From Actinomycetospora endophytica (GTDB taxonomy: Bacteria; Actinomycetota; Actinomycetes; Mycobacteriales; Pseudonocardiaceae): a stretch of 64,000 nucleotides of DNA. The position numbers and the translations under genes are program-made. Below the pieces are notes generated by a model. The model had not been told where the DNA came from. It made no database searches and saw only the letters and a list, made by a program, of their open reading frames with translations. This document shows, one piece after another, positions 1-64,000 of the stretch. Location of the stretch: positions 372,001-436,000 of the forward strand of contig NZ_JAJNDB010000004.1 of NCBI RefSeq assembly GCF_021026375.1, given 5' to 3'. Position 1 is the stretch's first letter; each line of letters starts with the position of its first letter.

Positions 1-1312
1 CGTGGGTGTCGAACCACTCGTTCCCGTCCGGCGCACCGTGCTCGTCGAGGGCCCCCGACGAGGCCACGACGATGCGGCCCCCGGACGGCGTCGGACCGGC
101 GTCGACCGGTCCGGTCGCGGAGTCGGCGTGGGCGAGGGCCTCGCGGAGCTCCCCGATCGGGAGCGGCCGCGTCCGGGCCGTCGTGGTGGCGACGCGGGCG
201 TCGAGCGGGACGCCCGGGTGCCCCTCGGACGCCAGCTCCAGGCCCTCGCCGATCCGGTCGGCCAGCTCGGCGAGGTGGCGCGACGACGCCCCGGGCACGA
301 CGACGGCGAACGTGCGCCGGTCCAGCCGGACCGCGACGTCGACCGGCCCGAGGGGCTCGCTCAACGCGGCCGCCACCCGGTGCCCGACGTGGTAGGCCGC
401 GCGGGCGTCGTCGAGCGCCGGGTCGTCGAACCCCGCGATCTCGAAGAGCGCCAGCCCGACCTGCAGCGCACCCGGCCCGCCGCGCGGGGCCCAGCGGTCG
501 AGGAACTCCGCCGTGGGCAGGCCGCTGGTGGGGTCGGTCGCGACGGCGGCGCGCGTCCCGGCCGCGTCGTGCGCGTCCGCGAGCTGGTCCCGGAGCTCCC
601 GGGTGCCCGCGTGCGCGTCCCGCATCCGGTCGATCATGTGATAGAGCGAGGTCGTCGCCCACATCTCGCCGGGCGACCCGGCGGACCCGGCCTGCTCGCC
701 GCCGGTCGGCATCGTGCGCGCCAGCAGGTCGTCGACGGTGCGGGCGAGCGCGGGATCGAGGCGGGTGCCGAGGGCGAACCGGAGCCGGGCGAGCTCGGTG
801 GCGGCCTGGGTGCGGGAGAACCCCCACCGGCCGTCGAACACCCGGCCCATCTCGACCGCCCGCTCGGCCGGGTCGTGGGCGTGCTGGTCGGTCGCGACGA
901 GGAACGCTCCGGCGTGCGGCCCGAGGGCCACGACCGTCCACTCGTCGGCCATGGGCTCGTCCGGCGCCAGCCCGACGACGTCCACGCCGCGGGGCGGCGC
1001 GGGCTCCTCGCCGGAGACGAAGCCGACGACCACGGTGACCCCGGCCTCGGCCATCCGCTCGTAGACCGCCCGCTCGCGGTCGAAGTGCACCAGCCGCTGG
1101 AAGAGCGCGACGACCACGGTGGGCTGCTCGACCCGGCCGGACATCACGGCCTTCTCCACGGCGTGCGAGATGTCCACGAGCAGCCGCTTGGACAGGCGCT
1201 CGGGCCGTGAGCCCGTGGCCCGGTCCCGGGCCACCCGGGTGGCGGCCCCCAGGTTGTCCACGAACGCGCGCTCGGCACGCGTCCGGGCGGCGTGAGCCAG
1301 CGGACCTTCCAC
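1..1312 (-). CDS. DICT sensory domain protein with degenerate GGDEF domain (3' end outside window)
   Basis: The reading frame is open from a GTG at 1312, preceded at good spacing by AGGAGG, to the left edge, so the C-terminus is missing. The N-terminal ~150 residues match the DICT sensory domain (LLVDISHAVEKAV, then VVALFQRLVHF and a V-V-V-G-F strand), known from actinobacterial and cyanobacterial signalling proteins. A GGDEF-like region follows (TDPTSGLPTAEFLDRW). Where the catalytic GG[D/E]EF should be, the protein reads RLDRRTFAVVVPG, so diguanylate cyclase activity is unlikely. It probably acts as a cytoplasmic sensor or regulator with a vestigial cyclase fold. The signal and partner are unknown. 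Confidence 0.75.
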   Translation of the reverse strand, partial: MEGPLAHAARTRAERAFVDNLGAATRVARDRATGSRPERLSKRLLVDISHAVEKAVMSGRVEQPTVVVALFQRLVHFDRERAVYERMAEAGVTVVVGFVSGEEPAPPRGVDVVGLAPDEPMADEWTVVALGPHAGAFLVATDQHAHDPAERAVEMGRVFDGRWGFSRTQAATELARLRFALGTRLDPALARTVDDLLARTMPTGGEQAGSAGSPGEMWATTSLYHMIDRMRDAHAGTRELRDQLADAHDAAGTRAAVATDPTSGLPTAEFLDRWAPRGGPGALQVGLALFEIAGFDDPALDDARAAYHVGHRVAAALSEPLGPVDVAVRLDRRTFAVVVPGASSRHLAELADRIGEGLELASEGHPGVPLDARVATTTARTRPLPIGELREALAHADSATGPVDAGPTPSGGRIVVASSGALDEHGAPDGNEWFDTH

Positions 1313-1445
1313 GACGGACCTCCTGAGGCACGGGCGGCACAGCAGATCGGGACCTGCCGTGGCTCGTATACCGCCGGGAGGTGCCCTCCACGCCGCCGGA
1401 CCGCGACGCCCGGGCGAACGGTCGGGGCTCGTCGGTCAGTGGATG

Positions 1446-2201
1446 TCAGGTGCGCTTTCCGGCCAATTCGCGGTAGAGCAGCGTCAGGCAGCGGTAGGGG
1501 TAGTCGAGCGTCGCCCGGCCTGCGGTGACGGGGCTGCGGGCCAGGTGGTCCCGGAGCCGCTCGAGCACCGACTGCCGATCCGCCGGCTCCCGGGTGCTCA
1601 CGCGGCTGAACGTGGAGAACAGCAGCACCAGCTCGTCCGGGGTGAGCTCCTGGGACCAGCGGGTGTCGATCACCTCGGGCGGCCCGAAGCCGGGCAGGAC
1701 GGGCGCCTCGGGATGCTCCCGGGGCTCCGGCTGGCCCGAGATCCGGTTCAGCTCGGCGACCCAGTCCACGGCGAGGTCCGGCAGGTTCCACAGCAGGGCG
1801 AGCAGCCCGTCCGGCCCCAGCACCCGCCGGGCCTCGGCGGACGCCGCGTCCGGGTCCACCCAGTGCCAGGCCTGCCCGTAGACGACCGAGGCGGCCGCAC
1901 CGTCGGGCACCGGCAGCCGCTCGCCGACGCCGTCGTAGACCTCGACCCCGGGCAGGTCGTGCCCGACCAGCACGGCCCGCATGCCCGGGTCGGGCTCGAC
2001 CGCGACGACGCGGTGCCCGGCCGCCACCAGCGCCCTCGTCAACTTGCCGGTCCCCGCGCCCACGTCGACGACCGGACCTCCGGGCAACGCCGCGATCGCG
2101 GCGGCGGGATAGCCGGGGCGGATCCGGTCGTAGTCGGCGGCCAGCCGTCCGAACGAGCGGGCCCGGTGCGCGCGGGTCTCGTCGTCGCTCGCGGCGTTCA
2201 T
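1446..2201 (-). CDS. class I SAM-dependent methyltransferase
   Basis: 251 aa. Motif I of the Rossmann-fold methyltransferases is clear (VVDVGAGTGKLT, residues ~45-56), followed by the acidic SAM-ribose residue in VVAVEPDPGM and a later AWHWVDPD/ARRVLGPDG stretch typical of the Methyltransf_11/25 group. The protein is soluble with no signal peptide. The substrate cannot be told from sequence. It starts 65 bp from a divergently transcribed GNAT gene, so the two may share a promoter region. The ATG at 2201 fits the family start, because the conserved 'ARSFGRLAADYDRIRPGYP' block begins only ~14 residues in. Confidence 0.8.
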   Translation of the reverse strand: MNAASDDETRAHRARSFGRLAADYDRIRPGYPAAAIAALPGGPVVDVGAGTGKLTRALVAAGHRVVAVEPDPGMRAVLVGHDLPGVEVYDGVGERLPVPDGAAASVVYGQAWHWVDPDAASAEARRVLGPDGLLALLWNLPDLAVDWVAELNRISGQPEPREHPEAPVLPGFGPPEVIDTRWSQELTPDELVLLFSTFSRVSTREPADRQSVLERLRDHLARSPVTAGRATLDYPYRCLTLLYRELAGKRT

Positions 2202-2266
2202 CGGTGATCAGTGTGCCGGTCCGCCCGGCATGATGGAGCCGGATCCGGCGCGACGAGGAGGACACG

Positions 2267-2593
2267 ATGGCGGACGAGCGCGTGACGGGGGCCCCCGACG
2301 TCGTCGACGCCGAGGCCCGGCACCGGTACGAGATCCGGGTCGACGGCACGACGGCGGGTTTCGCCGAGTACCACCGCCGCGGTGCGTCGATCTCGTTCAC
2401 GCACACGCTCGTCGAGGACGCCTACGCCGGGAAGGGCCTCGCCGGCCGGCTCGCCCGCGCGGCCCTCGACGACGCCCGCGGCCGGGGCCTGGCCGTGCTG
2501 CCGTACTGCCCGTTCGTCCGCGGCTGGATCGCGAAGCACCCGGACTACGTGGACCTCGTGCCCGAGGAGCGCCGCGCCGAGTTCGACCTCTGA
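2267..2593 (+). CDS. small GNAT-fold N-acetyltransferase (YjdJ/Acetyltransf_CG type)
   Basis: 108 aa. It matches the short GCN5-related family that ends in the motif Y-C-P-F-V-x-x-x-I-x-x-H-P-x-Y (here LPYCPFVRGWIAKHPDYVDL). The acetyl-CoA-binding loop is GKGLAGRLARAAL. The family is typically ~90-110 aa, so it is complete. Substrates of this subfamily are mostly unknown. An AGGAGG-like site (gaggagga) lies just upstream of the ATG. Confidence 0.85.
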   Translation: MADERVTGAPDVVDAEARHRYEIRVDGTTAGFAEYHRRGASISFTHTLVEDAYAGKGLAGRLARAALDDARGRGLAVLPYCPFVRGWIAKHPDYVDLVPEERRAEFDL

Positions 2594-2678
2594 GATGTCC
2601 ACCTGACGAAGACCACACGACCGGGGTAGTTTCCCGTGCTCACGACATCGGTGTCGGGACGAGGCGGGGAGGCCGACG

Positions 2679-4079
2679 ATGGCGACCGAGGCGGGCGCAT
2701 CCACGACCGGGGGCGCGAGCGCGGTCCTCGAGACCCTCCCGCTGTCCCGCTGGCACAAGTTGATCGTCGTGCTCGTGGGCATCGGGTCGTTCTTCGACCT
2801 GTACGAGGTGTTCCTCGGCGGCGTGCTCGCCCCGATCCTCGCCAAGGAGTTCGCGCTCGGTTCGGTGGGCAAGGCCGCGGTGGTGGCGAGCGGGTTCCTC
2901 GGCATGTTCGTCGGCGCCAACGTGCTGTCGGTGGCGGCCGACCGGCTCGGGCGGCGTCGGGTGTTCCTGCTGAACCTGCTGACCTACTCGTTCTTCAGCT
3001 TGCTCTGTGCCTTCTCGCCGAACATCGAGACGTTCCTGGTCCTGCGGTTCCTGGCCGGGATCGGGCTGGGCTGCGAGCTGGTCCTCGTCGACACCTACCT
3101 CGCCGAGTTCCTGCCCGGGAAGGTCCGGGGCCGCTACATCGCGTGGGCCTACACGGTCGGTTTCCTCGGCGTCCCGGTCGCCGCGCTGCTCGGTGGCAAG
3201 CTCGTCGCCGCCCAGCAGATCGCGGGGATCGAGGGCTGGCGGTGGCTGCTGGTGGCGGGGGCGCTCGGCGCGTTCTTCGTCATCTGGATGCGCCGGGTCC
3301 TCCCGGAGTCGCCGCGGTGGCTGGAGTCGCGCGGTCGTCGGGACGAGGCCGAGGCGGTGGTCCGCGACATCGCCGCGCGGGCCGGGGCGCCGGAGGCCGC
3401 CGACGTCATCCCGGCGCGGGCCGCCGAACCGCCGCCCGGCGCCGGGCCGCGCGCCCGGTCGACCCGCGAGGTCCTGAAGATCGCGTTCACGGGCGTCTAC
3501 CGGACCCGCACGATCATGCTGTTCGTCTTCCAGATCCTGCAGACGGTGGCCTACTACGGCTTCGGCACGCTCGCCCCGCTGGTCCTGGTCGCGAAGGGCT
3601 TCGAGATCACCGACTCCCTCGGCTACGCCGCGCTGAGCTTCGCCGGCTACCCGATCGGTTCGCTGATCTCCGTGCCGCTGGTCGAGCGGTTCGAGCGCAA
3701 GTACCTGATCATCGCCTCGGCGCTGGCGATCGCGGTCTTCGGGATCGTGTTCGCCGCGGCCTCGACGCCGTGGCTGATCGTGCTGGCCGGCTTCCTGCTC
3801 ACCTCGGCGAGCAACGTCTTCTCGAACTCGTTCCACATCTACCAGGCCGAGATCTTCCCGACGTCGATCCGTTCGACGGCGAGCGGCGTCGCCTACTCGC
3901 TCTCGCGCGCCACGTCCGTCGTGCTGCCGTTCATCGCCGTCCCGCTGCTGGCGAGCGCCGGTCCGGTCGCCGTGTTCGGCGGGTCGGCGGTCCTGATCGT
4001 GGTGCTCTGCCTCGACGTCGGACTGCTCGGGCCGTTGACCACCGGGCGGGCCCTGGAGGAGGTCGACGGCGTCAGTTGA
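2679..4079 (+). CDS. MFS transporter, metabolite:H+ symporter / sugar-porter type
   Basis: 466 aa with about 12 hydrophobic segments. The signature between TM2 and TM3 (ADRLGRRRVF) and the post-TM6 motif PESPRWLESRGR identify the major facilitator superfamily, metabolite:proton symporter/sugar porter branch. A strong GGGGAGG site precedes the ATG. The substrate is not predictable from sequence. Its stop codon overlaps the stop of the convergent LCP gene by 8 bp, leaving no room for a separate terminator. Confidence 0.85.
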   Translation: MATEAGASTTGGASAVLETLPLSRWHKLIVVLVGIGSFFDLYEVFLGGVLAPILAKEFALGSVGKAAVVASGFLGMFVGANVLSVAADRLGRRRVFLLNLLTYSFFSLLCAFSPNIETFLVLRFLAGIGLGCELVLVDTYLAEFLPGKVRGRYIAWAYTVGFLGVPVAALLGGKLVAAQQIAGIEGWRWLLVAGALGAFFVIWMRRVLPESPRWLESRGRRDEAEAVVRDIAARAGAPEAADVIPARAAEPPPGAGPRARSTREVLKIAFTGVYRTRTIMLFVFQILQTVAYYGFGTLAPLVLVAKGFEITDSLGYAALSFAGYPIGSLISVPLVERFERKYLIIASALAIAVFGIVFAAASTPWLIVLAGFLLTSASNVFSNSFHIYQAEIFPTSIRSTASGVAYSLSRATSVVLPFIAVPLLASAGPVAVFGGSAVLIVVLCLDVGLLGPLTTGRALEEVDGVS

Positions 4080-5703
4080 CGCAGGGCACCGTCGGGGCGG
4101 CCGTGCCCGCGTCCGAGGCCGGGACGGCCGGCGCACCGCTCGCCTTCGGCGCCGCCGCCGGGGCGGCCGAGGTCTTGGACGCCGAGTTCGACGAGGCGCC
4201 CGAGGCCTGCGACGAGCCGGCGGACCCGGACGAGGTGCCCGGGGACGACGACCCGGAGATGGTGTCGGAGATGTACTTCTGCACTGCGGACGGGTCGACC
4301 TGCACCGCCTCGCCGTCGTCGCCGGTGTCGTAGCTCGCGTTCACGATCGGGATGGTGTGGAACCCGAGCGAGCCGGAGCTCACGCCCTGCAGCTGGCTGG
4401 CGAGGGACAGGACGTCGAGCGAGCGGTCCACGGTGATCGCCTTGTCGAGCGCGGCGATGAGCGCGTTGCGCTTGGTCGAGTCGGTGATCGTGTTCGACGA
4501 GAGCACGGTGCGGGCCATGCTCGAGAGGAAGACCTGCTGGCGGCGGGCGCGGTCGAGGTCGCCGCCGGGCAGGCCGTGGCGCTGGCGGACGAACGCGAGA
4601 GCCTGCGCCCCGGAGACCGTCTGCTGGCCCGCCGGGAAGTTCGCGCCGGAGAAGGTGTCGTTGACCTTCGAGTTGAGGCACACCGGCACGCCGCCGATCG
4701 CCGAGCTGATGTCGGCGAACCCGGCGAGGTTGACCGCGCCGTAGTGGGTGATCGTCAGCCCGGTGAGGGACTCGACGGCGCCGATGGAGGTCTTCGCGCC
4801 CGCCGCGCCGGCCTGGACCGCGAGGTTGTTCCCGGTCACGCCGTCCTTGGCGAGCTCCGGGCGGGCGGCGTTCGACCCGTAGGCGTAGGCCGAATTGATC
4901 TTGTGCTTGCCGAAACCGTCCGGCAGGTCGACGTAGGAGTCGCGGGGGATGGAGAACCCGGTCGCGGGTCCCCCGCCGCCGGGGATGTGCAGCACGATGA
5001 TCGTGTCGGTCGAGTCCCCACCGGAGTCGCTGGCACCGGCGTGCAGGGCGGCGAGCTGGTCCTTCGGGAGCGGGTTGCCGAAGCTGTCGGTCCGGCTGTC
5101 CAGGCCGACGAGCAGGATGTTCTGGTCGGTGCCCAGCACCGAGCCGAACGAGGTCCCGATGACGTCGACGCGGCTCAGACCGGAGTCGATCGAGCGCGCG
5201 GCCAGCACGACCCCGCCGCTGACGATCAGCAGCAGGATCGACGCGGCCGCCAGGACCAGCAGCAGCACCCGCTTCGACGCGGTGGCGCGTAGACGCTCGA
5301 GGAACGCGCGGGCACCGTCGCCGGTACCGCCCCCGCCCGGACCGGACGGGGCGGCGGCGGCCTCCTCGGGCTCGACGGCGGGTGCGACGCGGGTCGGGTT
5401 CGGCGTGGGCCGACCGCCGGCATCGGGTCGCCCGGGACCCGGAGGCGGGGGCTGGGGAGGAGGCGGAGGGTTCCGCGGCGGGCCGCCGGGGTGTCCCGCG
5501 CCGGGTGGCGGACCGGCCGGAGGGCGCCCCGCGGGTGGCGGCGGCCCGGGCCGTCGGCCGGGGGAGGGAGCCGGTGGCCCGGGTCGCGGTCCGCCGGGCG
5601 GCGGCGAGGGCCGGCCGCCCTTGCTCCCGTCGGGCCGGGTGTCGCCGCGGCGGGGCATCCGGAAGCCCCCGGCCTGGTCCTTGCCGTCGGGCGGGCCGGC
5701 CAT
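4072..5703 (-). CDS. LytR-CpsA-Psr (LCP) family cell-wall glycopolymer ligase
   Basis: 543 aa. The order is: Pro/Gly-rich cytoplasmic N-terminus of ~150 residues, one TM helix (RVLLLVLAAASILLLIVSGG), then the extracytoplasmic LCP catalytic domain with NILLVGLDSR, the arginine-containing SIPRDSYVDLPDG, and GNGDVx-like C-terminal blocks (FVRQRHGLPGGDLDRARRQQ). The tail is Ser/Ala-rich. LCP enzymes transfer lipid-linked glycopolymers such as arabinogalactan onto peptidoglycan. Start choice: the ATG at 5703 overlaps the TGA of the upstream membrane-protein gene (TGATG), indicating translational coupling; the long upstream extension is an artefact of the open frame. Confidence 0.9.
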   Translation of the reverse strand: MAGPPDGKDQAGGFRMPRRGDTRPDGSKGGRPSPPPGGPRPGPPAPSPGRRPGPPPPAGRPPAGPPPGAGHPGGPPRNPPPPPQPPPPGPGRPDAGGRPTPNPTRVAPAVEPEEAAAAPSGPGGGGTGDGARAFLERLRATASKRVLLLVLAAASILLLIVSGGVVLAARSIDSGLSRVDVIGTSFGSVLGTDQNILLVGLDSRTDSFGNPLPKDQLAALHAGASDSGGDSTDTIIVLHIPGGGGPATGFSIPRDSYVDLPDGFGKHKINSAYAYGSNAARPELAKDGVTGNNLAVQAGAAGAKTSIGAVESLTGLTITHYGAVNLAGFADISSAIGGVPVCLNSKVNDTFSGANFPAGQQTVSGAQALAFVRQRHGLPGGDLDRARRQQVFLSSMARTVLSSNTITDSTKRNALIAALDKAITVDRSLDVLSLASQLQGVSSGSLGFHTIPIVNASYDTGDDGEAVQVDPSAVQKYISDTISGSSSPGTSSGSAGSSQASGASSNSASKTSAAPAAAPKASGAPAVPASDAGTAAPTVPCVN

Positions 5704-6317
5704 CAGGCGGCTCCCGACCCGCGCACGGCGGCGGCCGGGGACCACCCCGGACGGACCTGGCGGAAACGCAGGAATCCGACGACGAGGCAGGCCGCCGTCG
5801 CCACGAGCATCCACCAGAACAATTCCGCGAGCGGCGCGAAGACGCCGAGCAGGAACAATGTGCTGCTGGCCGTGTCACCGGTCACGATCGCCGCGATCAC
5901 CAGCCCGAGGAACGCGACGACCGGGGCCCCGAGCGCGGGCACGGCCACCGACTCGGCCCGCACCATCGCCACTCCGAGCATGCAGACCACGAGGTAGCCG
6001 ATCGGGAACATCAGCCCGAGCAGGCCGCCACGGTGCAGGAGCAGCCACGCGAGCAGGCCGGTCAGCACGACCGCGCCGAGGACGACCAGCGGCCACGGAT
6101 AGCCGGGGCCGACCGCGAACGTCCCGCTCTGTCCGGGTCGGGACCCGCCCGCGGGGGCGGGGCGAGGGGTGCCCTGGCCTCCGGAACGGGTCGACCACCG
6201 CGATGGTCCGCGCCCGGACCCACCCGGTGCCGACGGCGGGCGCGGCGCCGGGGGCGGGGGCGCGGCGGACCGCGACGGACCTCGCCCGCGCGGGCGCGGG
6301 TCCCATCGATCGGACAC
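5703..6317 (-). CDS. membrane protein, DUF6542-like
   Basis: 204 aa. A disordered Pro/Arg/Ser-rich N-terminus of ~75 residues is followed by four predicted TM helices (PLVVLGAVVLTGLLAWLLL, LMFPIGYLVVCMLGVAM, GAPVVAFLGLVIAAIV, LFWWMLVATAACLVVG). It resembles the actinobacterial DUF6542 membrane proteins; that assignment is from memory of the family and tentative. It is the first gene of a two-gene operon with the LCP ligase through a TGATG overlap, suggesting a role in the cell envelope. Confidence 0.65.
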   Translation of the reverse strand: MSDRWDPRPRGRGPSRSAAPPPPAPRPPSAPGGSGRGPSRWSTRSGGQGTPRPAPAGGSRPGQSGTFAVGPGYPWPLVVLGAVVLTGLLAWLLLHRGGLLGLMFPIGYLVVCMLGVAMVRAESVAVPALGAPVVAFLGLVIAAIVTGDTASSTLFLLGVFAPLAELFWWMLVATAACLVVGFLRFRQVRPGWSPAAAVRGSGAA

Positions 6318-6540
6318 GGCGTCACGATAGCCGAGCGCTCCGGAGCCACTCCGGGTGCGTCGGAGGAACTATTTCCCCCCTTCCTGACGATTCCCTGAAC
6401 GCGTGACGCCGGGGCCCGGCGGATTCACCGCGTCCTCAGTTTCTTTTCCTAACGTCCTGCGACGTCGGACGGGTCGTCCGGGGGCTGTCGATCCTCGGGC
6501 ACGTCCGGCCTCGTCGATCACTTGAGAACCGGAGCTCTCC

Positions 6541-7005
6541 ATGCGCATCTCGTGGGCCCGCCCCGCGCTCGTCGCGGCCGTCGTCGTCGCCCTCGCCGGC
6601 GGCGGGACGGCCGTCGCCCTCGCGGACACCAGCACTCCGCCGACCACGTCCAGTCCCTCGGCCGCCCCGACCACCAAGGCCCCCGCGAAGAAGGCCCGCC
6701 ACCCCCTCGCCCGCCGGGTCGAGCACGGCGAGGTGACGCTGCACGGCAAGGCGGGCGACCGCACCGTCGACCTCCAGCGCGGGGTCGTCACGGCCTCGTC
6801 GCCGACGTCGGTCACGGTCCGCAGCACCGACGGCTTCACCCAGACCTACGCGTTCACCCCGACCTCGAAGGTCCGCAAGCAGAAGGCGGCGAGCCAGGCG
6901 TCGGCGGTGGCGGTGAACGACCGCGTCGGGGTCGTCGCGGCCAAGGGGGCGCAGGGGCTGACCGTCACGCGGCTGCGCGACGCCGGGCCGGCGCCGGCGA
7001 AGTAG
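6541..7005 (+). CDS. secreted small protein, DUF5666-like
   Basis: 154 aa with a Sec signal peptide (residues 1-28, ending near ALA) and a Thr/Ser/Pro/Lys-rich linker to ~55. A compact C-terminal domain follows (HGEVTLHGKAGDRTVDLQRG...SPTSVTVRSTDGFTQTY), resembling the OB-like DUF5666 fold. Function is unknown. It is monocistronic, followed by a 14-bp-arm inverted repeat that could terminate it. Confidence 0.7.
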   Translation: MRISWARPALVAAVVVALAGGGTAVALADTSTPPTTSSPSAAPTTKAPAKKARHPLARRVEHGEVTLHGKAGDRTVDLQRGVVTASSPTSVTVRSTDGFTQTYAFTPTSKVRKQKAASQASAVAVNDRVGVVAAKGAQGLTVTRLRDAGPAPAK

Positions 7006-7054
7006 GTCCGCCCCGGCCCCGCATCGGCCCGGCCCCGCGGCCGTGATCGCGAAT

Positions 7055-7095
7055 CGGGCGGCGAAGTGTTCGCTGGGCGAGCACTTCGCCGCCCG
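7055..7095. terminator. inverted repeat after secreted-protein gene
   Basis: Arms 7055-7068 and 7082-7095 (CGGGCGGCGAAGTG and its exact complement) around a 13-nt loop. An outer imperfect pair, GTGATCG (7043-7049) and CGATCAC (7101-7107), extends it. Its position 50 bp after a stop codon suggests an intrinsic, U-tract-poor terminator, though a regulatory site for the following protease gene is also possible. Confidence 0.5.
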
Positions 7096-7284
7096 AATGT
7101 CGATCACCGGCGTGGCGGTGGGGGGAACGGTGGATTCGTCATCCGACCGGGTCATCGGAGAGGTCGTGACGGGCGGCAGATTCTAGTCTGATCGGGCTGA
7201 TCGACGACGCCGCACGCCCTAGCGGACGTGCCCGTCGGGCCGGCCCGGTGCGGGTGGCGGCCCGGCTCGACCACGGAGGCCCGC

Positions 7285-8253
7285 GTGCGTTCCCCCCGCC
7301 CTCCCCGTCGCCGGATCCGCGCCCTCGTCCCCGGGCTCGCCGCGCTGGTCGCCGCCGTCGCGCTCGCCTCGCCGGCGCTCGCTGCCCCGACGCCCCCGCC
7401 GCTGCCGTCCGGGCCCGGGACGACGAGCCGGTCGACCCCCGTCGCGCCCCGCGCGGGGCAGGCGGCCAAGGCCCGGCTCGACGCCCGGCGGGCGACCGCC
7501 CCCGCGAACGTCACCGCCTGGTGGGTCGACCCCGGCACCCACCAGACCGTGGTCGCCGTCGTCGGGCCGACCACCCGCTCGGCCGGTGCGTTCGCCGCCG
7601 ACGACGACCCGTCCGCGGTCCGCGTCCAGCCGATGTCCGCGCCGATCCGCCCGCTCGACGCCCCGGCACCACCCGGCCCGCTGATCGGCGGGACCACGAT
7701 CACGACATCCGGGACGCGCTGCTCCGACGGGTTCTCCGCCCGCCGCGGCACGACCACCTACCTGCTCACCGCCGGGCACTGCACCGCCGAGGGCCGAACC
7801 TGGAACGGGCCCGACCGGCGGCCCGTCGGCACCGCGGTCCGCACCGACTACCCCGGCCACGATTTCGGGATCGTCCAGGTCACCAACACCGCCGTCTGGC
7901 AGGGGAGCGGGCGGATCCAGGGCGGGCCGACGATCACCGGCACGACCCCGGCGTCCACCGGCACCCAGGTCTGCCGCTCCGGGTCGACGTCGGGCTACCA
8001 CTGCGGCGTCGTGCAGGCCACGGACGTCACCGTGAACTACGGCAGCGGCACCGTCATCACCGGTCTCACCCAGACCACCGTCTGCGCCGACCCCGGCGAC
8101 TCGGGCGGGCCGTACCTCACCCCCGACTCCGCCCAGGCCCAGGGGACGCTCTCCGGCGGGACGGGCGACTGCGTGGCCGGCGGCACCACCTACTTCCAGC
8201 CGATCGCACCGGTGCTGGACTCGATGGGGCTGACGCTGGTCACGGGACCGTGA
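7285..8253 (+). CDS. secreted trypsin-fold serine protease, streptogrisin-like (S1E)
   Basis: 322 aa from the GTG at 7285, which has GGAGG five bases upstream; the longer frame starting at 7228 lacks a site. A signal peptide (RIRALVPGLAALVAAVALASPALA) precedes a short pro-region and the mature protease. The catalytic triad is visible: His in LLTAGHCTA, Asp in GHDFGIVQV, Ser in CADPGDSGGPYL. Cysteine pairs flank the His and Ser blocks as in streptogrisins and alpha-lytic protease. It is predicted to be an exported, self-processing endopeptidase. Its 3' end overlaps the convergent phosphorylase gene by 14 bp. Confidence 0.88.
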   Translation: MRSPRPPRRRIRALVPGLAALVAAVALASPALAAPTPPPLPSGPGTTSRSTPVAPRAGQAAKARLDARRATAPANVTAWWVDPGTHQTVVAVVGPTTRSAGAFAADDDPSAVRVQPMSAPIRPLDAPAPPGPLIGGTTITTSGTRCSDGFSARRGTTTYLLTAGHCTAEGRTWNGPDRRPVGTAVRTDYPGHDFGIVQVTNTAVWQGSGRIQGGPTITGTTPASTGTQVCRSGSTSGYHCGVVQATDVTVNYGSGTVITGLTQTTVCADPGDSGGPYLTPDSAQAQGTLSGGTGDCVAGGTTYFQPIAPVLDSMGLTLVTGP

Positions 8254-9034
8254 CGTCCGCGACAACCTCCACGAGCGCCCGCCGCGCCTCCCGCGCGGTG
8301 GTCCACCGGCGGTGGTCCCACTGCTCGCCGGCGAGCGAGTCACCCGCGAACAGCACCTGCGAGAACGCGACGCCGCGGAAGCGGGCCACCGCGATGAGGG
8401 CCGCGGCCTCCATCTCGACGGTGAGGCAGCCCTCGGCGCGGCGGCGGTCGGTGCGGGCACGGGTCTCGCGGTAGACCGCGTCGGTCGTCCAGGTCCGGCC
8501 GACGGTGTGGGCGACGTCCGCGGCGTGGAGTCGGGCGACGAGCGCCTCGACGCCGGCCGGGTCCGCGTCGACGGTGCGCCCGGCGGGCAGGTAGTGGAAC
8601 GACGTGCCCTCGTCACGCAGCGCCGAGTCGACGACGACCGCGTGGCCCAGCACCAGGTCGGGGACCAGCACGCCCGCCCCACCGACCGCGGTGAACCGCC
8701 GTCCTCCCAGGACGACGAGCTCCTCGAGCGACGCCGCCGCCATCGGGGCCCCGACCCCCGGGTGCACGACGCCGACCGTGGATCCGTCCGGGCGGGTCGG
8801 CGCCAGCACCGGCGACCGGCCGTTCTCGGAGTGCAGCACGGCCGCCTCCGGGGCGTGCGCGGCGAGGGCCGTCACGACCTCGGGGAAGAAGCAGAGCACG
8901 ACGTCGGGCGGGGCGGAGCCGCGGGTGCGCATCGCGCCGGGCGCGATGATCCCGGGCTCGTCGAGGTCGTCCTCGGCGAGGGGGAGCGGTTCGGTCACGC
9001 GGACATCCCACCGTGCGGCGCACCGGCGCGTCAC
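8240..9034 (-). CDS. nucleoside phosphorylase (uridine/purine phosphorylase family)
   Basis: Up to 264 aa. Family marks of PNP_UDP_1 are present: [20 protein letters not shown] (phosphate/ribose site), [22 protein letters not shown], and [20 protein letters not shown], which carries the ribose-binding Met-Glu. It cleaves nucleosides phosphorolytically; uridine versus purine preference is not settled. The GTG at 9034 overlaps the xylB stop (GTGA), implying coupling, but a GTG at 8998 gives a more typical N-terminus. Lying behind xylB, it may feed pentose phosphates into the same pathway. Confidence 0.82.
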
Positions 9035-10428
9035 ACCGCGTTCGCGACGGCTCCGTACGCCGCGCGGACCGCCCGGGCCGCCTCGCGGTCGTCGTCCCGG
9101 GCCTCGACGACGACGTCGCGGCGGATCCGCCAGTCGGGCTCCTCGCCGTGCAGCGCCCAGGCGGCCTGCCGGGCCGCTCCCAGCGCGACGTACTCGGCGG
9201 GCGCCAGCACCTCGACATCCGTCCCGAACACCGCGGGCGCGATCGCGGCGACCGCCCGCGACCGGCTGCCGCCCCCGATGAGCAGCACCCGCTCACCGTG
9301 CACGCCGACGTCCGCGAGCGCGTCGACCCCGGCGGCGAGCCCGCAGAGCATGCCCTCGACGGTGGCGCGCGCCAGGTTCTCGCGGGTGCCGTTGGCGCCG
9401 GTCAGGCCGGCGACGTGCCCCGTCGCGTCGGGACGGTCCGGGGTGCGCTCACCCTCGAGGTACGGGACCAGCACGAGCCCGCCCGCGCCCGGTCCGGCGG
9501 CCAGCGCGAGCTCGTCGAACCCGTCCGGCTCGACCCCGAGGAGGCCGGCCCCGACGCCCAGCACCCGGGCGGCGTTGAGCGTGCACACCAGCGGCAGGTA
9601 GCGGCCGCGGGCGTCGGCGAACCCCGCGACCAGCCCCGTCGGGTCGGCGGTCGGCTTCGCGGCCGAGGCGAACACCGTGCCGGAGGTGCCGAGCGAGACG
9701 ATGAGCTCGCCCGGGGCGGCCCCGATCGCGAGCGCGGCGCCCATGTTGTCGCCGGTCCCCGCGGCGACGACGAGGCCGCCGGCGACGCCCGTGCCCCGGC
9801 CCACCGCCTCACCGGGTCCGGCCACCCGGGGGAGGTCCGGCGTGCGCCCGAAGGCGAGTTCGAGCAGGTCGGGGCGGTAGCGCTCCTCGTGGGGCGACCA
9901 GTACCCGGTGCCCGACGCGTCGCCCCGGTCGGTCACCGGGCCCGCGCCGTCGCCCCGGAGCTTGCGGGTCAGCCAGTCGTGGGGGAGCAGGACCGAACGG
10001 GCCCGGTCGGCGACGTCGGGCTCGTGCTCCGCGACCCAGCGCAGCTTGGTGGCGGTGATGCTCGCGACCGGGACGGTGCCCACCGCGTCCGCCCAGGCCT
10101 GCGACCCGCCGAGCTCGGTGATCAGGTCGGCCGCGGCGCCGGCGGAACGGGTGTCGTTCCAGAGCAGGGCGTCGCGGACCGGCTCGCCGTCCTCGCCGCA
10201 GAGCACCATCCCGTGCTGCTGGCCGGCGACGGCGATCGCCGCGACGTCGTCGGTGCCGACCTCGCCGAGCGCCTCCTGCAACGCCGTCCACCAGGCGCGG
10301 GGATCGACCTCCGTGCCCTCGGGATGCGACCGCCGGGCCTCGCGGACGACTCGGCCGTCCGCCGGATCGACGACGACGACCTTGGTGGCCTGGGTGGAGG
10401 AGTCGACTCCGGCGACGTGGGCGGGCAT
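9031..10428 (-). CDS. xylB: xylulokinase, FGGY carbohydrate kinase
   Basis: 465 aa. Both FGGY domains are evident: N-terminal [15 protein letters not shown] phosphate-binding loop, [11 protein letters not shown] and HDWLTRKL; C-terminal [27 protein letters not shown] and [12 protein letters not shown]. It phosphorylates D-xylulose to xylulose-5-phosphate. In this neighbourhood the xylulose or fructose-type ketose would come from oxidation of a polyol by the dehydrogenase at 17.5 kb. It is transcribed with the nucleoside phosphorylase and lies downstream of the lacI-type gene, separated by a degenerate palindromic element. Confidence 0.9.
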
Positions 10429-10436
10429 CCGCCCAT

Positions 10437-10491
10437 GTGAGCACTTTCGGGGGCTGGAGCACCATCCAGGGGAGCACGCCGATAGGGCTCA
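10437..10491. repeat. degenerate copy of the GTGAGCAC palindromic element
   Basis: The left arm GTGAGCACTTTCGGGGG (10437-10453) is nearly identical to the arm of the integration site at 47069. The right side retains only GGCTCACGAGCCCGCAGGGCAC. The central part has decayed and lengthened. The TGA stop of the lacI gene lies inside the conserved GCTCAC (10489-10491), as in intact copies. Confidence 0.6.
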
Positions 10492-11505
10492 CGAGCCCGC
10501 AGGGCACCCGCAGGACTCCCGGACCATGAACGACGGCGGCAGGCGCAGCACCTCGACCGGGGCGTCCGGCTGGGCCTGCCGGCGCAGCAGCAGGCGCACC
10601 GCCTCGGAGGCGATCCGGGCGAAGGGTTGTGCCATCGCGGTCAGCCGGGGCTCGAACAGATCCGCCCAGGCGAAGTCGTCGAAGGCGACCACCGCGACGT
10701 CGTCCGGGACCCGGGCCCCGGCGTCGCGCAGCGCCCCGATCACCCCGATCGTCATGCTGTTGTTCCCGGCGACGACGGCGGTGGGCGGCTCCGGGCTCGC
10801 CAGCAGGGCGGCCATCGCGGCGCGCGCGGGCTCGGTGGCCGACTCGCCGGACACCTCGAGGGCCGGGTCGCGCTCGATCCCGGCGTCCGCCAGCGCCCGG
10901 GCGAAGCCGTCGCGGCGTTCGTCGGTGGTGGAGAGCCCGGCCAGTCCCTCGATCAGCGCGATCCGGCGGTGCCCGTGCTCCACCAGGTGCCGCGTCAGGG
11001 TCGCGGTGGCCTCCCGGTTCTCGCTGCCGACCTGGTCGAGCCCGGCCGCCAGTCCGCCGGTGAGGAGCCGGTCGAGCAGGACCGCGGGCACCGCGTGGCG
11101 CGCGAGGTACTCGAGCGCCGAGTCCGGCTGCGCCGACGGGGCGAGGACCACGCCGTCGACGCGGTGGTGGTGCAGCCGGGCCACGACGGTGCGCTCGTAC
11201 TCCGGGTCCTCGTGCGGATCGACCAGCAGCAGCGTGTACCCGGCCGCGGCCGCGGCGCTCTCCGCGGCGGAGAGCAGCTCGCCGAAGTAGGGGTTGGAGA
11301 TCGCCGACAGGACGAGGCCGATCGTCGTCGTGCGGGAGGTCGCGAGCGAGCGCGCGACGGTGTTCGGGGTGTACGCCGTCTCCTCGACGGCGGCGAGGAC
11401 GGCGGCCTTGGTGTCGTCACTCACCGCTCTCGTGTTGTTGAGGACGTGCGACACGGTCGCGGTCGAGACGCCGGCCCGACGAGCGACATCGGCCATCGTG
11501 ACCAC
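10489..11505 (-). CDS. LacI-family transcriptional regulator of the polyol regulon
   Basis: 338 aa from a GTG at 11505 preceded by GGGAGG, which puts the HTH (MADVARRAGVSTATVSHVLNN, read as two blocks) at the very N-terminus as in all LacI proteins; upstream in-frame starts are unlikely. The hinge (PNTVARSLATSRTTTIGLVL) is followed by a periplasmic-binding-protein-like effector domain (VVAFDDFAWADLFEPRLT). LacI-type palindromes AAGCGCTT occur 130 bp upstream (11636) and before the dehydrogenase (19090). It probably represses the importer, kinase and dehydrogenase until a polyol or ketose is bound. Confidence 0.88.
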   Translation of the reverse strand: MVTMADVARRAGVSTATVSHVLNNTRAVSDDTKAAVLAAVEETAYTPNTVARSLATSRTTTIGLVLSAISNPYFGELLSAAESAAAAAGYTLLLVDPHEDPEYERTVVARLHHHRVDGVVLAPSAQPDSALEYLARHAVPAVLLDRLLTGGLAAGLDQVGSENREATATLTRHLVEHGHRRIALIEGLAGLSTTDERRDGFARALADAGIERDPALEVSGESATEPARAAMAALLASPEPPTAVVAGNNSMTIGVIGALRDAGARVPDDVAVVAFDDFAWADLFEPRLTAMAQPFARIASEAVRLLLRRQAQPDAPVEVLRLPPSFMVRESCGCPAGS

Positions 11506-11633
11506 CGCTGGACCTCCCGTCTCCGCCCCCGTGGGCGCGCCGCTGGGCATCATGCCCCTGTCGATTGTCAGGGTTCCGATCATCTCGGGGCGACACATCG
11601 TGTCGCACGCCGGAATCCTGCCTCCAAGTTCGG

Positions 11634-11646
11634 TCAAGCGCTTGCG
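11634..11646. promoter_or_regulatory. LacI-type operator upstream of the ABC importer
   Basis: TCAAGCGCTTGCG with core palindrome AAGCGCTT at 11636-11643. It lies in the divergent region between the lacI gene (start 11505) and the importer operon (start 11744), so it could control both. Confidence 0.65.
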
Positions 11647-11743
11647 CGGACACGGTTCGCGGTCCTACCGTCGCCCGACGTGACGACGACGTGAAGCACG
11701 TCACTCATCGGCGGGGTTCGACTCCAGCGGCTCGGGAGGCGGC

Positions 11744-13132
11744 GTGCGACGCAGGGCACCGGACGAGGCAGTGACGCCGAGGCGGCTCGGACGGGCGCGG
11801 TTCCTCCTCGCGCTGCTCGGGGTGGCGCTGCTCGGGATGGTCGCGGGGTGCTCCGGCGCCGGGGCGCTGGGCGGTGAGGCCGGTGCACAGACGGTGACCG
11901 TCGCGATCGTGTCCAATCCTCAGATGGAGGATGCGATCAAGCTCGCGCCCCAGTTCGAGGCGGAGAACCCGGGCATCCGGCTGCGGTTCGTCTCGCTCTC
12001 GGAGAACGAGGCGCGCGCCAAGATCACCGCCAGCGTCGCGACCGGCGGCGGCGAGTTCGACGCCGTCATGATCTCGAACTACGAGACCCCGCAGTGGGCG
12101 CAGAACGGCTGGCTCACCGACCTGCAGCCGATGGTCGACGCGACGCCGGGCTACGACGCGGCCGACTTCGTGCCCTCGGTCCGCAACTCGCTCTCCTACC
12201 AGGGCCACATGTACGCGGTGCCGTTCTACGGCGAGTCGTCGTTCCTCATGTACCGCACCGACCTCTTCGCGCAGGCCGGCCTCACGATGCCCGCCAACCC
12301 GACCTGGCAGCAGGTCGCGGACATGGCCGCCAGACTCACCGACAAGTCGAAGGGGAAGGCCGGCATCTGCCTGCGCGGCAAGCCGGGCTGGGGCGAGATG
12401 ATGGCCCCGTTCAACACCGTCGTGAACACCTTCGGCGGCCGCTGGTACGACCCGCAGTGGAACGCCCAGCTCACCAGCCCGCAGTTCGAGCAGGCGTCGC
12501 AGTTCTACGTCGACCTGGTGCGCAACTACGGCGAGCCCGGCGCCGCGCAGGCCGGCTTCTCGGAGTGCGGCACCCAGTTCGGCCAGGGCAACGCGGCGAT
12601 GTGGTACGACGCGACGTCCGCGGCGGGCACCGTCGAGAACCCCGACGAGTCCACCGTCGTCGGGAGGGTCGGCTTCGCGCCGGCACCCGTCGTCGCCACC
12701 CCCAGCTCCGGCTGGCTCTACACCTGGTCGCTGGCGATCCCGAAGACGTCCCCGCGCAAGGACGCGACCTGGAAGTTCATGAGCTGGATGACCTCGAAGC
12801 AGTACATGCAGCGGGTCGGCACCCAGCTCGGCTGGACCTCGCTCCCGCCGGGGTCGCGGCTCTCGACCTACCAGATCCCGCAGTACCAGCAGGCCGCCGC
12901 GGCGTTCGGCCCGACCGTGCTGAACGCGATCCAGTCGGCGAACCCGCAGCAGCCGACCGTGCAGCCGGTGCCGTACCAGGGCGTGCAGTTCCTGCGCATC
13001 CCCGAGTTCCAGGACCTCGGCACCCGCGTCAGCCAGCAGCTCAGTGCCGCCATCGCCGGGCAGAAGACGGTGCGGCAGGCGCTCGAGCAGTCCCAGGAGT
13101 ACGCGTCGACGGTGGGGGAGAGCTACCAGTGA
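11744..13132 (+). CDS. ABC transporter solute-binding lipoprotein (polyol/sugar, SmoE-like)
   Basis: 462 aa. It starts with GTG after GGGAGG. A lipoprotein signal peptide ends in the lipobox VAGC (Cys ~36), anchoring it outside the membrane. The rest is a cluster D/family-1 extracellular solute-binding fold (FEAENPGIRLRFV, GEFDAVMISNYETPQWAQNGWL, VPFYGESSFLMYRTD). The order binding protein-permease-permease-ATPase, with xylulokinase, LacI regulator and mannitol-type dehydrogenase nearby, points to sorbitol/mannitol/arabitol as ligand. It overlaps the next gene by GTGA. Confidence 0.85.
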   Translation: MRRRAPDEAVTPRRLGRARFLLALLGVALLGMVAGCSGAGALGGEAGAQTVTVAIVSNPQMEDAIKLAPQFEAENPGIRLRFVSLSENEARAKITASVATGGGEFDAVMISNYETPQWAQNGWLTDLQPMVDATPGYDAADFVPSVRNSLSYQGHMYAVPFYGESSFLMYRTDLFAQAGLTMPANPTWQQVADMAARLTDKSKGKAGICLRGKPGWGEMMAPFNTVVNTFGGRWYDPQWNAQLTSPQFEQASQFYVDLVRNYGEPGAAQAGFSECGTQFGQGNAAMWYDATSAAGTVENPDESTVVGRVGFAPAPVVATPSSGWLYTWSLAIPKTSPRKDATWKFMSWMTSKQYMQRVGTQLGWTSLPPGSRLSTYQIPQYQQAAAAFGPTVLNAIQSANPQQPTVQPVPYQGVQFLRIPEFQDLGTRVSQQLSAAIAGQKTVRQALEQSQEYASTVGESYQ

Positions 13133-14076
13133 CCACAACTCTGGAACGGCCTGCCACCCCGTCGGGTCCGCCACCGGCACCCGGCGCCCCACGGACCCGG
13201 TCCGCCCGGTCCGAGGGATGGGTGCGGCGCGCGCCGCTGCTCCCGGCCCTCGTGTTCACGATCGTCGTCACGCAGATCCCGTTCCTGCTGACGATCTACT
13301 ACTCGCTGCAGTCCTGGAACCTGGTGCGGCCGGGCTCGCAGCACTTCGTGTGGTTCGAGAACTACGTGAGCGTGTTCGCGGACTCGCAGTTCCGCGGCGT
13401 CGCGCTCAACACGATCATCATGACGCTCGGCTCCGTGATCATCGCGGTGATCCTGGGGCTGCTGCTGGCGCTGCTGCTGAATCGGCACTTCATCGGCCGG
13501 GGCGTCGTCCGGACGCTGCTGGTGACGCCGTTCCTCATCACGCCCGTCGCGGCCGCGCTGCTGTGGAAGACGACGCTGCTCGACCCCACCTACGGGCTGA
13601 TCAACTTCGTGCTCGGCGGGCAGACCATCGACTGGGTCTCCGAGTACCCGCTGGCCTCGGTGATGGCGGCGCTGGTCTGGCAGTGGACACCGTTCATGAT
13701 GCTGCTGCTGCTCGCGGGCCTGCAGTCGATGCCCGGCGACCAGGTCGAGGCGGCCCGCGTCGACGGCGCCGGCGCCTGGGCGATCTTCACCGAGCTGACG
13801 CTGCCGCACCTGCGGCGCTTCCTGGAGCTGGGGATCGTGCTCGGCGCGATCTACCTGGTGAACACCTTCGACGCCGTCTACATGATCACCCAGGGCGGGC
13901 CGGGCACGGCGTCGGCGAACCTGCCCTTCTACATCTACCAGCGCGCGTTCCTCGGCTTCGACATCGGGCAGTCGGCCGCGATGGGCGTCGTCGTGGTCGT
14001 GCTGACGATCATCGTCGCGACGTTCGCGTTGCGTCTCGTCTTCCGTTCCTTCGGTGCTGCCGGGAGTGAGAGCTGA
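13129..14076 (+). CDS. ABC transporter permease 1 (SmoF-like)
   Basis: 315 aa from the GTG at 13129 that overlaps the upstream TGA. Six TM helices follow a ~35-residue cytoplasmic tail. The EAA loop that contacts the ATPase is EAARVDGAGAWAIFTELTLPHL (two turns of it are canonical). It belongs to the binding-protein-dependent MalF/UgpA-type permeases and forms a heterodimer with the following gene product. The next gene starts within its stop codon (TGATG). Confidence 0.88.
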   Translation: MTTTLERPATPSGPPPAPGAPRTRSARSEGWVRRAPLLPALVFTIVVTQIPFLLTIYYSLQSWNLVRPGSQHFVWFENYVSVFADSQFRGVALNTIIMTLGSVIIAVILGLLLALLLNRHFIGRGVVRTLLVTPFLITPVAAALLWKTTLLDPTYGLINFVLGGQTIDWVSEYPLASVMAALVWQWTPFMMLLLLAGLQSMPGDQVEAARVDGAGAWAIFTELTLPHLRRFLELGIVLGAIYLVNTFDAVYMITQGGPGTASANLPFYIYQRAFLGFDIGQSAAMGVVVVVLTIIVATFALRLVFRSFGAAGSES

Positions 14077-14954
14077 TGGCCGCGACGATCGAGGACGCCC
14101 CGACGACGAGCGCGCCCGCGCGGACCGAGGGTCCGCGCCGGCCGTCCCGGGTCGGCCCGGTGCTGCTGACGACGCTGACGTGGATCGTCGCGATCGGGTT
14201 CTTCTTCCCGGTGCTGTGGATGGTCCTCACGGCGTTCAAGTCGGAGAACGCCGCTTACACCGACCCGCCGACGCTGATCTTCTCGCCGACCCTCGAGCAG
14301 TTCCGGGCGGTCTTCGACGCGGGGATCGGGCCGTACCTCGCGAACTCGCTCGGCGCGACGGCGATCTCCACCGCGCTCGTGCTCGTGCTCGCCACCCCGG
14401 CCGCCTTCGCCCTCTCGCTGCGGCCGGTGGAGAAGACGCAGGACGTCCTGTTCTTCTTCATCTCCACGAAGATGCTGCCGGTCGTCGCGGCGATCGTCCC
14501 GATCTACGTCGTCGTCAACGAGATCCGGGCGCTGGACAACATCTGGACCCTGGTCGTCCTCTACACCGCGATGAACCTGCCCATCGCGGTGTGGATGATG
14601 CGCTCGTTCTTCCTCGAGGTCCCGACGGAGCTGCTCGAGGCGGCCTCGATCGACGGGGCGTCGCTGGGGCGCACGCTGCGCGAGGTGGTGCTGCCGATCA
14701 TCTCGCCCGGCATCTTCGCCACCGCGCTGATCTGCGTGATCTTCGCGTGGAACGAGTTCTTCTTCGCGGTGAACCTGACCGCCGCGAACGCCGGCACCGT
14801 GCCGGTGTTCCTCGTCGGGTTCATCACCTCCGAGGGCCTGTACTGGGCCCGGCTCTCCGCGGCGGCGACGCTCGCGGCGCTGCCGGTGGTCCTCGCGGGC
14901 TGGTTCGCCCAGAACAAGCTGGTGCAGGGCCTGTCGTTCGGCGCCGTGAAGTAA
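14076..14954 (+). CDS. ABC transporter permease 2 (SmoG-like)
   Basis: 292 aa with six TM helices and an EAA motif (EAASIDGASLGRTLREVVLP). The start ATG overlaps the previous stop by one base. MalG/UgpE-type inner-membrane subunit of the same importer. The cytoplasmic N-terminus of ~28 residues is Ala/Pro/Arg-rich. Confidence 0.88.
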   Translation: MAATIEDAPTTSAPARTEGPRRPSRVGPVLLTTLTWIVAIGFFFPVLWMVLTAFKSENAAYTDPPTLIFSPTLEQFRAVFDAGIGPYLANSLGATAISTALVLVLATPAAFALSLRPVEKTQDVLFFFISTKMLPVVAAIVPIYVVVNEIRALDNIWTLVVLYTAMNLPIAVWMMRSFFLEVPTELLEAASIDGASLGRTLREVVLPIISPGIFATALICVIFAWNEFFFAVNLTAANAGTVPVFLVGFITSEGLYWARLSAAATLAALPVVLAGWFAQNKLVQGLSFGAVK

Positions 14955-14966
14955 GGGGATACCGAC

Positions 14967-16055
<1,089 letters not shown>

Positions 16056-16065
16056 GCACGACGAC

Positions 16066-16100
16066 GGCCCCGTCACCACCTCGGAGGTGGCGACGGGGCC
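16066..16100. terminator. terminator between importer operon and HBHA gene
   Basis: Arms 16066-16080 and 16086-16100 (GGCCCCGTCaCCACC against GGTGGcGACGGGGCC), one mismatch, 5-nt loop TCGGA. It lies 11 bp after the ATPase stop and 20 bp before the stop of the convergent HBHA-like gene, so it probably serves both strands. Confidence 0.8.
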
Positions 16101-16119
16101 GGTGCCGGAGCGGGGAGCG

Positions 16120-16842
16120 TCAGCTCTTCGGGGCGCGCTTGTCGGCCTCGGTGGTCGCGGCGGACTTCGGCGCGTTCTTCGGGCCCTGCTTCTTCGGGGC
16201 GGTCTTGGCCGCGGTCTTGCGGGCGGCGCTGCGGGTCTCGGACGCGAGCTCGTCGCCGGCCTCCTTGACCTCGGCGGCGACCTCGGTGCTGGTCTCGGTC
16301 AGCACCTCGGCGGCCTGCCCGGTGACCTGCTGGGTGTAGCGCGCGGCCCGCTCACCGACCGAGCGGGTCTGCTTGGTGACCCCGGCCAGCACGCTCTCGC
16401 CGCGCACCCGGACCTCCTCGACGGTGTCCTCGAGGCGCCCCTCGATCTCGGTGGAGACCGAGTCGACGGTGCTGATGGCCTGCTTGACCTGCGGCTGCGC
16501 CTTGATCTTCGAGTAGGCGCCGGTGCCGCGCTTGACGAGGTCGTCGTAGACGCCGCGGACGGCCTTGACGTAGCTGTCGGCCAGCTTGCGGAAGTCCTCG
16601 GCGGTCAGCTTGTGGCGCAGCTCCTGCAGCTCCGAGGGCAGGTCCTCGACGCGGGCCTGGACCTCGGTGGCGCCGGACTGGACCTTGGAGAAGGCCTCCT
16701 GGGCGCTCGCCACGGCGTAGTCACCGAGGCCGAGCAGCGCCAGCGACGGCGTGCGGAACGGGTCCCACGCCTCGGAGGCGAGCTTGTTGGCCTGGTCGCG
16801 GGCCTCGCGGACGTCGAACTTGGTGGGGAAGGTGACGGCCAT
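16120..16842 (-). CDS. heparin-binding haemagglutinin (HBHA)-like protein
   Basis: 240 aa from the ATG at 16842 (AGGAG eight bases upstream). A short N-terminal hydrophobic patch is followed by a long charged helical/coiled-coil region (AQEAFSKVQSGATEVQARVEDLP and onward) and a Lys/Ala/Pro-rich tail (KTAAKTAPKKQGPKNAPKSA). In mycobacteria the equivalent Lys-rich tail binds glycosaminoglycans and membranes. Here a surface or membrane-associated role is inferred. Order with the upstream XRE gene mirrors Rv0474-hbhA of M. tuberculosis. Confidence 0.75.
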   Translation of the reverse strand: MAVTFPTKFDVREARDQANKLASEAWDPFRTPSLALLGLGDYAVASAQEAFSKVQSGATEVQARVEDLPSELQELRHKLTAEDFRKLADSYVKAVRGVYDDLVKRGTGAYSKIKAQPQVKQAISTVDSVSTEIEGRLEDTVEEVRVRGESVLAGVTKQTRSVGERAARYTQQVTGQAAEVLTETSTEVAAEVKEAGDELASETRSAARKTAAKTAPKKQGPKNAPKSAATTEADKRAPKS

Positions 16843-16847
16843 GATGA

Positions 16848-17348
16848 TCACTCCTGGTCGGTCGTGAGACGAGTGAGGTCGGGCGCGACGGCGAGCGCTG
16901 CCGTCCCGTCCGTGGCACCGGAGCCGGAGCCGGCGGGCGACGTCGTCGTCGACCCTGGAGATGTCTCGCCGGAGGTCCCGGCGGCTCGGTTCTCGCGCCG
17001 GAACGACTCGTAGATGTCGTGCAGGACCTGCTTCTGGCGATCCGTGAGGTCGGGGTCGCAGGCGAGCGAGTCGAGCACCGCCGATCCTTGACGCTGCTCG
17101 AGGAACCCGGCCCTCACGTACAGCACCTCGGCGGAGATCCGCAGACCGGTCGCGATCTGGGAGAGGATCTCGGCGGAGGGCTTGCGCAGTCCGCGCTCGA
17201 TCTGACTCAGGTACGGGTTCGAGATTCCGGCGACCTTCGCGAGCTGGCGCATGGATACCTGCGCGGACTCACGCTGGCGACGGATGTAGCCCCCGATGTC
17301 CTCGACGGCCTGCCCGAGCGCCTTGTCGACGCCCTCGACCCCCGACAT
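16848..17348 (-). CDS. XRE-family regulator (Rv0474-like) upstream of HBHA gene
   Basis: 166 aa from the ATG at 17348 with AGGAGG eight bases upstream. A Cro/CI-type HTH occupies residues ~25-80 (MRQLAKVAGISNPYLSQIER, KPSAEILSQIATGL). A helical segment (LTDRQKQVLHDIYESFRREN) and a low-complexity Ser/Gly/Thr tail follow. It ends 5 bp before the HBHA start, so the two are co-transcribed. A palindrome between the presumed -35 and -10 boxes suggests autorepression of the pair. Confidence 0.82.
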   Translation of the reverse strand: MSGVEGVDKALGQAVEDIGGYIRRQRESAQVSMRQLAKVAGISNPYLSQIERGLRKPSAEILSQIATGLRISAEVLYVRAGFLEQRQGSAVLDSLACDPDLTDRQKQVLHDIYESFRRENRAAGTSGETSPGSTTTSPAGSGSGATDGTAALAVAPDLTRLTTDQE

Positions 17349-17380
17349 CTGATCGACCTCCTGCGGAACGGCTACGAACG

Positions 17381-17408
17381 ACGCTAGCACGAGTGCTAAC
17401 TCGTGCAA
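17381..17408 (-). promoter_or_regulatory. promoter with overlapping operator for the XRE-HBHA pair
   Basis: On the minus strand TTGCAC (17408-17403) and TAGCGT (17386-17381) are spaced by 16 bp, a sigma-A-like arrangement. The spacer holds a palindrome with arms GCACGAG (17387-17393) and CTCGTGC (17400-17406). Such placement would let a bound repressor exclude RNA polymerase; the XRE protein itself is the obvious candidate. Confidence 0.6.
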
Positions 17409-17549
17409 GCACTCTGCTTGCGCAGTTGGGGTGGCCTGCCGCACACCTCGTCGGCCGGTAGGACGGCGGGCGAGGGGCACATCTCGCAGGCTGCGGCGCC
17501 TCGTTGGCTGCGCCGTGTGCTGATGATCAACGCAACCCCGGCAGCGGCG

Positions 17550-19070
17550 TCAGGCCCCGGCGAGCACCGCCTGCAGTGCCGCCCGGGCGCCGTCGGTGTG
17601 GAGCCGGTCGAGGTGGCGCCGGTACGCCGCGGTGAAGCGCTCGTCGTCGACGAGATCGCCGAACAGCGAGCGGTCCTCGAGGAACGCCAGCGGCTCGTCC
17701 GGGTAGCGGCGGGCCGCGGCGATGCGGTCCTCGGCGCGGCCGGTGTCGACGACCTCGATGGGCGCGCCGTCCTCGTCGACGCCCTCCGCGTAGCGGGCCC
17801 ATGCGGCGACGATCAGGGCGGAGCGCTCGACCTCGCCGCCGTTCTCGAGGTTCTTGCGGATCACCGGGACCAGCCACGGCGGGATGCGGTCCGACGACTC
17901 GGCCGCGAGCCGCGCCAGGGTGTCGCGGATCTCCGGGTTCGCGAAGCGGGAGATCAGGGTCGACTTGTACTCGTCGAGGTCGACACCGGGCACCGGGAGC
18001 AGCGTCGGGGTGGCCTCGTCGTCCATGTAGCCGCGGACGAAGCGCACGAACTCGTCGTCGGCGCACACCTCGTGGGCGTAGCGGAACCCGGCGAGGTAGC
18101 CGAGGTAGGCGATCGCCTGGTGCGAGGCGTTGAGCAGGCGCAGCTTCATCAGCTCGTAGGGCTCGACGTCGGCGACGACCTGCACCCCGGCCTCGTCGAA
18201 CGCGGGACGACCGGAGACGAACGTGTCCTCGAGGACCCACTGGCAGAACGGCTCGCACACCACGGGCCAGCCGTCGTCGACGCCGAAGCGCTCCGCGAGC
18301 TCGGCGCGGTCGGCGTCGGTGGTTCGCGGCGTGATCCGGTCGACCATCGAGTTCGGGAACGGCACCTCGCGCTCGATCCAGGCGGCGAGGTCGGTCCCCA
18401 GTGCGTCGTCGCGCAGCCGGGCGAACGCGGTGATCATCCGGTGCGCGACGTCGCCGTTGCCGGCGATGTTGTCGCAGCTCATCACGGTGAACGGCGGATT
18501 GCCGTCCGCGCGACGACGGCGCAGCGCCTCGACCAGGTAGCCGAAGGCGCTCGTCGGGGCGTCGTCGACCGGGCTCGCGATGTCGTGGGCGACCGCGGCC
18601 TCGGACGGGTCGAACTCGCCGGTGGCGGTGTTGACGTGGTAGCCGCCCTCGGTGACGGTCAGGCTCACGATGCGCACGGCCGGGTCGGTCATGCGGGCGA
18701 GCACGGCCTCGGGGTCGTCCGGGCCGACCAGGAACTCGACCATCGAGCCGATCACCCGCGGCGCGCGCGACCCGTCGGCGTGCTTCTCGACGAGCGTGTA
18801 GAGCTCGTCCTGGCGGTGGAGGACCTCGCCCATCGCGCGGTCGGCGTCGAGGACGCCCACCCCGCACAGCGCCCAGTCCTGGTCCCGCCCGGCGGCGAAG
18901 AGGCGGTCGAGGTACATGGCCTGATGGGCGCGGTGGAAGCCGCCGACGCCGATGTGCACGATCCCGACGCGCAGGGTGTCGCGGTCGTAGGACGGCACCG
19001 GGATCTCCAGCTCCGACAGGGTGGCCCGGTTCAGGGCCGTGGCGGACTGGGCGGCGGCGTCGGCGCTCAT
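17550..19070 (-). CDS. mannitol 2-dehydrogenase family polyol dehydrogenase
   Basis: 506 aa, a typical length for the long-chain mannitol dehydrogenase family. The N-terminal Rossmann domain is seen in VGIVHIGVGGFHRAHQAMYLD. The catalytic K-x4-N-x2-H motif appears as KLRLLNASHQ. It oxidises mannitol, arabitol or sorbitol to the ketose with NAD+. A LacI-type operator sits 20 bp upstream of the ATG, tying it to the regulon at 9-16 kb even though XRE/HBHA genes intervene. Confidence 0.9.
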   Translation of the reverse strand: MSADAAAQSATALNRATLSELEIPVPSYDRDTLRVGIVHIGVGGFHRAHQAMYLDRLFAAGRDQDWALCGVGVLDADRAMGEVLHRQDELYTLVEKHADGSRAPRVIGSMVEFLVGPDDPEAVLARMTDPAVRIVSLTVTEGGYHVNTATGEFDPSEAAVAHDIASPVDDAPTSAFGYLVEALRRRRADGNPPFTVMSCDNIAGNGDVAHRMITAFARLRDDALGTDLAAWIEREVPFPNSMVDRITPRTTDADRAELAERFGVDDGWPVVCEPFCQWVLEDTFVSGRPAFDEAGVQVVADVEPYELMKLRLLNASHQAIAYLGYLAGFRYAHEVCADDEFVRFVRGYMDDEATPTLLPVPGVDLDEYKSTLISRFANPEIRDTLARLAAESSDRIPPWLVPVIRKNLENGGEVERSALIVAAWARYAEGVDEDGAPIEVVDTGRAEDRIAAARRYPDEPLAFLEDRSLFGDLVDDERFTAAYRRHLDRLHTDGARAALQAVLAGA

Positions 19071-19087
19071 GGGTCCAGGGTAGGCGC

Positions 19088-19100
19088 GTAAGCGCTTGCC
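19088..19100. promoter_or_regulatory. LacI-type operator upstream of the polyol dehydrogenase
   Basis: GTAAGCGCTTGCC, core AAGCGCTT at 19090-19097, sharing 10 contiguous positions with the site at 11634. It lies 18-30 bp upstream of the dehydrogenase start, in a position to repress. Confidence 0.65.
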
Positions 19101-19112
19101 TGACCAGATCCG

Positions 19113-19853
19113 TCATCGACCGCCTGCAACGTCCAGAATGCTCCCCGTGACGTAGGAGGCCTCGTCGGAGGCGAGCCAGACGATCGCCGCCGCGACCTCG
19201 TCCGCCGTCCCGGCCCGTCCCATCGGCAGATCGGGGCCGAGCCGGGCGACGCGGTCCGGCTGCCCTCCGGACGCGTGGATCTCGGTGTCGATGATCCCCG
19301 GCCGCACGACGCCGACCCGCACGCCCTCGTCGGCGACCTCCTTCGCCAGCCCGATCCCGAGGGTGTCCACGGCGGCCTTCGACGCGGCGTAGTCCACGTA
19401 CTCGTCCGGCGACCCGAGCCGGGAGGCGGCCGAGGAGACGAGCACGATCGCGCCGCCCCGGCCGCCGTGCGCGGTCGAGAGCCGGCGGACGGCCTCCCGG
19501 CAGGTGACGATCGTGCCGGTCACGTTGGCGGTGAGCATCCGTTCGACCCGCTCGACGGTCAGCTCGTCCACCCGCGTCTTCTCGCCGACGATCCCGGCGT
19601 TGGCGACGACCGCCCCGAGCGGCGCCAGCGTCGCCGCCGCCTCGACGGCCGCGACGACGTCCGCCTCCACCGCGACGTCCGCGCGCACCGCCGCGGCACG
19701 CCCGCCGTGGCGCTCGATCGCGGCGACGACGGACGACGCGGCGGCCTGGTCGCTGCGGTAGGTCAGGCACACCGCCCACCCCGCGGCCGCCGCGCGCCGA
19801 GCCGTGGCGGCGCCGATGCCGCGGGACCCACCGGTGATCAGGATGCTGCGCAT
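19113..19853 (-). CDS. short-chain dehydrogenase/reductase (SDR)
   Basis: 246 aa. Classical SDR marks: cofactor motif TGGSRGIG (7-14), NAG in VVANAG, catalytic Ser in VLVSSAAS and YxxxK as YAASK, and PG(I)IDTEI after the active site. It is closest in style to 3-oxoacyl-ACP or glucose-1-dehydrogenase types. The substrate is unknown. It reads away from the AraC gene upstream with a ~35-bp gap, possibly as one unit. Confidence 0.88.
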   Translation of the reverse strand: MRSILITGGSRGIGAATARRAAAAGWAVCLTYRSDQAAASSVVAAIERHGGRAAAVRADVAVEADVVAAVEAAATLAPLGAVVANAGIVGEKTRVDELTVERVERMLTANVTGTIVTCREAVRRLSTAHGGRGGAIVLVSSAASRLGSPDEYVDYAASKAAVDTLGIGLAKEVADEGVRVGVVRPGIIDTEIHASGGQPDRVARLGPDLPMGRAGTADEVAAAIVWLASDEASYVTGSILDVAGGR

Positions 19854-19889
19854 GTGAACGATTGTGGTCGTTCGGACGACCGGATTCGT

Positions 19890-20831
19890 TCACATGGCGC
19901 GGAGCGCCGTCGGTCTCACCCCGCGCTCGCGCAGGAACGCGGTCGAGAGGGCGAACGGGCTCGCGTACCCGACCCGGTCGGCGATCGTCGCGACCGTCAG
20001 GTCGGTGCCCCGCAGCAGGTCCGCGGCGAGGGAGAGCCGGAGGTCGGTCAGCCAGGCCATCGGCGGTTCGCCCACCCGGTCGGCGAACCGGCGCGCGAAG
20101 GCCGCCCGGGAGAGCCCGGCGCCGCGGGCGAGGCCGGCCACCGTCCAGCCCCGACCCGGCTCGGCCTCCATCGCCCGCAGCGCGGCCCCGATCGCCGGGT
20201 CCTGGCGCGCCCGCGCCGCCGACGGTGCCGCCGGACCCGCGAACCAGGCCCGCAGCACCGTCGCCAGCAGCAGATCGAGCGCCCGGTCGAGGACGACGTC
20301 CTGGCCCGCGCCGTCCCGGTCGAGCTCGGCGTCGAGCAGCCCGACCAGCGGGCCGGTCGACGCGCCGCCCAGGTCGTCCGGGGACAGCACCGTCACCTCC
20401 GGCAGCGAGCGGACCAGCCGCGCCCCCACCTCGCCGCCGACCGGGTAGGTCCCGACGAGCATCGAGGTCGCGGCGTCCGGCGCGTGCCCCCAGCTGCGCA
20501 CCCCGAGCTCGTGGGGCGGGCGGGCCGTTCCGGGCGGTGACCAGCAGCCCTGGTCCGGGCCGATCACCGCCTGGACCGGGGCGTCGCGACCCGCGTCGGT
20601 GACGGTGTAGGGCTCCGGGCCCCGGACGACGATCACGTCGCCCGGGCCGGCCGGGTACGTCGCGCCCGGTTGCCCGGCCGGGCAGAGCGCCGTCGCCCCG
20701 CGGGTCACGACGACGACGGTCAGCGGCGCCTCGTCCTCGATCCGGACCGCGAACGGCGGCTCGAGGACGCAGCGCAGCAGGAAGGCGCCGTGGGCCCGCG
20801 GACCGTCGAGCAGCCCCGCGATCTCGTCCAC
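19890..20831 (-). CDS. AraC-family regulator with N-terminal cupin
   Basis: 313 aa taking the GTG at 20831; the frame runs open much further upstream but without family similarity. An N-terminal cupin_6-type sensor (GDVIVVRGPEPYTV) is followed by two C-terminal AraC helix-turn-helices (WTVAGLARGAGLSRAAFARRF and TVATIADRVGYASPFALSTAF). It lies back to back with the DUF1772 gene, which it probably controls, a common pairing. Confidence 0.82.
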   Translation of the reverse strand: MDEIAGLLDGPRAHGAFLLRCVLEPPFAVRIEDEAPLTVVVVTRGATALCPAGQPGATYPAGPGDVIVVRGPEPYTVTDAGRDAPVQAVIGPDQGCWSPPGTARPPHELGVRSWGHAPDAATSMLVGTYPVGGEVGARLVRSLPEVTVLSPDDLGGASTGPLVGLLDAELDRDGAGQDVVLDRALDLLLATVLRAWFAGPAAPSAARARQDPAIGAALRAMEAEPGRGWTVAGLARGAGLSRAAFARRFADRVGEPPMAWLTDLRLSLAADLLRGTDLTVATIADRVGYASPFALSTAFLRERGVRPTALRAM

Positions 20832-20913
20832 GACCGCCAGGGTAGACGCACGCGTATCGAGAAGGCACCGGAAATCATGGAGAGTCCAGGGGATCGGGCG
20901 TGGAATCGGACCC

Positions 20914-21375
20914 ATGACGATCCTGATGGTGGCCGCACCCACGGCCGGCGCCGCGCTCGCCGGCGTGTACCTCGCCTTCGACCTGGCCGTCCTCCCCGCG
21001 CTGCGTCGGGTCCGCGTCCCGGTCGGGGCCGGAGATCGGTCGTCCGACGAGGTGGCCGCGGACGTGATGCGGCGGATCAACGTCGCGATCGTGCGGCCGT
21101 CGTTCCTCGCCCTGCTGTTCGGCGCGCCGGCGCTGGCCGTCGCGGCCGGGGTCACGAACCCGGGCCCGTTCACCGTCGCGGCGGCGATCGCGCAGGTCGC
21201 GGGCCTCGTCGTCACCCTCGCCGTGAACGTGCCCCGCAACGAGGCGCTCGCCCGCGACGAGGACCCCGGCGCCTGGGCACGGTTCGTCGGGCCGTGGACG
21301 CGGGCCCACCGGGTGCGCTCGGCGGCGGCGCTCCTCGGCGCCGTCGTCGGGGTGGTCGGTCTCGGACTGCAGTGA
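20914..21375 (+). CDS. DUF1772 (anthrone oxygenase-like) membrane protein
   Basis: 153 aa with four predicted TM helices and the family-typical arrangement of an R-x-x-N block in the middle (MRRINVAIV) and NVPRNEAL ... WARFVGPWTRAHRVRS near the end. The family name comes from fungal anthrone oxygenases; bacterial members have no established reaction. Divergent from an AraC regulator, 82 bp apart. Confidence 0.75.
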   Translation: MTILMVAAPTAGAALAGVYLAFDLAVLPALRRVRVPVGAGDRSSDEVAADVMRRINVAIVRPSFLALLFGAPALAVAAGVTNPGPFTVAAAIAQVAGLVVTLAVNVPRNEALARDEDPGAWARFVGPWTRAHRVRSAAALLGAVVGVVGLGLQ

Positions 21376-21484
21376 TCGGGAAGACGACGGCGGATGCCGG
21401 TCGTCACGTCCGGCCCGCCCGTCCGAGATCGTTACGTACGCTTCGGACCTCGGTCGACGACGACCACCGGGGGAGGACGACGGC

Positions 21485-22510
21485 ATGCGACAGGCCGCGC
21501 GAGCGGTGCTCGGGTTCGTGTCGCGGCAGTCGTTCGTCGTGTCGCTGCTGGTGACGGTGGCGATCGCGAGCCTGCTGCCCGCGCGCGGCGGGTTCACCGT
21601 CGTCGTCGACCACGCCACGACGGTCGCGATCGGGCTGCTCTTCTTCCTCTACGGCGCCCGGCTCTCCCCACGCGACGCCTGGGAGGGGCTGCGGCACTGG
21701 CGGTTGCACCTCACCGTTGTCGTGGCGACCTTCGTCGTGTTCCCGCTGCTCGGGCTCGCCGGGCACCTGCTCGCGCCGACGGTGCTCACCCCGGAGCTGG
21801 CGGCGGGGCTGACGTTCCTGTGCTGCCTACCCTCGACCGTGCAGAGCTCGATCGCGTTCACCTCGGTCGCCCGCGGCAACGTCGCGGCGGCGATCTGCGC
21901 GGCGTCGTTCTCGAACCTGCTCGGCATCATCGCCTCGCCGCTCCTGGTGGCGCTGCTGCTGGCGACGCGGGGCGGGTTCAGCGGGCAGGCGGTGCTCGAC
22001 GTCGCCCTGCAGCTGCTGCTGCCGTTCCTGCTCGGTCAGCTCGCCCGGCCCTGGATCGCCGACTTCGTGGCCCGCCACCGGACAGTGCTCGGGTTCGTGG
22101 ACCGCGGGTCGATCCTGCTGGTCGTCTACTCGGCGTTCGGCGAGGGCGTCGTCGACGGCGTCTGGCACCGCGTCTCGGCGACGTCGCTGCTGGCGCTGGT
22201 CGGCGTCGAGATCGTGCTGCTCGGCCTCGTCCTGGTGCTCACCTGGTACGCGGGCCGGGCCGTCGGGCTCCCGCGCGAGGACCAGATCACGATCATGTTC
22301 TGCGGGTCGAAGAAGTCGCTCGCGTCGGGGCTGCCGATGGCGGGCGTGCTGTTCGCGGGACCCGTCGTCGGGCTGATCGTGCTGCCGCTGATGCTCTACC
22401 ACCAGCTGCAGCTGATGGTCTGCGCCGCGCTCGCGCAGCGCCTCGGCCGCGGGGCGACGACGCCGGACTCCCGGCCCGCGCGAGGAGAACCCGCGCCGGC
22501 CGCGACCTGA
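21485..22510 (+). CDS. bile acid:sodium symporter-like transporter (SBF-like)
   Basis: 341 aa with about ten TM helices, matching the bacterial SBF-like family (YfeH type): FFLYGARLSP early, FLCCLPSTVQSSIAFTSVARGN in the middle and CGSKKSLASGLPMA late. These conserved polar breaks form the transport core. Real substrates of bacterial members are mostly unknown. ATG with GGGGGAGGA immediately upstream. Confidence 0.85.
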   Translation: MRQAARAVLGFVSRQSFVVSLLVTVAIASLLPARGGFTVVVDHATTVAIGLLFFLYGARLSPRDAWEGLRHWRLHLTVVVATFVVFPLLGLAGHLLAPTVLTPELAAGLTFLCCLPSTVQSSIAFTSVARGNVAAAICAASFSNLLGIIASPLLVALLLATRGGFSGQAVLDVALQLLLPFLLGQLARPWIADFVARHRTVLGFVDRGSILLVVYSAFGEGVVDGVWHRVSATSLLALVGVEIVLLGLVLVLTWYAGRAVGLPREDQITIMFCGSKKSLASGLPMAGVLFAGPVVGLIVLPLMLYHQLQLMVCAALAQRLGRGATTPDSRPARGEPAPAAT

Positions 22511-22600
22511 CGAGCGGCAGGACGTGGCGAGATCGTGAACGTTGTCGGATCGGTGCCCGCTGTCCCGGTGCGCCGGGCGCCGTTCGGGTAGACCTGCGTC

Positions 22601-23641
22601 GTGCCGAAGACAGTCACCGCCTCCACCCTGGTCCTCGCCGCGATCCGTGATCGGGTCGCGGCCCTCCACGCCGCCGTCGAGCCCGACACCGAACCCGCGT
22701 CCGTTCTGGAGGAACCTCCCGCCGGCACCCCCGAGGACGCGTCCGACGAGGACGAAGGCACGTCGGTGACGGTCCCCGCGGCCGCCGACGAGACCCCGGA
22801 CGACGACGTCCCGGTCGTCACCGGGCCGGACGGGCTCGACGTCGAGCGCCTCGCGGACGCTCTCGCCGACCTCGACGCCGTCGTCACCGGGTTCGCGTCC
22901 CTGATCGAGGGCGGCCAGGTGGGGGCGCTGCGCGCCGAGCTCGCCTGGGCACGGTCCACCGTGGAGGAGACCCGGGCGCTCGACGGCACCGTCGACGTGC
23001 TCGAGGAGCTCGTCGAGGACCTCGACCCCACGCTGCGCCAGGGCCCGGTCGACGCCCGGGTCGGGATCGTCGTCGCCGCCCGGACCTCGGAGCGCGCCGA
23101 CGCCGTCGCCTCGATGCTGGCCCAGCCCGAGTGGACCAGCCTGCTCGCCCACGCCGACCAGCTCGTCCTCACGGCGCCGATCGCCGGCGGCAAGCCCAAG
23201 CACGCGACCAAGGTGCTCGCCCGCGCCCTGTCCGACGCGGACGCCGCGGCCCGCGAGGCGGCGGACGCGGCGGTCGCCGAGGCCCAGGGCTCGGACCGCG
23301 CGGCCGAGCCGGCCCTCGGATCGGTGGCCGCGGCCGCGGCGACCGTGGCGACGACGGCCCGGGTCACGCGGGGCGTCCTCGGCAAGCAGGCCCGCAAGCT
23401 CGGCGACGCCGCCGACGCGCTCGCCGGGGCGCTCGACGAGCGCCGCACGAGCGAGGCCGTCGCGCACTGGCTGGTCGACCTGGCCGACCTCGCCCACCGC
23501 GCGGGCGAGCCGAGCTTCAGCTACGGCGTGCTGCACGCCGAGGCCCGCGCGTGGCGCGCGGCCGCCGACGAGGCGCTCGCGGGCGCGGTGACCGCCTACA
23601 CGAAGCCGAAGCTGCACAAGTGGCTGAAGGAGATCTCATAG
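22601..23641 (+). CDS. CHAD-domain-like protein
   Basis: 346 aa, all helical in appearance, acidic N-terminus (residues ~30-80). The block ALRAELAWARSTVEETRALDGTVDVLEEL and the second helical repeat (AHWLVDLADLAHRAGEPSFSYGVLHAEARAW) resemble CHAD domains, which bind polyphosphate through conserved His/Arg. Those basic positions look sparse here, so it may be a divergent member. Its TAG stop (23639-23641) is the first triplet of a palindromic element. Confidence 0.55.
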   Translation: MPKTVTASTLVLAAIRDRVAALHAAVEPDTEPASVLEEPPAGTPEDASDEDEGTSVTVPAAADETPDDDVPVVTGPDGLDVERLADALADLDAVVTGFASLIEGGQVGALRAELAWARSTVEETRALDGTVDVLEELVEDLDPTLRQGPVDARVGIVVAARTSERADAVASMLAQPEWTSLLAHADQLVLTAPIAGGKPKHATKVLARALSDADAAAREAADAAVAEAQGSDRAAEPALGSVAAAAATVATTARVTRGVLGKQARKLGDAADALAGALDERRTSEAVAHWLVDLADLAHRAGEPSFSYGVLHAEARAWRAAADEALAGAVTAYTKPKLHKWLKEIS

Positions 23642-23714
23642 GTGGCCTACGGCCCCGTGAGCACTCATTGACGCCATAGCGTCCCTGAGTGCTCACGGGC
23701 GCGAAGCGCACCTA
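23639..23714. repeat. palindromic gene-end element, copy A
   Basis: Core arms GTGAGCACTCATTGACG (23657-23673) and CGTCCCTGAGTGCTCAC (23680-23696), loop CCATAG, two mispairs. The right flank is GGGCGCGAAGCGCACCTA. It lies between convergent genes and supplies both stop codons: TAG at 23639-23641 and, on the minus strand, TAG at 23714-23712. Probable bidirectional terminator. Confidence 0.85.
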
Positions 23715-24614
23715 CCCGGCGGCCGCCGCGTAGGTCGTGCCCAACCGGGCGCTCTCGATGTCGTAGACCGTGTTCGAGGTGAGGGTGTTGTCCCGGTACA
23801 TCCCCATCTTCCAGTAGTCGTACTGCGACGAGGTCTTGGACGCGGTCACGACGGTGTCGGTCGAGGCGGCCGGCTCCTTCGGGGTGTCCTTCGGCTGCGG
23901 CGTCTTCGCCAGCGCGGCCTTCTGCGCCGCCGCCTGCGCGGTGCTGGCCCTGGTCTTCTTCGCCGTCGGGTACAGCGTGCCCGCGACGGGGTGGTAGCCG
24001 GTGAGGACCTGGGTCCCGTTGACCCACGCGTCGATGCTGCCCAGCGTCGGGTTCGACGAGAAGTGGATGTGCAGCACCACCGTGGTCTGGTGGGCGGTCG
24101 CGGCGGGCGCGAGCGTCTGGGTCCAGTACTTGCTGCCCGCGGGCCCGGTCGGGTAGCCGTACCCGCCGTCGAGGATCACGTTCCCGTGGCCGATCTTCAG
24201 TTCCTCCGGCGGGGAGCCGTCGTCGGAGTTCTTCCACTGGGTGATGACCTGCCAGCTGGTCTCGTTCACCGGGAACGTCGTGGGCAGGGTGAAGGAGTCA
24301 CCGAAGTAGTAGTCCGCGCCCTCGGTGAAGTTGACGACGTTCGGTTCGATCTCCGAGCGCGTCCCGCCGCCCGGGACGGTGAACCTCGCGGCCTTCGCCG
24401 GGGCATTGACGGTACTGGTGACGAGAACCGGGGCGGCGGCCCCGACGTCGTTCCACGGTGTCGACTTGTAGTTGTTGAACCCGGCATTGGTGAAGTCCGA
24501 CTGCCACACCAGCGCGGACGCGGCCTGCGCCGCTCCGGTCCAGGAGATCAGGGCCGCCAGTGCGGCCAGCAGGATCGCCACCGCGTATCGGGGTCGCACG
24601 CGCGTGCTCGTCAT
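23712..24614 (-). CDS. secreted polysaccharide lyase (heparin lyase I-like)
   Basis: 300 aa from the ATG at 24614 (GGGAGGAACAG just upstream). A Sec signal peptide (AVAILLAALAALISWTGAAQA) is followed by a jelly-roll-type domain. Two short conserved blocks of the heparin lyase I/glucuronan lyase-like family are present: GGGTRSEIEP and YDYWKMGMYRD. The insert KKTRASTAQAAAQKAALAKT is Ala/Lys-rich and unusual for the family. It is predicted to be an extracellular enzyme acting on an acidic polysaccharide; the substrate is open. Confidence 0.75.
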   Translation of the reverse strand: MTSTRVRPRYAVAILLAALAALISWTGAAQAASALVWQSDFTNAGFNNYKSTPWNDVGAAAPVLVTSTVNAPAKAARFTVPGGGTRSEIEPNVVNFTEGADYYFGDSFTLPTTFPVNETSWQVITQWKNSDDGSPPEELKIGHGNVILDGGYGYPTGPAGSKYWTQTLAPAATAHQTTVVLHIHFSSNPTLGSIDAWVNGTQVLTGYHPVAGTLYPTAKKTRASTAQAAAQKAALAKTPQPKDTPKEPAASTDTVVTASKTSSQYDYWKMGMYRDNTLTSNTVYDIESARLGTTYAAAAG

Positions 24615-24911
24615 CTGTTCCTCCCTGGGACAGAAACGCAACCGCCGGCTCTCGCTGGGTCGCGCATTCCGTCCGCGTCGAGTCGCGGATCCGCCCCGCC
24701 GGATCCGGTGGAATTCGTCCGTACTGCGCGGACTTTCTCTCGCGGAGGTATCCGCGACGGTTCACAGATCGCGGCCGTCGCGCCGATCGTTACGAGCCCC
24801 GAGTGCACCATTCCGGTAGCGCCGGAGCTGATTCGCCGGGCGCAGGGAAGGCATTGAGCACCAGGATGAAAACTCTTTGCCGAGGCATTACGGAGGTGCG
24901 CTGACGCGCCT
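24615..24911. other. ~300-bp gene-free region upstream of the lyase
   Basis: No convincing ORF on either strand. It holds the presumed promoter of the lyase and small inverted repeats such as GGATCCG...CGGATCC (around 24697-24720). The left flank of palindromic element B begins at about 24893. Confidence 0.4.
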
Positions 24912-24969
24912 GTGAGCACTAATCGTCGTTATAGCGTCAATTAGTGCTCACGAGCGCGAAGCGCACCTA
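24893..24969. repeat. palindromic gene-end element, copy B
   Basis: Arms GTGAGCACTAATCGTCG (24912-24928) and CGTCAATTAGTGCTCAC (24935-24951), loop TTATAG. The left flank is GAGGTGCGCTGACGCGCCT, the right flank GAGCGCGAAGCGCACCTA. The minus-strand TAG stop of the poxB-like gene is the last triplet (24969-24967). Confidence 0.85.
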
Positions 24970-26727
24970 CCGGAGCGGATGCCGCGGGACCGAGCGCAGG
25001 TTCGAGCGGGCCAGGGTGATCATCTTCCCGACCCCGCCCGCGAGCACCGTCCGCATCCCCGCCAGCGCGAACCCGCGCACCTGCTCGGCGGTGATGTGCG
25101 GCGGGATGGAGAGCGCGTCCGGGTCGGTGCGCACGTCCACCAGCGACGGGCCCCGGTGGGCCAGCGCCTCGCGCAGCGCATCCCGGAGCGCGCCCGGCTC
25201 GGAGACGGTGACCGCGTGCAGCCCGGCGGCCGACGCGATCGCCCCGAGGTCGGCCGGCCCGTGGTCGGTCTGGAACGACGGATAGCCCGCGACCATCATC
25301 TCGAGCCGGATCATCCCGAGCGCACCGTTGTTGAACGCCACCACGGACAGGTCCAGCGAGTGCTCGGCCGCGGTGAGCAGCTCCCCGAGCAGCATCGTCA
25401 GCCCGCCGTCGCCGGACATCGACACCACCTGGCGCCCCGGGAACGCGGTCGCCGCGCCGATCGCGTGGGGGAGCGCGTTGGCCATCGTCCCGTGGCGGAA
25501 CGAGCCGAGGATGCGGCGCCGCCCGGTGGGGCTGATGTACCGCGCGGCCCAGACGTTGCACATGCCGGTGTCGACGGTGACCACGGCGTCGTCGGCGAGC
25601 TCGTCGTCGAGCACGTCCGCGACGTACTCCGGGTGGATCGGCGTCCGCTCGGAGACCTTCGTCGTGTACGCGTCGACCACGTGCTCGAGCGCGTCCGCGT
25701 GGTGGCGCAGCATCTCGTCGAGGAAGGCGCGGTCGGTCTTCTCGGTCAGCAGCGGCAGGACGGCGCGCAGGGTCTCGCCGACGTCGCCCTCCACCCCGAG
25801 ATCGAGCACCGAGCGCCGCCCGAGGTGGCGGCCGTCGCGGTCGACCTGCACGGTGTGGGCCTGCGGGAGGAACCCGTCGTAGGGGAAGTCGGTCCCCAGC
25901 AGCACGAGCAGCTCGGCCTCGTGGGACGCCTCGTAGCAGGCGCCGTACCCGAGCAGCCCGCTCATCCCGACGTCGTACGGGTTGTCGTACTGGATCCACT
26001 CCTTGCCGCCCAGCGAGTGCCCGACCGGCGCCTTCACCCTCTCCGCCAGCGCGAGCACCTCGTCGCGGGCGTCCCGCGCGCCGGCGCCGACGAACAGCGT
26101 CACGGTGCGCGCCCGGTTGAGGTGCTCGGCGAGGGCCTCGACCCGGTCTCGGGCGGGCACGACGACGGACGACGGCGCGACGAGGTCCCCGGTGCCGGTC
26201 GGGTGCGCGGCCGGCTCGGCGGACACGTCACCGGGCACGACCATCACCGACACCCCGCCGTCGGCCAGCGCGGTCTGCATCGCGATCCGCTGCAGGCGCG
26301 GCAGCTGCGCCGCCGAGGAGATCAGCTCGACCCACGACGAGCACTCGGTGAACAGCGCCGTCGGGTGGGTCTCCTGGAAGTAGGTCGTGCCGATCTGGGT
26401 CGACGGGATGTGCGAGGCGATCGCGAGCACCGGGGCGCCGGAGCGGTGCGCGTCGTAGAGCCCGTTGACGAGGTGGGTGTTGCCGGGGCCGCAGCTGCCC
26501 GCGCACACCGCGAGCTGCCCGGTCAGCTGGGCCTCGGCCGAGGCGGCCAGCGCGCCGGCCTCCTCGTTGTGCACGTGGATCCAGTCGATCCCGCCGTCCG
26601 CCGCCCCGCCCGAGCGCCGGACCGCGTCGACGATCGGGTTGAGGCTGTCGCCCACGAGCCCGTAGATGCGACGGACCCCGGCCTGGATCAGGACCTCGAC
26701 CAGCTGGTCGGCCACCGTGGATGCCAT
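24967..26727 (-). CDS. poxB: thiamine pyrophosphate enzyme, pyruvate oxidase/dehydrogenase (quinone) type
   Basis: 586 aa with the three TPP-enzyme domains. N-terminal Pyr domain: GVRRIYGLVGDSLNPIVDAV, catalytic Glu in HVHNEEAGALAA, and GSCGPGNTHLVNGLYDA. A central FAD/Rossmann domain follows. The C-terminal PP domain has the TPP/Mg motif GDGGLTMLLGELLTA...NNGALGMI. The profile fits PoxB-like enzymes that decarboxylate pyruvate to acetate and pass electrons to quinone or oxygen, though acetolactate synthase-like activity cannot be excluded. It starts 4 bp after the truncated ppk2 on the same strand. Confidence 0.85.
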   Translation of the reverse strand: MASTVADQLVEVLIQAGVRRIYGLVGDSLNPIVDAVRRSGGAADGGIDWIHVHNEEAGALAASAEAQLTGQLAVCAGSCGPGNTHLVNGLYDAHRSGAPVLAIASHIPSTQIGTTYFQETHPTALFTECSSWVELISSAAQLPRLQRIAMQTALADGGVSVMVVPGDVSAEPAAHPTGTGDLVAPSSVVVPARDRVEALAEHLNRARTVTLFVGAGARDARDEVLALAERVKAPVGHSLGGKEWIQYDNPYDVGMSGLLGYGACYEASHEAELLVLLGTDFPYDGFLPQAHTVQVDRDGRHLGRRSVLDLGVEGDVGETLRAVLPLLTEKTDRAFLDEMLRHHADALEHVVDAYTTKVSERTPIHPEYVADVLDDELADDAVVTVDTGMCNVWAARYISPTGRRRILGSFRHGTMANALPHAIGAATAFPGRQVVSMSGDGGLTMLLGELLTAAEHSLDLSVVAFNNGALGMIRLEMMVAGYPSFQTDHGPADLGAIASAAGLHAVTVSEPGALRDALREALAHRGPSLVDVRTDPDALSIPPHITAEQVRGFALAGMRTVLAGGVGKMITLARSNLRSVPRHPLR

Positions 26728-26730
26728 GGC

Positions 26731-27456
26731 TCAAGCCTCCGGCATGGATGCCGATTCGTCGTGTCGGCGACCTGATGGGCTCACATCCGCAGCGGCGGCG
26801 CCTGCCGGGCGCCTGCGCTCTCGCCGTGCTCGAAGAGCACCGACGCGGGCCGAGAACCAGAACTTCATCAGGTGGATGCCGCTGCGGACGAGCATCCGCT
26901 CGAGATCCGGGGTCTCGCGCATGAACTCCATGTACTCGCGGCCCTCGGCGTAGCCCATCACCCGCTCGACGCCGGCGCGGTTGTACCAGCTGCGGTCGAA
27001 CAGGACGATCTCGCCGGCCGAGGGCAGGTGGACGATGTAGCGCTGGAAGTACCACTGGGTGCGCTCGCGGTCGGTGGGCTTCTCCAGCGCCACGACGCGG
27101 GTGCCGCGCGGGTTCAGGTGCTCGGTGAACCGCTTGATCGTCCCGCCCTTGCCCGCGGCGTCGCGGCCCTCGAAGAGCAGCACGATCTTCTGGCCGGTCT
27201 CCTTGACCCAGGCCTGCAGCTTGAGCAGCTCGATCTGCAACAGCCGCTTCTGGCGCTCGTACTCCTCACGCGAGAGGCGCTCGTCGTACGGGTAGCCCTC
27301 GCGCCAGGTGTCGACCGGCCTGCCGTCGGGGCCGAGCAGCGTCGGGTCGTCGTCCTCGGTGCCGTCCGAGTCCACCGAGAGCTGCTCGAGCGGGGTGCCG
27401 GAGAGCAGGTCGGCCGGGTCCGGGCGGGAGGCGGGGAGGTCGTCGGAGGAGGTCAC
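26731..27456 (-). pseudogene. ppk2: polyphosphate kinase 2 (PPK2), C-terminally truncated
   Basis: 241-aa reading frame from a GTG at 27456 (AGGA eight bases upstream). The PPK2 core is well preserved: IVLLFEGRDAAGKGGTIKRF (Walker A), LEKPTDRERTQWYFQRY and GEIVLFDRSWYNRAGVERVMG (Walker B). Homology ends abruptly after HLMKFWFS. Intact PPK2 proteins continue for roughly 80-100 residues with the lid and C-terminal helices; here a 35-residue Arg/Ala-rich tail replaces them. The break lies next to a small palindrome (GTGCTCGAAGAGCAC, 26827-26841). Probably inactive or altered; a deletion fused to the poxB leader is the simplest reading. Confidence 0.7.
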
Positions 27457-27554
27457 GCCCGCGATCCTGACCGTTCCAGGTGGCGCCGAGGTGAACGAAA
27501 TCCGTTCCCCGCCACGGCACCGGGCGTTCACCCGACCGGGTCATGCTTGCCGCC

Positions 27555-28004
27555 ATGGCCGAGTTGCTCGCCGGGGACGACCTGCTGTCCCGCGCCGAGG
27601 CCGCGCTCGCGGTCGCGCTGCCGGACGCGATCGGGGTCGAGTTCCTCGATCCGACCGATCCGCTCGAGGGCGTGGGCTTCGAGGTGGCCGGGATCGCGGT
27701 GACCCCGGCCGCCACCGTCCATGCCTCGGCTCTCGCCGCCGCGATGGAGCTCGCGGGCTATCTCGCGGTGCTGCCGACCCTGACCGACGCCGAGCACGCC
27801 GTCACCCACCAGATCTCCACCCAGTACCTGGCGGCGGCGCGGGTGGGGGAACGGGTGCGGGTGTACGCGTCGCTGCTGCGCCGGAGCCGCTCGCTGGCCT
27901 TCGTCGCCGTGACGGCCCACCGGGAGGGCATCGACCCCCGCAGCGGCGAGCGCGACCCGGAGATCGCCCACGGCCAGATCACGAAGTCGATCGTCGGGAT
28001 CTGA
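27555..28004 (+). CDS. hotdog-fold thioesterase-like protein
   Basis: 149 aa from the ATG at 27555 (another ATG lies at 27543). The block MELAGYLAVLPTLTDAEHAVTHQISTQYLAAARVGERVRVYASLLRRSRSLAFV, read in parts, follows the PaaI/YiiD-type hotdog pattern: central helix, then alternating strands with a final IAHGQITKSIV strand. Expected reaction is hydrolysis of an acyl-CoA. Its 3' end overlaps the convergent rhomboid-like gene by 26 bp. Confidence 0.65.
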   Translation: MAELLAGDDLLSRAEAALAVALPDAIGVEFLDPTDPLEGVGFEVAGIAVTPAATVHASALAAAMELAGYLAVLPTLTDAEHAVTHQISTQYLAAARVGERVRVYASLLRRSRSLAFVAVTAHREGIDPRSGERDPEIAHGQITKSIVGI

Positions 28005-28626
28005 GCAGCACCACACCCAGCACCGCCCCGATCGCGGCCGCGAGCAGGTGACCCACCGTCGTGAAGTCCGGGAGCAGCCCGGACCACTCGGCATCGAGCA
28101 GCGGCCAGCCCAGGACGAAGATCGCGCCGGGCGCCCACGCCCACCACGGGAGGGTCACGACGACGGCGGCGAGCGCCGCCTGGGCGCCGTAGCTGATCCC
28201 GACGTCGACCGCGGTCCGGGTGTCCTCGGCGTACCGGCCCGCCCGCACGGCCGCGAGGATCACCGGCACGGTCAGCAGCGTCGCCCCGACGTGCCCGCCC
28301 AGGTAGACGGCGGCCGCCCGCAGCGCCCCGTACCGCGCCTCCAGCCACCACAGCGCGCCCACCACGCCGAGCCAGAATGTGATCACCGTGCCGGGGTCGA
28401 GGAGGTCGCCGTTGACGATCAGCGCGCTCGCGGCGAGCGCCCCGACCGGGTGGGTGCCGAGGTTGACGAGGTTGGTGCTGGCCCAGGCCACGAACGCGTC
28501 CGCCCGGTCCGAGTCGACCATCCACGCGTGGATCCCGAGCAGGACGACGACGTAGCCGATCGTCCACCGGCCCCGCGCGGCCCAGAACGCGACCGTCGCG
28601 CCCACGCGCCGGGGGGATCCGATCAC
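27979..28626 (-). CDS. rhomboid-like membrane protein
   Basis: 215 aa with five or six TM helices. A GISYG sequence in one helix (Ser in G-x-S-x-G context) and GHLLA in a later one could be the Ser-His dyad of a rhomboid intramembrane protease. The classical upstream HxxxN is not obvious. An intramembrane peptidase or a catalytically altered relative is inferred. Confidence 0.6.
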   Translation of the reverse strand: MIGSPRRVGATVAFWAARGRWTIGYVVVLLGIHAWMVDSDRADAFVAWASTNLVNLGTHPVGALAASALIVNGDLLDPGTVITFWLGVVGALWWLEARYGALRAAAVYLGGHVGATLLTVPVILAAVRAGRYAEDTRTAVDVGISYGAQAALAAVVVTLPWWAWAPGAIFVLGWPLLDAEWSGLLPDFTTVGHLLAAAIGAVLGVVLLRSRRSTS

Positions 28627-28660
28627 CCCACCAGCGTGCCGTGCCGGTGTGGCGCGGGTG

Positions 28661-29992
28661 TCAGCGCACCGCGCCGTCGTCGTGCCGTCTGGTCCTCGTG
28701 CCGCCGATCGGCAGCGGGCCGGACCAGCCGAACTGCTCGGTGTTGACCCGCTCGGCCGGGATGCCGAGCTGCTCGATCGCCGCGAGCGAGCCGGCGAGCA
28801 GCGAGGGCGAGCCGCAGACGAAGTAGTCGAGCCGGTCGCGCAGCGGCTCGGGCGGGAGGACGCCGTCGAGCAGCGCCGCGTCGACCCGCCGACCCGCGGT
28901 CCGGGTGACGCGCAGGTCGAGGCGGCGGGCCAGGGAGGTCAGCTCGGGCTCGAACAGCGGTTCGTCCGGGCGCTGCGCGACGACGAGGTGGTGGGTGCGG
29001 CGGTCGTCGTGGTCGGCGAGGGTGCGCAGCATCGACATCATCGGCGTGATCCCGACCCCGCCCGCGACCAGCACCAGCCCGGGCGCCTCCTGCTCCGAGG
29101 TGAACGCGCCGTGCGGCCCGTCGAGCCACACCCGCTCGCCGGTCGGGAGCGCCGCGAGCGTCGTCGAGAAGTCGCCGCTGCCCCGGATCGTCAGCTCCAG
29201 GCGGCCGGTCACCCGCGCCGAGGAGGCGATCGTGAAGGGGTGTTCCTCGGCGCCGAGCACCGAGCGGCGCAGCCGCAGCCACACGAACTGGCCGGGGTGG
29301 AAGCGCAGCCCGCGGTGCATGTGGACCGGGGCGAGCACGAGGGTCGCCGTCGACGGTCCCTCGTGGCGCACGCCGTAGACCACGTACGCGCCGTGCGGGG
29401 AGAACAGCGGCCGCCACACCCAGCGCAGGAACAGCACCGCGAGGAAGGCCAGCGTCAGCGCGGAGAGCACGACGCGCAGCACCGGATCCGAGATCAGGTG
29501 CCCGAGCCAGAGGACGTGCAGCGCCGCGAGCACGATCGCCGCGGCGGCGAGCAGCACGTGGATGCGCGCCCACACCTCGTAGCGGCGCCCCGAGCGGCGA
29601 CCCCACGCCGCGACCAGCCCGACCCCGACCATCGCCGTCGTCGCCAGCCAGCCCCACTGGATCGACAGCGACGCGGCGAGCGGGTTCAGCAGTGTCGGGG
29701 AGCGGACGACGGCGAGGGCCAGGTGGGTCAGCGCCGCGCCGATCGCGAGCATCCCCAGCCAGCGGTGGGCGCCGATGATGCGGTCGATCCCGAACGCGGC
29801 GGTCAGCCCACGCAGTCGCGACGGCGCGACCACCGACACCGCCATCGCGACGAGGGCCACCACGCCGACGGCGACGAGGATCGTCGAGAGCGCCTTCCCC
29901 TCGCCGGTCCGCCAGACGGTGAGGGCCACCGGCCCCGCGAGGACGAGCGCCGTGAGCGCGGTCCAGATGGTCCGTCGTGTCGCCTGCTGCAC
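28661..29992 (-). CDS. ferric reductase-like transmembrane flavoprotein
   Basis: 443 aa from a GTG at 29992; the frame extends to an ATG at 30055 but that extension is not conserved-looking. The N-terminal half has six TM helices with histidines in GAHRWLGMLAIGAALTHLAL and ARIHVLLAAAAIVLAALHVLWL, the haem ligands of ferric-reductase/cytochrome-b type domains. The C-terminal half is a ferredoxin-NADP reductase module: HPFTIASS (FAD), GGVGITPMMSML (NAD) and FVCGSPSLL. It moves electrons from NAD(P)H across or into the membrane. Confidence 0.85.
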   Translation of the reverse strand: MQQATRRTIWTALTALVLAGPVALTVWRTGEGKALSTILVAVGVVALVAMAVSVVAPSRLRGLTAAFGIDRIIGAHRWLGMLAIGAALTHLALAVVRSPTLLNPLAASLSIQWGWLATTAMVGVGLVAAWGRRSGRRYEVWARIHVLLAAAAIVLAALHVLWLGHLISDPVLRVVLSALTLAFLAVLFLRWVWRPLFSPHGAYVVYGVRHEGPSTATLVLAPVHMHRGLRFHPGQFVWLRLRRSVLGAEEHPFTIASSARVTGRLELTIRGSGDFSTTLAALPTGERVWLDGPHGAFTSEQEAPGLVLVAGGVGITPMMSMLRTLADHDDRRTHHLVVAQRPDEPLFEPELTSLARRLDLRVTRTAGRRVDAALLDGVLPPEPLRDRLDYFVCGSPSLLAGSLAAIEQLGIPAERVNTEQFGWSGPLPIGGTRTRRHDDGAVR

Positions 29993-30138
29993 GCCTCGGG
30001 ACGCTAGGGATCCGAAACCGGATGATCGCCCGAATCTGAGAGCGCAGTGGATCACCGCACGACCAGCGGGCGATCACGCGCGGTGGCTCGCGGGCGGTTG
30101 CGCCGTTCGGCCGGGTCGGTGGGTCCGGCTGCCGGGGC

Positions 30139-30165
30139 GACCGCTCACGTCCGCGACGAGCGGTC
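30139..30165. terminator. short hairpin at the end of the phytase-like gene
   Basis: Arms GACCGCTC (30139-30146) and GAGCGGTC (30158-30165), 11-nt loop. The TGA stop of the minus-strand gene (30166-30164) is part of the stem. Confidence 0.45.
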
Positions 30166-31210
30166 AGCCGAGCGTGGTCCGGAGCCGGTAGGTGCGGGTG
30201 ACCTGCTTGGCGCTGTCGTTGTCGTCGCTGACGAGCAGCAGGTCGAGCGCCCCGCCGGGCTCGCGGCCGGTGATCGTCATGCCCTCGATGTTGTCGAGCA
30301 GCGGATTGCGCTGGGTCTGCTTCGCGGTCGCGCCGAGGGTGGGGCAGGCGCCGAGGTCGGCGAGGACCGTGGACCGGACCTGGCCGGTGGTGGTCGCCGT
30401 GAGCGTGGGGACCGCGGACACGTCGGTGGCGCCGGCCGGGTCGAGCAGCACCAGGTGCACGGTGTTGCCGACCGCCTTGTCGTAGCCCCGCTCCAGCGCC
30501 AGCAGGCGTCCGTCGCCGGTGGCGGTGAGCTCGGAGATCCCGAGGCCCGCAGGCAGCGGCACGGCGTACTGCGCGGCCGGGGCGAACGCCGGCGACGTCG
30601 GGTCGGGGCGGGTCCAGGTGACGAGGCGGGTGAGGCCCGGGTCGTCGCCGGTCAGCGGCTCCTCCAGCGAGGCGACGAGCGTGCGGCCGTCGGGGGAGAG
30701 GGCCAGCCCCTCGAAGCTCGCGTTGTCCTTCGCGCGGCTCGCGACGTCGGGCGGGATCGGCAGCGAGCCCAGGAGGTGCCCGTCGCGGTCGATCCGCAGG
30801 ACCTGCGGTCCGGTCTCGTCGCCGACGAGCACCGTGCCGTCGCGGTCGAGCGCCAGGGACTCGGAGTCCAACTCCTTTCCGGTCGGGTCGGCGAGGGCGA
30901 CGGCGTCGGTGGCTCCGGTGGCCGCCGCGTCGAGGGTGAACAGGACCGAGCGGTCGGACAGGGCGAGCACCGCGCCGTCGGGCAGGGCGGCGAGCGCCGA
31001 CAGGTTCCCGACGACCTGTGGGGTCGGGGTCCGGCCCGCGAACCGCTGCCCCTCCAGGGCGTCCGACCAGCCGGAGATCGCGGTGCTCGGCGAGCACGGC
31101 TGCGGGCTCGGCGCGGTGGCGTCGGTCGGTCCGGACGGCGGGGCCGGGGTGTCGCCGCAGCCGGCGGTCAGCGCGAGGAGCAGCAGGGCCGCGAGGGCGG
31201 ATCGGCGCAC
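30164..31210 (-). CDS. secreted phytase-like esterase lipoprotein
   Basis: 348 aa from the GTG at 31210. A short lipoprotein signal ends in LTAGC (Cys ~19). The mature part is a beta-propeller-type protein of the 'esterase-like activity of phytase' family: NLSALAALPDGAVLALSDR, LDSESLALDRDGTVLVGDE, NASFEGLALSPDGRTL, PLLDNIEGMTI. Phosphoesterase activity is known for only a few members, so function is tentative. Extracellular, membrane-anchored. Confidence 0.78.
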   Translation of the reverse strand: MRRSALAALLLLALTAGCGDTPAPPSGPTDATAPSPQPCSPSTAISGWSDALEGQRFAGRTPTPQVVGNLSALAALPDGAVLALSDRSVLFTLDAAATGATDAVALADPTGKELDSESLALDRDGTVLVGDETGPQVLRIDRDGHLLGSLPIPPDVASRAKDNASFEGLALSPDGRTLVASLEEPLTGDDPGLTRLVTWTRPDPTSPAFAPAAQYAVPLPAGLGISELTATGDGRLLALERGYDKAVGNTVHLVLLDPAGATDVSAVPTLTATTTGQVRSTVLADLGACPTLGATAKQTQRNPLLDNIEGMTITGREPGGALDLLLVSDDNDSAKQVTRTYRLRTTLG

Positions 31211-31355
31211 GGGCGGGGATGGTGCCCGGAGTCGGTGGACGGACGGTGAACGCCGACCGGCGCGCCGCCCGGGATGTCCGGAATCGTGTCCCCGATACCG
31301 GTGCCATCGTGCTCCCGGATGCGTGAGCGGCGGCGTGCGCGGGCACGGACGGACC

Positions 31356-31580
31356 ATGCTGATCGACTCGATGCACCAGCTCGCCGGCACCGACCCGGTC
31401 CTCGCCGCGGGCATCCTGGCCAAGATCGGAAAGGCGATCTTCGCGGTGTTCGCCGGGGTGTTCATCATCGGCGCGCTCGTCGGGGTGCTCATCGGCTTCT
31501 TCGTGGGCCGCACCGTGGGGCGCAAGCAGAGCCAGCACCACGAGGGTGCGGGTAGCGACGCCGAGCAGCTCACCGGGTAG
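31356..31580 (+). CDS. small single-pass membrane protein
   Basis: 74 aa: a 20-residue amphipathic start, one TM helix (AIFAVFAGVFIIGALVGVLIGFFVG) and a charged tail (RTVGRKQSQHHEGAGSDAEQLTG). The GxxxG-rich helix suggests oligomerisation. No family recognised. Its TAG stop is the first triplet of palindromic element C. Confidence 0.55.
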   Translation: MLIDSMHQLAGTDPVLAAGILAKIGKAIFAVFAGVFIIGALVGVLIGFFVGRTVGRKQSQHHEGAGSDAEQLTG

Positions 31581-31651
31581 GTGCGCTGCGCGCTCGTGAG
31601 CACAAATTGACGCTGGGACGTCAATTTGTGCTCACGTGGCCGCAGGCCACC
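31578..31651. repeat. palindromic gene-end element, copy C
   Basis: Perfect 17-bp arms GTGAGCACAAATTGACG (31596-31612) and CGTCAATTTGTGCTCAC (31619-31635), loop CTGGGA. The left flank starts with the TAG stop of the upstream gene (31578). On the minus strand the TGA inside GTGAGCAC (31634-31632) is the stop of the sigma factor gene. Confidence 0.88.
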
Positions 31652-32531
31652 TCGCGATCTTCGCCGGGTTCAGCACCGACGAGAGCAGCGTCAGCTCGCC
31701 GGTGTCCGCGTCGAACTCCGGCGCCATGACGACGATCACCCGCTCCGCGTCGCGCACCACGACCCCGACGCCCCCGTTGACCTCCTCGATCCCGACCGTC
31801 ACCGCGGTCGCCCCGCGCGCCAGCCCCGCCGAGAACCGCGCCACGCGGGTCCGGCCCTCCACCGGCCGTCGGGCCGCACTGGCCACGCCCCCGCCGTCGG
31901 ACAGCGCGACCGCGTCGTCGGCCAGCAACTGCTCGAGCGCCGCGAGATCCTCACCGCCCGCCGCCCGGAGGAACCCGGCGGTGAGCTGGGCGGCCCGCTC
32001 CGGGTCGGCCTCGAAGCGGCGCCGGCCCGTGCCCACCCGCTCGCGTGCCCGGTGCAGGTGCTGGCGCACGGTCGCCTCCGGGAGATCGAGCAGCCCGGCC
32101 ACGTCCGCGTGCGGATACCCGAAGCCCTCGTGGAGGACGAAGACCGCGCGCTCGGCGGGGGAGAGGCGCTCGAGCAGCCGCAGCATGCCGATCGAGAGCG
32201 TCTCCCGTTCCGTCGCGGTGTCCGACGGGCCGAGGTCCACTCCGCCCGGCCCGGTCGGTACCGGCTCGGGCAGCCACGGCCCGACGTAGTCGGTGCGGCC
32301 GTCCCGCAGCGTCGTCAGCCGGGTCCGGCACAGGTTCACGACGACGCGGGTCAGCCAGGCCTCCGGGTCGAGCACCTCCTGGTCGTGGCGCGACCACCGC
32401 AGCCACGCGTCCTGCACCGCGTCCTGCGCCTCGTGGAGCTCGCCGAGCATCCGGTAGGCGAGCCCGGTCAGCCGGGGTCGGTTGGCCTCGAAGCGTTCGG
32501 TCGCGGCGTCGAGGGCGCGCGGGTGGGTCAC
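31632..32531 (-). CDS. ECF41-type RNA polymerase sigma factor with SnoaL-like C-terminal extension
   Basis: 299 aa from the GTG at 32531, which overlaps the upstream oxidoreductase stop (GTGA). Sigma region 2 (GLAYRMLGELHEAQDAVQDAWLRW) and region 4 (LSPAERAVFVLHEGFGYPHADVAGLL...ATVRQHLHRARE) are followed by a ~100-residue SnoaL-like domain (VEGRTRVARFSAGLARG). That extension defines ECF41/SigJ-type factors and modulates their activity in place of an anti-sigma protein. Coupling to an oxidoreductase gene is the usual ECF41 context; the target promoter is probably that gene. Confidence 0.85.
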   Translation of the reverse strand: MTHPRALDAATERFEANRPRLTGLAYRMLGELHEAQDAVQDAWLRWSRHDQEVLDPEAWLTRVVVNLCRTRLTTLRDGRTDYVGPWLPEPVPTGPGGVDLGPSDTATERETLSIGMLRLLERLSPAERAVFVLHEGFGYPHADVAGLLDLPEATVRQHLHRARERVGTGRRRFEADPERAAQLTAGFLRAAGGEDLAALEQLLADDAVALSDGGGVASAARRPVEGRTRVARFSAGLARGATAVTVGIEEVNGGVGVVVRDAERVIVVMAPEFDADTGELTLLSSVLNPAKIARWPAAT

Positions 32532-33673
32532 GCGCTCGTCGGGATCCGTGGGTGGGTCTGCACCCGCAGCGCGTTCACGCAGATCGCCTCCTTCACCCTG
32601 GCCGCGACGCGTCCCGTGAGCACCAGGTCGCGCGGACGGTCGTCGGCGTGCACGAGCTGGACCAGCCCGTCCCGACGACCCAGGCTGACGCACCGGATCG
32701 CGTAGCGGAACCGCCACGGCCGCGGCTCGCGCCCGGCCAGCAGCGCGGCGACGGTGCGGGCCCCGTGCTGCGCGGCGGGCATGGCGGTCGCGCAGGCCAT
32801 CCGCACGACGTCCCCGCTCGTCGCGACGGCGGCCGCGCCATCCCCGATCGCGACGACGTCCGGGTGCGACGCCGAGCGCAGCGTCTCCTCGACGAGGATC
32901 CGGCCCCGCGGATCGACGGCCAGCCCGGCGCGGGCAGCGAGGTCGGTGACGGCGAAGCCCGCCGTCCACACGACGACGTCCGCCCGCTCCTCCGTCCCGT
33001 CCGCGAGGGTGAGCCCGTCCGGGTGGACCGCGGTGACGGAGGCGTGCTCGAGCAGCCGCAGCCCGAGCCGCGCGCAGACCCGCCGCACGTGCGCGGCGCC
33101 CCGGCCCGAGAGATCCGCACCGAGGGCACCGTCGGTGACCAGCGTCGTCGTGAGCCGCGGGAAGGTCTCGGCGATCTCGGTCGCGGTCTCCAGTCCGGTC
33201 AGCCCGCCCCCGACGACGGCGACCCGGCGGCACGTCCCGTCGTGCAGCCGCTCGGCCAGCCGGGTCGCTCCGGCCGGCGTCGAGACGTCGTGCGCGTGCT
33301 CCGGGACCGCGGTGTGGCTGCCGAGGGCGTAGACGAGGACGTCGTAGTCGAGCGCCTCACCGTCGCGCAGCGTGACGCGGTGGGCGGCGAGGTCGAGGCC
33401 GGTGACCCGGTCGTCGACGAAGCGCACCCCGGTGCCGTCGAGCAGGTCGGTGAAGCGCGGGGTGTCGACCGGCTGACCGCTCGCGAGCTGGTGCAGGCGC
33501 ACCCGCTGGACGAAGCGGTCGCCGTCGTTGACGAGCGTGACCGTCGCGTCCGTGCGCCGGGCGAGGGACTGCGCGGCGAGCTGCCCGCCGTAGCCCCCGC
33601 CGAGCACCACCACGCGGGCCCGTTCGCGCCCGCCGTTCTCGCGTGTCGTGCCCGCAACCTCCGTCGCCGTCAT
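32528..33673 (-). CDS. FAD-dependent pyridine nucleotide-disulphide-type oxidoreductase
   Basis: 381 aa. Two Rossmann motifs are present: FAD-binding VVVLGGGYGGQLAAQSLARR near the N-terminus and NAD-binding VAVVGGGLTGLETATEIAE in the middle, plus the FAD-closing VVAIGDGAAA. It resembles type II NADH dehydrogenase or ferredoxin reductase-like proteins without a redox-active CxxC. Coupled to the ECF41 sigma gene downstream. Confidence 0.82.
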   Translation of the reverse strand: MTATEVAGTTRENGGRERARVVVLGGGYGGQLAAQSLARRTDATVTLVNDGDRFVQRVRLHQLASGQPVDTPRFTDLLDGTGVRFVDDRVTGLDLAAHRVTLRDGEALDYDVLVYALGSHTAVPEHAHDVSTPAGATRLAERLHDGTCRRVAVVGGGLTGLETATEIAETFPRLTTTLVTDGALGADLSGRGAAHVRRVCARLGLRLLEHASVTAVHPDGLTLADGTEERADVVVWTAGFAVTDLAARAGLAVDPRGRILVEETLRSASHPDVVAIGDGAAAVATSGDVVRMACATAMPAAQHGARTVAALLAGREPRPWRFRYAIRCVSLGRRDGLVQLVHADDRPRDLVLTGRVAARVKEAICVNALRVQTHPRIPTSA

Positions 33674-33762
33674 GGCCCTGCCTCCTCCTCGCGCGGTTCG
33701 TCACGGGAGAAGACCGGCGCGCGACGCCCGGCGTGACAGTCCCGGGGGTGACGTGCGGCACA

Positions 33763-34323
33763 TCACCGGAGGGCCTCGATGACGGGGGCCGCCGCGGTGC
33801 GCACGTACTCGTCCGCGTCGACGGGGTGGACGCGGTCCATGCCGAGACGGCGTTGGAGGAGCACGAAAGCCACCAGGCTGCCCATGTAGGAGCGGGCGAG
33901 CAGGTAGCCGCGATCCGGGTGGGCGGGGTCGAGTCGCCCGCCGAGCCCGATCGCGGCGCGGTCGACGAACTCGACGAAGCGGGTGTCGTCGCCGAGGACG
34001 TGCTGCTGGCTGATCAGCAGGGTGAGCAGGTCCAGCTGCTCCTCGCACGCGGCGACGAACGCGCGGCCGATGCGGAGCACCAGGTCCTCGGGGCCGCTGG
34101 GCGCGCCGGGGTCGAGCTCGGAGAACCGGGCGACGCCGTCGTCGACGATCGCCCGCAGCAGTGCCTCCTTGCCGGGGAAGTGCCGGTAGATCAGCGCATC
34201 GCTGACTCCGGCCGCCGCGGCGATCTCGCGGGTGGTCGTGGCGTCGTAGCCGCGCTGCGCGAACAGCCGGCGGGCGGCGGCGACGATCTGCGGGCGTCGT
34301 TGCTGTGCGGGGAGTCGGGTCAT
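33763..34323 (-). CDS. TetR-family transcriptional regulator
   Basis: 186 aa. N-terminal TetR HTH: QIVAAARRLFAQRGYDATTTREIAAAAGVSDALIYRHFPGKEALL (spread over residues 12-57). The C-terminal ligand domain is unassigned. Its ATG overlaps the stop of the upstream membrane-protein gene (ATGA), so the pair is coupled and the regulator probably controls its own operon. Confidence 0.85.
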   Translation of the reverse strand: MTRLPAQQRRPQIVAAARRLFAQRGYDATTTREIAAAAGVSDALIYRHFPGKEALLRAIVDDGVARFSELDPGAPSGPEDLVLRIGRAFVAACEEQLDLLTLLISQQHVLGDDTRFVEFVDRAAIGLGGRLDPAHPDRGYLLARSYMGSLVAFVLLQRRLGMDRVHPVDADEYVRTAAAPVIEALR

Positions 34324-34715
34324 CGCCGCCCGAAGACCACCGATCTCGTCCAGAGGCCGCCGCCGGCGTTCGCCAGACCGAGGGGGACCCACTGCAGTGC
34401 GTCGTGCGGGCCGAAGCCCGTCGGGTGGGTCACCGCCCAGACGACCGCGACCACCGTCATGACCTTGATGCCGACCGCGAGCACGGTGAGCGTCCGGCGC
34501 CCGGCCGTGTCGTGGCTCGAGCCCAGCGCTGCGACCGCGCCGAGGACCACGGCCACCAGCGCGAGGTGGACGGCCGTGACGAGGACCTGGCCCGTGGCGC
34601 CGGAGCCGGTCCACTCGAAGGTGCCGCCGATCCAGCCCAGGCCGGCCGCCATGAGCACGGCAGGGACGAGCGAGCGGGGCGGCGCGGTCGGTCGTGCCTG
34701 GATCGCGGCGGTCAC
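34320..34715 (-). CDS. small polytopic membrane protein coupled to TetR
   Basis: 131 aa if started at the GTG at 34715 (a GTG at 34742 is also in frame; neither has a strong ribosome site). Four hydrophobic segments (SLVPAVLMAAGLGWIGG, VLVTAVHLALVAVVLGAVAAL, LTVLAVGIKVMTVVAVVWAV and a weaker last one). No family recognised. Likely a TetR-controlled membrane component. Confidence 0.6.
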   Translation of the reverse strand: MTAAIQARPTAPPRSLVPAVLMAAGLGWIGGTFEWTGSGATGQVLVTAVHLALVAVVLGAVAALGSSHDTAGRRTLTVLAVGIKVMTVVAVVWAVTHPTGFGPHDALQWVPLGLANAGGGLWTRSVVFGRR

Positions 34716-34730
34716 CGGGCCAGTATGTGA

Positions 34731-34885
34731 GCGGGCGCCCACAAAGCCCAGTCCTTTCTGAGCGAAGGGCCCCTTCGGTCGAATAGATCGGCGAGGGGCG
34801 CCCGCCGCCAGAACAGGGACCGGCCGGAGCTGATGAGCGAAGGGCGCCGTCGTGCGGCTACATCGAGCGAAGGTGCCCTTCGGTC
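34731..34885. repeat. three copies of a GAGCGAAGG...CCTTCGGTC repeat
   Basis: Copies at 34759-34780, 34834-34852 (partial) and 34863-34885. Each is self-complementary: GAGCGAAGG pairs with CCTTCGGTC or similar. A separate inverted pair GCGGGCGCCC (34731-34740) and GGGCGCCCGC (34796-34805) encloses the first copy. The third copy carries the TGA stop of the minus-strand gene that ends at 34884. Confidence 0.55.
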
Positions 34886-35696
34886 AGGACGGGCCGACGA
34901 CGGCGTCGCGATGCAGGTAGCGGTCCGCGATGATCGTGAGCAGGCGGCGGGCCGAGGACGGCGACTCGACGACGCCGGGCGGCACCGCGCCGTGGGTCTG
35001 CCGGTAGGCGCGCCCGGCGAGGTCCTCGAGGAGCTCCCCGACCGGCCCCTCGCCGCGCAGGGCCAGCCCGGTCGTCCGCTGCAGCCGCGCCGTCCCCGTC
35101 GCCCCGTACGCCCGCTCGGCGTACTCCGGGTAGACCCCCGCGAGGAACAGCGCACCGTCCCCGATCCGCCGCCAGATCCCGGCGCGCTCCTCCGGGGGCA
35201 CGTCCGCGACGAGCTCGGCGAGGCGGGGCAGGTCGAGCTCGTCCCAGCGGCGCCGGTGCCAGCCGCGGTCGTCGCGCCGCCACACCACGCCGGAAGCGAG
35301 CCGGGCGTAGGAGGCCAGGAGCTCGGCGAGGAAGAGCCGGTGGGCCGGGTCGGCGGCGAACGCGGCGATGACCGGGCCGTCGAGGATCGGGATGCGTGAC
35401 CGCGGGGCGGTCCGGTCGAGGACCGAGGTGTGCCCGACCAGCGACGCGCTCGCCCGGTGTGCCGCCGCGGCGAACACCAGGAAGGGCGAGACGTACCGGA
35501 AGCGCTCGCCCTCGTCGCGCGTGGCGGTGAGCACCGCGTCGGCGACGGCGGGCCGGTCGAGGAGGTCGAGGATGAGCTCCGGGCGGCGTCGCAGGGCGTC
35601 GACCTGGTCGGGGCGGTCGCCGGTCAGGGCCAGGAGGTCGCGGTCGGTGAGGTGCTCGCCGTAGCGGCGGGCCACCGCGTCGCGCGAGGTGTCCAT
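34884..35696 (-). CDS. conserved-looking hypothetical protein
   Basis: 270 aa from the ATG at 35696. Soluble, Arg/Asp-rich, mostly helical. Stretches such as FRYVSPFLVFAAAAHR, RLFLAELLASYARLASGVVWRR and GIWRRIGDGALFLAGVYPEYAERAYG look structured. I do not recognise the family. Divergent from ppsA with ~155 bp between the starts. Confidence 0.6.
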   Translation of the reverse strand: MDTSRDAVARRYGEHLTDRDLLALTGDRPDQVDALRRRPELILDLLDRPAVADAVLTATRDEGERFRYVSPFLVFAAAAHRASASLVGHTSVLDRTAPRSRIPILDGPVIAAFAADPAHRLFLAELLASYARLASGVVWRRDDRGWHRRRWDELDLPRLAELVADVPPEERAGIWRRIGDGALFLAGVYPEYAERAYGATGTARLQRTTGLALRGEGPVGELLEDLAGRAYRQTHGAVPPGVVESPSSARRLLTIIADRYLHRDAVVGPS

Positions 35697-35850
35697 CGCC
35701 CCATGCTGCCCGCCGACGGCCGTCGTCGGGAGCGCCGCGACATCGGTTGCGGGCCACGTGATGGTTTCCGATGCGAACACCCGAGGGAATGACTCCTCGC
35801 CCGAGCGGAGGGTCGCACGACGCCGTGCGGCCGAGGAGGGAGAGGCCGGG

Positions 35851-38247
35851 ATGGACCACGTGCGCTGGCTGGAGACGCTCTCGTCGCAGGACACGGACGC
35901 CGTCGGGGGAAAGAACTCCTCCCTCGGCGAGATGATCCAGAACCTGGACCGGGCGGGGGTACGCGTGCCGGGCGGGTTCGCGACGACGTCGGAGGCCTAC
36001 CGCGAGTTCCTGGCGGCCAACGGGCTCGACGACCGCATCCGCGAGCTGCTCGACGGCCTCGACGCGAACGGCGACGAACTCGCCCGGGTCGGTGCCGCGA
36101 TCCGCGACGAGTTCGCGAAGGCGGAGTTCCCGGAGGACACCGCGGAAGCGATCCGCCAGGCCTACGCCGAGCTCTCGCGGCGCTACGACACGGACGAGGT
36201 CGACGTCGCCGTCCGCTCCAGCGCCACCGCCGAGGACCTGCCGGACGCGAGCTTCGCCGGTCAGCAGGACACCTACCTCAACATCACCGGCGCCGACGAC
36301 CTGCTCCGGGCCTGCAAGGACTGCTACGCCTCGGTGTTCACCGACCGCGCGATCAGCTACCGCACCGAGCAGGGCTTCGACCACCTGGAACTGGCGCTCT
36401 CGGTGGGCGTGCAGAAGATGGTCCGGTCCGACTCGGGCAGCGCCGGCGTCATGTTCACCCTCGACTCCGACACCGGCTTCCCCGACACGATCGTCATCAA
36501 CGCCGCGTGGGGGCTCGGGGAGAACGTCGTCGGCGGCGAGGTGACGCCCGACCAGTACACGGTCTACAAGCCGTTCCTCGAGAACTCCGCGCTCGTGCCG
36601 ATCCTCGAGAAGACGGTCGGGGCGAAGGAGAAGAAGCTGCGGTACGCCGCTGATCCGGACGCGGCGGGCGACACGACGGAGAACGCCGACACCACCGCCG
36701 ACGAGCGGGCGGCCCTCGTCCTCGGCGACGACGAGATCCTGCAGCTGGCCCGCTGGGGCGCGACGATCGAGGCGCACTACGACCGCCCGATGGACGTCGA
36801 GTGGGCGCGCGACGGCCGCACCGGCGAGCTCTTCGTGGTGCAGGCGCGACCCGAGACGGTGCAGTCGAACGCGGGGGCCGGGACGCTGCAGACCTACACG
36901 CTCGAGCAGAGCGGCGAGGTCGTGGTCGAGGGCCTCGCGATCGGGCAGGCCGTCGCGGCGGGCGCGGTGCAGCGGATCGCGTCGGCCGACGACATCGAGG
37001 AGTTCGTCGAGGGCCGCGTCCTCGTCACGGAGATGACCGACCCGGACTGGGTGCCGATCATGCGCAAGGCCGCGGCGATCGTCACCGACCGCGGCGGGCG
37101 GACCTCGCACGCGGCGATCGTGTCCCGCGAGCTCGGCGTGCCGGCCATCGTCGGGACCCAGGACGCGACGTCCGTGCTCGACGACGGGCGCGAGGTCACC
37201 ATCTCCTGCGTCGAGGGCGACGAGGGCTACGTCTACGACGGGATCCTGGAGTACTCGGTCGAGGACCTGGACCTCGACGGCGTCCCCGAGACGCGGACCC
37301 GGGTGATGATGAACATCGGGAACCCGGCGTCGGCGATGCAGTGGTGGCGGTTGCCCGCGCACGGGATCGGGCTGGCCCGCGTCGAGTACCTCGTCAACAA
37401 CGTGATCAAGGCGCATCCGCTCGCGCTCCTGCACCCGGAGCAGGTCCCCGACGACGACCGCGCGCAGATCGAGGAGCTCACCGCCGGGTACGACGACGGC
37501 GCCGAGTACTTCGTCGACCACCTCGCCCGCGGGATCGGGGTGATCGCGGCCTCGCAGTACCCGGACCCGGTCGTCGTACGGCTCTCGGACTTCAAGACGA
37601 ACGAGTACGCGGGCCTCGTCGGCGGGACGACGTTCGAGCCCGACGAGGAGAACCCGATGCTCGGGTGGCGCGGGGCGTCGCGGTACTACAGCGAGGACTA
37701 CGCCGAGGCCTTCGCGCTCGAGTGCCGGGCGCTCTCGCGGGTGCGGACGACGATGGGGTTCGGCAACGTCGTCGTCATGGTCCCGTTCTGCCGCACCCCC
37801 GAGGAGGCCGACCGGGTCCTCGAGGTGATGGCCGCGAACGGGCTGGAGCGGGGCCGGGACGAGCTGCAGGTGTACGTGATGGCCGAGATCCCGTCGAACA
37901 TCCTGCAGGCCGACGAGTTCTGCGACCGCTTCGACGGCTTCTCGATCGGGTCGAACGACCTCACCCAGCTGACGCTCGGGATCGGGCGCGACGACGACCG
38001 GCTGACGCACCTGTTCGACGAGCGGAACCCGTCGGTCAAGAAGATGATCTCGATGCTCATCGAGGCCGCGCACGCCCGGGACCGCTACGTCGGCATCTGC
38101 GGGCAGGGTCCGAGCGATCATCCCGAACTGGCGGAGTTCCTGGTCGAGCAGGGGATCGACTCGATCTCGCTGAACCCGGACAGCGTGCTCACGGTGATCG
38201 AGCGGGTCGCGGAGGCGGAGAAGCGGACCGGCGGAAGTAGCGGGTGA
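35851..38247 (+). CDS. ppsA: phosphoenolpyruvate synthase (pyruvate, water dikinase)
   Basis: 798 aa from the ATG at 35851, which follows GAGGAGGGAGAGG; the longer frame to 35689 is spurious. Domains in order: ATP-grasp (VGGKNSSLGEMI, VDVAVRSSATAEDLPDASFAGQQDT), phosphohistidine swivel domain with the catalytic His in DRGGRTSHAAIVSREL, and the PEP/pyruvate TIM barrel (VMVPFCRTPEEADRVLEVM, FSIGSNDLTQL, GICGQGPSDHPELAEFL with the catalytic Cys). It converts pyruvate + ATP to PEP + AMP + Pi for gluconeogenesis. The 3' end overlaps the convergent GNAT gene by 59 bp. Confidence 0.92.
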   Translation: MDHVRWLETLSSQDTDAVGGKNSSLGEMIQNLDRAGVRVPGGFATTSEAYREFLAANGLDDRIRELLDGLDANGDELARVGAAIRDEFAKAEFPEDTAEAIRQAYAELSRRYDTDEVDVAVRSSATAEDLPDASFAGQQDTYLNITGADDLLRACKDCYASVFTDRAISYRTEQGFDHLELALSVGVQKMVRSDSGSAGVMFTLDSDTGFPDTIVINAAWGLGENVVGGEVTPDQYTVYKPFLENSALVPILEKTVGAKEKKLRYAADPDAAGDTTENADTTADERAALVLGDDEILQLARWGATIEAHYDRPMDVEWARDGRTGELFVVQARPETVQSNAGAGTLQTYTLEQSGEVVVEGLAIGQAVAAGAVQRIASADDIEEFVEGRVLVTEMTDPDWVPIMRKAAAIVTDRGGRTSHAAIVSRELGVPAIVGTQDATSVLDDGREVTISCVEGDEGYVYDGILEYSVEDLDLDGVPETRTRVMMNIGNPASAMQWWRLPAHGIGLARVEYLVNNVIKAHPLALLHPEQVPDDDRAQIEELTAGYDDGAEYFVDHLARGIGVIAASQYPDPVVVRLSDFKTNEYAGLVGGTTFEPDEENPMLGWRGASRYYSEDYAEAFALECRALSRVRTTMGFGNVVVMVPFCRTPEEADRVLEVMAANGLERGRDELQVYVMAEIPSNILQADEFCDRFDGFSIGSNDLTQLTLGIGRDDDRLTHLFDERNPSVKKMISMLIEAAHARDRYVGICGQGPSDHPELAEFLVEQGIDSISLNPDSVLTVIERVAEAEKRTGGSSG

Positions 38248-38731
38248 CCGGGAGCGCGGCGAACCCGGCGCGCTCGTAGACCCGCCGGGCCGGCGCGTGA
38301 CCGGGATCGCCGCCGGTCTCGACCATGGCCACCGCCACGCCCTGTTCGGCGATCCAGGCGAGCGCGGTCGTCGTCAGGGCCCCGCCGATGCCACGGCGCT
38401 GCGCGGACGGGTCGACGGCGAGCATGACGATCTCGCCGTACGCCTCGCGCACCGTCGCGGCCGCGAACCCGATCACCATCCCGTCGAGCACCGCGCTCCA
38501 CACCGTCGTGGCGGGATCGTCGAGCACGCCCTCGACCGCGCGGCGCTGGGAGTCCCGCCAGTCGGGGTGCAGCACGTCGAACACCCCGGACGGGCCGAGG
38601 ACCCCGCGCAGCGACTCGAACACCGGCTCCCACGCCCGGAGCGACAGCTCGAGCACCGCCTGACGGTCGGCCTCGTCGTACCGGCGCAGCTCCACGTGCC
38701 CACGCTCGCCGTCGGGACCCGTCGTCACCAC
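38189..38731 (-). CDS. GNAT-family N-acetyltransferase
   Basis: 180 aa (GTG at 38731; a second GTG follows directly). The acetyl-CoA-binding motif is LAVDPSAQRRGIGGALTTTAL, preceded by the beta-strand GEIVMLAV, and the fold closes with ARRVYERAGFAALPVTRYFRR. Substrate unknown. The last ~20 codons overlap ppsA on the other strand. Confidence 0.82.
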   Translation of the reverse strand: MVTTGPDGERGHVELRRYDEADRQAVLELSLRAWEPVFESLRGVLGPSGVFDVLHPDWRDSQRRAVEGVLDDPATTVWSAVLDGMVIGFAAATVREAYGEIVMLAVDPSAQRRGIGGALTTTALAWIAEQGVAVAMVETGGDPGHAPARRVYERAGFAALPVTRYFRRSASPPPRPARSP

Positions 38732-38927
38732 CGAATTCCGATGGCCGCCCCGGCCCCGCCGCGCCGTTGATCATCAGCAAACTCGCCTCGGCGGACCATG
38801 CCGTCATGATCACCGGGACCGCATGGTCCTCCCGTCGGCCGGGCGAGAACCATGGAGTCCTGTTGATCATGACGAGGGCGGGCTCCCCGGGTCGCCGAGG
38901 CCGTTTGGTGCGGGCTGCCGGTGATCG
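38732..38927. other. intergenic region with repeated TGATCA palindromes
   Basis: GTTGATCATC (38767), TCATGATCAC (38804) and GTTGATCATGA (38862) each contain ATGATCA or TGATCAT. An inverted pair GGACCATGC...GCATGGTCC spans the middle one. No ORF. Related TGATCATG words recur at 63196 and 63228. Function unknown. Confidence 0.35.
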
Positions 38928-39302
38928 TCAGGCGATCCACGGCGGCACGGTCGGCTCCCGTCCGGGTCCGCCGGCGACGTCCGCGCCCCGGCCGGTGACG
39001 ATCGCGGTGAGTCCGCTCGCCGGATCGGCCGCGATCTGACGGGTGCGCCCGGCCGCGAGCACGAGGGTGTCCCCGACGGCGAGTTCGATCCGCTCGCCGT
39101 CGACGGTGACGGCGGCCGACCCGGTGAGCACCGTCCAGATCTGCTCGGCGTCCATCACGTGGACCGGCCCGGTGGCGCCGGGCGCCATCTCCACCTGCCA
39201 GAGCGCCTGGATGCTGCCGCCGAGGGCGGGTGAGGCGTAGGTCGTCATCGTCGCGTTCGGGGTCTCGACCCGACGGGCGTGATGGCGGCGGACCAGGGTC
39301 AT
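38928..39302 (-). CDS. small cupin-domain protein
   Basis: 124 aa. Single cupin barrel: GATGPVHVMDAEQIWTVLTGSAAVTVDGE (motif 1 with few metal ligands) and LAVGDTLVLAAGRTRQI (motif 2). It may be a non-catalytic sugar- or antibiotic-binding cupin. Divergent from a MarR gene that likely regulates it. Confidence 0.75.
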   Translation of the reverse strand: MTLVRRHHARRVETPNATMTTYASPALGGSIQALWQVEMAPGATGPVHVMDAEQIWTVLTGSAAVTVDGERIELAVGDTLVLAAGRTRQIAADPASGLTAIVTGRGADVAGGPGREPTVPPWIA

Positions 39303-39384
39303 GGCATCTCCTGCCGTTGGTCGTCAACGTGGTTGTCCAATAACATAAACCAGGTTGTCTATCGTGGCCAGGGTGAGCACACCG
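39303..39384. promoter_or_regulatory. divergent cupin/marR promoter region with operator-like repeats
   Basis: CGTTG GTCGT CAACG palindrome (39315-39329) next to the cupin start, and direct repeats GGTTGTC at 39331-39337 and 39353-39359, 22 bp apart. It is AT-rich relative to its surroundings (CAATAACATAAA). Likely MarR binding region. Confidence 0.45.
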
Positions 39385-39840
39385 ATGTCCGGGGCCGAGC
39401 TGGCGTTCCGTCTGTTCGGGGCCTTCCGGTCCCTGGTCGACGACCTCCACGACGAGCTCGCGCGACGTGGCCACCCCGCGGTCCGCCCGGCCCACGGATT
39501 CGCACTCCAGGCGATCGGGGCGCGGGGTGCGACCGCCACTGAGCTCGGGGTCCGGCTCGGGGTGTCGAAGCAGGCGGCGGGCAAGACGGTCGACGGGCTC
39601 GCAGCGCTGGGATACGTCGAGCGCACCGCCGACCCCACGGATGCACGCCGCAAGATCGTCGTCGTGACGCCGGCGGGCCGTGAGGTGCTCCGGCTGTCGG
39701 TGGAGATCTTCGAACGACTCCGGGCCGAGCGCGAGCGCGACGTCGGCGTCACGCGCATGCGCGAGATGGAGGCGGCGCTGCGCGGGCTCGACTCCGCAGG
39801 AGCCCCGCGGGTGGACGCCTCGGCGTGGCTGTCCAGCTGA
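39385..39840 (+). CDS. MarR-family regulator
   Basis: 151 aa from the ATG at 39385. Winged HTH: TATELGVRLGVSKQAAGKTVDGLAALGYVERTADPTDARRKIVVVTPAG, with the wing Asp-x-Arg typical of MarR. Dimerisation helices lie at both ends. Divergent from the cupin gene. Confidence 0.85.
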   Translation: MSGAELAFRLFGAFRSLVDDLHDELARRGHPAVRPAHGFALQAIGARGATATELGVRLGVSKQAAGKTVDGLAALGYVERTADPTDARRKIVVVTPAGREVLRLSVEIFERLRAERERDVGVTRMREMEAALRGLDSAGAPRVDASAWLSS

Positions 39841-39960
39841 GACCCGTTGCCCACGCGAAGCACCACAACTCCGCGAACGCGGCGTAGAGACTTGTCAAAC
39901 TCCGTACTTGCGGTGAGAGTGGACCGTGACCGCCATCACGACCCGCAGGGGAGCGACCAC

Positions 39961-41439
39961 GTGACCGCCATTGCCGACGCTCGCACCGAGCTCGACCGCA
40001 CCAGGTTCTTCATCAACGGCGAGTGGGTCGAGCCGCGCGGCACGGAGACCCACCGGGCCGTTGAGGCCGCGACCGGGGAGCTCCTCGGCGAGGCGGCGCT
40101 CGGCACCGACGCCGACATCGACGCCGCCGTCCGCGCCGCCCGCTCCGCCCTGGACGAGGGCCCCTGGGGCCGGACCGCGGTCGCCGAGCGCGTGGACTTC
40201 ATGCTCCGCTTCGCCGACGCGCTCGACGCCCGCGCCGAGAGCACCAGCCGCCTGGTCAGCCAGGAGAACGGCATGCCGATCACGCTGTCGTCGGCCTTCA
40301 ACGGTGCCGCGCCCGCCGGGCTGCTGCGCATGTACGCCCAGGTCATCCAGAACACCGAGCTCGAGTCCGTGCGGCCCAGCACCGGCGTCGACGGCGCGAC
40401 GATCGTCCGTCGGGAGCCCGTGGGTGTCGTCGGCGCCATCACGCCGTGGAACTACCCGCAGGCCCTGGCGATGTTCAAGCTCGCCCCGGCCCTCGCGGCC
40501 GGCTGCACCGTGGTGCTCAAGCCCTCGCCCGAGACCGCGCTCGACACCTACATCTTCGCCGACGTGGCCCGCGAGATCGGCCTGCCGCCCGGCGTCCTGA
40601 ACATCGTCCTCGCCGGCCGCGAGGCGGGCGCGTCGCTCGTGTCCCACCCCGGCGTCGACAAGATCGCCTTCACCGGCTCCACCGCCGCCGGGCGCATCAT
40701 CGGCGCCGAGTGCGGCCGCCTGATCCGCCGCTGCACCCTCGAGCTCGGCGGCAAGTCCGCGTCGATCTTCCTCGAGGACGGTGACCTCAACACGTTCCTC
40801 GCCGCGATGCCGACGTCGTCGTTCATGAACAACGCGCAGACCTGCACCACGGCCTCGCGCATCCTCGCGCCGCGCTCGCGCTACGACGAGGTCGTCGAGG
40901 CCGTCGCGCAGTTCTCCCGCGAGCAGGTCGTCGGCAACCCGCTCGACCCGGCCACCACCGTCGGGCCGATGGCGTCGCAGACCCACCTCAACCGGGTCCT
41001 CGGCTACATCGACGTGGGCCGCAACTCCTCGGCCCGCCTGGTCACCGGCGGCGGCCGCGGCGAGCACGACCGCGGCTGGTTCGTCGAGCCCACCGTCTTC
41101 GCCGACGTGGACAACAACGACCAGCTCGCCCGCGAGGAGGTGTTCGGACCGGTCTTCGCCGTCATCCCGTTCGACTCCGACGACGAGGCCGTGCGCATCG
41201 CCAACGACTCGAACTACGGACTGGGCGGCTCGGTGTACTCGGCCGACGAGGAGCGCGGGCTGAACGTGGCCCGTCGCATCCGCACCGGCACGATCGGCGT
41301 GAACCGCTACGACATCGACCTCGGGGCTCCCTTCGGCGGAATGAAGGACTCCGGGATCGGCCGTGAGCTCGGGCCCGAGGGGATCAACAACTACCTCGAG
41401 TACAAGTCGATCTACGCGCCGGCCAGCAAGCTCGGCTGA
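39961..41439 (+). CDS. aldehyde dehydrogenase (NAD(P)+)
   Basis: 492 aa from the GTG at 39961 (GGGGAG upstream). ALDH superfamily motifs: GAITPWNYPQALAMFKLAPALAAG (cofactor), FTGSTAAGR, ELGGKSASIF with the catalytic Glu and NNAQTCTTASRI with the catalytic Cys, EEVFGPV and FGGMKDSGIGRELG. The usual NQGQ-x-C around the nucleophile reads NNAQTC. The cluster with an acyl-CoA ligase suggests aldehyde-to-acid-to-CoA catabolism, but that is inference. Confidence 0.9.
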   Translation: MTAIADARTELDRTRFFINGEWVEPRGTETHRAVEAATGELLGEAALGTDADIDAAVRAARSALDEGPWGRTAVAERVDFMLRFADALDARAESTSRLVSQENGMPITLSSAFNGAAPAGLLRMYAQVIQNTELESVRPSTGVDGATIVRREPVGVVGAITPWNYPQALAMFKLAPALAAGCTVVLKPSPETALDTYIFADVAREIGLPPGVLNIVLAGREAGASLVSHPGVDKIAFTGSTAAGRIIGAECGRLIRRCTLELGGKSASIFLEDGDLNTFLAAMPTSSFMNNAQTCTTASRILAPRSRYDEVVEAVAQFSREQVVGNPLDPATTVGPMASQTHLNRVLGYIDVGRNSSARLVTGGGRGEHDRGWFVEPTVFADVDNNDQLAREEVFGPVFAVIPFDSDDEAVRIANDSNYGLGGSVYSADEERGLNVARRIRTGTIGVNRYDIDLGAPFGGMKDSGIGRELGPEGINNYLEYKSIYAPASKLG

Positions 41440-41505
41440 CGCGCACATGCTGCACGCCGGGTCCGGATCTTGTGGCCGGGCCCGGCGAGCGGTGTGATCC
41501 AGGTC

Positions 41506-41751
41506 ATGAACGAGTGGATCGCCGAGGTCGGCGCCGAGAACGCGGAACTGCTGGCCACGCGCAGCCGCACGGCCGTGCTCGCCTCCGAGTACCGCCCGAA
41601 GGACCTCGGCGACGGTCGCGTCTCCTACTCGAAGCGCGCGCTGGGCGCCGCCCGCGAGCTCTCCGAGGAGGAGGAGGGCGCGATCACCGAGGACGGTGAC
41701 GGGCTGCGGGTCTGGGTCGGCGACGACGCGTTCGACCTCGACGAGGTCTGA
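41506..41751 (+). CDS. small acidic hypothetical protein
   Basis: 81 aa from the ATG at 41506. Strongly acidic C-terminal half (ELSEEEEGAITEDGDGLRVWVGDDAFDLDEV). Good codon bias. No family recognised. It ends 3 bp before the stop of the convergent ligase gene. Confidence 0.55.
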   Translation: MNEWIAEVGAENAELLATRSRTAVLASEYRPKDLGDGRVSYSKRALGAARELSEEEEGAITEDGDGLRVWVGDDAFDLDEV

Positions 41752-41754
41752 CCC

Positions 41755-43326
41755 TCAGGGCACCGCGACGGCCTCGTGCCGGGCGCGGAGCTCGCGCTTG
41801 AGCACCTTCCCGGCGCCGGAGATCGGGAGGGCCTCGACGAACTCCACGGTGCGCGGCGCCTTGTACCCGGCGATCCGGGCCTTCACGTGCGCCCGCAGCG
41901 TGTCGGCGTCGACCGAGGCGCCGACGGCGGGCACGACCACCGCGTGCACCCGCTCGCCCCACTCGTCGTCGGGAACCCCGATGACCGCGCACGACGCGAC
42001 GGCGGGGTGCCCGGCCAAGGCGTTCTCGACCTCGGCCGAGTACACGTTCTCCCCGCCGCTGACGATCATGTCCTTGATGCGGTCGACGACGAACACGTAG
42101 CCCGCGTCGTCCATGTAGCCGCCGTCGCCGGTGTGCATCCAGCCGTCGCGCACCGCCGCCGCGGTCTCCTCGGGGCGGTTCCAGTAGCCGGCCATCACGT
42201 GCCCGCCCCGCGAGACGATCTCGCCGACCGTCCCGCGCGGCACCTCGCGGTCCTCCTCGTCGACGATCCGCACCTCCGCGTGAGGCGCGGACCGGCCGGC
42301 GGAGCGGCGCAGGCGCTCGACGTCGTGGTCGGCCGGCAGGAGCAGCGTGGTCACGGGGGAGAGCTCGGTCATCCCGTAGGCCTGGGTGAACGCGACGCCG
42401 GGCAGTCGCGCTGCCGCCCGGGCGAGCACGGCCTGCGAGATGGGCGAGGCGCCGTACACGAGGTTGCGCAGGCTGGAGACGTCCGCGTCGCGCGTGGTCG
42501 GGTCGTCGACCAGTATCTGGATCATCGTCGGGACGAGCACCGCGTCGGTCACCCGGTGCGCCTCGATCGCCCGGACCACCCCGAGGGGCGTGAACGACGG
42601 GACGATCACGTGGCTCCCGCCGAGCGCGTTGCGGGCGACCCACGGGGAGCAGCCGGCTATGTGGAACATCGGTGCGGCGTGCAGAGAGCGCCCGCCGGGG
42701 ACCACGAAGGACCCGGCTGCAGCTGAGCCGACCGCCGAGGTCGTCAGGTTGGTGTGGGTGAGCACGACGCCCTTCGGCACCCCCGTGGTCCCGCCGGTGT
42801 AGAAGATGCCGAAGGGGTCGTCGCCGCCGCGCCCGGCGTCGGGGGCCGGGCGGCTCGCGGCGATCATCGCCTCGGCCGGGATCAGGCCCTCCACGGTCGG
42901 CCCCTCGCCCCAGTGCAGGACGTGGCGGAGTCCGGGCGCGTCGTCGCGGATCTCCGGCACCATCCCGACGAACGCGTCGTCGACGACCAGGATCTCCACC
43001 CCGGCGTCGGCCAGCGAGAACGCGATCTCGGCGGGGCTCCACCGCACGTTCACGGGCGTCACGACCCCGCCCGCCCACGGGACCGCGAGCAGGTACTCGT
43101 GATACCGGTCGGAGTTCAGCGCCAGCATCGCGACCCGCCCGCCCGCGGGCAGCCCGAGGTCCAGCAGGACCGCGGCGAGGCGCGCGACCCGGTCGTGGCT
43201 CTCCGCCCAGGTACGCACCCGGTCGCCGAAGATCGTGGCGGGCAGGTCGGGCGTCTCGCGGGCGGCGCGGTGGAGGCCCTGGGTGAGGTACATCGACGGC
43301 TCCTCGAACGACATGACGGCCGTCAC
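41755..43326 (-). CDS. AMP-dependent acyl-CoA synthetase/ligase
   Basis: 523 aa (an ATG at 43314 is the alternative start). ANL-superfamily motifs: FYTGGTTGVPKGVVLTH (P-loop A3), AYGMTELSPV (A5), GWMHTGDGGYMDDAGYVFVVDRIKDMIVSGGENVYSAEVE (A7-A8, read in parts) and the terminal catalytic Lys in ISGAGKVLKRELR. It activates a carboxylic acid to its CoA thioester; chain length is not evident. Divergent from a GntR gene. Confidence 0.88.
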   Translation of the reverse strand: MTAVMSFEEPSMYLTQGLHRAARETPDLPATIFGDRVRTWAESHDRVARLAAVLLDLGLPAGGRVAMLALNSDRYHEYLLAVPWAGGVVTPVNVRWSPAEIAFSLADAGVEILVVDDAFVGMVPEIRDDAPGLRHVLHWGEGPTVEGLIPAEAMIAASRPAPDAGRGGDDPFGIFYTGGTTGVPKGVVLTHTNLTTSAVGSAAAGSFVVPGGRSLHAAPMFHIAGCSPWVARNALGGSHVIVPSFTPLGVVRAIEAHRVTDAVLVPTMIQILVDDPTTRDADVSSLRNLVYGASPISQAVLARAAARLPGVAFTQAYGMTELSPVTTLLLPADHDVERLRRSAGRSAPHAEVRIVDEEDREVPRGTVGEIVSRGGHVMAGYWNRPEETAAAVRDGWMHTGDGGYMDDAGYVFVVDRIKDMIVSGGENVYSAEVENALAGHPAVASCAVIGVPDDEWGERVHAVVVPAVGASVDADTLRAHVKARIAGYKAPRTVEFVEALPISGAGKVLKRELRARHEAVAVP

Positions 43327-43407
43327 ATCGTCACCACCCGTCGTCCGGTTCGGGAGCCCCCGTCACCCGGTCGGCCCAGTGACCGCTCGGTGATCGACCC
43401 GTCGCGC

Positions 43408-43420
43408 ATCGTTCAACGAT
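43408..43420. promoter_or_regulatory. GntR/FCD-type operator candidate
   Basis: ATCGTTCAACGAT, a palindrome centred on C, fits the TNGT-N3-ACNA pattern seen at FadR/FCD-subfamily sites. It lies between the divergent ligase (start 43326) and GntR gene (start 43457). Confidence 0.5.
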
Positions 43421-43456
43421 CCGGCATGGGGACGTCAGGTCGGTAGGCTGATTCGC

Positions 43457-44176
43457 GTGACCGTCGCCGCCGACCCGGACCAGGCCGCCCGCGCCGCGCT
43501 GGAGGCGCTGTCGACCGCGCGGGTCGCGCAGACCTCGTCGACGGCCGAGCGGGTCGCCGACGCGTTGCGCGAGCAGGTCGTCGAGGGTCGGCTGCTGCCC
43601 GGGGTACGGCTGGGCGAGCAGTCGTTCTGCGACGCGATGCGGGTCTCGCGCAACACGCTGCGCGAGGCGTTCAGCCAGCTGGTCGCGGAGCGGATCCTGG
43701 TGCGCGAGGCCCACCGCGGGGTCTTCGTGACGACGCCGGGTGTCGCGGACGTGCACGACGTCTACCGGTCCCGACGCATCGTCGAACCCGCCGCGGTGCG
43801 CCACGGGGAGAACGCCCGCGACGAGGCCGCGGTCTCCCGGGTACGGGACGCCGTCGAGGAGGGCCGGGCCGCCGCCGGCCGCGAGGACTGGGCCGGCGTC
43901 GCCGACGCCAACCAGCACTTCCACCGTGCGCTGGTCGGGCTCGCCGGCAGCACCCGGCTCGACCAGCAGATGGACCTGCTGCTCGCCGAGATGCGGCTGA
44001 CGTTCCACCGCATGGGCACCCACCGCGACTTCCACGAGCCCTACCTGGAGCGCAACGACGCCGTCGCGACCCTCGTCGAGCGCGGGGAGCTCGAGGAGGC
44101 CGCCCGGGAGGTCGCCGACTACCTCGCCGACGCCGAGACGCGGATCATCGCGTCGCTCAGTGGAGCACGGACCTGA
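43457..44176 (+). CDS. GntR-family regulator, FadR/FCD subfamily
   Basis: 239 aa. N-terminal winged HTH (AERVADALREQVVEGRLLPGVRLGEQSFCDAMRVSRNTLREAFSQL, residues ~30-75) and an all-helical FCD effector domain with histidines in HFHRALVGLAG and the preceding YRSRRIVEPAAVR. It probably represses the divergent acyl-CoA ligase. Its end overlaps the next convergent gene by 20 bp. Confidence 0.85.
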   Translation: MTVAADPDQAARAALEALSTARVAQTSSTAERVADALREQVVEGRLLPGVRLGEQSFCDAMRVSRNTLREAFSQLVAERILVREAHRGVFVTTPGVADVHDVYRSRRIVEPAAVRHGENARDEAAVSRVRDAVEEGRAAAGREDWAGVADANQHFHRALVGLAGSTRLDQQMDLLLAEMRLTFHRMGTHRDFHEPYLERNDAVATLVERGELEEAAREVADYLADAETRIIASLSGART

Positions 44177-45227
44177 CCACCGCCGCGTGCTCGCGCAGCG
44201 TCTCCGCCGGGTCCTCGCCGGGCTGACGACCGAACCCGCAGTACATCGCGACCCCGAAGTCGTGGAGGTAGCGCGATGCGGTGACGTGCCGGCGGCGCAG
44301 CCCCTGCTCGCCGTCGAGCGGGAGCACGATCCCGAGGAAGACGCGGGTCCCGGGCACGTGCAGGCCGTCGAGCGGCGCGAAGAACGCCTCGTCCTCGCTG
44401 CGCAGGTAGCGGGGCCCGGCGAGGTGCAGCCAGTCCAACGGGCGGCCGGCGTGGGCACGGGCGTGGTTGGCCATCCGTACGAGCAGCCCCATGTCGCGCG
44501 CCTCGAACATCGGCCACTCCGGGAAGGTGCCGTAGCAGAGGTGCAGGCCGAGCAGGACCTCCTCGGGGATGTGCGGCGCCAGGCGCGACCACGGCCCGCC
44601 GAACCGGTCCCACGCGCCCGCGACGCCGCCCTCGGTCCAGCCGAGCACCTGCTCGAGGTCGAGCACCTCGTAGGCCATGTCGATCTGGATCGCGAGGTCG
44701 TTCGCCGGGACCGCCGCGAGCACCTGGTCGATCGAGCGCCGCGTCAGGTCCTCCAGCGCGGGCCCGACGATCTCCCAGTCCCGGGCGTAGTGGTCCTTGA
44801 AGGCGCCGCTGAACACGCTCGACGGGGCGGGGAAGTTCACCTGGAACCGCTGGTCGGCCGGGATCACCCCCTCGGAGCGCAGCCGGCGGAAGATCTCGTA
44901 GGACTCCAGCATCGGAGGGACGCGCGGCCAGGCGTCGAACCGCAGCGCGTCGACGCCGTCGTGCACGGTCAGCCGTGCGGTCTCGTAGGCGTGGCGCGCG
45001 CGGCCGGTGGGTGACGCCGTCGGCTCGAGCATCCGGATGTCGGGGTGCGGCTCGAGCAGCCGGGTCCGGTCGAAGCCGACCCACGCACCCAACGGGCCCG
45101 CCTCGCCGTCGGGAAGGGCCGGGACGAGGTCGGCGACGAGCCCGGCGCCGGCGCGCAGCCCCTCCTCGGCCGACGACGTCGGCAGGCTGCCGACCAGCAG
45201 CAGTTCGCTCGTCACCCGTCCGGTCAC
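44157..45227 (-). CDS. MetE/UROD-superfamily-like protein
   Basis: 356 aa from the GTG at 45227 (GGAGGGAG eight bases upstream). A TIM-barrel character is suggested by LLLVGSLPTSSAEEGL at the start, VNFPAPSSVFSG, IQIDMAYEVL, GLHLCYGTFPEWPMFEARDM and YCGFGRQPGEDPAETLREH. The last two blocks recall the Zn-site regions of cobalamin-independent methionine synthase and uroporphyrinogen decarboxylase relatives. The length is less than half that of MetE. The reaction is unknown. Confidence 0.5.
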   Translation of the reverse strand: MTGRVTSELLLVGSLPTSSAEEGLRAGAGLVADLVPALPDGEAGPLGAWVGFDRTRLLEPHPDIRMLEPTASPTGRARHAYETARLTVHDGVDALRFDAWPRVPPMLESYEIFRRLRSEGVIPADQRFQVNFPAPSSVFSGAFKDHYARDWEIVGPALEDLTRRSIDQVLAAVPANDLAIQIDMAYEVLDLEQVLGWTEGGVAGAWDRFGGPWSRLAPHIPEEVLLGLHLCYGTFPEWPMFEARDMGLLVRMANHARAHAGRPLDWLHLAGPRYLRSEDEAFFAPLDGLHVPGTRVFLGIVLPLDGEQGLRRRHVTASRYLHDFGVAMYCGFGRQPGEDPAETLREHAAVVRSVLH

Positions 45228-45372
45228 GCCGGCTCCCTCCGCTCGTGGGACCAGTTCTCGTCGAAACCGTTGCAGTGTGCTCCCCACGGCGATCTCCTGG
45301 CGCCGCGGTTGAACCGTTCGGCCGCGTGCTTCGTGTCCTCGGGCAGGAACCCGCCGACCAGAGGACGTGGCC

Positions 45373-45801
45373 ATGACCCGCAGCACGCAGACGATCGAGC
45401 CCGGTGCCCGGAGCGGGAGCGCGGCCACCACCGCCCTGCGCGCGGTCCAGGTCCTCGCCGTGCTCTCGGTGCTCAACCTGGTGTGCCAGTACGTGACCGC
45501 GGGCCAGCTCCTGCCCCGGCCCGGTCACTCGGCGCTGAACCTGCACTCGACCGGCGCGATCGTGCTCCACGTCGTCACCGGACTGCTGACCCTCGCCGCG
45601 ATCGCGTACGGCCGGGCGCACGGCGGCCCCTGGTGGCCGGCGGTCCTGGCCGCCGTCGTGTTCGTGCTGAGCTTCGTCCAGGCCTACTACGGCGACCACG
45701 GGGTCCTGGCCGTCCACGTGCCGGGAGCGCTCGTGCTGACCCTCGGGATCGTCTGGATCACCGCCTGGTCCTTCACGCGCGCCGTGGCACGCTCCCGGTG
45801 A
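45373..45801 (+). CDS. four-helix membrane protein
   Basis: 142 aa from the ATG at 45373 (GAGGAC upstream; a GTG at 45367 is also possible). Four TM segments (VQVLAVLSVLNLVCQYVTAG, GAIVLHVVTGLLTLAAIAYG, WWPAVLAAVVFVLSFVQAYYG, HVPGALVLTLGIVWITAWSF) with two histidines near helix ends (LHSTGAIVLH, HVPG), loosely like small haem-binding integral proteins. Immediately before an ECF sigma/anti-sigma pair, so possibly in their regulon. Confidence 0.6.
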   Translation: MTRSTQTIEPGARSGSAATTALRAVQVLAVLSVLNLVCQYVTAGQLLPRPGHSALNLHSTGAIVLHVVTGLLTLAAIAYGRAHGGPWWPAVLAAVVFVLSFVQAYYGDHGVLAVHVPGALVLTLGIVWITAWSFTRAVARSR

Positions 45802-45826
45802 CGACGGCGGCCGGGGGCCACCGGGG

Positions 45827-46378
45827 ATGAGGGACACCGTGGGGCGGGAGTCCGGCGACGCGGAGCTGATCCGCGTGCTGCACGAGCAGCACGGGGCGGC
45901 GCTGTGGGCCGTCGCGCTGCGCACCACCGCCGACCGCGGGCGCGCGCAGGACGCCGTCCAGGAGACCCTCCTGCGCGCCTGGCGCCACCCGGCCGCGCTC
46001 GACCCGAGCCGCGGCGACCCCCGTCCCTGGCTGCTGCGCACGCTGCGCAACGTGCTCATCGACGAGTGGCGGGCGCGCTCGGCCCGACCGGAACTGCTCT
46101 CCGACGACCCGGCGGGCGTCGGGTCCGGCACGACGTGGGGCGATCACACCGTCGGCGACCACGCGGACGCCGCGGTGCAGTCGTGGACGGTCGCCGCCGC
46201 CCTCGACCGGCTCTCGACGGAGCACCGCACGGTGCTGGTGGAGTGCTACTACCGGGGCCGTAGCGTCGGTGAGGCGGCCTCGGTGCTGAACATCCCGCCG
46301 GGCACGGTGAAGTCACGGGTGCACTACGCGCTGCGGGCCCTGCGCCTCGCGCTGGAGGAGATGGGGGTCGCGCCGTGA
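45827..46378 (+). CDS. ECF sigma factor
   Basis: 183 aa. Region 2 (LHEQHGAALWAVALRTTADRGRAQDAVQETLLRAWRHP) and region 4 (LDRLSTEHRTVLVECYYRGRSVGEAASVLNIPPGTVKSRVHYALRALR) are clear, as in SigL/SigK-type ECF factors. The next gene overlaps it by GTGA and encodes a ZAS-type anti-sigma factor, the usual arrangement for redox- or envelope-stress control. Confidence 0.9.
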   Translation: MRDTVGRESGDAELIRVLHEQHGAALWAVALRTTADRGRAQDAVQETLLRAWRHPAALDPSRGDPRPWLLRTLRNVLIDEWRARSARPELLSDDPAGVGSGTTWGDHTVGDHADAAVQSWTVAAALDRLSTEHRTVLVECYYRGRSVGEAASVLNIPPGTVKSRVHYALRALRLALEEMGVAP

Positions 46379-47055
46379 GCTGTCCCCACCGCTTCGACGT
46401 CGGCGTCTACGTCCTCGGCGCGCTCGACCCGGCCGAGCGGGACACCTTCGAGAACCACCTCGGCGACTGCTCGCCGTGCAGCCGGGAGCTGGCCGGGGTC
46501 GCGGGGCTGCCGGGCCTGCTCTCGCGCACCGACGCCCCGTACCACGGCGTCGACCCGGCGCCGCCGCCCGATCTCCTCGCCGGGACGGTGCGCCGCGTGC
46601 GTCGCCGCCGCCGGGTCGCCCTGCTCGCGGCCGCGGCCGCCGTCGTGGTCGCCCTCGCGACGGGTGCGGGGGTGACGGCGTGGACGACGGCGGGCGCGGC
46701 CGCGGGCCAGGACACGGTCGCCGCCGCCGCGCCGGCCCGGGAGATCGCGCTGCCCGCCGTCGCCGGCTCGGAATCGTCCGGCCTGGCCGGGCTCACGGCC
46801 CGCCCGTGGGGGACCCAGGTCGCGCTGACCTGCGTCTACGACGGCGCGCCACACCCGCCGGCGGACCCGGACGCGCCCCGCACCACCTACGTGCTGGTCG
46901 TGCGGGGCTCGGACGGGCGCGACGAGCAGATCGCCAGCTGGAGCCCGCCGCCCGGTCAGGACGTCAAGGTCGCCGCCTCGACCGACCTGCCGAGCGACCG
47001 GGTCTCGGGCCTCGAGGTCCGCACCGCCTCGGGCACCGTCGTCATGCGCTCGTAG
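46375..47055 (+). CDS. zinc-binding (ZAS) membrane anti-sigma factor
   Basis: 226 aa from the overlapping GTG. N-terminal ZAS motif H-x3-C-x2-C in NHLGDCSPCSREL (with an upstream His in CPHRFDVGVY), a single TM helix (RVALLAAAAAVVVALATGAGVTAW) and an extracytoplasmic domain of ~110 residues (LTARPWGTQVALTCVYDG). It should hold the ECF factor at the membrane. Its TAG stop is the first triplet of the palindromic element that the mobile element has split. Confidence 0.88.
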   Translation: MSCPHRFDVGVYVLGALDPAERDTFENHLGDCSPCSRELAGVAGLPGLLSRTDAPYHGVDPAPPPDLLAGTVRRVRRRRRVALLAAAAAVVVALATGAGVTAWTTAGAAAGQDTVAAAAPAREIALPAVAGSESSGLAGLTARPWGTQVALTCVYDGAPHPPADPDAPRTTYVLVVRGSDGRDEQIASWSPPPGQDVKVAASTDLPSDRVSGLEVRTASGTVVMRS

Positions 47056-47089
47056 GTGCCTGCGGCTCGTGAGCACTTTCGGTGGCTAT
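47053..47089. repeat. palindromic element E, left half (split by insertion)
   Basis: TAGGTGCCTGCGGCTC flank, then arm GTGAGCACTTTCGGTGG (47069-47085) and loop bases CTAT. The matching right half is at 56453-56491, 9.4 kb away. Confidence 0.85.
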
Positions 47090-47113
47090 GACACCAGCGC
47101 ACTACGCACTCAC
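47069..47113. other. attL of the integrated element
   Basis: Left of the AT at 47088-47089 is the chromosomal half-site (19 nt ending GGTGGCT). Right of it is the element half-site 47090-47113, which ends in ACTCAC and is the imperfect complement of the attR element half-site (15 of 24 positions). Confidence 0.75.
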
Positions 47114-47227
47114 AGGGCGATGGTGCCGTGACCAGCGAGGATGGCTAGGACCAGCCTCGCGCCACACCGAGGACGGACAGCCCTCGCCCTTCGGCTCGGA
47201 ACCTGCGCCACGTCCGCAGTAGCCGTG

Positions 47228-47422
47228 TCATGGGGTGAGGGTCCCACCGGGGTCCGGATCGTGCTGCCACATGGCCGCGTCGACCTCCGTGGCGGTTGGC
47301 ACCGGGACGCCTACGTGGCGGGCCAGTCGCTCGACGTTGGCGGCGACTCTCGCGAGGGAGCGGTCCAGCGCCCGCGTCTGCTCGCTCGGCGACATCTCGC
47401 GCCAATACGCCGGGATGGTCAT
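47228..47422 (-). CDS. small hypothetical protein (element)
   Basis: 64 aa from the ATG at 47422 (upstream frame to 47458 lacks a site). Reads PAYWREMSPSEQTRALDRSL, then ARVAANVERLARHVGVPVPT: a charged amphipathic helix. No family recognised. First gene inside attL. Confidence 0.5.
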   Translation of the reverse strand: MTIPAYWREMSPSEQTRALDRSLARVAANVERLARHVGVPVPTATEVDAAMWQHDPDPGGTLTP

Positions 47423-47464
47423 GCCTGAGACGTTAGCGCCCGCGACGCGGTACCACATAATGCG

Positions 47465-48232
47465 TCAAGGGACACTGCGCCTTCCTCGCAGCTTCGCGCC
47501 GACCCACCGCGCGCCTCTGACCGCCCGCCGGGATAGCCGTTCCAGCGCAAAGGCGAGAGGCTTCTCGTACCACCGGAACGACATCCCGAAGATCGGCCGT
47601 AGAGTCCACTCCCACCATCGCCAAAGCACGTATCCCCGTACATCACGGCGAGCCGCCCGGCTTTGGGTGCTCGTGAGCTTCGCCGTCGTCGTGTCGCGAA
47701 TCCACGATCTACCCGCGTAGTCAGCGAAGGCCACCCAGTGTCGTTCAAAGTCGACGTTCGGGTGTTCTGATAGATCGAATGCTAGAAACGCCTGTGTATC
47801 GGCTGGCATCGCGAGATCGACCAGCACGGGGAAGTCGTTTGGCGTGTCGTAGCTCATCGCCGAGCGGGTGTATGCGAGCTTCCCTGCCTTTTCACCCTCG
47901 CGTCCAGTGGCGCGAGTGTACGTGCGGCGCTCACGCCTCGTCATCGGACGACTCACGACTCGAAGCCCAAAGATCGGATATTCCGATCGGTTATGGACCC
48001 TGATAGTGGCCTTGCTCAGCACTCGCGGTCCTTCGGACCAGAGTGAGGAACCAGGAGTAACAGTGGAAGCCACCGTGGCATCAAGCCATGCGATCACTTT
48101 CTCAGCTTCGCTCCGCTGACTTTGACGTCGGTCACGAAGAATGATGTAGAACGCCATCGCCGTCGAGAAGCCCAGAAGAACGGCTGAAATGAACGGTGGG
48201 AGGACGGACTCCCAGCCTGGAGCTGAATTCAT
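47465..48232 (-). CDS. single-pass membrane protein of unknown function (element cargo)
   Basis: 255 aa. One TM helix near the N-terminus (FISAVLLGFSTAMAFYIIL, residues ~13-31) followed by a soluble region: VIAWLDATVASTV, a beta-rich domain ATIRVHNRSEYPIFGLRVVSRP ... ERHWVAFADYAGRSWIRDT and a basic C-terminus. The middle part resembles immunoglobulin-like or C2-like beta folds only in general. Lower GC and mixed codon use indicate foreign origin. It may be a defence or exclusion factor, but this is inference from position only. Confidence 0.6.
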   Translation of the reverse strand: MNSAPGWESVLPPFISAVLLGFSTAMAFYIILRDRRQSQRSEAEKVIAWLDATVASTVTPGSSLWSEGPRVLSKATIRVHNRSEYPIFGLRVVSRPMTRRERRTYTRATGREGEKAGKLAYTRSAMSYDTPNDFPVLVDLAMPADTQAFLAFDLSEHPNVDFERHWVAFADYAGRSWIRDTTTAKLTSTQSRAARRDVRGYVLWRWWEWTLRPIFGMSFRWYEKPLAFALERLSRRAVRGARWVGAKLRGRRSVP

Positions 48233-48265
48233 CTCATTGCTCCTTCGTCAGGCCCAGACCGATTC

Positions 48266-48541
48266 CTACCGCCCGGGGTCGCGGCGCCCCGTATCGCCAA
48301 CGACGCGCGCGACCGTGTTCCGGTGGACCCCTGCGCGCCGCGCGATCTCGACATGGGACACGCCGACGGCGTCCGCGTCGCGCATCGCCTGCCGCAGGTC
48401 CTCGTCGGCGGCGTCGTAAGCGCCCCTCGCTTCATCACGTTTCCGGGCGGCAGCCTCTAGCGCCGTCCGGGCGTCGTCGCGGTCCACCACAGGACCATCG
48501 CACCTGCACTGTGCGTGGTCACTCTGGTGCTGTCTATGCAT
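48266..48541 (-). CDS. small HTH protein (element)
   Basis: 91 aa from the ATG at 48541. N-terminal coiled region (ARTALEAAARKRDEARGAYDAADEDLRQAMRDA) and C-terminal helix-turn-helix (VSHVEIARRAGVHRNTVARVV). Likely a DNA-binding regulator of the divergent gene(s) at 48571 onward; the start codon lies within a set of TAGTGCACTG repeats that could be its operator. Confidence 0.65.
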   Translation of the reverse strand: MHRQHQSDHAQCRCDGPVVDRDDARTALEAAARKRDEARGAYDAADEDLRQAMRDADAVGVSHVEIARRAGVHRNTVARVVGDTGRRDPGR

Positions 48542-48563
48542 AGTGCACTGCGGTAGTGCACTG
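48541..48563. promoter_or_regulatory. tandem AGTGCACT operator-like palindromes
   Basis: TAGTGCACTG at 48541-48550 and again at 48554-48563, 13 bp apart; a related TGCACTGTGC word lies at about 48505. They sit between the HTH gene and the rightward cargo genes. Confidence 0.5.
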
Positions 48564-48570
48564 TCGCGGA

Positions 48571-48810
48571 GTGAGCCTCTTCCACCTCCACGCTCGCCTC
48601 TTCGAGGGCACGCTCGACGCACCCACGCGCAACGAACTCCAGAGCGCAGAGTCAGACGACCGCGATCACCTCGCTCGCCTCGCAGATGACCTGTCCACAC
48701 GAGGCTTCTCCGTGTGGCTGTACGAACATGGGGCTCCCAAGACCGGGAACCGAGCCGGGGCATATCGAGTCGTCGCCGAGTGGAGGCCGGGCGGGGAGCG
48801 CGTCCGGTAG
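48571..48810 (+). CDS. small hypothetical protein upstream of PIN gene
   Basis: 79 aa from a GTG at 48571 (an in-frame GTG at 48556 also possible; no clear ribosome site, so perhaps leaderless). Reads SLFHLHARLFEGTLDAPTRN, ADDLSTRGFSVWLYEHGAPK, AYRVVAEWRPGGERVR, a compact alpha/beta pattern. No family recognised. It ends 51 bp before the PIN gene and may form a unit with it. Confidence 0.5.
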   Translation: MSLFHLHARLFEGTLDAPTRNELQSAESDDRDHLARLADDLSTRGFSVWLYEHGAPKTGNRAGAYRVVAEWRPGGERVR

Positions 48811-48861
48811 ATCGACAAAATCCGCTCGCAGCCTGGCGCAAGCGAGATCTACGATCCGGCG

Positions 48862-49842
48862 GTGCTCCGACTGCTCATCGACACGTGCATATGGCTCGAC
48901 ATCGCGAAAAACCGCGAAGGACGGAAGGTGATCCACCCTCTCGCCTCGCTGGTCCTAAACGACATGATCGACCTGATCGTGCCGGGCGTTGTCCGCGAAG
49001 AGTTCCAACGCAACCGGCCTAGAGCAGAAGACGCCGTCAGCAAGCAGGTCCAAGACCGAGTCCGCGCGATTCGTCAAGACATCCGCGAACACGGCGGGGT
49101 AGCGGCGGGCGACTGGATCGACGAGCTCAACCATCAGGTCCCATTCCTTAGCGCTTCCGCCGTTCAGAATTTCGCCGAGATTGACGATCTATTATCAAAA
49201 GGGCGCCCCGTCGAGTTCTCGGAAGACGTCCGGAAGCAAGTCATCCACAGAGGGCTCGCTAAGCAAGCCCCGTTTCTGGAGAAGAACTCCACTGCCGACG
49301 CCCTCCTAATCGAATGCTTCGGAGAGGTGACCCGGCGAGAAGGGGGTGCGCAGGATGAGTTTCTTTTCGTAACAAGCAACTCGCGGGACTTCTCTGCGAG
49401 GGGTGGCGATCAACGAGTGCCTCACCCTGACATCGCTGAGTTTTTCAAGGAACCGAACGCCCACTACATCTACGGTGCAGAGACGCTGGCTACGACTCTT
49501 CGAGAGTTGATACCGGAGTACGAGGAGCTAGAGGCCGAGGCGGAGGCATTCGACGAGGAACCCCGAACTCTCGCGGACATCGTCGCCGCGGAAAACGAGC
49601 GATTCGACAAGATTTGGTACGTACGCTCGCTAATCGGTATCGAGAAGGAGGAGAGAGGCGAGGAGTCGCCGCCGCCGCCCGATATCGTAACCGGCAGGGA
49701 CACCAACATGCGTCGCGTGATCGCGAAGTACGGCGCTGAGAACGTCGGTCCCTGGGATCATTGGCACTGGGGCTATATCCACGGCGAGCTATCAGCGCTT
49801 CGCTGGGTCCTCGGCGAAGACTGGGGATTCCTCGACACGTGA
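48862..49842 (+). CDS. PIN-domain ribonuclease-like protein (element cargo)
   Basis: 326 aa. Residues 1-180 form a PIN-like domain: first Asp in LLIDTCIWLD, Glu in VVREEFQRN, Asp in NSTADALLIEC and the last Asp in LFVTSNSRDFS, the expected acidic tetrad. A ~140-residue C-terminal region (LRELIPEYEELEAEAEAFDE, DHWHWGYIHGELSALRW) is unassigned. The length and layout fit DUF4935-type PIN proteins more than small VapC toxins. It contains a TTA leucine codon at 49192-49194, rare in such genomes. Probable RNase with a defence role for the element; the role is inference. Confidence 0.7.
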   Translation: MLRLLIDTCIWLDIAKNREGRKVIHPLASLVLNDMIDLIVPGVVREEFQRNRPRAEDAVSKQVQDRVRAIRQDIREHGGVAAGDWIDELNHQVPFLSASAVQNFAEIDDLLSKGRPVEFSEDVRKQVIHRGLAKQAPFLEKNSTADALLIECFGEVTRREGGAQDEFLFVTSNSRDFSARGGDQRVPHPDIAEFFKEPNAHYIYGAETLATTLRELIPEYEELEAEAEAFDEEPRTLADIVAAENERFDKIWYVRSLIGIEKEERGEESPPPPDIVTGRDTNMRRVIAKYGAENVGPWDHWHWGYIHGELSALRWVLGEDWGFLDT

Positions 49843-50203
49843 GGCGAGGAAGGCCACCGTTGGGTGTCTCCGTCTAGATGGCACAGTCGGCAGGATCTAA
49901 GCAAACGCCGCGCGACCCGGCCGCCGGTCTAGAAGGTCCCTCAGTCTGAGCGACCTTCTAGAACAGTCGCCCGAGAGCGCTACTGTAGAAGGTCGCGCCG
50001 ACGGCGCGGACTTCTAAAAACCGCAGGTCACGGCACGCTCGGGACTCAGCTCCGCTACTCACAGTGCGCCGGCTCAACCGGCGGGTCCGTTGTCGTGGTC
50101 CGAGGTCAAACGTCTGTTGTCCAAGGTCCGCGCTAGAAGGTCCGTCCAACGGACGGACCTTCTACCTCGCCCCGCCCGACCGTCCCCAGACCCGTAGACC
50201 GCC
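49843..50203. other. non-coding region with three TAGAAGGTC hairpins
   Basis: HP1: TCTAGAAGGTC 49928-49938 with GACCTTCTAGA 49952-49962. HP2: TAGAAGGTCGCGCC 49986-49999 with GGCGCGGACTTCTA 50003-50016. HP3: TAGAAGGTCCGTCC 50134-50147 with GGACGGACCTTCTA 50151-50164, perfect with a 3-nt loop. All share the outer stem TAGAAG(GTC). The region is flanked by the ends of convergent genes. Candidates: origin iterons, packaging signal, small RNA or terminator array. Confidence 0.6.
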
Positions 50204-50359
50204 ATGAACACCCGCGACCTTCACGCCCGTGTACGCAACGAGGCACAGGACGCGCCGAGGGCCGAATGGGCGGGGCAGGGGGTCGGGTACCCGGAATTGC
50301 CATGGCGCGATCGGAATGGGGCCGGAGTGCCTTCCGACCTTCCGGAAGAATCGGGGTGA
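50204..50359 (+). CDS. possible small ORF (element)
   Basis: 51 aa from ATG 50204: MNTRDLHARVRNEAQDAPRA then EWAGQGVGYPELPWRDRNGA and a short acidic end. No ribosome site of note and no family. Listed because the codon choice is reasonable; it may be chance. Confidence 0.25.
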   Translation: MNTRDLHARVRNEAQDAPRAEWAGQGVGYPELPWRDRNGAGVPSDLPEESG

Positions 50360-50360
50360 A

Positions 50361-50417
50361 GTCGATAGCGGGTGCCTCGTGAACGTGGCCGCGTAAAGCG
50401 AGGCACTCGCTATCGAC
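50361..50417. terminator. 19-bp-arm hairpin downstream of the capsid gene
   Basis: Arms GTCGATAGCGGGTGCCTCG (50361-50379) and CGAGGCACTCGCTATCGAC (50399-50417), one mismatch, 19-nt loop. It lies 57 bp beyond the capsid stop in the direction of transcription. Terminator is the default reading; the long loop leaves room for a recognition site. Confidence 0.65.
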
Positions 50418-50473
50418 GGAGCAGTCGAATGCGTATGTCTGCTTACGCGACGATTGCTGCTCGGGAATGCTAC

Positions 50474-51454
50474 TTACTTGCTCGTCTTCGATGCCTTCGC
50501 ATTCGACAGATGCGTTCCCGACGCAGGTGCGAGCACACCGACCGGGGTGGCGATAACGCCGCGATTGGTGATTGGCTTAGCCGTCGCGACGCCTAGACGC
50601 ATGACTGCACGCATGACACGGCTGTCCTGCTGCCACGCTGAGAATGTGACTTGGCCGGTGCTCGGGTCGACAATGGTCGCGCTGTCCGACGAATCCACCG
50701 AAATGTCTTGGCGGACGCCGATGATGATTTTCGAGAAGTCACCGGCAACGCATTCCGCTTGCGTGTCGTCCCATCCGTTCGGGCAGTCAACCAGCGGCAG
50801 CCCGGCCACCGACATTCCGACCGGCTTACCATCGGCGATGGGGTTGACCTGGGCGAGAGTCGCGGAGGTATTCGCGGCCAGAGCGTCGAGCGTGAATCCC
50901 GGCCGGGTGACAATCTGCGTCGGCGACAGGCCGGTACGGGCGACAGTGGACGCCGTTTGAATGGCCTCCGAGAAGTACGACGCGGGGTCGCCGGACGCCG
51001 TAATCACCTGACCGGCATTCGTCGCCTCGGCGACAAGTCCGGGGGTAGACCACACCGACGGCCGGTCAATTCCGAAGAACACGGCTGCGTCGATTTTCTG
51101 CGCGAACGCCGCTGCGATCTGATCCTTAATCGAGCTGTAGATATCCCAGTCGGTATCCGCGACGATAGCGTCCGGAATGACGCAGAGCGTTGCCAGCTCG
51201 GCCATGACGATGTGTTCCGGCGTCCAGTCAGGCTTACTGACCGGCTTATACGCGGTGTCGCTATTCGCTAGCCAACCGGCGGTGACGGCGCTCGACAGGA
51301 TCGGGACGACTTGATCCTGAGTGGTGACCGGGATTTTGGTTGCGTATTGCATTGCTACCGATTGCTCGGCGATGAGCCCGGTGATTTCTTGCGCAATCGG
51401 CTGGGGAAGATCGGCGCCGGTGTGTGCGCGCTGGGTGACGTCGGTAGGTGCCAT
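50474..51454 (-). CDS. HK97-family phage major capsid protein
   Basis: 326 aa. The course matches HK97 gp5-type capsids of actinophages: N-terminal arm, QYATKIPVTTQDQVVPILSSAVTAGWL (E-loop/strand region), AELATLCVIPDAIVADTDWDIYSSIKDQIAAAFAQKIDAAVFFG (long spine helix, read in parts), and a P/A-domain end with IIIGVRQDISVDSSDSATIVD and AVMRLGVATAKPITNRGVIATP. There is no fused protease or delta domain. No portal, protease, terminase or tail genes accompany it. An encapsulin is less likely because of the integrase and replication context and the absence of a cargo gene. The C-terminal tail is Ala/Ser/Lys-rich. Confidence 0.85.
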   Translation of the reverse strand: MAPTDVTQRAHTGADLPQPIAQEITGLIAEQSVAMQYATKIPVTTQDQVVPILSSAVTAGWLANSDTAYKPVSKPDWTPEHIVMAELATLCVIPDAIVADTDWDIYSSIKDQIAAAFAQKIDAAVFFGIDRPSVWSTPGLVAEATNAGQVITASGDPASYFSEAIQTASTVARTGLSPTQIVTRPGFTLDALAANTSATLAQVNPIADGKPVGMSVAGLPLVDCPNGWDDTQAECVAGDFSKIIIGVRQDISVDSSDSATIVDPSTGQVTFSAWQQDSRVMRAVMRLGVATAKPITNRGVIATPVGVLAPASGTHLSNAKASKTSK

Positions 51455-51795
51455 TTAGAATGTCCCTTTAGGCGGGCACGCGGAACTAGGCCGCGTGCGT
51501 TACGCGGATTGATCTCACGTCGAATGCCGCCGCCGGGGCGCATTACCGTGCGCGGTCGAGCACTCCGATTCGGGCCGGAGCGGGCCCACCCGTGCAGTGG
51601 GTGTCGTCGACACCCACTGCTAGACGGCCGCCGCCAGGGGCGGCCTAGAAGCCCTCGTCGATGGTCGGCGGGGTCTTCTACTGGCCTGCCTCCGGGGCGG
51701 GCCGGTGTGCGGTCCACGGCCGCGTTCCCGAAGGTGACCCGAACGTCGGGAGGAGGTCCGGGTCATCTAGTCGCGGCCGTGAACCGACGGAAATG
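51455..51795. other. 341-bp leader of the capsid gene with two hairpins
   Basis: No credible ORF. A 13-bp-arm palindrome GCAGTGGGTGTCG (51594-51606)/CGACACCCACTGC (51608-51620) with a 1-nt centre is followed by GGCCGCC...GGCGGCC (51626-51645), enclosed by CTAG/CTAG-like ends. This may be a terminator for the upstream small gene, a capsid-gene operator or a translational control element. Confidence 0.5.
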
Positions 51796-52047
51796 CTACT
51801 CGGCATTCTCGCCGGAATCGCTGATTCCCTGCCGATAGGTCCGGCGCTGGATTCCGACTGGCTCACCATCGGGCCCTGTGAGCGTCTCTGTCGTGCTGAA
51901 TGCGCCGTCGAGCACTACCGGCGCCATCTCGAGCGCTGGGCTGTCTGCGTCGCTCTCAGGGCCGGGAACAATGTCACGGGGGACCCGGTTCGCTCTCGCC
52001 CATTGAATCGCGTCGATGGGATTCGGAAACTCTGGACTGCTCGCCAT
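51796..52047 (-). CDS. small acidic hypothetical protein upstream of capsid
   Basis: 83 aa: MASSPEFPNPIDAIQWARAN, RVPRDIVPGPESDADSPALE, then APVVLDGAFSTTETLTGPDG and a short polar end. Composition looks genuinely coding. No family recognised; a head-associated or decoration-type protein is possible but unsupported. Confidence 0.5.
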   Translation of the reverse strand: MASSPEFPNPIDAIQWARANRVPRDIVPGPESDADSPALEMAPVVLDGAFSTTETLTGPDGEPVGIQRRTYRQGISDSGENAE

Positions 52048-52204
52048 GAATCCAACTTTCTGCGTTGCGGACCCAATTACCTCGGAGCTGCTCCCGAGCC
52101 CATTTCTCGACCAGGTACCGGCGCACCCGACCCGAACCGCATTCCAGCTCGGTCAATTGGCCCGGCCGCCGACGCGGTAGTGAATAGCTCACACCCGTAA
52201 GCAT
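51974..52204 (-). CDS. possible small basic protein (element)
   Basis: 76 aa from an ATG at 52204. The middle, QLTELECGSGRVRRYLVEKW then AREQLRGNWVRNAESWIHGE, looks like an amphipathic helical protein. Its last 74 bp overlap the start of the next small gene in another frame, so either may be spurious. A competing frame (TTG at 52349 to 52077) is also open. Confidence 0.3.
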   Translation of the reverse strand: MLTGVSYSLPRRRPGQLTELECGSGRVRRYLVEKWAREQLRGNWVRNAESWIHGEQSRVSESHRRDSMGESEPGPP

Positions 52205-52211
52205 GCCCAAC

Positions 52212-52259
52212 CGGAACGACACTTCCGGGCGAGCCGTCCCTAACGGAACGACACTTCCG
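52212..52259. repeat. direct repeat of CGGAACGACACTTCCG
   Basis: Two identical 16-bp copies, 52212-52227 and 52244-52259, 32 bp apart (about three helical turns). Each is itself an interrupted palindrome CGGAA-N6-TTCCG. A related CGGGAA-N5-TTCCCG lies before the XRE gene (54697-54713). Likely a regulator-binding site for the capsid-side transcript. Confidence 0.55.
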
Positions 52260-52391
52260 ATTGGGTATCGCCCGGCCGCTGATATATTCGGTCACGGCAT
52301 CCCGCTCGATTACGCAGGGTGTGCCCGGCTCCGGTTCCCGGGTTGGCAATCAGGTGCGCCGGGCCCGATCGGTTTCCCTGTGCGCACCGCC

Positions 52392-52444
52392 CGAAGGGAG
52401 CGAAGGGGGCGGGCCTCATGAATCCGCTCCCTTCGCTCCCTTCG
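52392..52444. terminator. 16-bp-arm hairpin spanning the AAA gene stop
   Basis: Arms CGAAGGGAGCGAAGGG (52392-52407) and CCCTTCGCTCCCTTCG (52429-52444) are perfect complements; the AAA-ATPase stop codon (52416) is in the loop. The same sequence forms a second hairpin inside the gene at 53517-53569. Confidence 0.6.
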
Positions 52445-53726
52445 CGCTCCCTTCGGGGGTCGAAAGTGCGGGGTCGGTCCAGTGCCAGCCACCGGACATG
52501 CCGACTTTTTCGGCGACGAGTCCGAGCCGCTTCTTCGCGCGTTTGACCTGATCGCGGCTGTATCCGAGTTGTCCAGCGGCGCCAAAAGCGTCCTTTGCTG
52601 CCACTGTCCCGGCCCGGTCGGCGATCACCCCAGACAGCCACATCTCCACTTCCCGGCGTTCGTCGTATTCGTCATCGGAACGGTTCAGGAGATCAGCGGC
52701 GCGATGCGGTGACGCCTCGCCCCACACAACGCGGGCGGCGTCGGTGCCGGTGTCTCCGTCGAGTCGGTATTTCAGGCTGTCCGGTTCCGATCCTCCAATA
52801 TTGAGTTTTACGCACGCGAGGACGCGGCCGGTGTCGTCGTCGGGATCGGCGCCGACGACGTATCCGGCGCGTGCGGCGCCGACGATTCCGATAGAGCCGC
52901 CGCCCCGATACATCGGCGAGGACCCCGAACCGCCTTTGTTCAGGTGACGGAGGAGAAGAACCGTGGCGCCGGTATCGTCGGCGATTTCTGCGACTCCATG
53001 GAGAACGGAGCGGACGTCCTGGTCGCTATTTGCGTCCCGCCCAGCCGGTAGATAGGCCATGAGTACGTCGACGACGAGAAGTCGCGCGCCAGTGTCCTCG
53101 ATAGCGCTTCGAATGATTCCAGTATCGGCGAGAGTGACGGGTCGGGTGACGGTTCCGTGGTCGGCGCTCGTTTTTACGGCGGTGAGTGCGTGAATGCGGG
53201 ACGGGTCGGCGCCCGCTGCGTCCAGCCGGGGCCGCATCGTGTCGGCCAATCCGTCCTCTGCGCTGAGAATCAGCGTGTCGCCTTCCGGGCACTGTGCGCC
53301 GTCGGGCCAAGGCCGTCCCCTAGATAGGTGCGCGGCAATCGTGAGCGCGATGGTGGATTTCCCGAGTCCGGGGTCTCCGTCGAGAGTGACGAGTTTCCCG
53401 GCGGGAATGCGGCCGTTCCAGAGCCACGTGACCGGTTCGGCGATGACGCTGTCGAGTCGGACGATCAGCGGCAGCGGGCCTCTCGCGGTGACTTCTTCCC
53501 GCTCCGAAGGGAGCGCCGAAGGGAGCGAAGGGAGCGCGTTTTGCGGGCCTGCTCCCTTCGCTCCCTTCGGGCGGCCGGATCGTCCACTGGTCGCCTGTCG
53601 GGAGGCTGCCTCGGCCGGTTCGTCGGGGACCGTCTCGGCCTGCTCCGCGCGCCGCTGCGCGTACTGGCGGGTCAGCCGCTCGCTGACTTCCCGGCCGCGC
53701 TGCGTGTCGGGCCGCCGGGCCGTCAT
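52416..53726 (-). CDS. RepA/DnaB-like AAA ATPase (replicative helicase candidate of the element)
   Basis: 436 aa from the ATG at 53726, which overlaps the upstream stop (ATGA). Residues 1-90 are a basic, low-complexity region with PKGAKGAGPQNALPSLPSAL. A RecA-fold ATPase follows: Walker A GDPGLGKST (117-125), ILSAEDG, Walker B RLLVVD (215-220), LLLRHLNKGGSGSSPMYRGGGSIG. The C-terminus has a winged-helix-like stretch (QLGYSRDQVKRAKKRLGLVAEKVG) and ends in EGSAKGAKGADS. This layout matches RepA-type hexameric helicases of plasmids and satellites, so autonomous replication of the excised element is likely. Confidence 0.78.
   Translation of the reverse strand: MTARRPDTQRGREVSERLTRQYAQRRAEQAETVPDEPAEAASRQATSGRSGRPKGAKGAGPQNALPSLPSALPSEREEVTARGPLPLIVRLDSVIAEPVTWLWNGRIPAGKLVTLDGDPGLGKSTIALTIAAHLSRGRPWPDGAQCPEGDTLILSAEDGLADTMRPRLDAAGADPSRIHALTAVKTSADHGTVTRPVTLADTGIIRSAIEDTGARLLVVDVLMAYLPAGRDANSDQDVRSVLHGVAEIADDTGATVLLLRHLNKGGSGSSPMYRGGGSIGIVGAARAGYVVGADPDDDTGRVLACVKLNIGGSEPDSLKYRLDGDTGTDAARVVWGEASPHRAADLLNRSDDEYDERREVEMWLSGVIADRAGTVAAKDAFGAAGQLGYSRDQVKRAKKRLGLVAEKVGMSGGWHWTDPALSTPEGSAKGAKGADS
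53517..53569. repeat. 19-bp-arm inverted repeat inside the AAA gene
   Basis: CGAAGGGAGCGAAGGGAGC (53517-53535) and its exact complement (53551-53569) with a 15-nt loop. Both arms are in frame and encode the KGAKGA and LPSLP peptides. It has the same core as the hairpin at the 3' end of the gene. Confidence 0.65.
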
Positions 53727-54127
53727 GCGCGCCACCGCCGTAGTGCCCTCTGGCGGGCGGTCTCGCGGCCCGTGGCGCCATTCTGGGGTGAGGACACCGG
53801 CGAGGGTGTGCGCGGCCCGGAGGGGATCTCCCAGGGGCCGGGGGTGAACGGGACGGGGGCGCCGCTGTGGTCGCGCAGCACCGACGCGGCGTCGCGGTAT
53901 GTGAACCGGGGCCCTTCGGTGAGTCGCCACGACTGTCGGGGCGGGTCGAGAGGCTCACGGCGCCCGTCGGCGAGCGGAGAGCATCGCCACGACGCGGTCC
54001 GACGCGTCCGAAGCGGATTCGGGTTCCCGGTAATCTCGCGGTCGATCGGAGCGGCGTGGTGGCGGCATTCGGTCGGAGGGGCGACCCGAGTAGCGGCGGG
54101 CCGCCCCTCTGCATTTCTCGGGTTCAT
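53723..54127 (-). CDS. hypothetical protein in coupled operon (element)
   Basis: 134 aa. ATGA overlaps at both ends (start with the 71-aa gene, stop with the AAA gene) make it a real gene. Basic, Pro/Arg-rich; segment SWRLTEGPRFTYRDAASVLR then DHSGAPVPFTPGPWEIPSGP looks folded, the rest disordered. No family recognised; a replication accessory is possible. Confidence 0.6.
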   Translation of the reverse strand: MNPRNAEGRPAATRVAPPTECRHHAAPIDREITGNPNPLRTRRTASWRCSPLADGRREPLDPPRQSWRLTEGPRFTYRDAASVLRDHSGAPVPFTPGPWEIPSGPRTPSPVSSPQNGATGRETARQRALRRWRA

Positions 54128-54339
54128 TCGGGGTTCTCCAGTCGCGTCCGGACCCGGTCCATGACGCCGCGAATGACGCGGACTTGCTGCTCGGTCAAAG
54201 GCGGGGCGTTATCGAGCAGCTCACGAAATCGGGGATTCGCCCGCACCATCTCGACCCCTCGTCGGAGACGGTCCAATTCAGGGTCGACGGGCGTGGGCTG
54301 GTTTTCGTCGCCGACGGGATCGTGGTCGCCGCGACTCAC
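54124..54339 (-). CDS. small helical hypothetical protein in coupled operon (element)
   Basis: 71 aa from a GTG at 54339 overlapping the XRE stop (GTGA). Helical: PELDRLRRGVEMVRANPRFR then ELLDNAPPLTEQQVRVIRGV. No family recognised. Position between repressor and replication genes is typical of early operons. Confidence 0.6.
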   Translation of the reverse strand: MSRGDHDPVGDENQPTPVDPELDRLRRGVEMVRANPRFRELLDNAPPLTEQQVRVIRGVMDRVRTRLENPE

Positions 54340-54665
54340 CGGACGTGGCTCGTCGCGTCGTATGAACCGATGATTTCGCGGGCCGCGTCGTCCAACTCGT
54401 CGTCAGACATCGGACGCGAATGGCGCATCACTCCGGCGCCGTACTCGCGGAATCGGTCGACGAATTCCCGATCGAATTCGCTCGGGTGCACGGCGAGAGC
54501 GGCGGCCAGGTAGTAGATGAATCGGTCGGACGGAATCGAGATGCCGTTCTCCCATGACTTGACGGCGTGGGTGGTGCAGCCGATTCGCGCGGCCAATTCG
54601 GCGCGGGTGAAGTTTTGTCCGTCGCGCAGCCCGCGGACCCATTCCCCCGAAAAGCGTTTCTCCAT
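54336..54665 (-). CDS. XRE/Cro-CI-type repressor of the element
   Basis: 109 aa from the ATG at 54665, which has GGAG nine bases upstream; the in-frame TTG at 54686 lacks one. HTH_3 domain: VRGLRDGQNFTRAELAARIG, CTTHAVKSWENGISIPSDR, FIYYLAAALAVHPSEFD. First gene of the coupled operon with 71 aa, 134 aa and AAA genes. A CGGGAA-N5-TTCCCG palindrome 32 bp upstream is a likely autoregulatory operator. Confidence 0.8.
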   Translation of the reverse strand: MEKRFSGEWVRGLRDGQNFTRAELAARIGCTTHAVKSWENGISIPSDRFIYYLAAALAVHPSEFDREFVDRFREYGAGVMRHSRPMSDDELDDAAREIIGSYDATSHVR

Positions 54666-54696
54666 TGGTGTTATCTCCATCGGCAAATCGATATCG

Positions 54697-54713
54697 CGGG
54701 AATTGGCTTCCCG
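54697..54713. promoter_or_regulatory. operator-like palindrome before the XRE gene
   Basis: CGGGAA (54697-54702), TTGGC, TTCCCG (54708-54713). Same half-site style as the CGGAA/TTCCG repeats at 52212-52259, so one repressor may bind both. Confidence 0.5.
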
Positions 54714-54823
54714 GTGACCGATAGGAGATTACAAGAATGCCCGTCGAGTCACGCAGGCTCGAAATCGGCAGTGGCTGTGTACTTGAGAGGGTCCTAGGGC
54801 GCGATTCTGGTGCAACAAGGAAA

Positions 54824-54858
54824 CGGCCGGGGTGACACGTGAAGTGCCACCCCGGCCG
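54824..54858 (-). terminator. intrinsic terminator of the integrase gene
   Basis: Arms 54824-54838 (CGGCCGGGGTGACAC) and 54844-54858 (GTGCCACCCCGGCCG), one mismatch, loop GTGAA. On the minus strand it is followed by TTTCCTTGTTGC, a T-rich tail. Confidence 0.8.
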
Positions 54859-54904
54859 TGATGTCTCGTCGGCGAGCGGAGAGCGGTATCCGGCGAGCGG
54901 TAGC

Positions 54905-56425
54905 TCAGTCCTCGGCGGTCCGCCACTCCACACGCACTCGGTCCGCCGGGTCCGCCCCGCCGGGCCGTCCCTGTCCAGGGCCCACTGGCAGGATCGTCAC
55001 TCTCGCCGCCGCGTCCAATACGGTGCGCCGTTCCGTCGTGTCGGCGCCCGCCCACCACACCTCGAATCCGGGTCCCGCGTTTTCGGTGAGAAGCGTCGGA
55101 AGGTGTCGGGGGCGGGCCGCTGCCTGCGCGTCGGCCATTCGCTTCTCCCAGCCTTCGCGGAATGCCGCGAAGTCAGCGAACGTGACTGCGCCCGCACTGG
55201 CACCGGCCCGCCATTGCGCTAGCTCCGCGTCGAGATCGGCCACCTTCGCAGCCGCATCCGTTTGAGCGTCGGTGCGGTCGTTGCGCGAAAGACGAATGAC
55301 TGCGTCCGGCGACGACAGCCGCGCGATAAGCAGGCTTTCGACAATGGTGTCCGCCTGCTCCTGACCGATGCTCGCCTTATGGCACGCCCGGCACGAATAG
55401 CGCGGCGAACGGTCGGGGCGCGGAGTCGATTTCATCCGGCCGTCGCAACCGTCACGGCCGCACCGGTAAATGCCCGATCCCAGGTGAGCTGTCCGGGTGC
55501 CGTTGCGGTGCTTATCGCGCTCGGGGTCGCCGTATAGCGCGACGATCCGGTCGTGGTCCTCGGCGGAAATGATCGGGTCCCAGGTTGCCCGGACATCGGT
55601 GGCCTCGCCGCGAAACAGGCGCAGCCCGGCGATGGCGGGATTCCTCGCGGCACGCGACACCCCGACGCCGTTCCATTGCGCGCCTTTAGCGGTCGGCACC
55701 CCGCGTCGGTTCAAGTCATCGGCGATTGCCTTCGCGGCGTCACCGGCGAGCAGTCGGGCGACGATCTCGCGGACGATCGGCGCCGTTTCCGGGTCTTCCA
55801 CCCGGTCCACCGTGCGGCCCCGGTCATCGCGCACAATCCGATACCCGTAGGGCACTGCGCCGTGAGGGGCGCCCTGATTCGCGCGGGAACTCACCGAACG
55901 CTGCACCTTCTCGGAAATGTCGGCGGAGAGTTTCGCGGCGAGCAGGCCGTCGAGGCCGATATAGAACGAGCCGTCCGCAGTGGCGGGGTCCCGCAATTGA
56001 CCGCCATAACCGATCTTCACTCCCTGCGCGGTACAGGCTGCCTTCAGAGCGGCGGTGACCTTATCGTCGCGACCGGCGCGCGAGTAGTCCCAAACGAGCA
56101 GGGCACGGACCCCGCCGCGCTCGATATGCGCAGTGGCTTCCTTCCACCCCGGGCGTTCCTTGCCCTTCGCGTACTTGGACGCGCTGATCCCGTCGTCGCG
56201 GCATTCGGCGACGACGGGCCACCCCTCTCGGTCTGCCCACGCGCGCAGATCACGGAGCTGGTCGTCAACGCTCTTGGACTGCTCGCCGCTGCGCTCCGAC
56301 GACACCCGGCCGTAGATGACGACCGGGTGCCGTGGCGGGGTGGCGCTGCCCCGTCCTCGCGGGGCCGGGACGGCCGTGGACAGGGCGGTGGTGGGGTGGG
56401 TGGTGGCCTCGCGGGTGATCGTCAC
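54905..56425 (-). CDS. large serine recombinase (integrase)
   Basis: 506 aa from a GTG at 56425. Resolvase-type catalytic domain at residues ~34-180 with the nucleophile Ser42 in IYGRVSSERSGEQSKSVDDQ and the later arginines of DYSRAGRDD. A recombinase domain follows (GAPHGAVPYGYRIVRDDRGR), then a zinc ribbon (CGRDGCDG...YSCRACHK), a coiled coil (AQTDAAAKVADLDAELAQW) and a C-terminal segment. This is the domain order of phage large serine integrases such as phiC31/Bxb1, which join simple attP and attB sites. It starts 4 bp from the attP half-site at the right end of the element. Confidence 0.92.
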   Translation of the reverse strand: MTITREATTHPTTALSTAVPAPRGRGSATPPRHPVVIYGRVSSERSGEQSKSVDDQLRDLRAWADREGWPVVAECRDDGISASKYAKGKERPGWKEATAHIERGGVRALLVWDYSRAGRDDKVTAALKAACTAQGVKIGYGGQLRDPATADGSFYIGLDGLLAAKLSADISEKVQRSVSSRANQGAPHGAVPYGYRIVRDDRGRTVDRVEDPETAPIVREIVARLLAGDAAKAIADDLNRRGVPTAKGAQWNGVGVSRAARNPAIAGLRLFRGEATDVRATWDPIISAEDHDRIVALYGDPERDKHRNGTRTAHLGSGIYRCGRDGCDGRMKSTPRPDRSPRYSCRACHKASIGQEQADTIVESLLIARLSSPDAVIRLSRNDRTDAQTDAAAKVADLDAELAQWRAGASAGAVTFADFAAFREGWEKRMADAQAAARPRHLPTLLTENAGPGFEVWWAGADTTERRTVLDAAARVTILPVGPGQGRPGGADPADRVRVEWRTAED

Positions 56426-56428
56426 CCC

Positions 56429-56473
56429 GTGAGTCTAGAGAGAGCAGATGCCATAGCCACCGAAAGTGCTCAC
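56429..56473. other. attR of the integrated element
   Basis: Element half-site 56429-56452 (GTGAGTCTAG... to GATGCC), AT at 56453-56454, chromosomal half-site from AG to GTGCTCAC at 56473. Confidence 0.75.
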
Positions 56474-56491
56474 GAGCGCGGAGCGCACCTA
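56453..56491. repeat. palindromic element E, right half
   Basis: Loop bases ATAG, arm CCACCGAAAGTGCTCAC (56457-56473), flank GAGCGCGGAGCGCACCTA. The last triplet is the minus-strand TAG stop (56491-56489) of the monooxygenase gene. Confidence 0.85.
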
Positions 56492-57733
56492 TCGGGCGGA
56501 ACCGGTGACCGCGAACGGCACCGACGATGCGGGGGCGCTCGCCGCCCGGGCCGCCTCGGATCCCGCGGCCGGGGTCCACAGTCCGCGCCGCCCGAGCTCG
56601 GCCAGCGGGCCCTCGCCGACCCAGTAGGCCTCCTCGAGGTGCGGGTGGCCGGACAGCACGAACTCGGAGATGCCGAGGGCGTGGTACTCCGCGATGCGGT
56701 CGGCGACCTCGGCGTGGCTCCCGACGAGCGCCGTGCCCGCCCCGCCGCGCACCAGCCCGACGCCCGCCCAGAGGTTGGGGGAGACCTCGAGATCGGCGGC
56801 GGTCTTCGTGCCGCCGGAGTGCAGCGAGCGCATCCGCTGCTGCCCGACCGACTCGCTCTTCGACAGCCCGGCCTGCACCTGCTCGATCATCTCGCTCGGG
56901 ACGCCGCGCAGCAGCTCCTCGGCCTGGGCCCAGGCGGCGTCGGCGGTGTCGCGGGTGATCACGTGCAGCCGGATGCCGAAGCGGACCTCGCGGCCCCGGG
57001 CCGTGGCCAGCTTCTGGATCCACTCGATCTTCTCCGCGACCTGCGCCGGCGGCTCGCCCCAGGTGAGGTAGACGTCGACGTGCTTGGACGCCACGTCGCC
57101 CGCGGCCGGGGAGGACCCGCCGAAGTAGATCGGCGGCACCGGGTCCGGCACCCGCTGCAGCTGTGCGCCCTCGACGTGGACCTGCTCGCCGTCGAGCGTG
57201 ACCTGCTCGCCCGCCCACAGCCGACGGACGACGTCGAGGAACTCCCCGGTGCGGGTGTAGCGCTGGTCCTTGTCGAGGAAGTCGCCGTAGGCGCGCTGCT
57301 CGGTGGGCTCGCCGCCGGTGACGACGTTGACGAGCAGCCGTCCGCCGGAGTGCCGCTGGAACGTGGCGCCCATCTGCGCGGCCAGGGTGGGGGAGACCCC
57401 GCCGGGGCGGAACGCGACGAGGAACTTCAGCCGTTCGCTCTCGGCGGCCAGCATCGCCGTCGTCAACCAGGCGTCCTCGCACCAGGCGCCGGTCGGCGTG
57501 AGGGCGCCCTCGAACCCGACCGTCTCGGCGGCCCGGGCGATCTGGGCGAGGTAGCCGATCGAGGCCTCGCGCGGGGTCCCGGCGGCCCGGGCGTCCATGC
57601 CGTGCCCGCCGCCGACGAGTCCGCGGGAGTCGCCGTAGGTGGGCAGGAACCAGTGTGCGGTGAGCGGCGGGGTGCCACCGCCTCCCGGAGTTCCGGTCGC
57701 GTCGTGGGCAGGCGTGATCGTGGGCGTGGCCAT
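56489..57733 (-). CDS. ssuD: FMN-dependent alkanesulfonate monooxygenase-like protein
   Basis: 414 aa, bacterial luciferase-like TIM barrel. SsuD-style blocks: HWFLPTYGDSR, GFEGALTPTGAWCEDAWL, FLVAFRPGGVSPTLAAQMGATF, GRLLVNVVTGG and FVLSGHPHLEEAY near the end. It uses FMNH2 and O2 to release sulfite from organosulfonates under sulfur limitation. A Cys-containing leader peptide gene lies 40 bp upstream on the same strand, supporting sulfur-responsive control. No ssuABC or FMN reductase gene is adjacent. Confidence 0.82.
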   Translation of the reverse strand: MATPTITPAHDATGTPGGGGTPPLTAHWFLPTYGDSRGLVGGGHGMDARAAGTPREASIGYLAQIARAAETVGFEGALTPTGAWCEDAWLTTAMLAAESERLKFLVAFRPGGVSPTLAAQMGATFQRHSGGRLLVNVVTGGEPTEQRAYGDFLDKDQRYTRTGEFLDVVRRLWAGEQVTLDGEQVHVEGAQLQRVPDPVPPIYFGGSSPAAGDVASKHVDVYLTWGEPPAQVAEKIEWIQKLATARGREVRFGIRLHVITRDTADAAWAQAEELLRGVPSEMIEQVQAGLSKSESVGQQRMRSLHSGGTKTAADLEVSPNLWAGVGLVRGGAGTALVGSHAEVADRIAEYHALGISEFVLSGHPHLEEAYWVGEGPLAELGRRGLWTPAAGSEAARAASAPASSVPFAVTGSAR

Positions 57734-57772
57734 GGTGGCGGGGTCCTTCGGACGGCGTCGGGCAGGGACGGG

Positions 57773-57859
57773 TCAGGGCCGACAGCCGATCGAGGTGACG
57801 CGCAGCAGGTCGACGTGGCGGCGGCGCGTGAGCAGGCGGCCGACGTCGACGGGGGTCAT
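57773..57859 (-). CDS. cysteine-type leader peptide upstream of ssuD-like gene
   Basis: 28 aa: MTPVDVGRLLTRRR then HVDLLRVTSIGCRP, stop TGA. ATG at 57859 with GGAGG nine bases upstream. The R-R-H-V-D-L-L-R-x-x-S-x-x-C core is the actinobacterial leader peptide linked in mycobacteria to cysteine-dependent attenuation of sulfur-acquisition genes. Ribosome stalling at the Cys near the end would let the downstream monooxygenase be expressed when cysteine is scarce. Confidence 0.82.
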   Translation of the reverse strand: MTPVDVGRLLTRRRHVDLLRVTSIGCRP

Positions 57860-58091
57860 CGTGCCGATCCTCCGTCGCCCCGGCGCGATCGACAACCGGG
57901 CGGGAGCCGGGTCACGTCGCGCTGCCGGGGCCTATCTGGTCTGGACAAGCCCGCCGGAGTCTTTTATCCGCGCTCGCCATCGGCGGAGAAAGTGATCCAG
58001 GGCACTGTGACGTGGGCAACGCGGAGGCAGCGGGGGCGGCGCGACGACGGGCCCGTGCTCCGCGCACCGGGAACGTTCGAGGAGGAACTCC
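57860..58091. promoter_or_regulatory. divergent promoter region, ssuD-like / PEP-swivel operon
   Basis: 232 bp without a supported ORF. It must hold promoters for the leader peptide (left) and the 58092 operon (right; GAGGAGGAACTCC precedes its ATG). No clear palindromic operator seen. Confidence 0.4.
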
Positions 58092-58508
58092 ATGGCCGAC
58101 GTCCTCGCCGAGGGCTACAACGTCTTCGACACGAAGAAGTCCCCGTCGGGGACCGTGAAGTACCTGGCCTCGCCGGCCGACGTGATCGGGCTGATCCAGT
58201 CGGGCAAGCTCGGCGAGCACATCCTGCTGGTCCGCGGCGGGACGACGACCTTCCTCGCGCCGGCGCTCTCGATGGGCGCGATCGGCGTGATCACGATGTC
58301 CGGGGCGCCGGAATCCCACCTCGGCATCCTCTCCCGCGAGTTCCAGACGCCGTGCGTGATGACCGCGCACCTGACCGGCAGCGACTCCCGCTACGTCGTC
58401 GGCTCCACCGACGAGTCGCACTTCGAGGAGATCGCGCGCGAGCTCGACGGCAAGAAGGTCCGCCTGGACTGCACCGACGACGAGGTCGGCCGTGTGGTCG
58501 CGCTCTGA
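58092..58508 (+). CDS. stand-alone PEP-utilising enzyme swivel (phosphohistidine) domain protein
   Basis: 138 aa, only the mobile domain. The block FLAPALSMGAIGVITMSGAPESHLGILSREFQTPCVMT (read in parts) corresponds to the GG-x-x-SHAAI-x-ARE motif, with the phosphoacceptor His kept in PESHLGILSRE. Isolated swivel domains occur in multi-subunit phosphotransfer enzymes such as phenylphosphate synthase. It should be phosphorylated by an ATP-grasp partner, here perhaps the PPDK-like protein encoded at 60684. First gene of a four-gene operon. Confidence 0.78.
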   Translation: MADVLAEGYNVFDTKKSPSGTVKYLASPADVIGLIQSGKLGEHILLVRGGTTTFLAPALSMGAIGVITMSGAPESHLGILSREFQTPCVMTAHLTGSDSRYVVGSTDESHFEEIARELDGKKVRLDCTDDEVGRVVAL

Positions 58509-58553
58509 CGAGACCCGACAGCCGACCACCCCGAGCCAGGAGGAACGCACAGC

Positions 58554-59987
58554 ATGACGACCACCGAGGGCAAGCGCGCGAATTTCCGGCAGCGCTACGA
58601 GCAGTCCGACGACGGCCTGCGGTTCCAGGACCTCACCTACACCGGCAACTTCATCGGCATGGACCCCGTCACCGACGGAATCCTCGGCGACAAGATGATG
58701 AAGTCGCGCGCCAAGAGCGGGGTGCTGGAGCGGGTCACGAAGGAGGACGTCCTCCGCGACCACTTCACGATCGACGAGCTGAACGACCTCAACAACTATC
58801 TCGCCTGGAACATCTGGGACGTGCTCGTCATGCGGGCCACCGAGGGCGTCTCGGGCATGATCCCCCGCCAGGAGTACGAGATCCTGGCGTTCATGCACGA
58901 GTTCTACCGGTGGCCGGAGCTCATGGCGATGACCACCGAGGCCGTCGGCGGCGCCCAGGGGATCATGGACATCGGCGCGTCGGCCCGCCGCGAGATCGGC
59001 ACCAAGGTCAACGCGGTGCACGACTGGTGCATCGGCGCGGTCGGCTTCGGCATGGGCCGGTGCGGCCTGCTCGCCCTCGAGGTGATCAAGCCCGACGAGT
59101 ACGTCGAGGAGTCCAACGAGATCCTCAAGTTCATGCAGCGCGTGCTGTGGGGCAAGCGCCAGGACGGCTACATCCTCAACTCCCAGGACCGCTACCGCTG
59201 CCGCATCCACGACCAGGACTTCCTCGACTCGATCGTCAACCAGGTCGAGCCGCTGGAGCCGGACAGCCCGCAGCACGGCGCGTTCACGCAGTTCAACGCG
59301 GCCGCCGAGCTCCTCGCGTTCCTCGACCACTACGACTGCCGGCTCGGCCTCGGCGACACCGGCCCCTACGAGCTGCCCGACGGCAAGCTGCTGATCCTGC
59401 GGGACCTCTTCGTCAACGAGGAGGTCTTCCACTGGAGCGACGTCTGCGAGGACGCCAAGCTGCCGCACGTCTACACGCTCGCGCTCACCCTCGACCCGGA
59501 ACTCATGAGCCTGGAGGAGATTCGGGTCAACGACATCTCCACGACGTTCACCCGGCCGAAGAACTACCTGCAGGCCGTCGTCGGCGGGGCGGTGTTCGCG
59601 CGCGAGAAGTGGGACACGCCGATGGGCGAGGTCTACAACATCCCGATCAAGGACCTGGGTGACCACCTCGGGCGGGTGCAGCAGGCGACGCTGAAGCTGT
59701 ACACGAAGACGTCGAAGATGTGCCGCCGCGACCTCATCTGGAACGGCCAGTACGTCTACTACATCGACATGATCCTTCCGCACATGCGCAAGGCCGGGAC
59801 GTACGAGAAGGCGTGCCGGGACTACGACCTGTGGGAGATCGACCAGCGGGTCGCGAACTACTACTACGACATCACCAAGCGGGGATTCGCCCAGGAGACG
59901 GTGCCGTCGAAGATCTTCTCGGGTGCGGGCTACCTGCCCTTCCCGGACGGGATCAGCGCGACCCGCTCGAAGTACCGCTGGCTGTAG
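58554..59987 (+). CDS. 477-aa protein of unknown family in PEP-swivel operon
   Basis: 477 aa, soluble, high in Asp/Tyr/Trp, very well-formed codon usage and an AGGAGG site seven bases before the ATG. Blocks such as NNYLAWNIWDVLVMRATEGV, HDWCIGAVGFGMGRCGLLAL, FNAAAELLAFLDHYDCRLGL and YYIDMILPHMRKAGTYEKAC look enzymatic, with several Cys and His, but match no family I recognise. Position between swivel-domain and PPDK-like genes suggests it binds the small-molecule substrate that is phosphorylated. Its TAG stop begins palindromic element D. Confidence 0.7.
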   Translation: MTTTEGKRANFRQRYEQSDDGLRFQDLTYTGNFIGMDPVTDGILGDKMMKSRAKSGVLERVTKEDVLRDHFTIDELNDLNNYLAWNIWDVLVMRATEGVSGMIPRQEYEILAFMHEFYRWPELMAMTTEAVGGAQGIMDIGASARREIGTKVNAVHDWCIGAVGFGMGRCGLLALEVIKPDEYVEESNEILKFMQRVLWGKRQDGYILNSQDRYRCRIHDQDFLDSIVNQVEPLEPDSPQHGAFTQFNAAAELLAFLDHYDCRLGLGDTGPYELPDGKLLILRDLFVNEEVFHWSDVCEDAKLPHVYTLALTLDPELMSLEEIRVNDISTTFTRPKNYLQAVVGGAVFAREKWDTPMGEVYNIPIKDLGDHLGRVQQATLKLYTKTSKMCRRDLIWNGQYVYYIDMILPHMRKAGTYEKACRDYDLWEIDQRVANYYYDITKRGFAQETVPSKIFSGAGYLPFPDGISATRSKYRWL

Positions 59988-60060
59988 GTGCGCTGCGCGC
60001 TCGTGAGCAGTGATCCGTGTCCTGGCACGGATCACTGCTCACGAGCCGACCGGAGGGAGG
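59985..60060. repeat. palindromic gene-end element, copy D
   Basis: Left flank TAGGTGCGCTGCGCGCTC, perfect 17-bp arms GTGAGCAGTGATCCGTG (60003-60019) and CACGGATCACTGCTCAC (60026-60042), loop TCCTGG. The right flank has diverged into the ribosome-binding region of the next gene. Here the element sits inside an apparent operon. Confidence 0.88.
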
Positions 60061-60066
60061 CACATC

Positions 60067-60687
60067 TTGACCGTCACGACCCTGGCCAAGCCCGACTACG
60101 ACGTGCTGAACGTGCTGGCCCTCAAGAAGATGGCGGGTGCCCCGGCGATCGCGGCGGTCGTCGACCTGTCGGCCGAGGACGTCTCGGCGCGGTTGGACGC
60201 CCTCGCGGCGGGCGGCTTCGCCGTCGTCGCCGGCGGGGCCGCCCTGCCCACCGACTCCGCCGAGCCGGCCCTCGCGGCCACCGCGTCCGAGATCTACGCC
60301 CCGGTGCGGACCGACGCGGACCTGCTCGGGCTCGTCGAGCAGTTCGAGAAGACCAACGCCCAGCTCCTGACGACGATGTCCGCCTGGCAGCAGGTCGACG
60401 TCGGCGGGCGCAAGGTCGCGAACGACCACACCGACGCCGAGTACGACGAGAAGATCATCAGCCGGCTGGAGCGTCTCGTGGGCCGGCTCGACGGGCTCAT
60501 CGACGCGCTGGCCCGGCACGACCCGCGGTTCGCCACCTACGCGACGCGCTTCGGCGCCGCCCTCGAGGGCATCGACGGCGGTGACCACGACCTCGTCTCC
60601 TCGCCGACCGGGGACTCGATCCACACGGTCTGGTTCGAGTTCCACGAGGATCTGCTGCGCACCCTGGGCCGGGAGCGGGCCGAGTGA
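60067..60687 (+). CDS. 206-aa hypothetical protein in PEP-swivel operon
   Basis: Starts at a TTG (60067) with GGAGGGAGG six bases upstream; the in-frame ATG at 60010 lies inside the palindrome. N-terminal winged-helix-like segment (DYDVLNVLALKKMAGAPAIA...LSAEDVSARLDALAAGGFAVV), then a helical region (LVEQFEKTNAQLLTTMSAWQ, EKIISRLERLVGRLDGLIDA). No family recognised. It overlaps the PPDK-like gene by GTGA, so the products are made together. Confidence 0.7.
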   Translation: MTVTTLAKPDYDVLNVLALKKMAGAPAIAAVVDLSAEDVSARLDALAAGGFAVVAGGAALPTDSAEPALAATASEIYAPVRTDADLLGLVEQFEKTNAQLLTTMSAWQQVDVGGRKVANDHTDAEYDEKIISRLERLVGRLDGLIDALARHDPRFATYATRFGAALEGIDGGDHDLVSSPTGDSIHTVWFEFHEDLLRTLGRERAE

Positions 60688-63176
60688 GCGCACCCGGCTG
60701 GACCCGGGCGTTCACCGACGACGGGGCCGTCGACGTCGAGGTCCTCGGCGGCAAGGGCGCGGGCCTGGTTCGCATGACCCGCGACGGGCTGCGGGTCCCT
60801 CCTGGCTGCGTCATCACGACCGCCGCGTGCCACGTCTACCTCTCCGCGCGGGCGCTGCCCGACGGCCTGCTCGACGAGGTGCGGGGCCGGCTCTCCGACG
60901 TCGAGGCGGCGACCGGCAAGACCTTCGGGGCCGGCCCGGAACCGCTGCTGCTCTCGGTGCGCTCCGGTGCCCCGGTCTCGATGCCCGGGATGATGGACAC
61001 CGTCCTGAACCTCGGACTCTCCCGCGACGCCGCGATCGCGCTGGCGGTCCGGGCGGGTGACACCCGCTTCATGGCCGACCTCGTCGCGCGCTTCCACGCG
61101 ATGTACTCCGAGATCGTGCTCGGGGCGCTCGACGACCGGGACACCGTCGATGCGCTCGTGAACGGTGTCAATCGCGACGACGACCCCGCGGCCGTCTACG
61201 ACCGGGTGTGGGCCGCCGCCGAGGCCGCGCTCGACGAGGAGCTCTCCGAGAGCGTCCCGGCCGACCCCGACGACCAGCTCCGCCACGCCGTCGAGGCCGT
61301 GTTCCGGTCCTGGAACACCCGCCGGGCGCGCACCTACCGGGAGCACCACGGCATCCCGCACGACATGGGCACCGCGGTCGTCGTGCAGTCCATGGTCTTC
61401 GGCAACCTCGACGACGCGTCCGGCTCCGGCGTCGTCTTCACGCGCAACCCGGTCACCGGCGAGCCGGGCCTCTACGGGGAGTACCTCGCGCACAGTCAGG
61501 GCGAGGACGTCGTCGCCGGGATCCGGACCCCGGACCCGGTGGCCCGCGCCCTGCCGGCGCCGCTGCTCGCCGAGCTGGAGGGCTCGTGCGCCGAGCTCGA
61601 GGCGCGGCACGGCGACGTGCTCGACGTCGAGTTCACCGTCGAGCACGGCGTCCTCTACTTCCTGCAGGTCCGCAGCGCCAAGCGCACCCCCGAGGCCGCG
61701 GTGCGCATCGCCGCCGACCTGCTCGCCGACGGCACCGCGACCCCCGCCCGCGCCCTCTCGCTCGTCACCGGGGATCAGCTCCGGGCGGCGCAGCGTCCCG
61801 GGTTCGACGACGAGGCCCTGTCGGCGGCCCGTGCCGCGGGCCGCGTCCTGCTGACCGGGATCGGGGCCTGCCCCGGCCAGGTGTGCGGCGAGCTGGTCCT
61901 CGACCCCGACCGCGCCAAGGAACGCGCCGAGGCCGGAGCCGCCGTGATCCTCGCCCGTGCGGTGACCAGCCCCGCGGACCTGCACGGGATGATCGCCGCC
62001 GAGGGGATCGTGACCTCCACCGGCGGGTCGACCAGTCATGCGGCGGTCGTCGCGCGCGCCCTCGGGACGGCCTGCGTGGTCGGCGCGGGGGCGCTGGAGA
62101 TCGACGCGGCGGCGCGGGTGGTGCGGGTGGGCGAGCGGGTGCTGTCCGAGGGCGACCCCGTCTCGCTCGACGGCGCCTCGGGCGAGCTGGTCGCCGGGAC
62201 GCTGCCCACGACGACGCCGGCCGCCGCCAACGAGGCGATGGACGCCCTGTTGGCCGCTGCTGCCGACGCCGCGGGCTGCGAGGTGCTCGCGCGCGTCACC
62301 GTCCCGCCGGACGTGGTCGCCGCCCGGGCCGCGGGCGCCACCGGCGTCGTCACCGCCGTCGACGACGTCCTCGCCGCGTCCGGCGACCTCAACCACCTCG
62401 TCGAGACCCTGCTCGAGAAGGGCTGGGACGGAGTCGGGGCCGGGACCGCGCTCGACGAGGTCCGCCGGGCGATCGCCCGGCAGGTGTCCGGCCTGCTCGC
62501 GGCGGCCGGTGATCACGACGTCGACGTGCGCGCCATCGACCTGCTCGCCGACGAGGCCCGCGAGCTGCTGCAACAGACCGCCGTGACGACCCGGCACCCC
62601 GAGCTCGCGCTGCCGCTCGGCGTCCCCGCCCTGATCGCAGCCCAGCGCGAAGGGCTCGCACTCGCTGCGTCCGAGGCCGGGTACGGCGGCCGGATGCGGC
62701 TCGCGGTCCGGCACGTGTCGGACCCGGCGGAGGTCCGGGCGCTGCAGTCGCTCGACGGCGACGGGCCGGGGATGGGCACCTACCTGACCAGCCCGCGGGC
62801 GGTGCTGGGCGCCGAGGCGCTGGTCGAGCTCAGCGAGGTGGTGTGGCTCGAGGTCCGGGCGCTGCAGGCGGCGATGTTCGGCATCCCGGCCCGGCAGTTC
62901 CTCACCGCTGCGCCCCTCGACGACTACGTCGCCCGCGGACTGCTCGGCATCGACCCCCGGCACGCGATCGACCCGACCGTGGAGCCGCTGCTCGCGGTGC
63001 TCAGCGAGGCCGGCCGGGCGCATCCGGAGGTCCCGGTGGGGGTGCGGCTGTCCGGCACGGTCTCGGATCGCGTTGCGTCGCGGTTGTACGAGCTCGGGTT
63101 CCGGCGGTTCGCGGTCGATCTTCCCGAGGTGCGGCCGTTGATCCTCGGTCTGGGGCGCGCGGCTCTGGCGGGATGA
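60684..63176 (+). CDS. pyruvate phosphate dikinase-like PEP-utilising enzyme
   Basis: 830 aa from the overlapping GTG. N-terminal ATP-grasp region of PPDK type: VLGGKGAGLVRMTRDGLRVP, LLSVRSGAPVSMPGMMDTVLNLGL, GVVFTRNPVTGEPGLYGEYL. Swivel domain with His in TSTGGSTSHAAVVARALG. The C-terminal ~300 residues occupy the place of the PEP/pyruvate barrel but are strongly diverged: the conserved barrel end (SIGTNDL and CGE) is not recognisable. So ATP-dependent His phosphorylation is likely intact, while the acceptor is probably not pyruvate, or is bound by the partner proteins. Function in the operon is inference. Confidence 0.75.
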   Translation: MSAPGWTRAFTDDGAVDVEVLGGKGAGLVRMTRDGLRVPPGCVITTAACHVYLSARALPDGLLDEVRGRLSDVEAATGKTFGAGPEPLLLSVRSGAPVSMPGMMDTVLNLGLSRDAAIALAVRAGDTRFMADLVARFHAMYSEIVLGALDDRDTVDALVNGVNRDDDPAAVYDRVWAAAEAALDEELSESVPADPDDQLRHAVEAVFRSWNTRRARTYREHHGIPHDMGTAVVVQSMVFGNLDDASGSGVVFTRNPVTGEPGLYGEYLAHSQGEDVVAGIRTPDPVARALPAPLLAELEGSCAELEARHGDVLDVEFTVEHGVLYFLQVRSAKRTPEAAVRIAADLLADGTATPARALSLVTGDQLRAAQRPGFDDEALSAARAAGRVLLTGIGACPGQVCGELVLDPDRAKERAEAGAAVILARAVTSPADLHGMIAAEGIVTSTGGSTSHAAVVARALGTACVVGAGALEIDAAARVVRVGERVLSEGDPVSLDGASGELVAGTLPTTTPAAANEAMDALLAAAADAAGCEVLARVTVPPDVVAARAAGATGVVTAVDDVLAASGDLNHLVETLLEKGWDGVGAGTALDEVRRAIARQVSGLLAAAGDHDVDVRAIDLLADEARELLQQTAVTTRHPELALPLGVPALIAAQREGLALAASEAGYGGRMRLAVRHVSDPAEVRALQSLDGDGPGMGTYLTSPRAVLGAEALVELSEVVWLEVRALQAAMFGIPARQFLTAAPLDDYVARGLLGIDPRHAIDPTVEPLLAVLSEAGRAHPEVPVGVRLSGTVSDRVASRLYELGFRRFAVDLPEVRPLILGLGRAALAG

Positions 63177-63290
63177 GGTACGCCGGAGCGGCCCTGATCA
63201 TGAGCACAACAGGCGACGGCGAAGACTGGTGATCATGCGCCCTGCGCCCCTCGCGCGGTCATGGGTCTCCGCGGCACGAACCGCTGCGGC

Positions 63291-63317
63291 GCAACCGAGT
63301 CACGGTGGCTCGGTTGC
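63291..63317. terminator. hairpin terminating the PEP-swivel operon
   Basis: GCAACCGAG (63291-63299) and CTCGGTTGC (63309-63317) with a 9-nt loop, 115 bp past the PPDK-like stop. Confidence 0.5.
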
Positions 63318-63407
63318 AGCACCAGCGACCGCCTCGCTCGCCCGGTGAACGCCCCGACCAGCGCGGCACTCGCGGCGTCCTCACCGTCCGCTCCCCGACC
63401 TCCCCCG

Positions 63408-63460
63408 GGGACGAACGACTCGTTCGTGGCCATAGAAGCCACGAACGAGTCGTTCGTCCC
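63408..63460. terminator. 23-bp-arm palindrome at the end of the phosphatase gene
   Basis: Arms 63408-63430 and 63438-63460 are exact complements around loop CATAGAA. Each arm contains its own palindrome ACGAACGACTCGTTCGT. It ends 2 bp before the minus-strand stop (63463). Likely terminator, possibly a second palindrome family. Confidence 0.65.
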
Positions 63461-63462
63461 GA

Positions 63463-64000
63463 TCAGTGAGGCGCCAGCTCGGTGAGCAGCGCGGGGAAGC
63501 GGTCGAGCAGCCCGGCGTCGAGTCCGCGGGCGAGCGCCCAACCGCGCGCCCCGCCGTAGCGTTCGTCCAGGGCCTCGAGCACGCCGCGGACCGTGCCCTC
63601 GTGCGCCTGGTAGAGCTCGGGCGCCACCGCGGCCATGTGCGCGGCGTAGCGCGGCCAGGTCCCGAACCGCGCCATCACCGCGGCCATGTTCGGGCCGCTG
63701 GCCAGATAGTCGGCCACGATCGCCTCGCGGTCCACACCGGCCAGAGCCAGGAGCAGGGTGACGACGAGCCCGGTGCGGTCCTTGCCCGCGGCGCAATGCA
63801 CCACCGTGGGTCGGCCCGCGAACGCCGCGGCGGCCCGCACGACCGACCCGAGCACGGAGGTCGGCGCCTCGAGGTGCATCAGCGAGAACAGCAGCGCCTG
63901 GCGGTCGGCGGGCTCGTCGTTCGGCGCCGCTTCACGCAGCGGCGCGTTGAGGTAGGTGACGTCGCGCCCGACCAGCGGACCGCGACCCTGCTCGACCGCC
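63463..64000 (-). CDS. tyrosine-phosphatase-family protein (5' end outside window)
   Basis: The frame is open from the TGA at 63463 to the right edge; the ATG at 63879 is internal because the frame continues upstream in a protein-like manner (LNAPLREAAPNDEPADRQAL). The phosphatase P-loop is VVHCAAGKDRTG (HC-x5-R), followed by VADYLASGPNM as in the Y_phosphatase3 family of actinobacterial PtpB-like lipid/protein phosphatases. Substrate unknown. Confidence 0.82.
   Translation of the reverse strand, partial: AVEQGRGPLVGRDVTYLNAPLREAAPNDEPADRQALLFSLMHLEAPTSVLGSVVRAAAAFAGRPTVVHCAAGKDRTGLVVTLLLALAGVDREAIVADYLASGPNMAAVMARFGTWPRYAAHMAAVAPELYQAHEGTVRGVLEALDERYGGARGWALARGLDAGLLDRFPALLTELAPH

Follow-up and report, generated by a model that had tools for sequence, protein, structure and literature searches.

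The 9.36-kb element at ~47088-56454 of the DNA analysed here (a 64,000-nucleotide stretch of Actinomycetospora endophytica, hereafter the window) looks, as judged from its sequence, like a phage parasite equipped with a shell protein of its own, and we assign a probability of about 0.5 to its being a PICI-like phage satellite of this kind; it does not have the appearance of an isolated case of prophage decay. Comparable small elements are found again in related bacteria and in mycobacteria. The integrase-plus-capsid kind is already in print for Mycobacterium (PMC10654092), and what is new here is a capsid-only member outside the mycobacteria, the lone-capsid clades, and the palindromic target. 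This indicates that capsid-bearing satellites devoid of portal or motor also exist outside the mycobacteria, and it provides non-mycobacterial hosts, e.g., Actinomycetospora lutea, in which the role of a lone capsid could be tested.

Ends, target site and gene content

The element is flanked by two convergent host genes and has a G+C content of 65%, compared with 73% for the rest of the window. The sites attL and attR, at 47065-47090 and 56452-56477, are marked by the two copies of a perfect 26-nt inverted repeat, GCTCGTGAGCACTTTCGGTGGCTATG; the copies are 9,361 bp apart and nested in a 56-nt inverted pair that is 80% complementary. The outer arms of the att sites are the halves of a host intergenic palindrome, and the inner arms are identical to each other at 19/30 positions; among 20,000 arm pairs drawn at random from the element, 2 reached this value. 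Such likeness of the inner arms is the expectation for the attP of a serine integrase. With the crossover taken to be the AT at 47088-47089 and 56453-56454, the length of the element would be 9,365 bp, which fits the boundaries (47088-56454) proposed in the initial annotation. In the relative G009 the site is empty, and an uninterrupted palindrome is found at the same locus. The insertion point is the centre of the palindrome, of which there are 37 other such places in the genome (0 in a reversed-pattern control), and the integrase exemplifies a large serine recombinase inserted in a genome-dispersed repeat. Terminal inverted repeats of a transposon were ruled out, since the repeat represents two host-palindrome halves with 37 other genomic places and is uninterrupted in G009. 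Two palindromes on contig C13, considered as a second element, were likewise dismissed as plain intergenic copies. The host of this ~9.4-kb element is a soil actinobacterium.

The features of the element are as follows (coordinates, strand, description):
47065..47114, no strand: attL, host palindrome half (47065-47090), then attP inner arm; from the repeat, the inner arms and the empty site in G009
47228..47458, minus: orf76, no function assigned; coding score only, no Pfam/PHROGs family at E <=0.1
47465..48232, minus: orf255, no function assigned; open frame not chosen by coding score, no Pfam/PHROGs/PADLOC family
48266..48490, minus: HTH DNA-binding protein, 74 aa; phrog_7061 6.3e-8, no match to the TerS profile
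48862..49842, plus: PIN_12 domain protein, cargo; PF16289 8.6e-15, no PADLOC family
49924..50164, no strand: three hairpin repeats (repeat family D2, inverted pairs I5-I7) in the interval where the PIN and capsid genes converge, probably acting as two-way terminators
50474..51454, minus: HK97-fold major capsid protein, 326 aa, intact frame; PF05065 1.1e-19, phrog_10 3.5e-27
51796..52047, minus: orf83, upstream of the capsid gene, no function assigned; no Pfam/PHROGs family
52416..53930, minus: AAA_25 RepA/helicase-like ATPase; PF13481 1.7e-32, phrog_906 1.1e-18; longest frame, true start may be internal
54124..54339, minus: orf71; open frame and coding score, no Pfam/PHROGs family reaching its cut-off
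54336..54686, minus: XRE-type regulator; HTH_3 1.1e-8, HTH_31 1.8e-7
54905..56425, minus: large serine integrase, 506 aa; PF00239 1.3e-21, PF07508 5.3e-13, phrog_95 6.5e-81
56422..56477, no strand: attR, attP inner arm, then the other host palindrome half; from the repeat, the inner arms and the empty site in G009

Pfam/PHROGs matches bear out the serine integrase, XRE protein, single HK97-type capsid and cargo first annotated within 9.4 kb. As expected of a PICI, the element possesses (i) its own integrase and attachment site and (ii) a regulator and a replication gene, roles which their families suggest for the XRE and AAA_25 proteins; the frames of integrase, regulator, ATPase and capsid are all open. 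The start of orf71 overlaps the XRE stop by 4 bases, and 25% of the element lies outside its ten listed genes. PADLOC, applied at E 0.01, gave no match for PIN, orf255, HTH, orf76 or orf71, and tblastn of orf83 against fetched loci longer than 4 kb returned only the self-match.

The shell protein and the missing virion genes

The Phage_capsid match (PF05065) spans residues 16-290 of 326. Foldseek comparison of the structure model (mean pLDDT 84.3) identified the capsid of mycobacteriophage Muddy (8edu, E 7.9e-25) as the best solved match, with the SaPI1 particle capsid (8vd4, 1.3e-15) among the close folds; the capsid matches the 6b0x group, which includes SaPI1 entries, at 2.1e-35 by profile. 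As a single query against the species collection the window capsid gave no match, and an alignment query was needed.

The initial annotation had stated that no terminase, portal, protease or tail gene lies inside the boundaries, and our searches agree: the ten proteins scanned (the HTH gene being scanned as a longer 191-aa frame) matched none of these families in Pfam or PHROGs at E <=0.1. Profiles for TerL, portal, scaffold, connector, major tail protein, tape measure and TerS yielded nothing below E 0.05 among element frames of at least 25 aa, the lowest score being that of MTP (0.052) on the capsid itself, and nothing better than E 0.2 was obtained for a hidden scaffold or TerS. Since the TerL and portal profiles scored 41/142 and 68/142 loci, respectively, divergent forms of either could be missed. 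With no TerL, portal or tail found, the element is in keeping with the 'not intact prophage' rule for candidate PICIs (PMC10654092). Measured against the complete head and packaging module of cfPICIs, it has the capsid only. A packaging redirection gene, that is, TerS or an equivalent, is a PICI trait; by profile search no TerS was found in the window element. Rolling-circle Rep and FtsK-type translocase, both traits of AICEs, had no match among the element's ten proteins.

Relatives with lone capsids

Two Actinomycetospora relatives, L011 and L012, the first of them in Actinomycetospora lutea TBRC 2215, have ends formed by direct repeats and encode AAA_25, a single capsid and a small terminase. 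Both carry a tyrosine integrase and are located at a methyltransferase gene, L011 with 9.83 kb and a 58-bp direct repeat, and L012 with ~10.15 kb and a 75% repeat; L013 (~9.2 kb, both ends read) carries a serine integrase and is located at the start of an LMW-phosphatase gene. PHROGs assigns TerS (phrog_1496) in L011 (1.7e-8), L012 (6.9e-5) and L013 (5.1e-23), which also seeded our in-house TerS profile; each of the three was detected even by a profile built without it. Carrying TerS in the absence of TerL is a habit of PICIs. In a second clade a scaffold gene precedes the capsid gene, with PHROGs scaffold families in L242, L246, L261 and L263 and none for L262; in Pfam the scaffold is weak (L246, PF06810, 24.7 bits at a cut-off of 35; no match for L242, L261, L262 and L263). 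A connector was found in L012, L043, L263 and L265. L051 (PF23343 7.7e-11; PF01580 8.5e-9) encodes a replication initiator together with a translocase of the FtsK type, as does L261 according to its gene list and family counts. L260 looks like a remnant, a lone capsid accompanied only by a C-terminal tyrosine-integrase fragment (PF00589 5.6e-15, 158 aa).

Members of the set served as seeds for the TerS, second-clade scaffold, and serine- and tyrosine-integrase profiles, and matches on these seeds therefore arise by construction; TerS and scaffold calls were cross-checked by PHROGs and by leave-one-out. The PHROGs scan of 73 proteins, with 25 of 102 families among the matches listed, cannot prove absence. 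Genes may be missing where the capsid lies close to a contig end (1.3 kb in L265, 0.6 kb in L052); L051 and L052, on short or cut contigs, were labelled solo, as was L305 despite a tape-measure match. The 'phage' label could rest on a scaffold match alone, and L127, a locus of a 70-kb viral contig that scored in no other module, was treated as phage. An order-wide search with the L011 capsid at E 1e-30 matched 3/397 genomes, the window's own included, and plasmid records gave no match for it.

In a 46-row capsid tree, the window capsid groups with four other lone capsids in a single clade (100/99), and in a 53-row tree, whose rows came from searches seeded with lone capsids, the lone-capsid labels require 5 changes versus 17.8 in shuffles (0/500 as low); duplicate loci L049, L050, L057 and L063 were omitted from one capsid tree. 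The formation of lineages of their own suggests that the gene is probably kept for a purpose. The dN/dS ratios of the capsid, 0.36-0.65 for six pairs among L011, L012, L051 and L052 and 0.46-1.00 for five comparisons with a prophage capsid, were counted as weak because the measure is near saturation.

Rival readings and comparison with known systems

For the satellite reading we counted (i) the precise ends and the empty site, (ii) relatives of similar size and content at other sites, and (iii) TerS in relatives, scaffold or connector in the second clade, the clustering of lone capsids, and the SaPI1-shell-like fold. Against it we counted that the only prophage found in the host genome (contig C9) has an unrelated head protein, belonging to another family and having no BLASTP similarity to the window capsid.

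The lone capsid might instead be an interference gene whose subunits poison or misdirect head assembly of infecting phages while the element moves in unchanged helper particles. The retention of a capsid where portal and terminase motor were not found accords with this, as does a SaPI protein which binds the helper capsid protein and also inhibits the helper (PMC12409344). However, poisoning by co-assembly would favour close likeness, and the capsids are far from those of phages (L011 at most 38% among the matches listed, the best 80 and the best 15 of 560; window at most 33% among the best 15 of 596); several second-clade members moreover bring scaffold or connector, and we consider interference rather unlikely. 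Less probable still is chance retention of integrase, replication and capsid genes by a decayed prophage, for which one may invoke the quarter of the element outside listed genes, the remnant-like L260, and the occurrence, within the same bacterial family, of complete prophages whose capsids are related; there, 20 of the 27 capsid places found have both TerL and portal. Yet the key frames are open, the ends are precise, similar sizes recur at unrelated sites, and lone capsids cluster rather than being scattered among phage capsids, as far as the lone-capsid-seeded rows go. The initial annotation had named relatives that are full prophages, with this element a decayed copy, as a finding that would count against its reading; instead, the capsids closest in the tree are those of further lone-capsid loci, and those of the sampled full prophages fall outside that clade.

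An AICE-like integrative conjugative element with a captured capsid gene is suggested by L051 and L261 but is very improbable, and mostly refuted, for the window element, whose ten proteins match neither of the families concerned. We give the least credence to a domesticated, encapsulin-like protein compartment: a lone HK97-fold shell gene accompanied by neither portal nor tail would suit it, and encapsulin 7lil appears in the fold list at rank 37, but the top fold matches are phage capsids, PF05065 is the sole capsid model matched in Pfam, no cargo enzyme was recognised adjoining the capsid, and the gene lies within a mobile element.

A PICI-like satellite with its own shell protein would operate as follows. 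Upon infection by a helper phage, or upon its induction, the repressor would be relieved, and the element would excise and replicate with the AAA_25 protein; its capsid protein would build a shell sized for the satellite, and scaffold, portal, terminase motor and tail would be supplied by the helper. In addition, this shell protein may compete with the assembly of helper heads. Against this reading, the element, lacking a portal of its own, would require a shell that fits the helper portal, and among the elements compared it is the one whose packaging route has the least documentation, because no TerS, scaffold or connector was found in it. It is tempting to speculate, quite tentatively, that shell-only satellites constitute a class of their own, that is, old lineages of small actinobacterial elements which contribute just the shell, meaning the capsid and in some cases scaffold, connector or TerS; they would form particles of a size of their own and rely on helpers for portal, motor and tail. 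The window element would then be a minimal form, and phiRv1/phiRv2-like elements may share this way of life.

SaPIs and other classical PICIs resemble the window element in having integrase, regulator and replication gene, and in the capsid fold family (6b0x group). They remodel the helper capsid via the small proteins CpmB and Rcm and are not known to carry a capsid gene. Their action on capsid assembly is described in PMC12409344. A satellite-encoded capsid is shared with cfPICIs, which carry capsid, protease, portal, connectors and both terminase subunits, whereas only the capsid was found here; the Streptomyces phage satellites MulchRoom and MiniFlayer are likewise actinobacterial with their own capsid gene, but encode portal, scaffold, both terminase subunits and an adapter, with no obvious replicase (all PMC10690885).

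The satellite reading put forward initially holds with respect to the precise ends, the empty site in G009, the satellite-like gene set, and similar relatives of similar size; that the composition is unheard of is not supported, since integrase-plus-capsid elements of Mycobacterium are in print, as prophage-like elements (PMC3986857) and as 'candidate PICIs' including phiRv1/phiRv2 (PMC10654092). According to the latter, these have serine or tyrosine integrases, some with helicase, terminase and scaffold genes, and induction is not shown there; they belong to Mycobacteriaceae, whereas the window element is from Actinomycetospora, has no terminase or scaffold found, and uses a dispersed-palindrome site. 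According to PMC3986857 and PMC9317374, phiRv1 (9.3 kb) has a serine recombinase and sits in the repeated sequence REP13E12, and the four assigned genes of phiMmcs_2 are a major capsid protein, a phiRv1-type integrase and two HNH endonucleases. The window element shares size (~9.3 kb), serine recombinase and a site in repeated sequence with phiRv1, and major capsid protein and integrase with phiMmcs_2; target repeat and host differ, in a comparison of published descriptions. Finally, PMC10023795, in which one structural domain together with an integrase is enough for the label 'intact', considers that small actinobacterial prophage elements (<15 kb) could be satellites.

Composition of the element and structure of its capsid

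The element spans 9,361 bp between its end repeats (47091-56451), exhibits a G+C content of 65% compared with 73% in the remainder of the window, and is covered to 75% by ten listed genes.

Order of features in the element, starting at its right end
Serine integrase
XRE regulator
71-aa gene
AAA_25 ATPase
83-aa gene
Capsid
Hairpins
PIN_12 gene (opposite strand)
HTH protein
Two genes of unknown function

Using Pfam and PHROGs, no terminase, portal, protease or tail families were detected among the ten proteins. Likewise, seven other head/tail family profiles yielded no match better than E 0.05, although such profiles are not universal (TerL, the large terminase subunit, scored in 41 of 142 loci and portal in 68 of 142); the lowest-scoring head/tail match, to a tail-protein profile, falls on the capsid itself. 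Within the AAA_25 gene, an inverted CCGAAGGGAGCGAAGGGAGC-type repeat occurs twice, at the end of the gene (52391-52447) and in its first half (53516-53574); it perhaps represents an origin or a coding repeat.

The AlphaFold2 model of the capsid, computed from an alignment that included 35 further capsids (mean pLDDT 84.3), is predicted to adopt the HK97 fold, and Foldseek matched it to the capsids of mycobacteriophage Muddy (7.9e-25), the SaPI1 particle (1.3e-15) and HK97 (2.5e-10). In agreement, a profile built from these 36 capsids and compared with solved chains matched 8edu (1.9e-128) and the 6b0x group, SaPI1 entries included (2.1e-35).

The palindromic integration site

When the outer halves of the two element ends are joined, the palindrome GTGAGCACTTTCGGTGGCTAT/ATAGCCACCGAAAGTGCTCAC results; the inner arms are alike at 19 of 30 positions, and 2 of 20,000 random pairs were as good. 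At the orthologous spot of a relative, G009, the two flanking genes, coding for a zinc-finger anti-sigma type protein (PF13490, 1.3e-5) and a luciferase-like monooxygenase (PF00296, 6.4e-72), adjoin with an uninterrupted imperfect palindrome between them, G009 being the only one of 13 other loci compared (each reaching ~1.5 kb beyond the gene) in which the left flank was also seen. The sequence shows that the element integrated at the palindrome. Since palindrome sequences vary between species, AT and TA are not separable as the crossover bases.

A further 37 palindromes of this kind were located in the window's genome, versus 0 for a reversed-pattern control; two of the 37 are at 23657-23696 and 24912-24951 of the window. 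They are 40-bp, intergenic sequences of the form GTGAGCAC...CTAT...GTGCTCAC, with a CTAT centre and inner arms that are varied but mostly still paired. The family probably represents two-way terminators, and its members possibly serve as landing sites for the element's integrase.

Lone capsids in other genomes

Searching 297 genomes of the bacterial family for the capsid identified 27 places in 25 genomes. All 27 neighbourhoods were fetched: 20 contain both TerL and portal, and seven contain neither (the window, L011, L012, L013, L043, L242 and L246).

Features of three of these loci
L011 (Actinomycetospora lutea): 58-bp direct repeats (96.6%) 9.8 kb apart; tyrosine integrase; AAA_25; small terminase subunit (TerS); DndB-like gene
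L012: 75% repeat ~10.15 kb apart; tyrosine integrase (by profile); AAA_25; TerS; connector
L013: serine integrase; TerS (phrog_1496, 5.1e-23); sited at an LMW-phosphatase gene (PF01451, 1.3e-35)

The gene at the L011 insertion is a methyltransferase (PF08241, 5.7e-21), and the DndB-like gene (L011:6407-7555; PF14072, 4.8e-8) is cargo.

With the L013 capsid as query, 297 genomes of the family yielded 10 places in 10 genomes, all 10 devoid of TerL and portal by the profiles used; at one of them, L265, the contig ends within the locus. L264 (7832-10184) carries a serine integrase and, beside a longer, 436-aa capsid, a head-maturation protease (phrog_80, 1.5e-36), with neither terminase nor portal by the profiles used, an arrangement that is possibly phiRv1-like. 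At L260 (9264-10872), only a 158-aa C-terminal portion of a tyrosine integrase accompanies the lone capsid, and the locus is perhaps a remnant. A class-level search produced matches at 32 places, in 25 of the 394 genomes covered; among the 20 places fetched, 12 have neither TerL nor portal and eight have one or both. For 73 proteins of nine such loci, based on gene calls made in this analysis, no terminase or portal was found among the 25 of 33 Pfam families listed; the other eight, judged by list order, are single matches, none stronger than 2.7e-5.

In a 46-row mixture-model tree, the capsids of the window, L011, L012, L051 and L052 group together in a single clade with ultrafast bootstrap/SH-aLRT support of 100/99, which was recovered again in a 53-row tree; the window's exact position is less sure because of its long branch (1.66 in the 46-row tree). 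Lone-capsid labels require 5 changes on the 53-row tree versus a shuffled mean of 17.8, and 0 of 500 shuffles were as low. A second group is mixed, with a small number of TerL- or portal-bearing loci interspersed among the lone-capsid ones, and some gain or loss has therefore occurred. There, a scaffold gene often lies directly ahead of the capsid, assigned to phrog_4708 in L242 (2.4e-7), L261 (2.6e-4) and L263 (2.9e-5) and to phrog_15003 in L246 (2.7e-5), while L262 matched no PHROGs scaffold family. A small protein of unknown function is encoded directly upstream of the capsid in both L012 (10358-10744) and L051 (2895-3119), with 42% identity over 60 residues. In L051, a 10.1-kb Pseudonocardia contig, genes for a replication initiator and for an FtsK-type translocase, a pairing familiar from conjugative elements of actinomycetes, lie close to the lone capsid, and the same appears to hold for L261.

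A proposed satellite with its own shell protein

The simplest account is that the element is a satellite, resembling phage-inducible islands, that brings its own shell protein: it would excise and replicate, its capsid protein would build a shell, and the element would be packaged. The TerS of L013 argues in favour of this reading; L260 and the weak scaffold matches argue against it, and taken together they leave its likelihood unchanged. If the length of DNA that a head can hold grows as T to the power of 1.5, starting from a Muddy-like head, which we take to be T=7 and which has a genome length of 48 kb, one would predict that 9.4 kb fit a T=3-sized shell.

PMC3986857 gives a size of 9.3 kb for phiRv1 and describes phiMmcs_2 as combining a capsid with a phiRv1-type integrase. 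Elements of like make-up have thus been published for Mycobacterium, and the kind is already known. PMC9317374 places phiRv1 in a REP13E12 repeat, a target that parallels the palindrome. As far as the literature searched shows, three points are new: a capsid-only form in a host other than mycobacteria, the existence of lone-capsid clades, and a palindrome as the integration target.

As to a helper, the window's genome contains one TerL by phrog_2 and none by PF03354. The phrog_2 gene lies in a prophage on contig C9 with sheath and tape measure, the head protein of which belongs to a different family (phrog_752) and is not similar to the window's capsid by BLASTP; hence, no helper with a matching head was found among prophages sought by phrog_2-like TerL. 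The C9 prophage (L317 and L318, from about 1.815 Mb) possesses its own serine integrase, which is 28% identical to that of the window.
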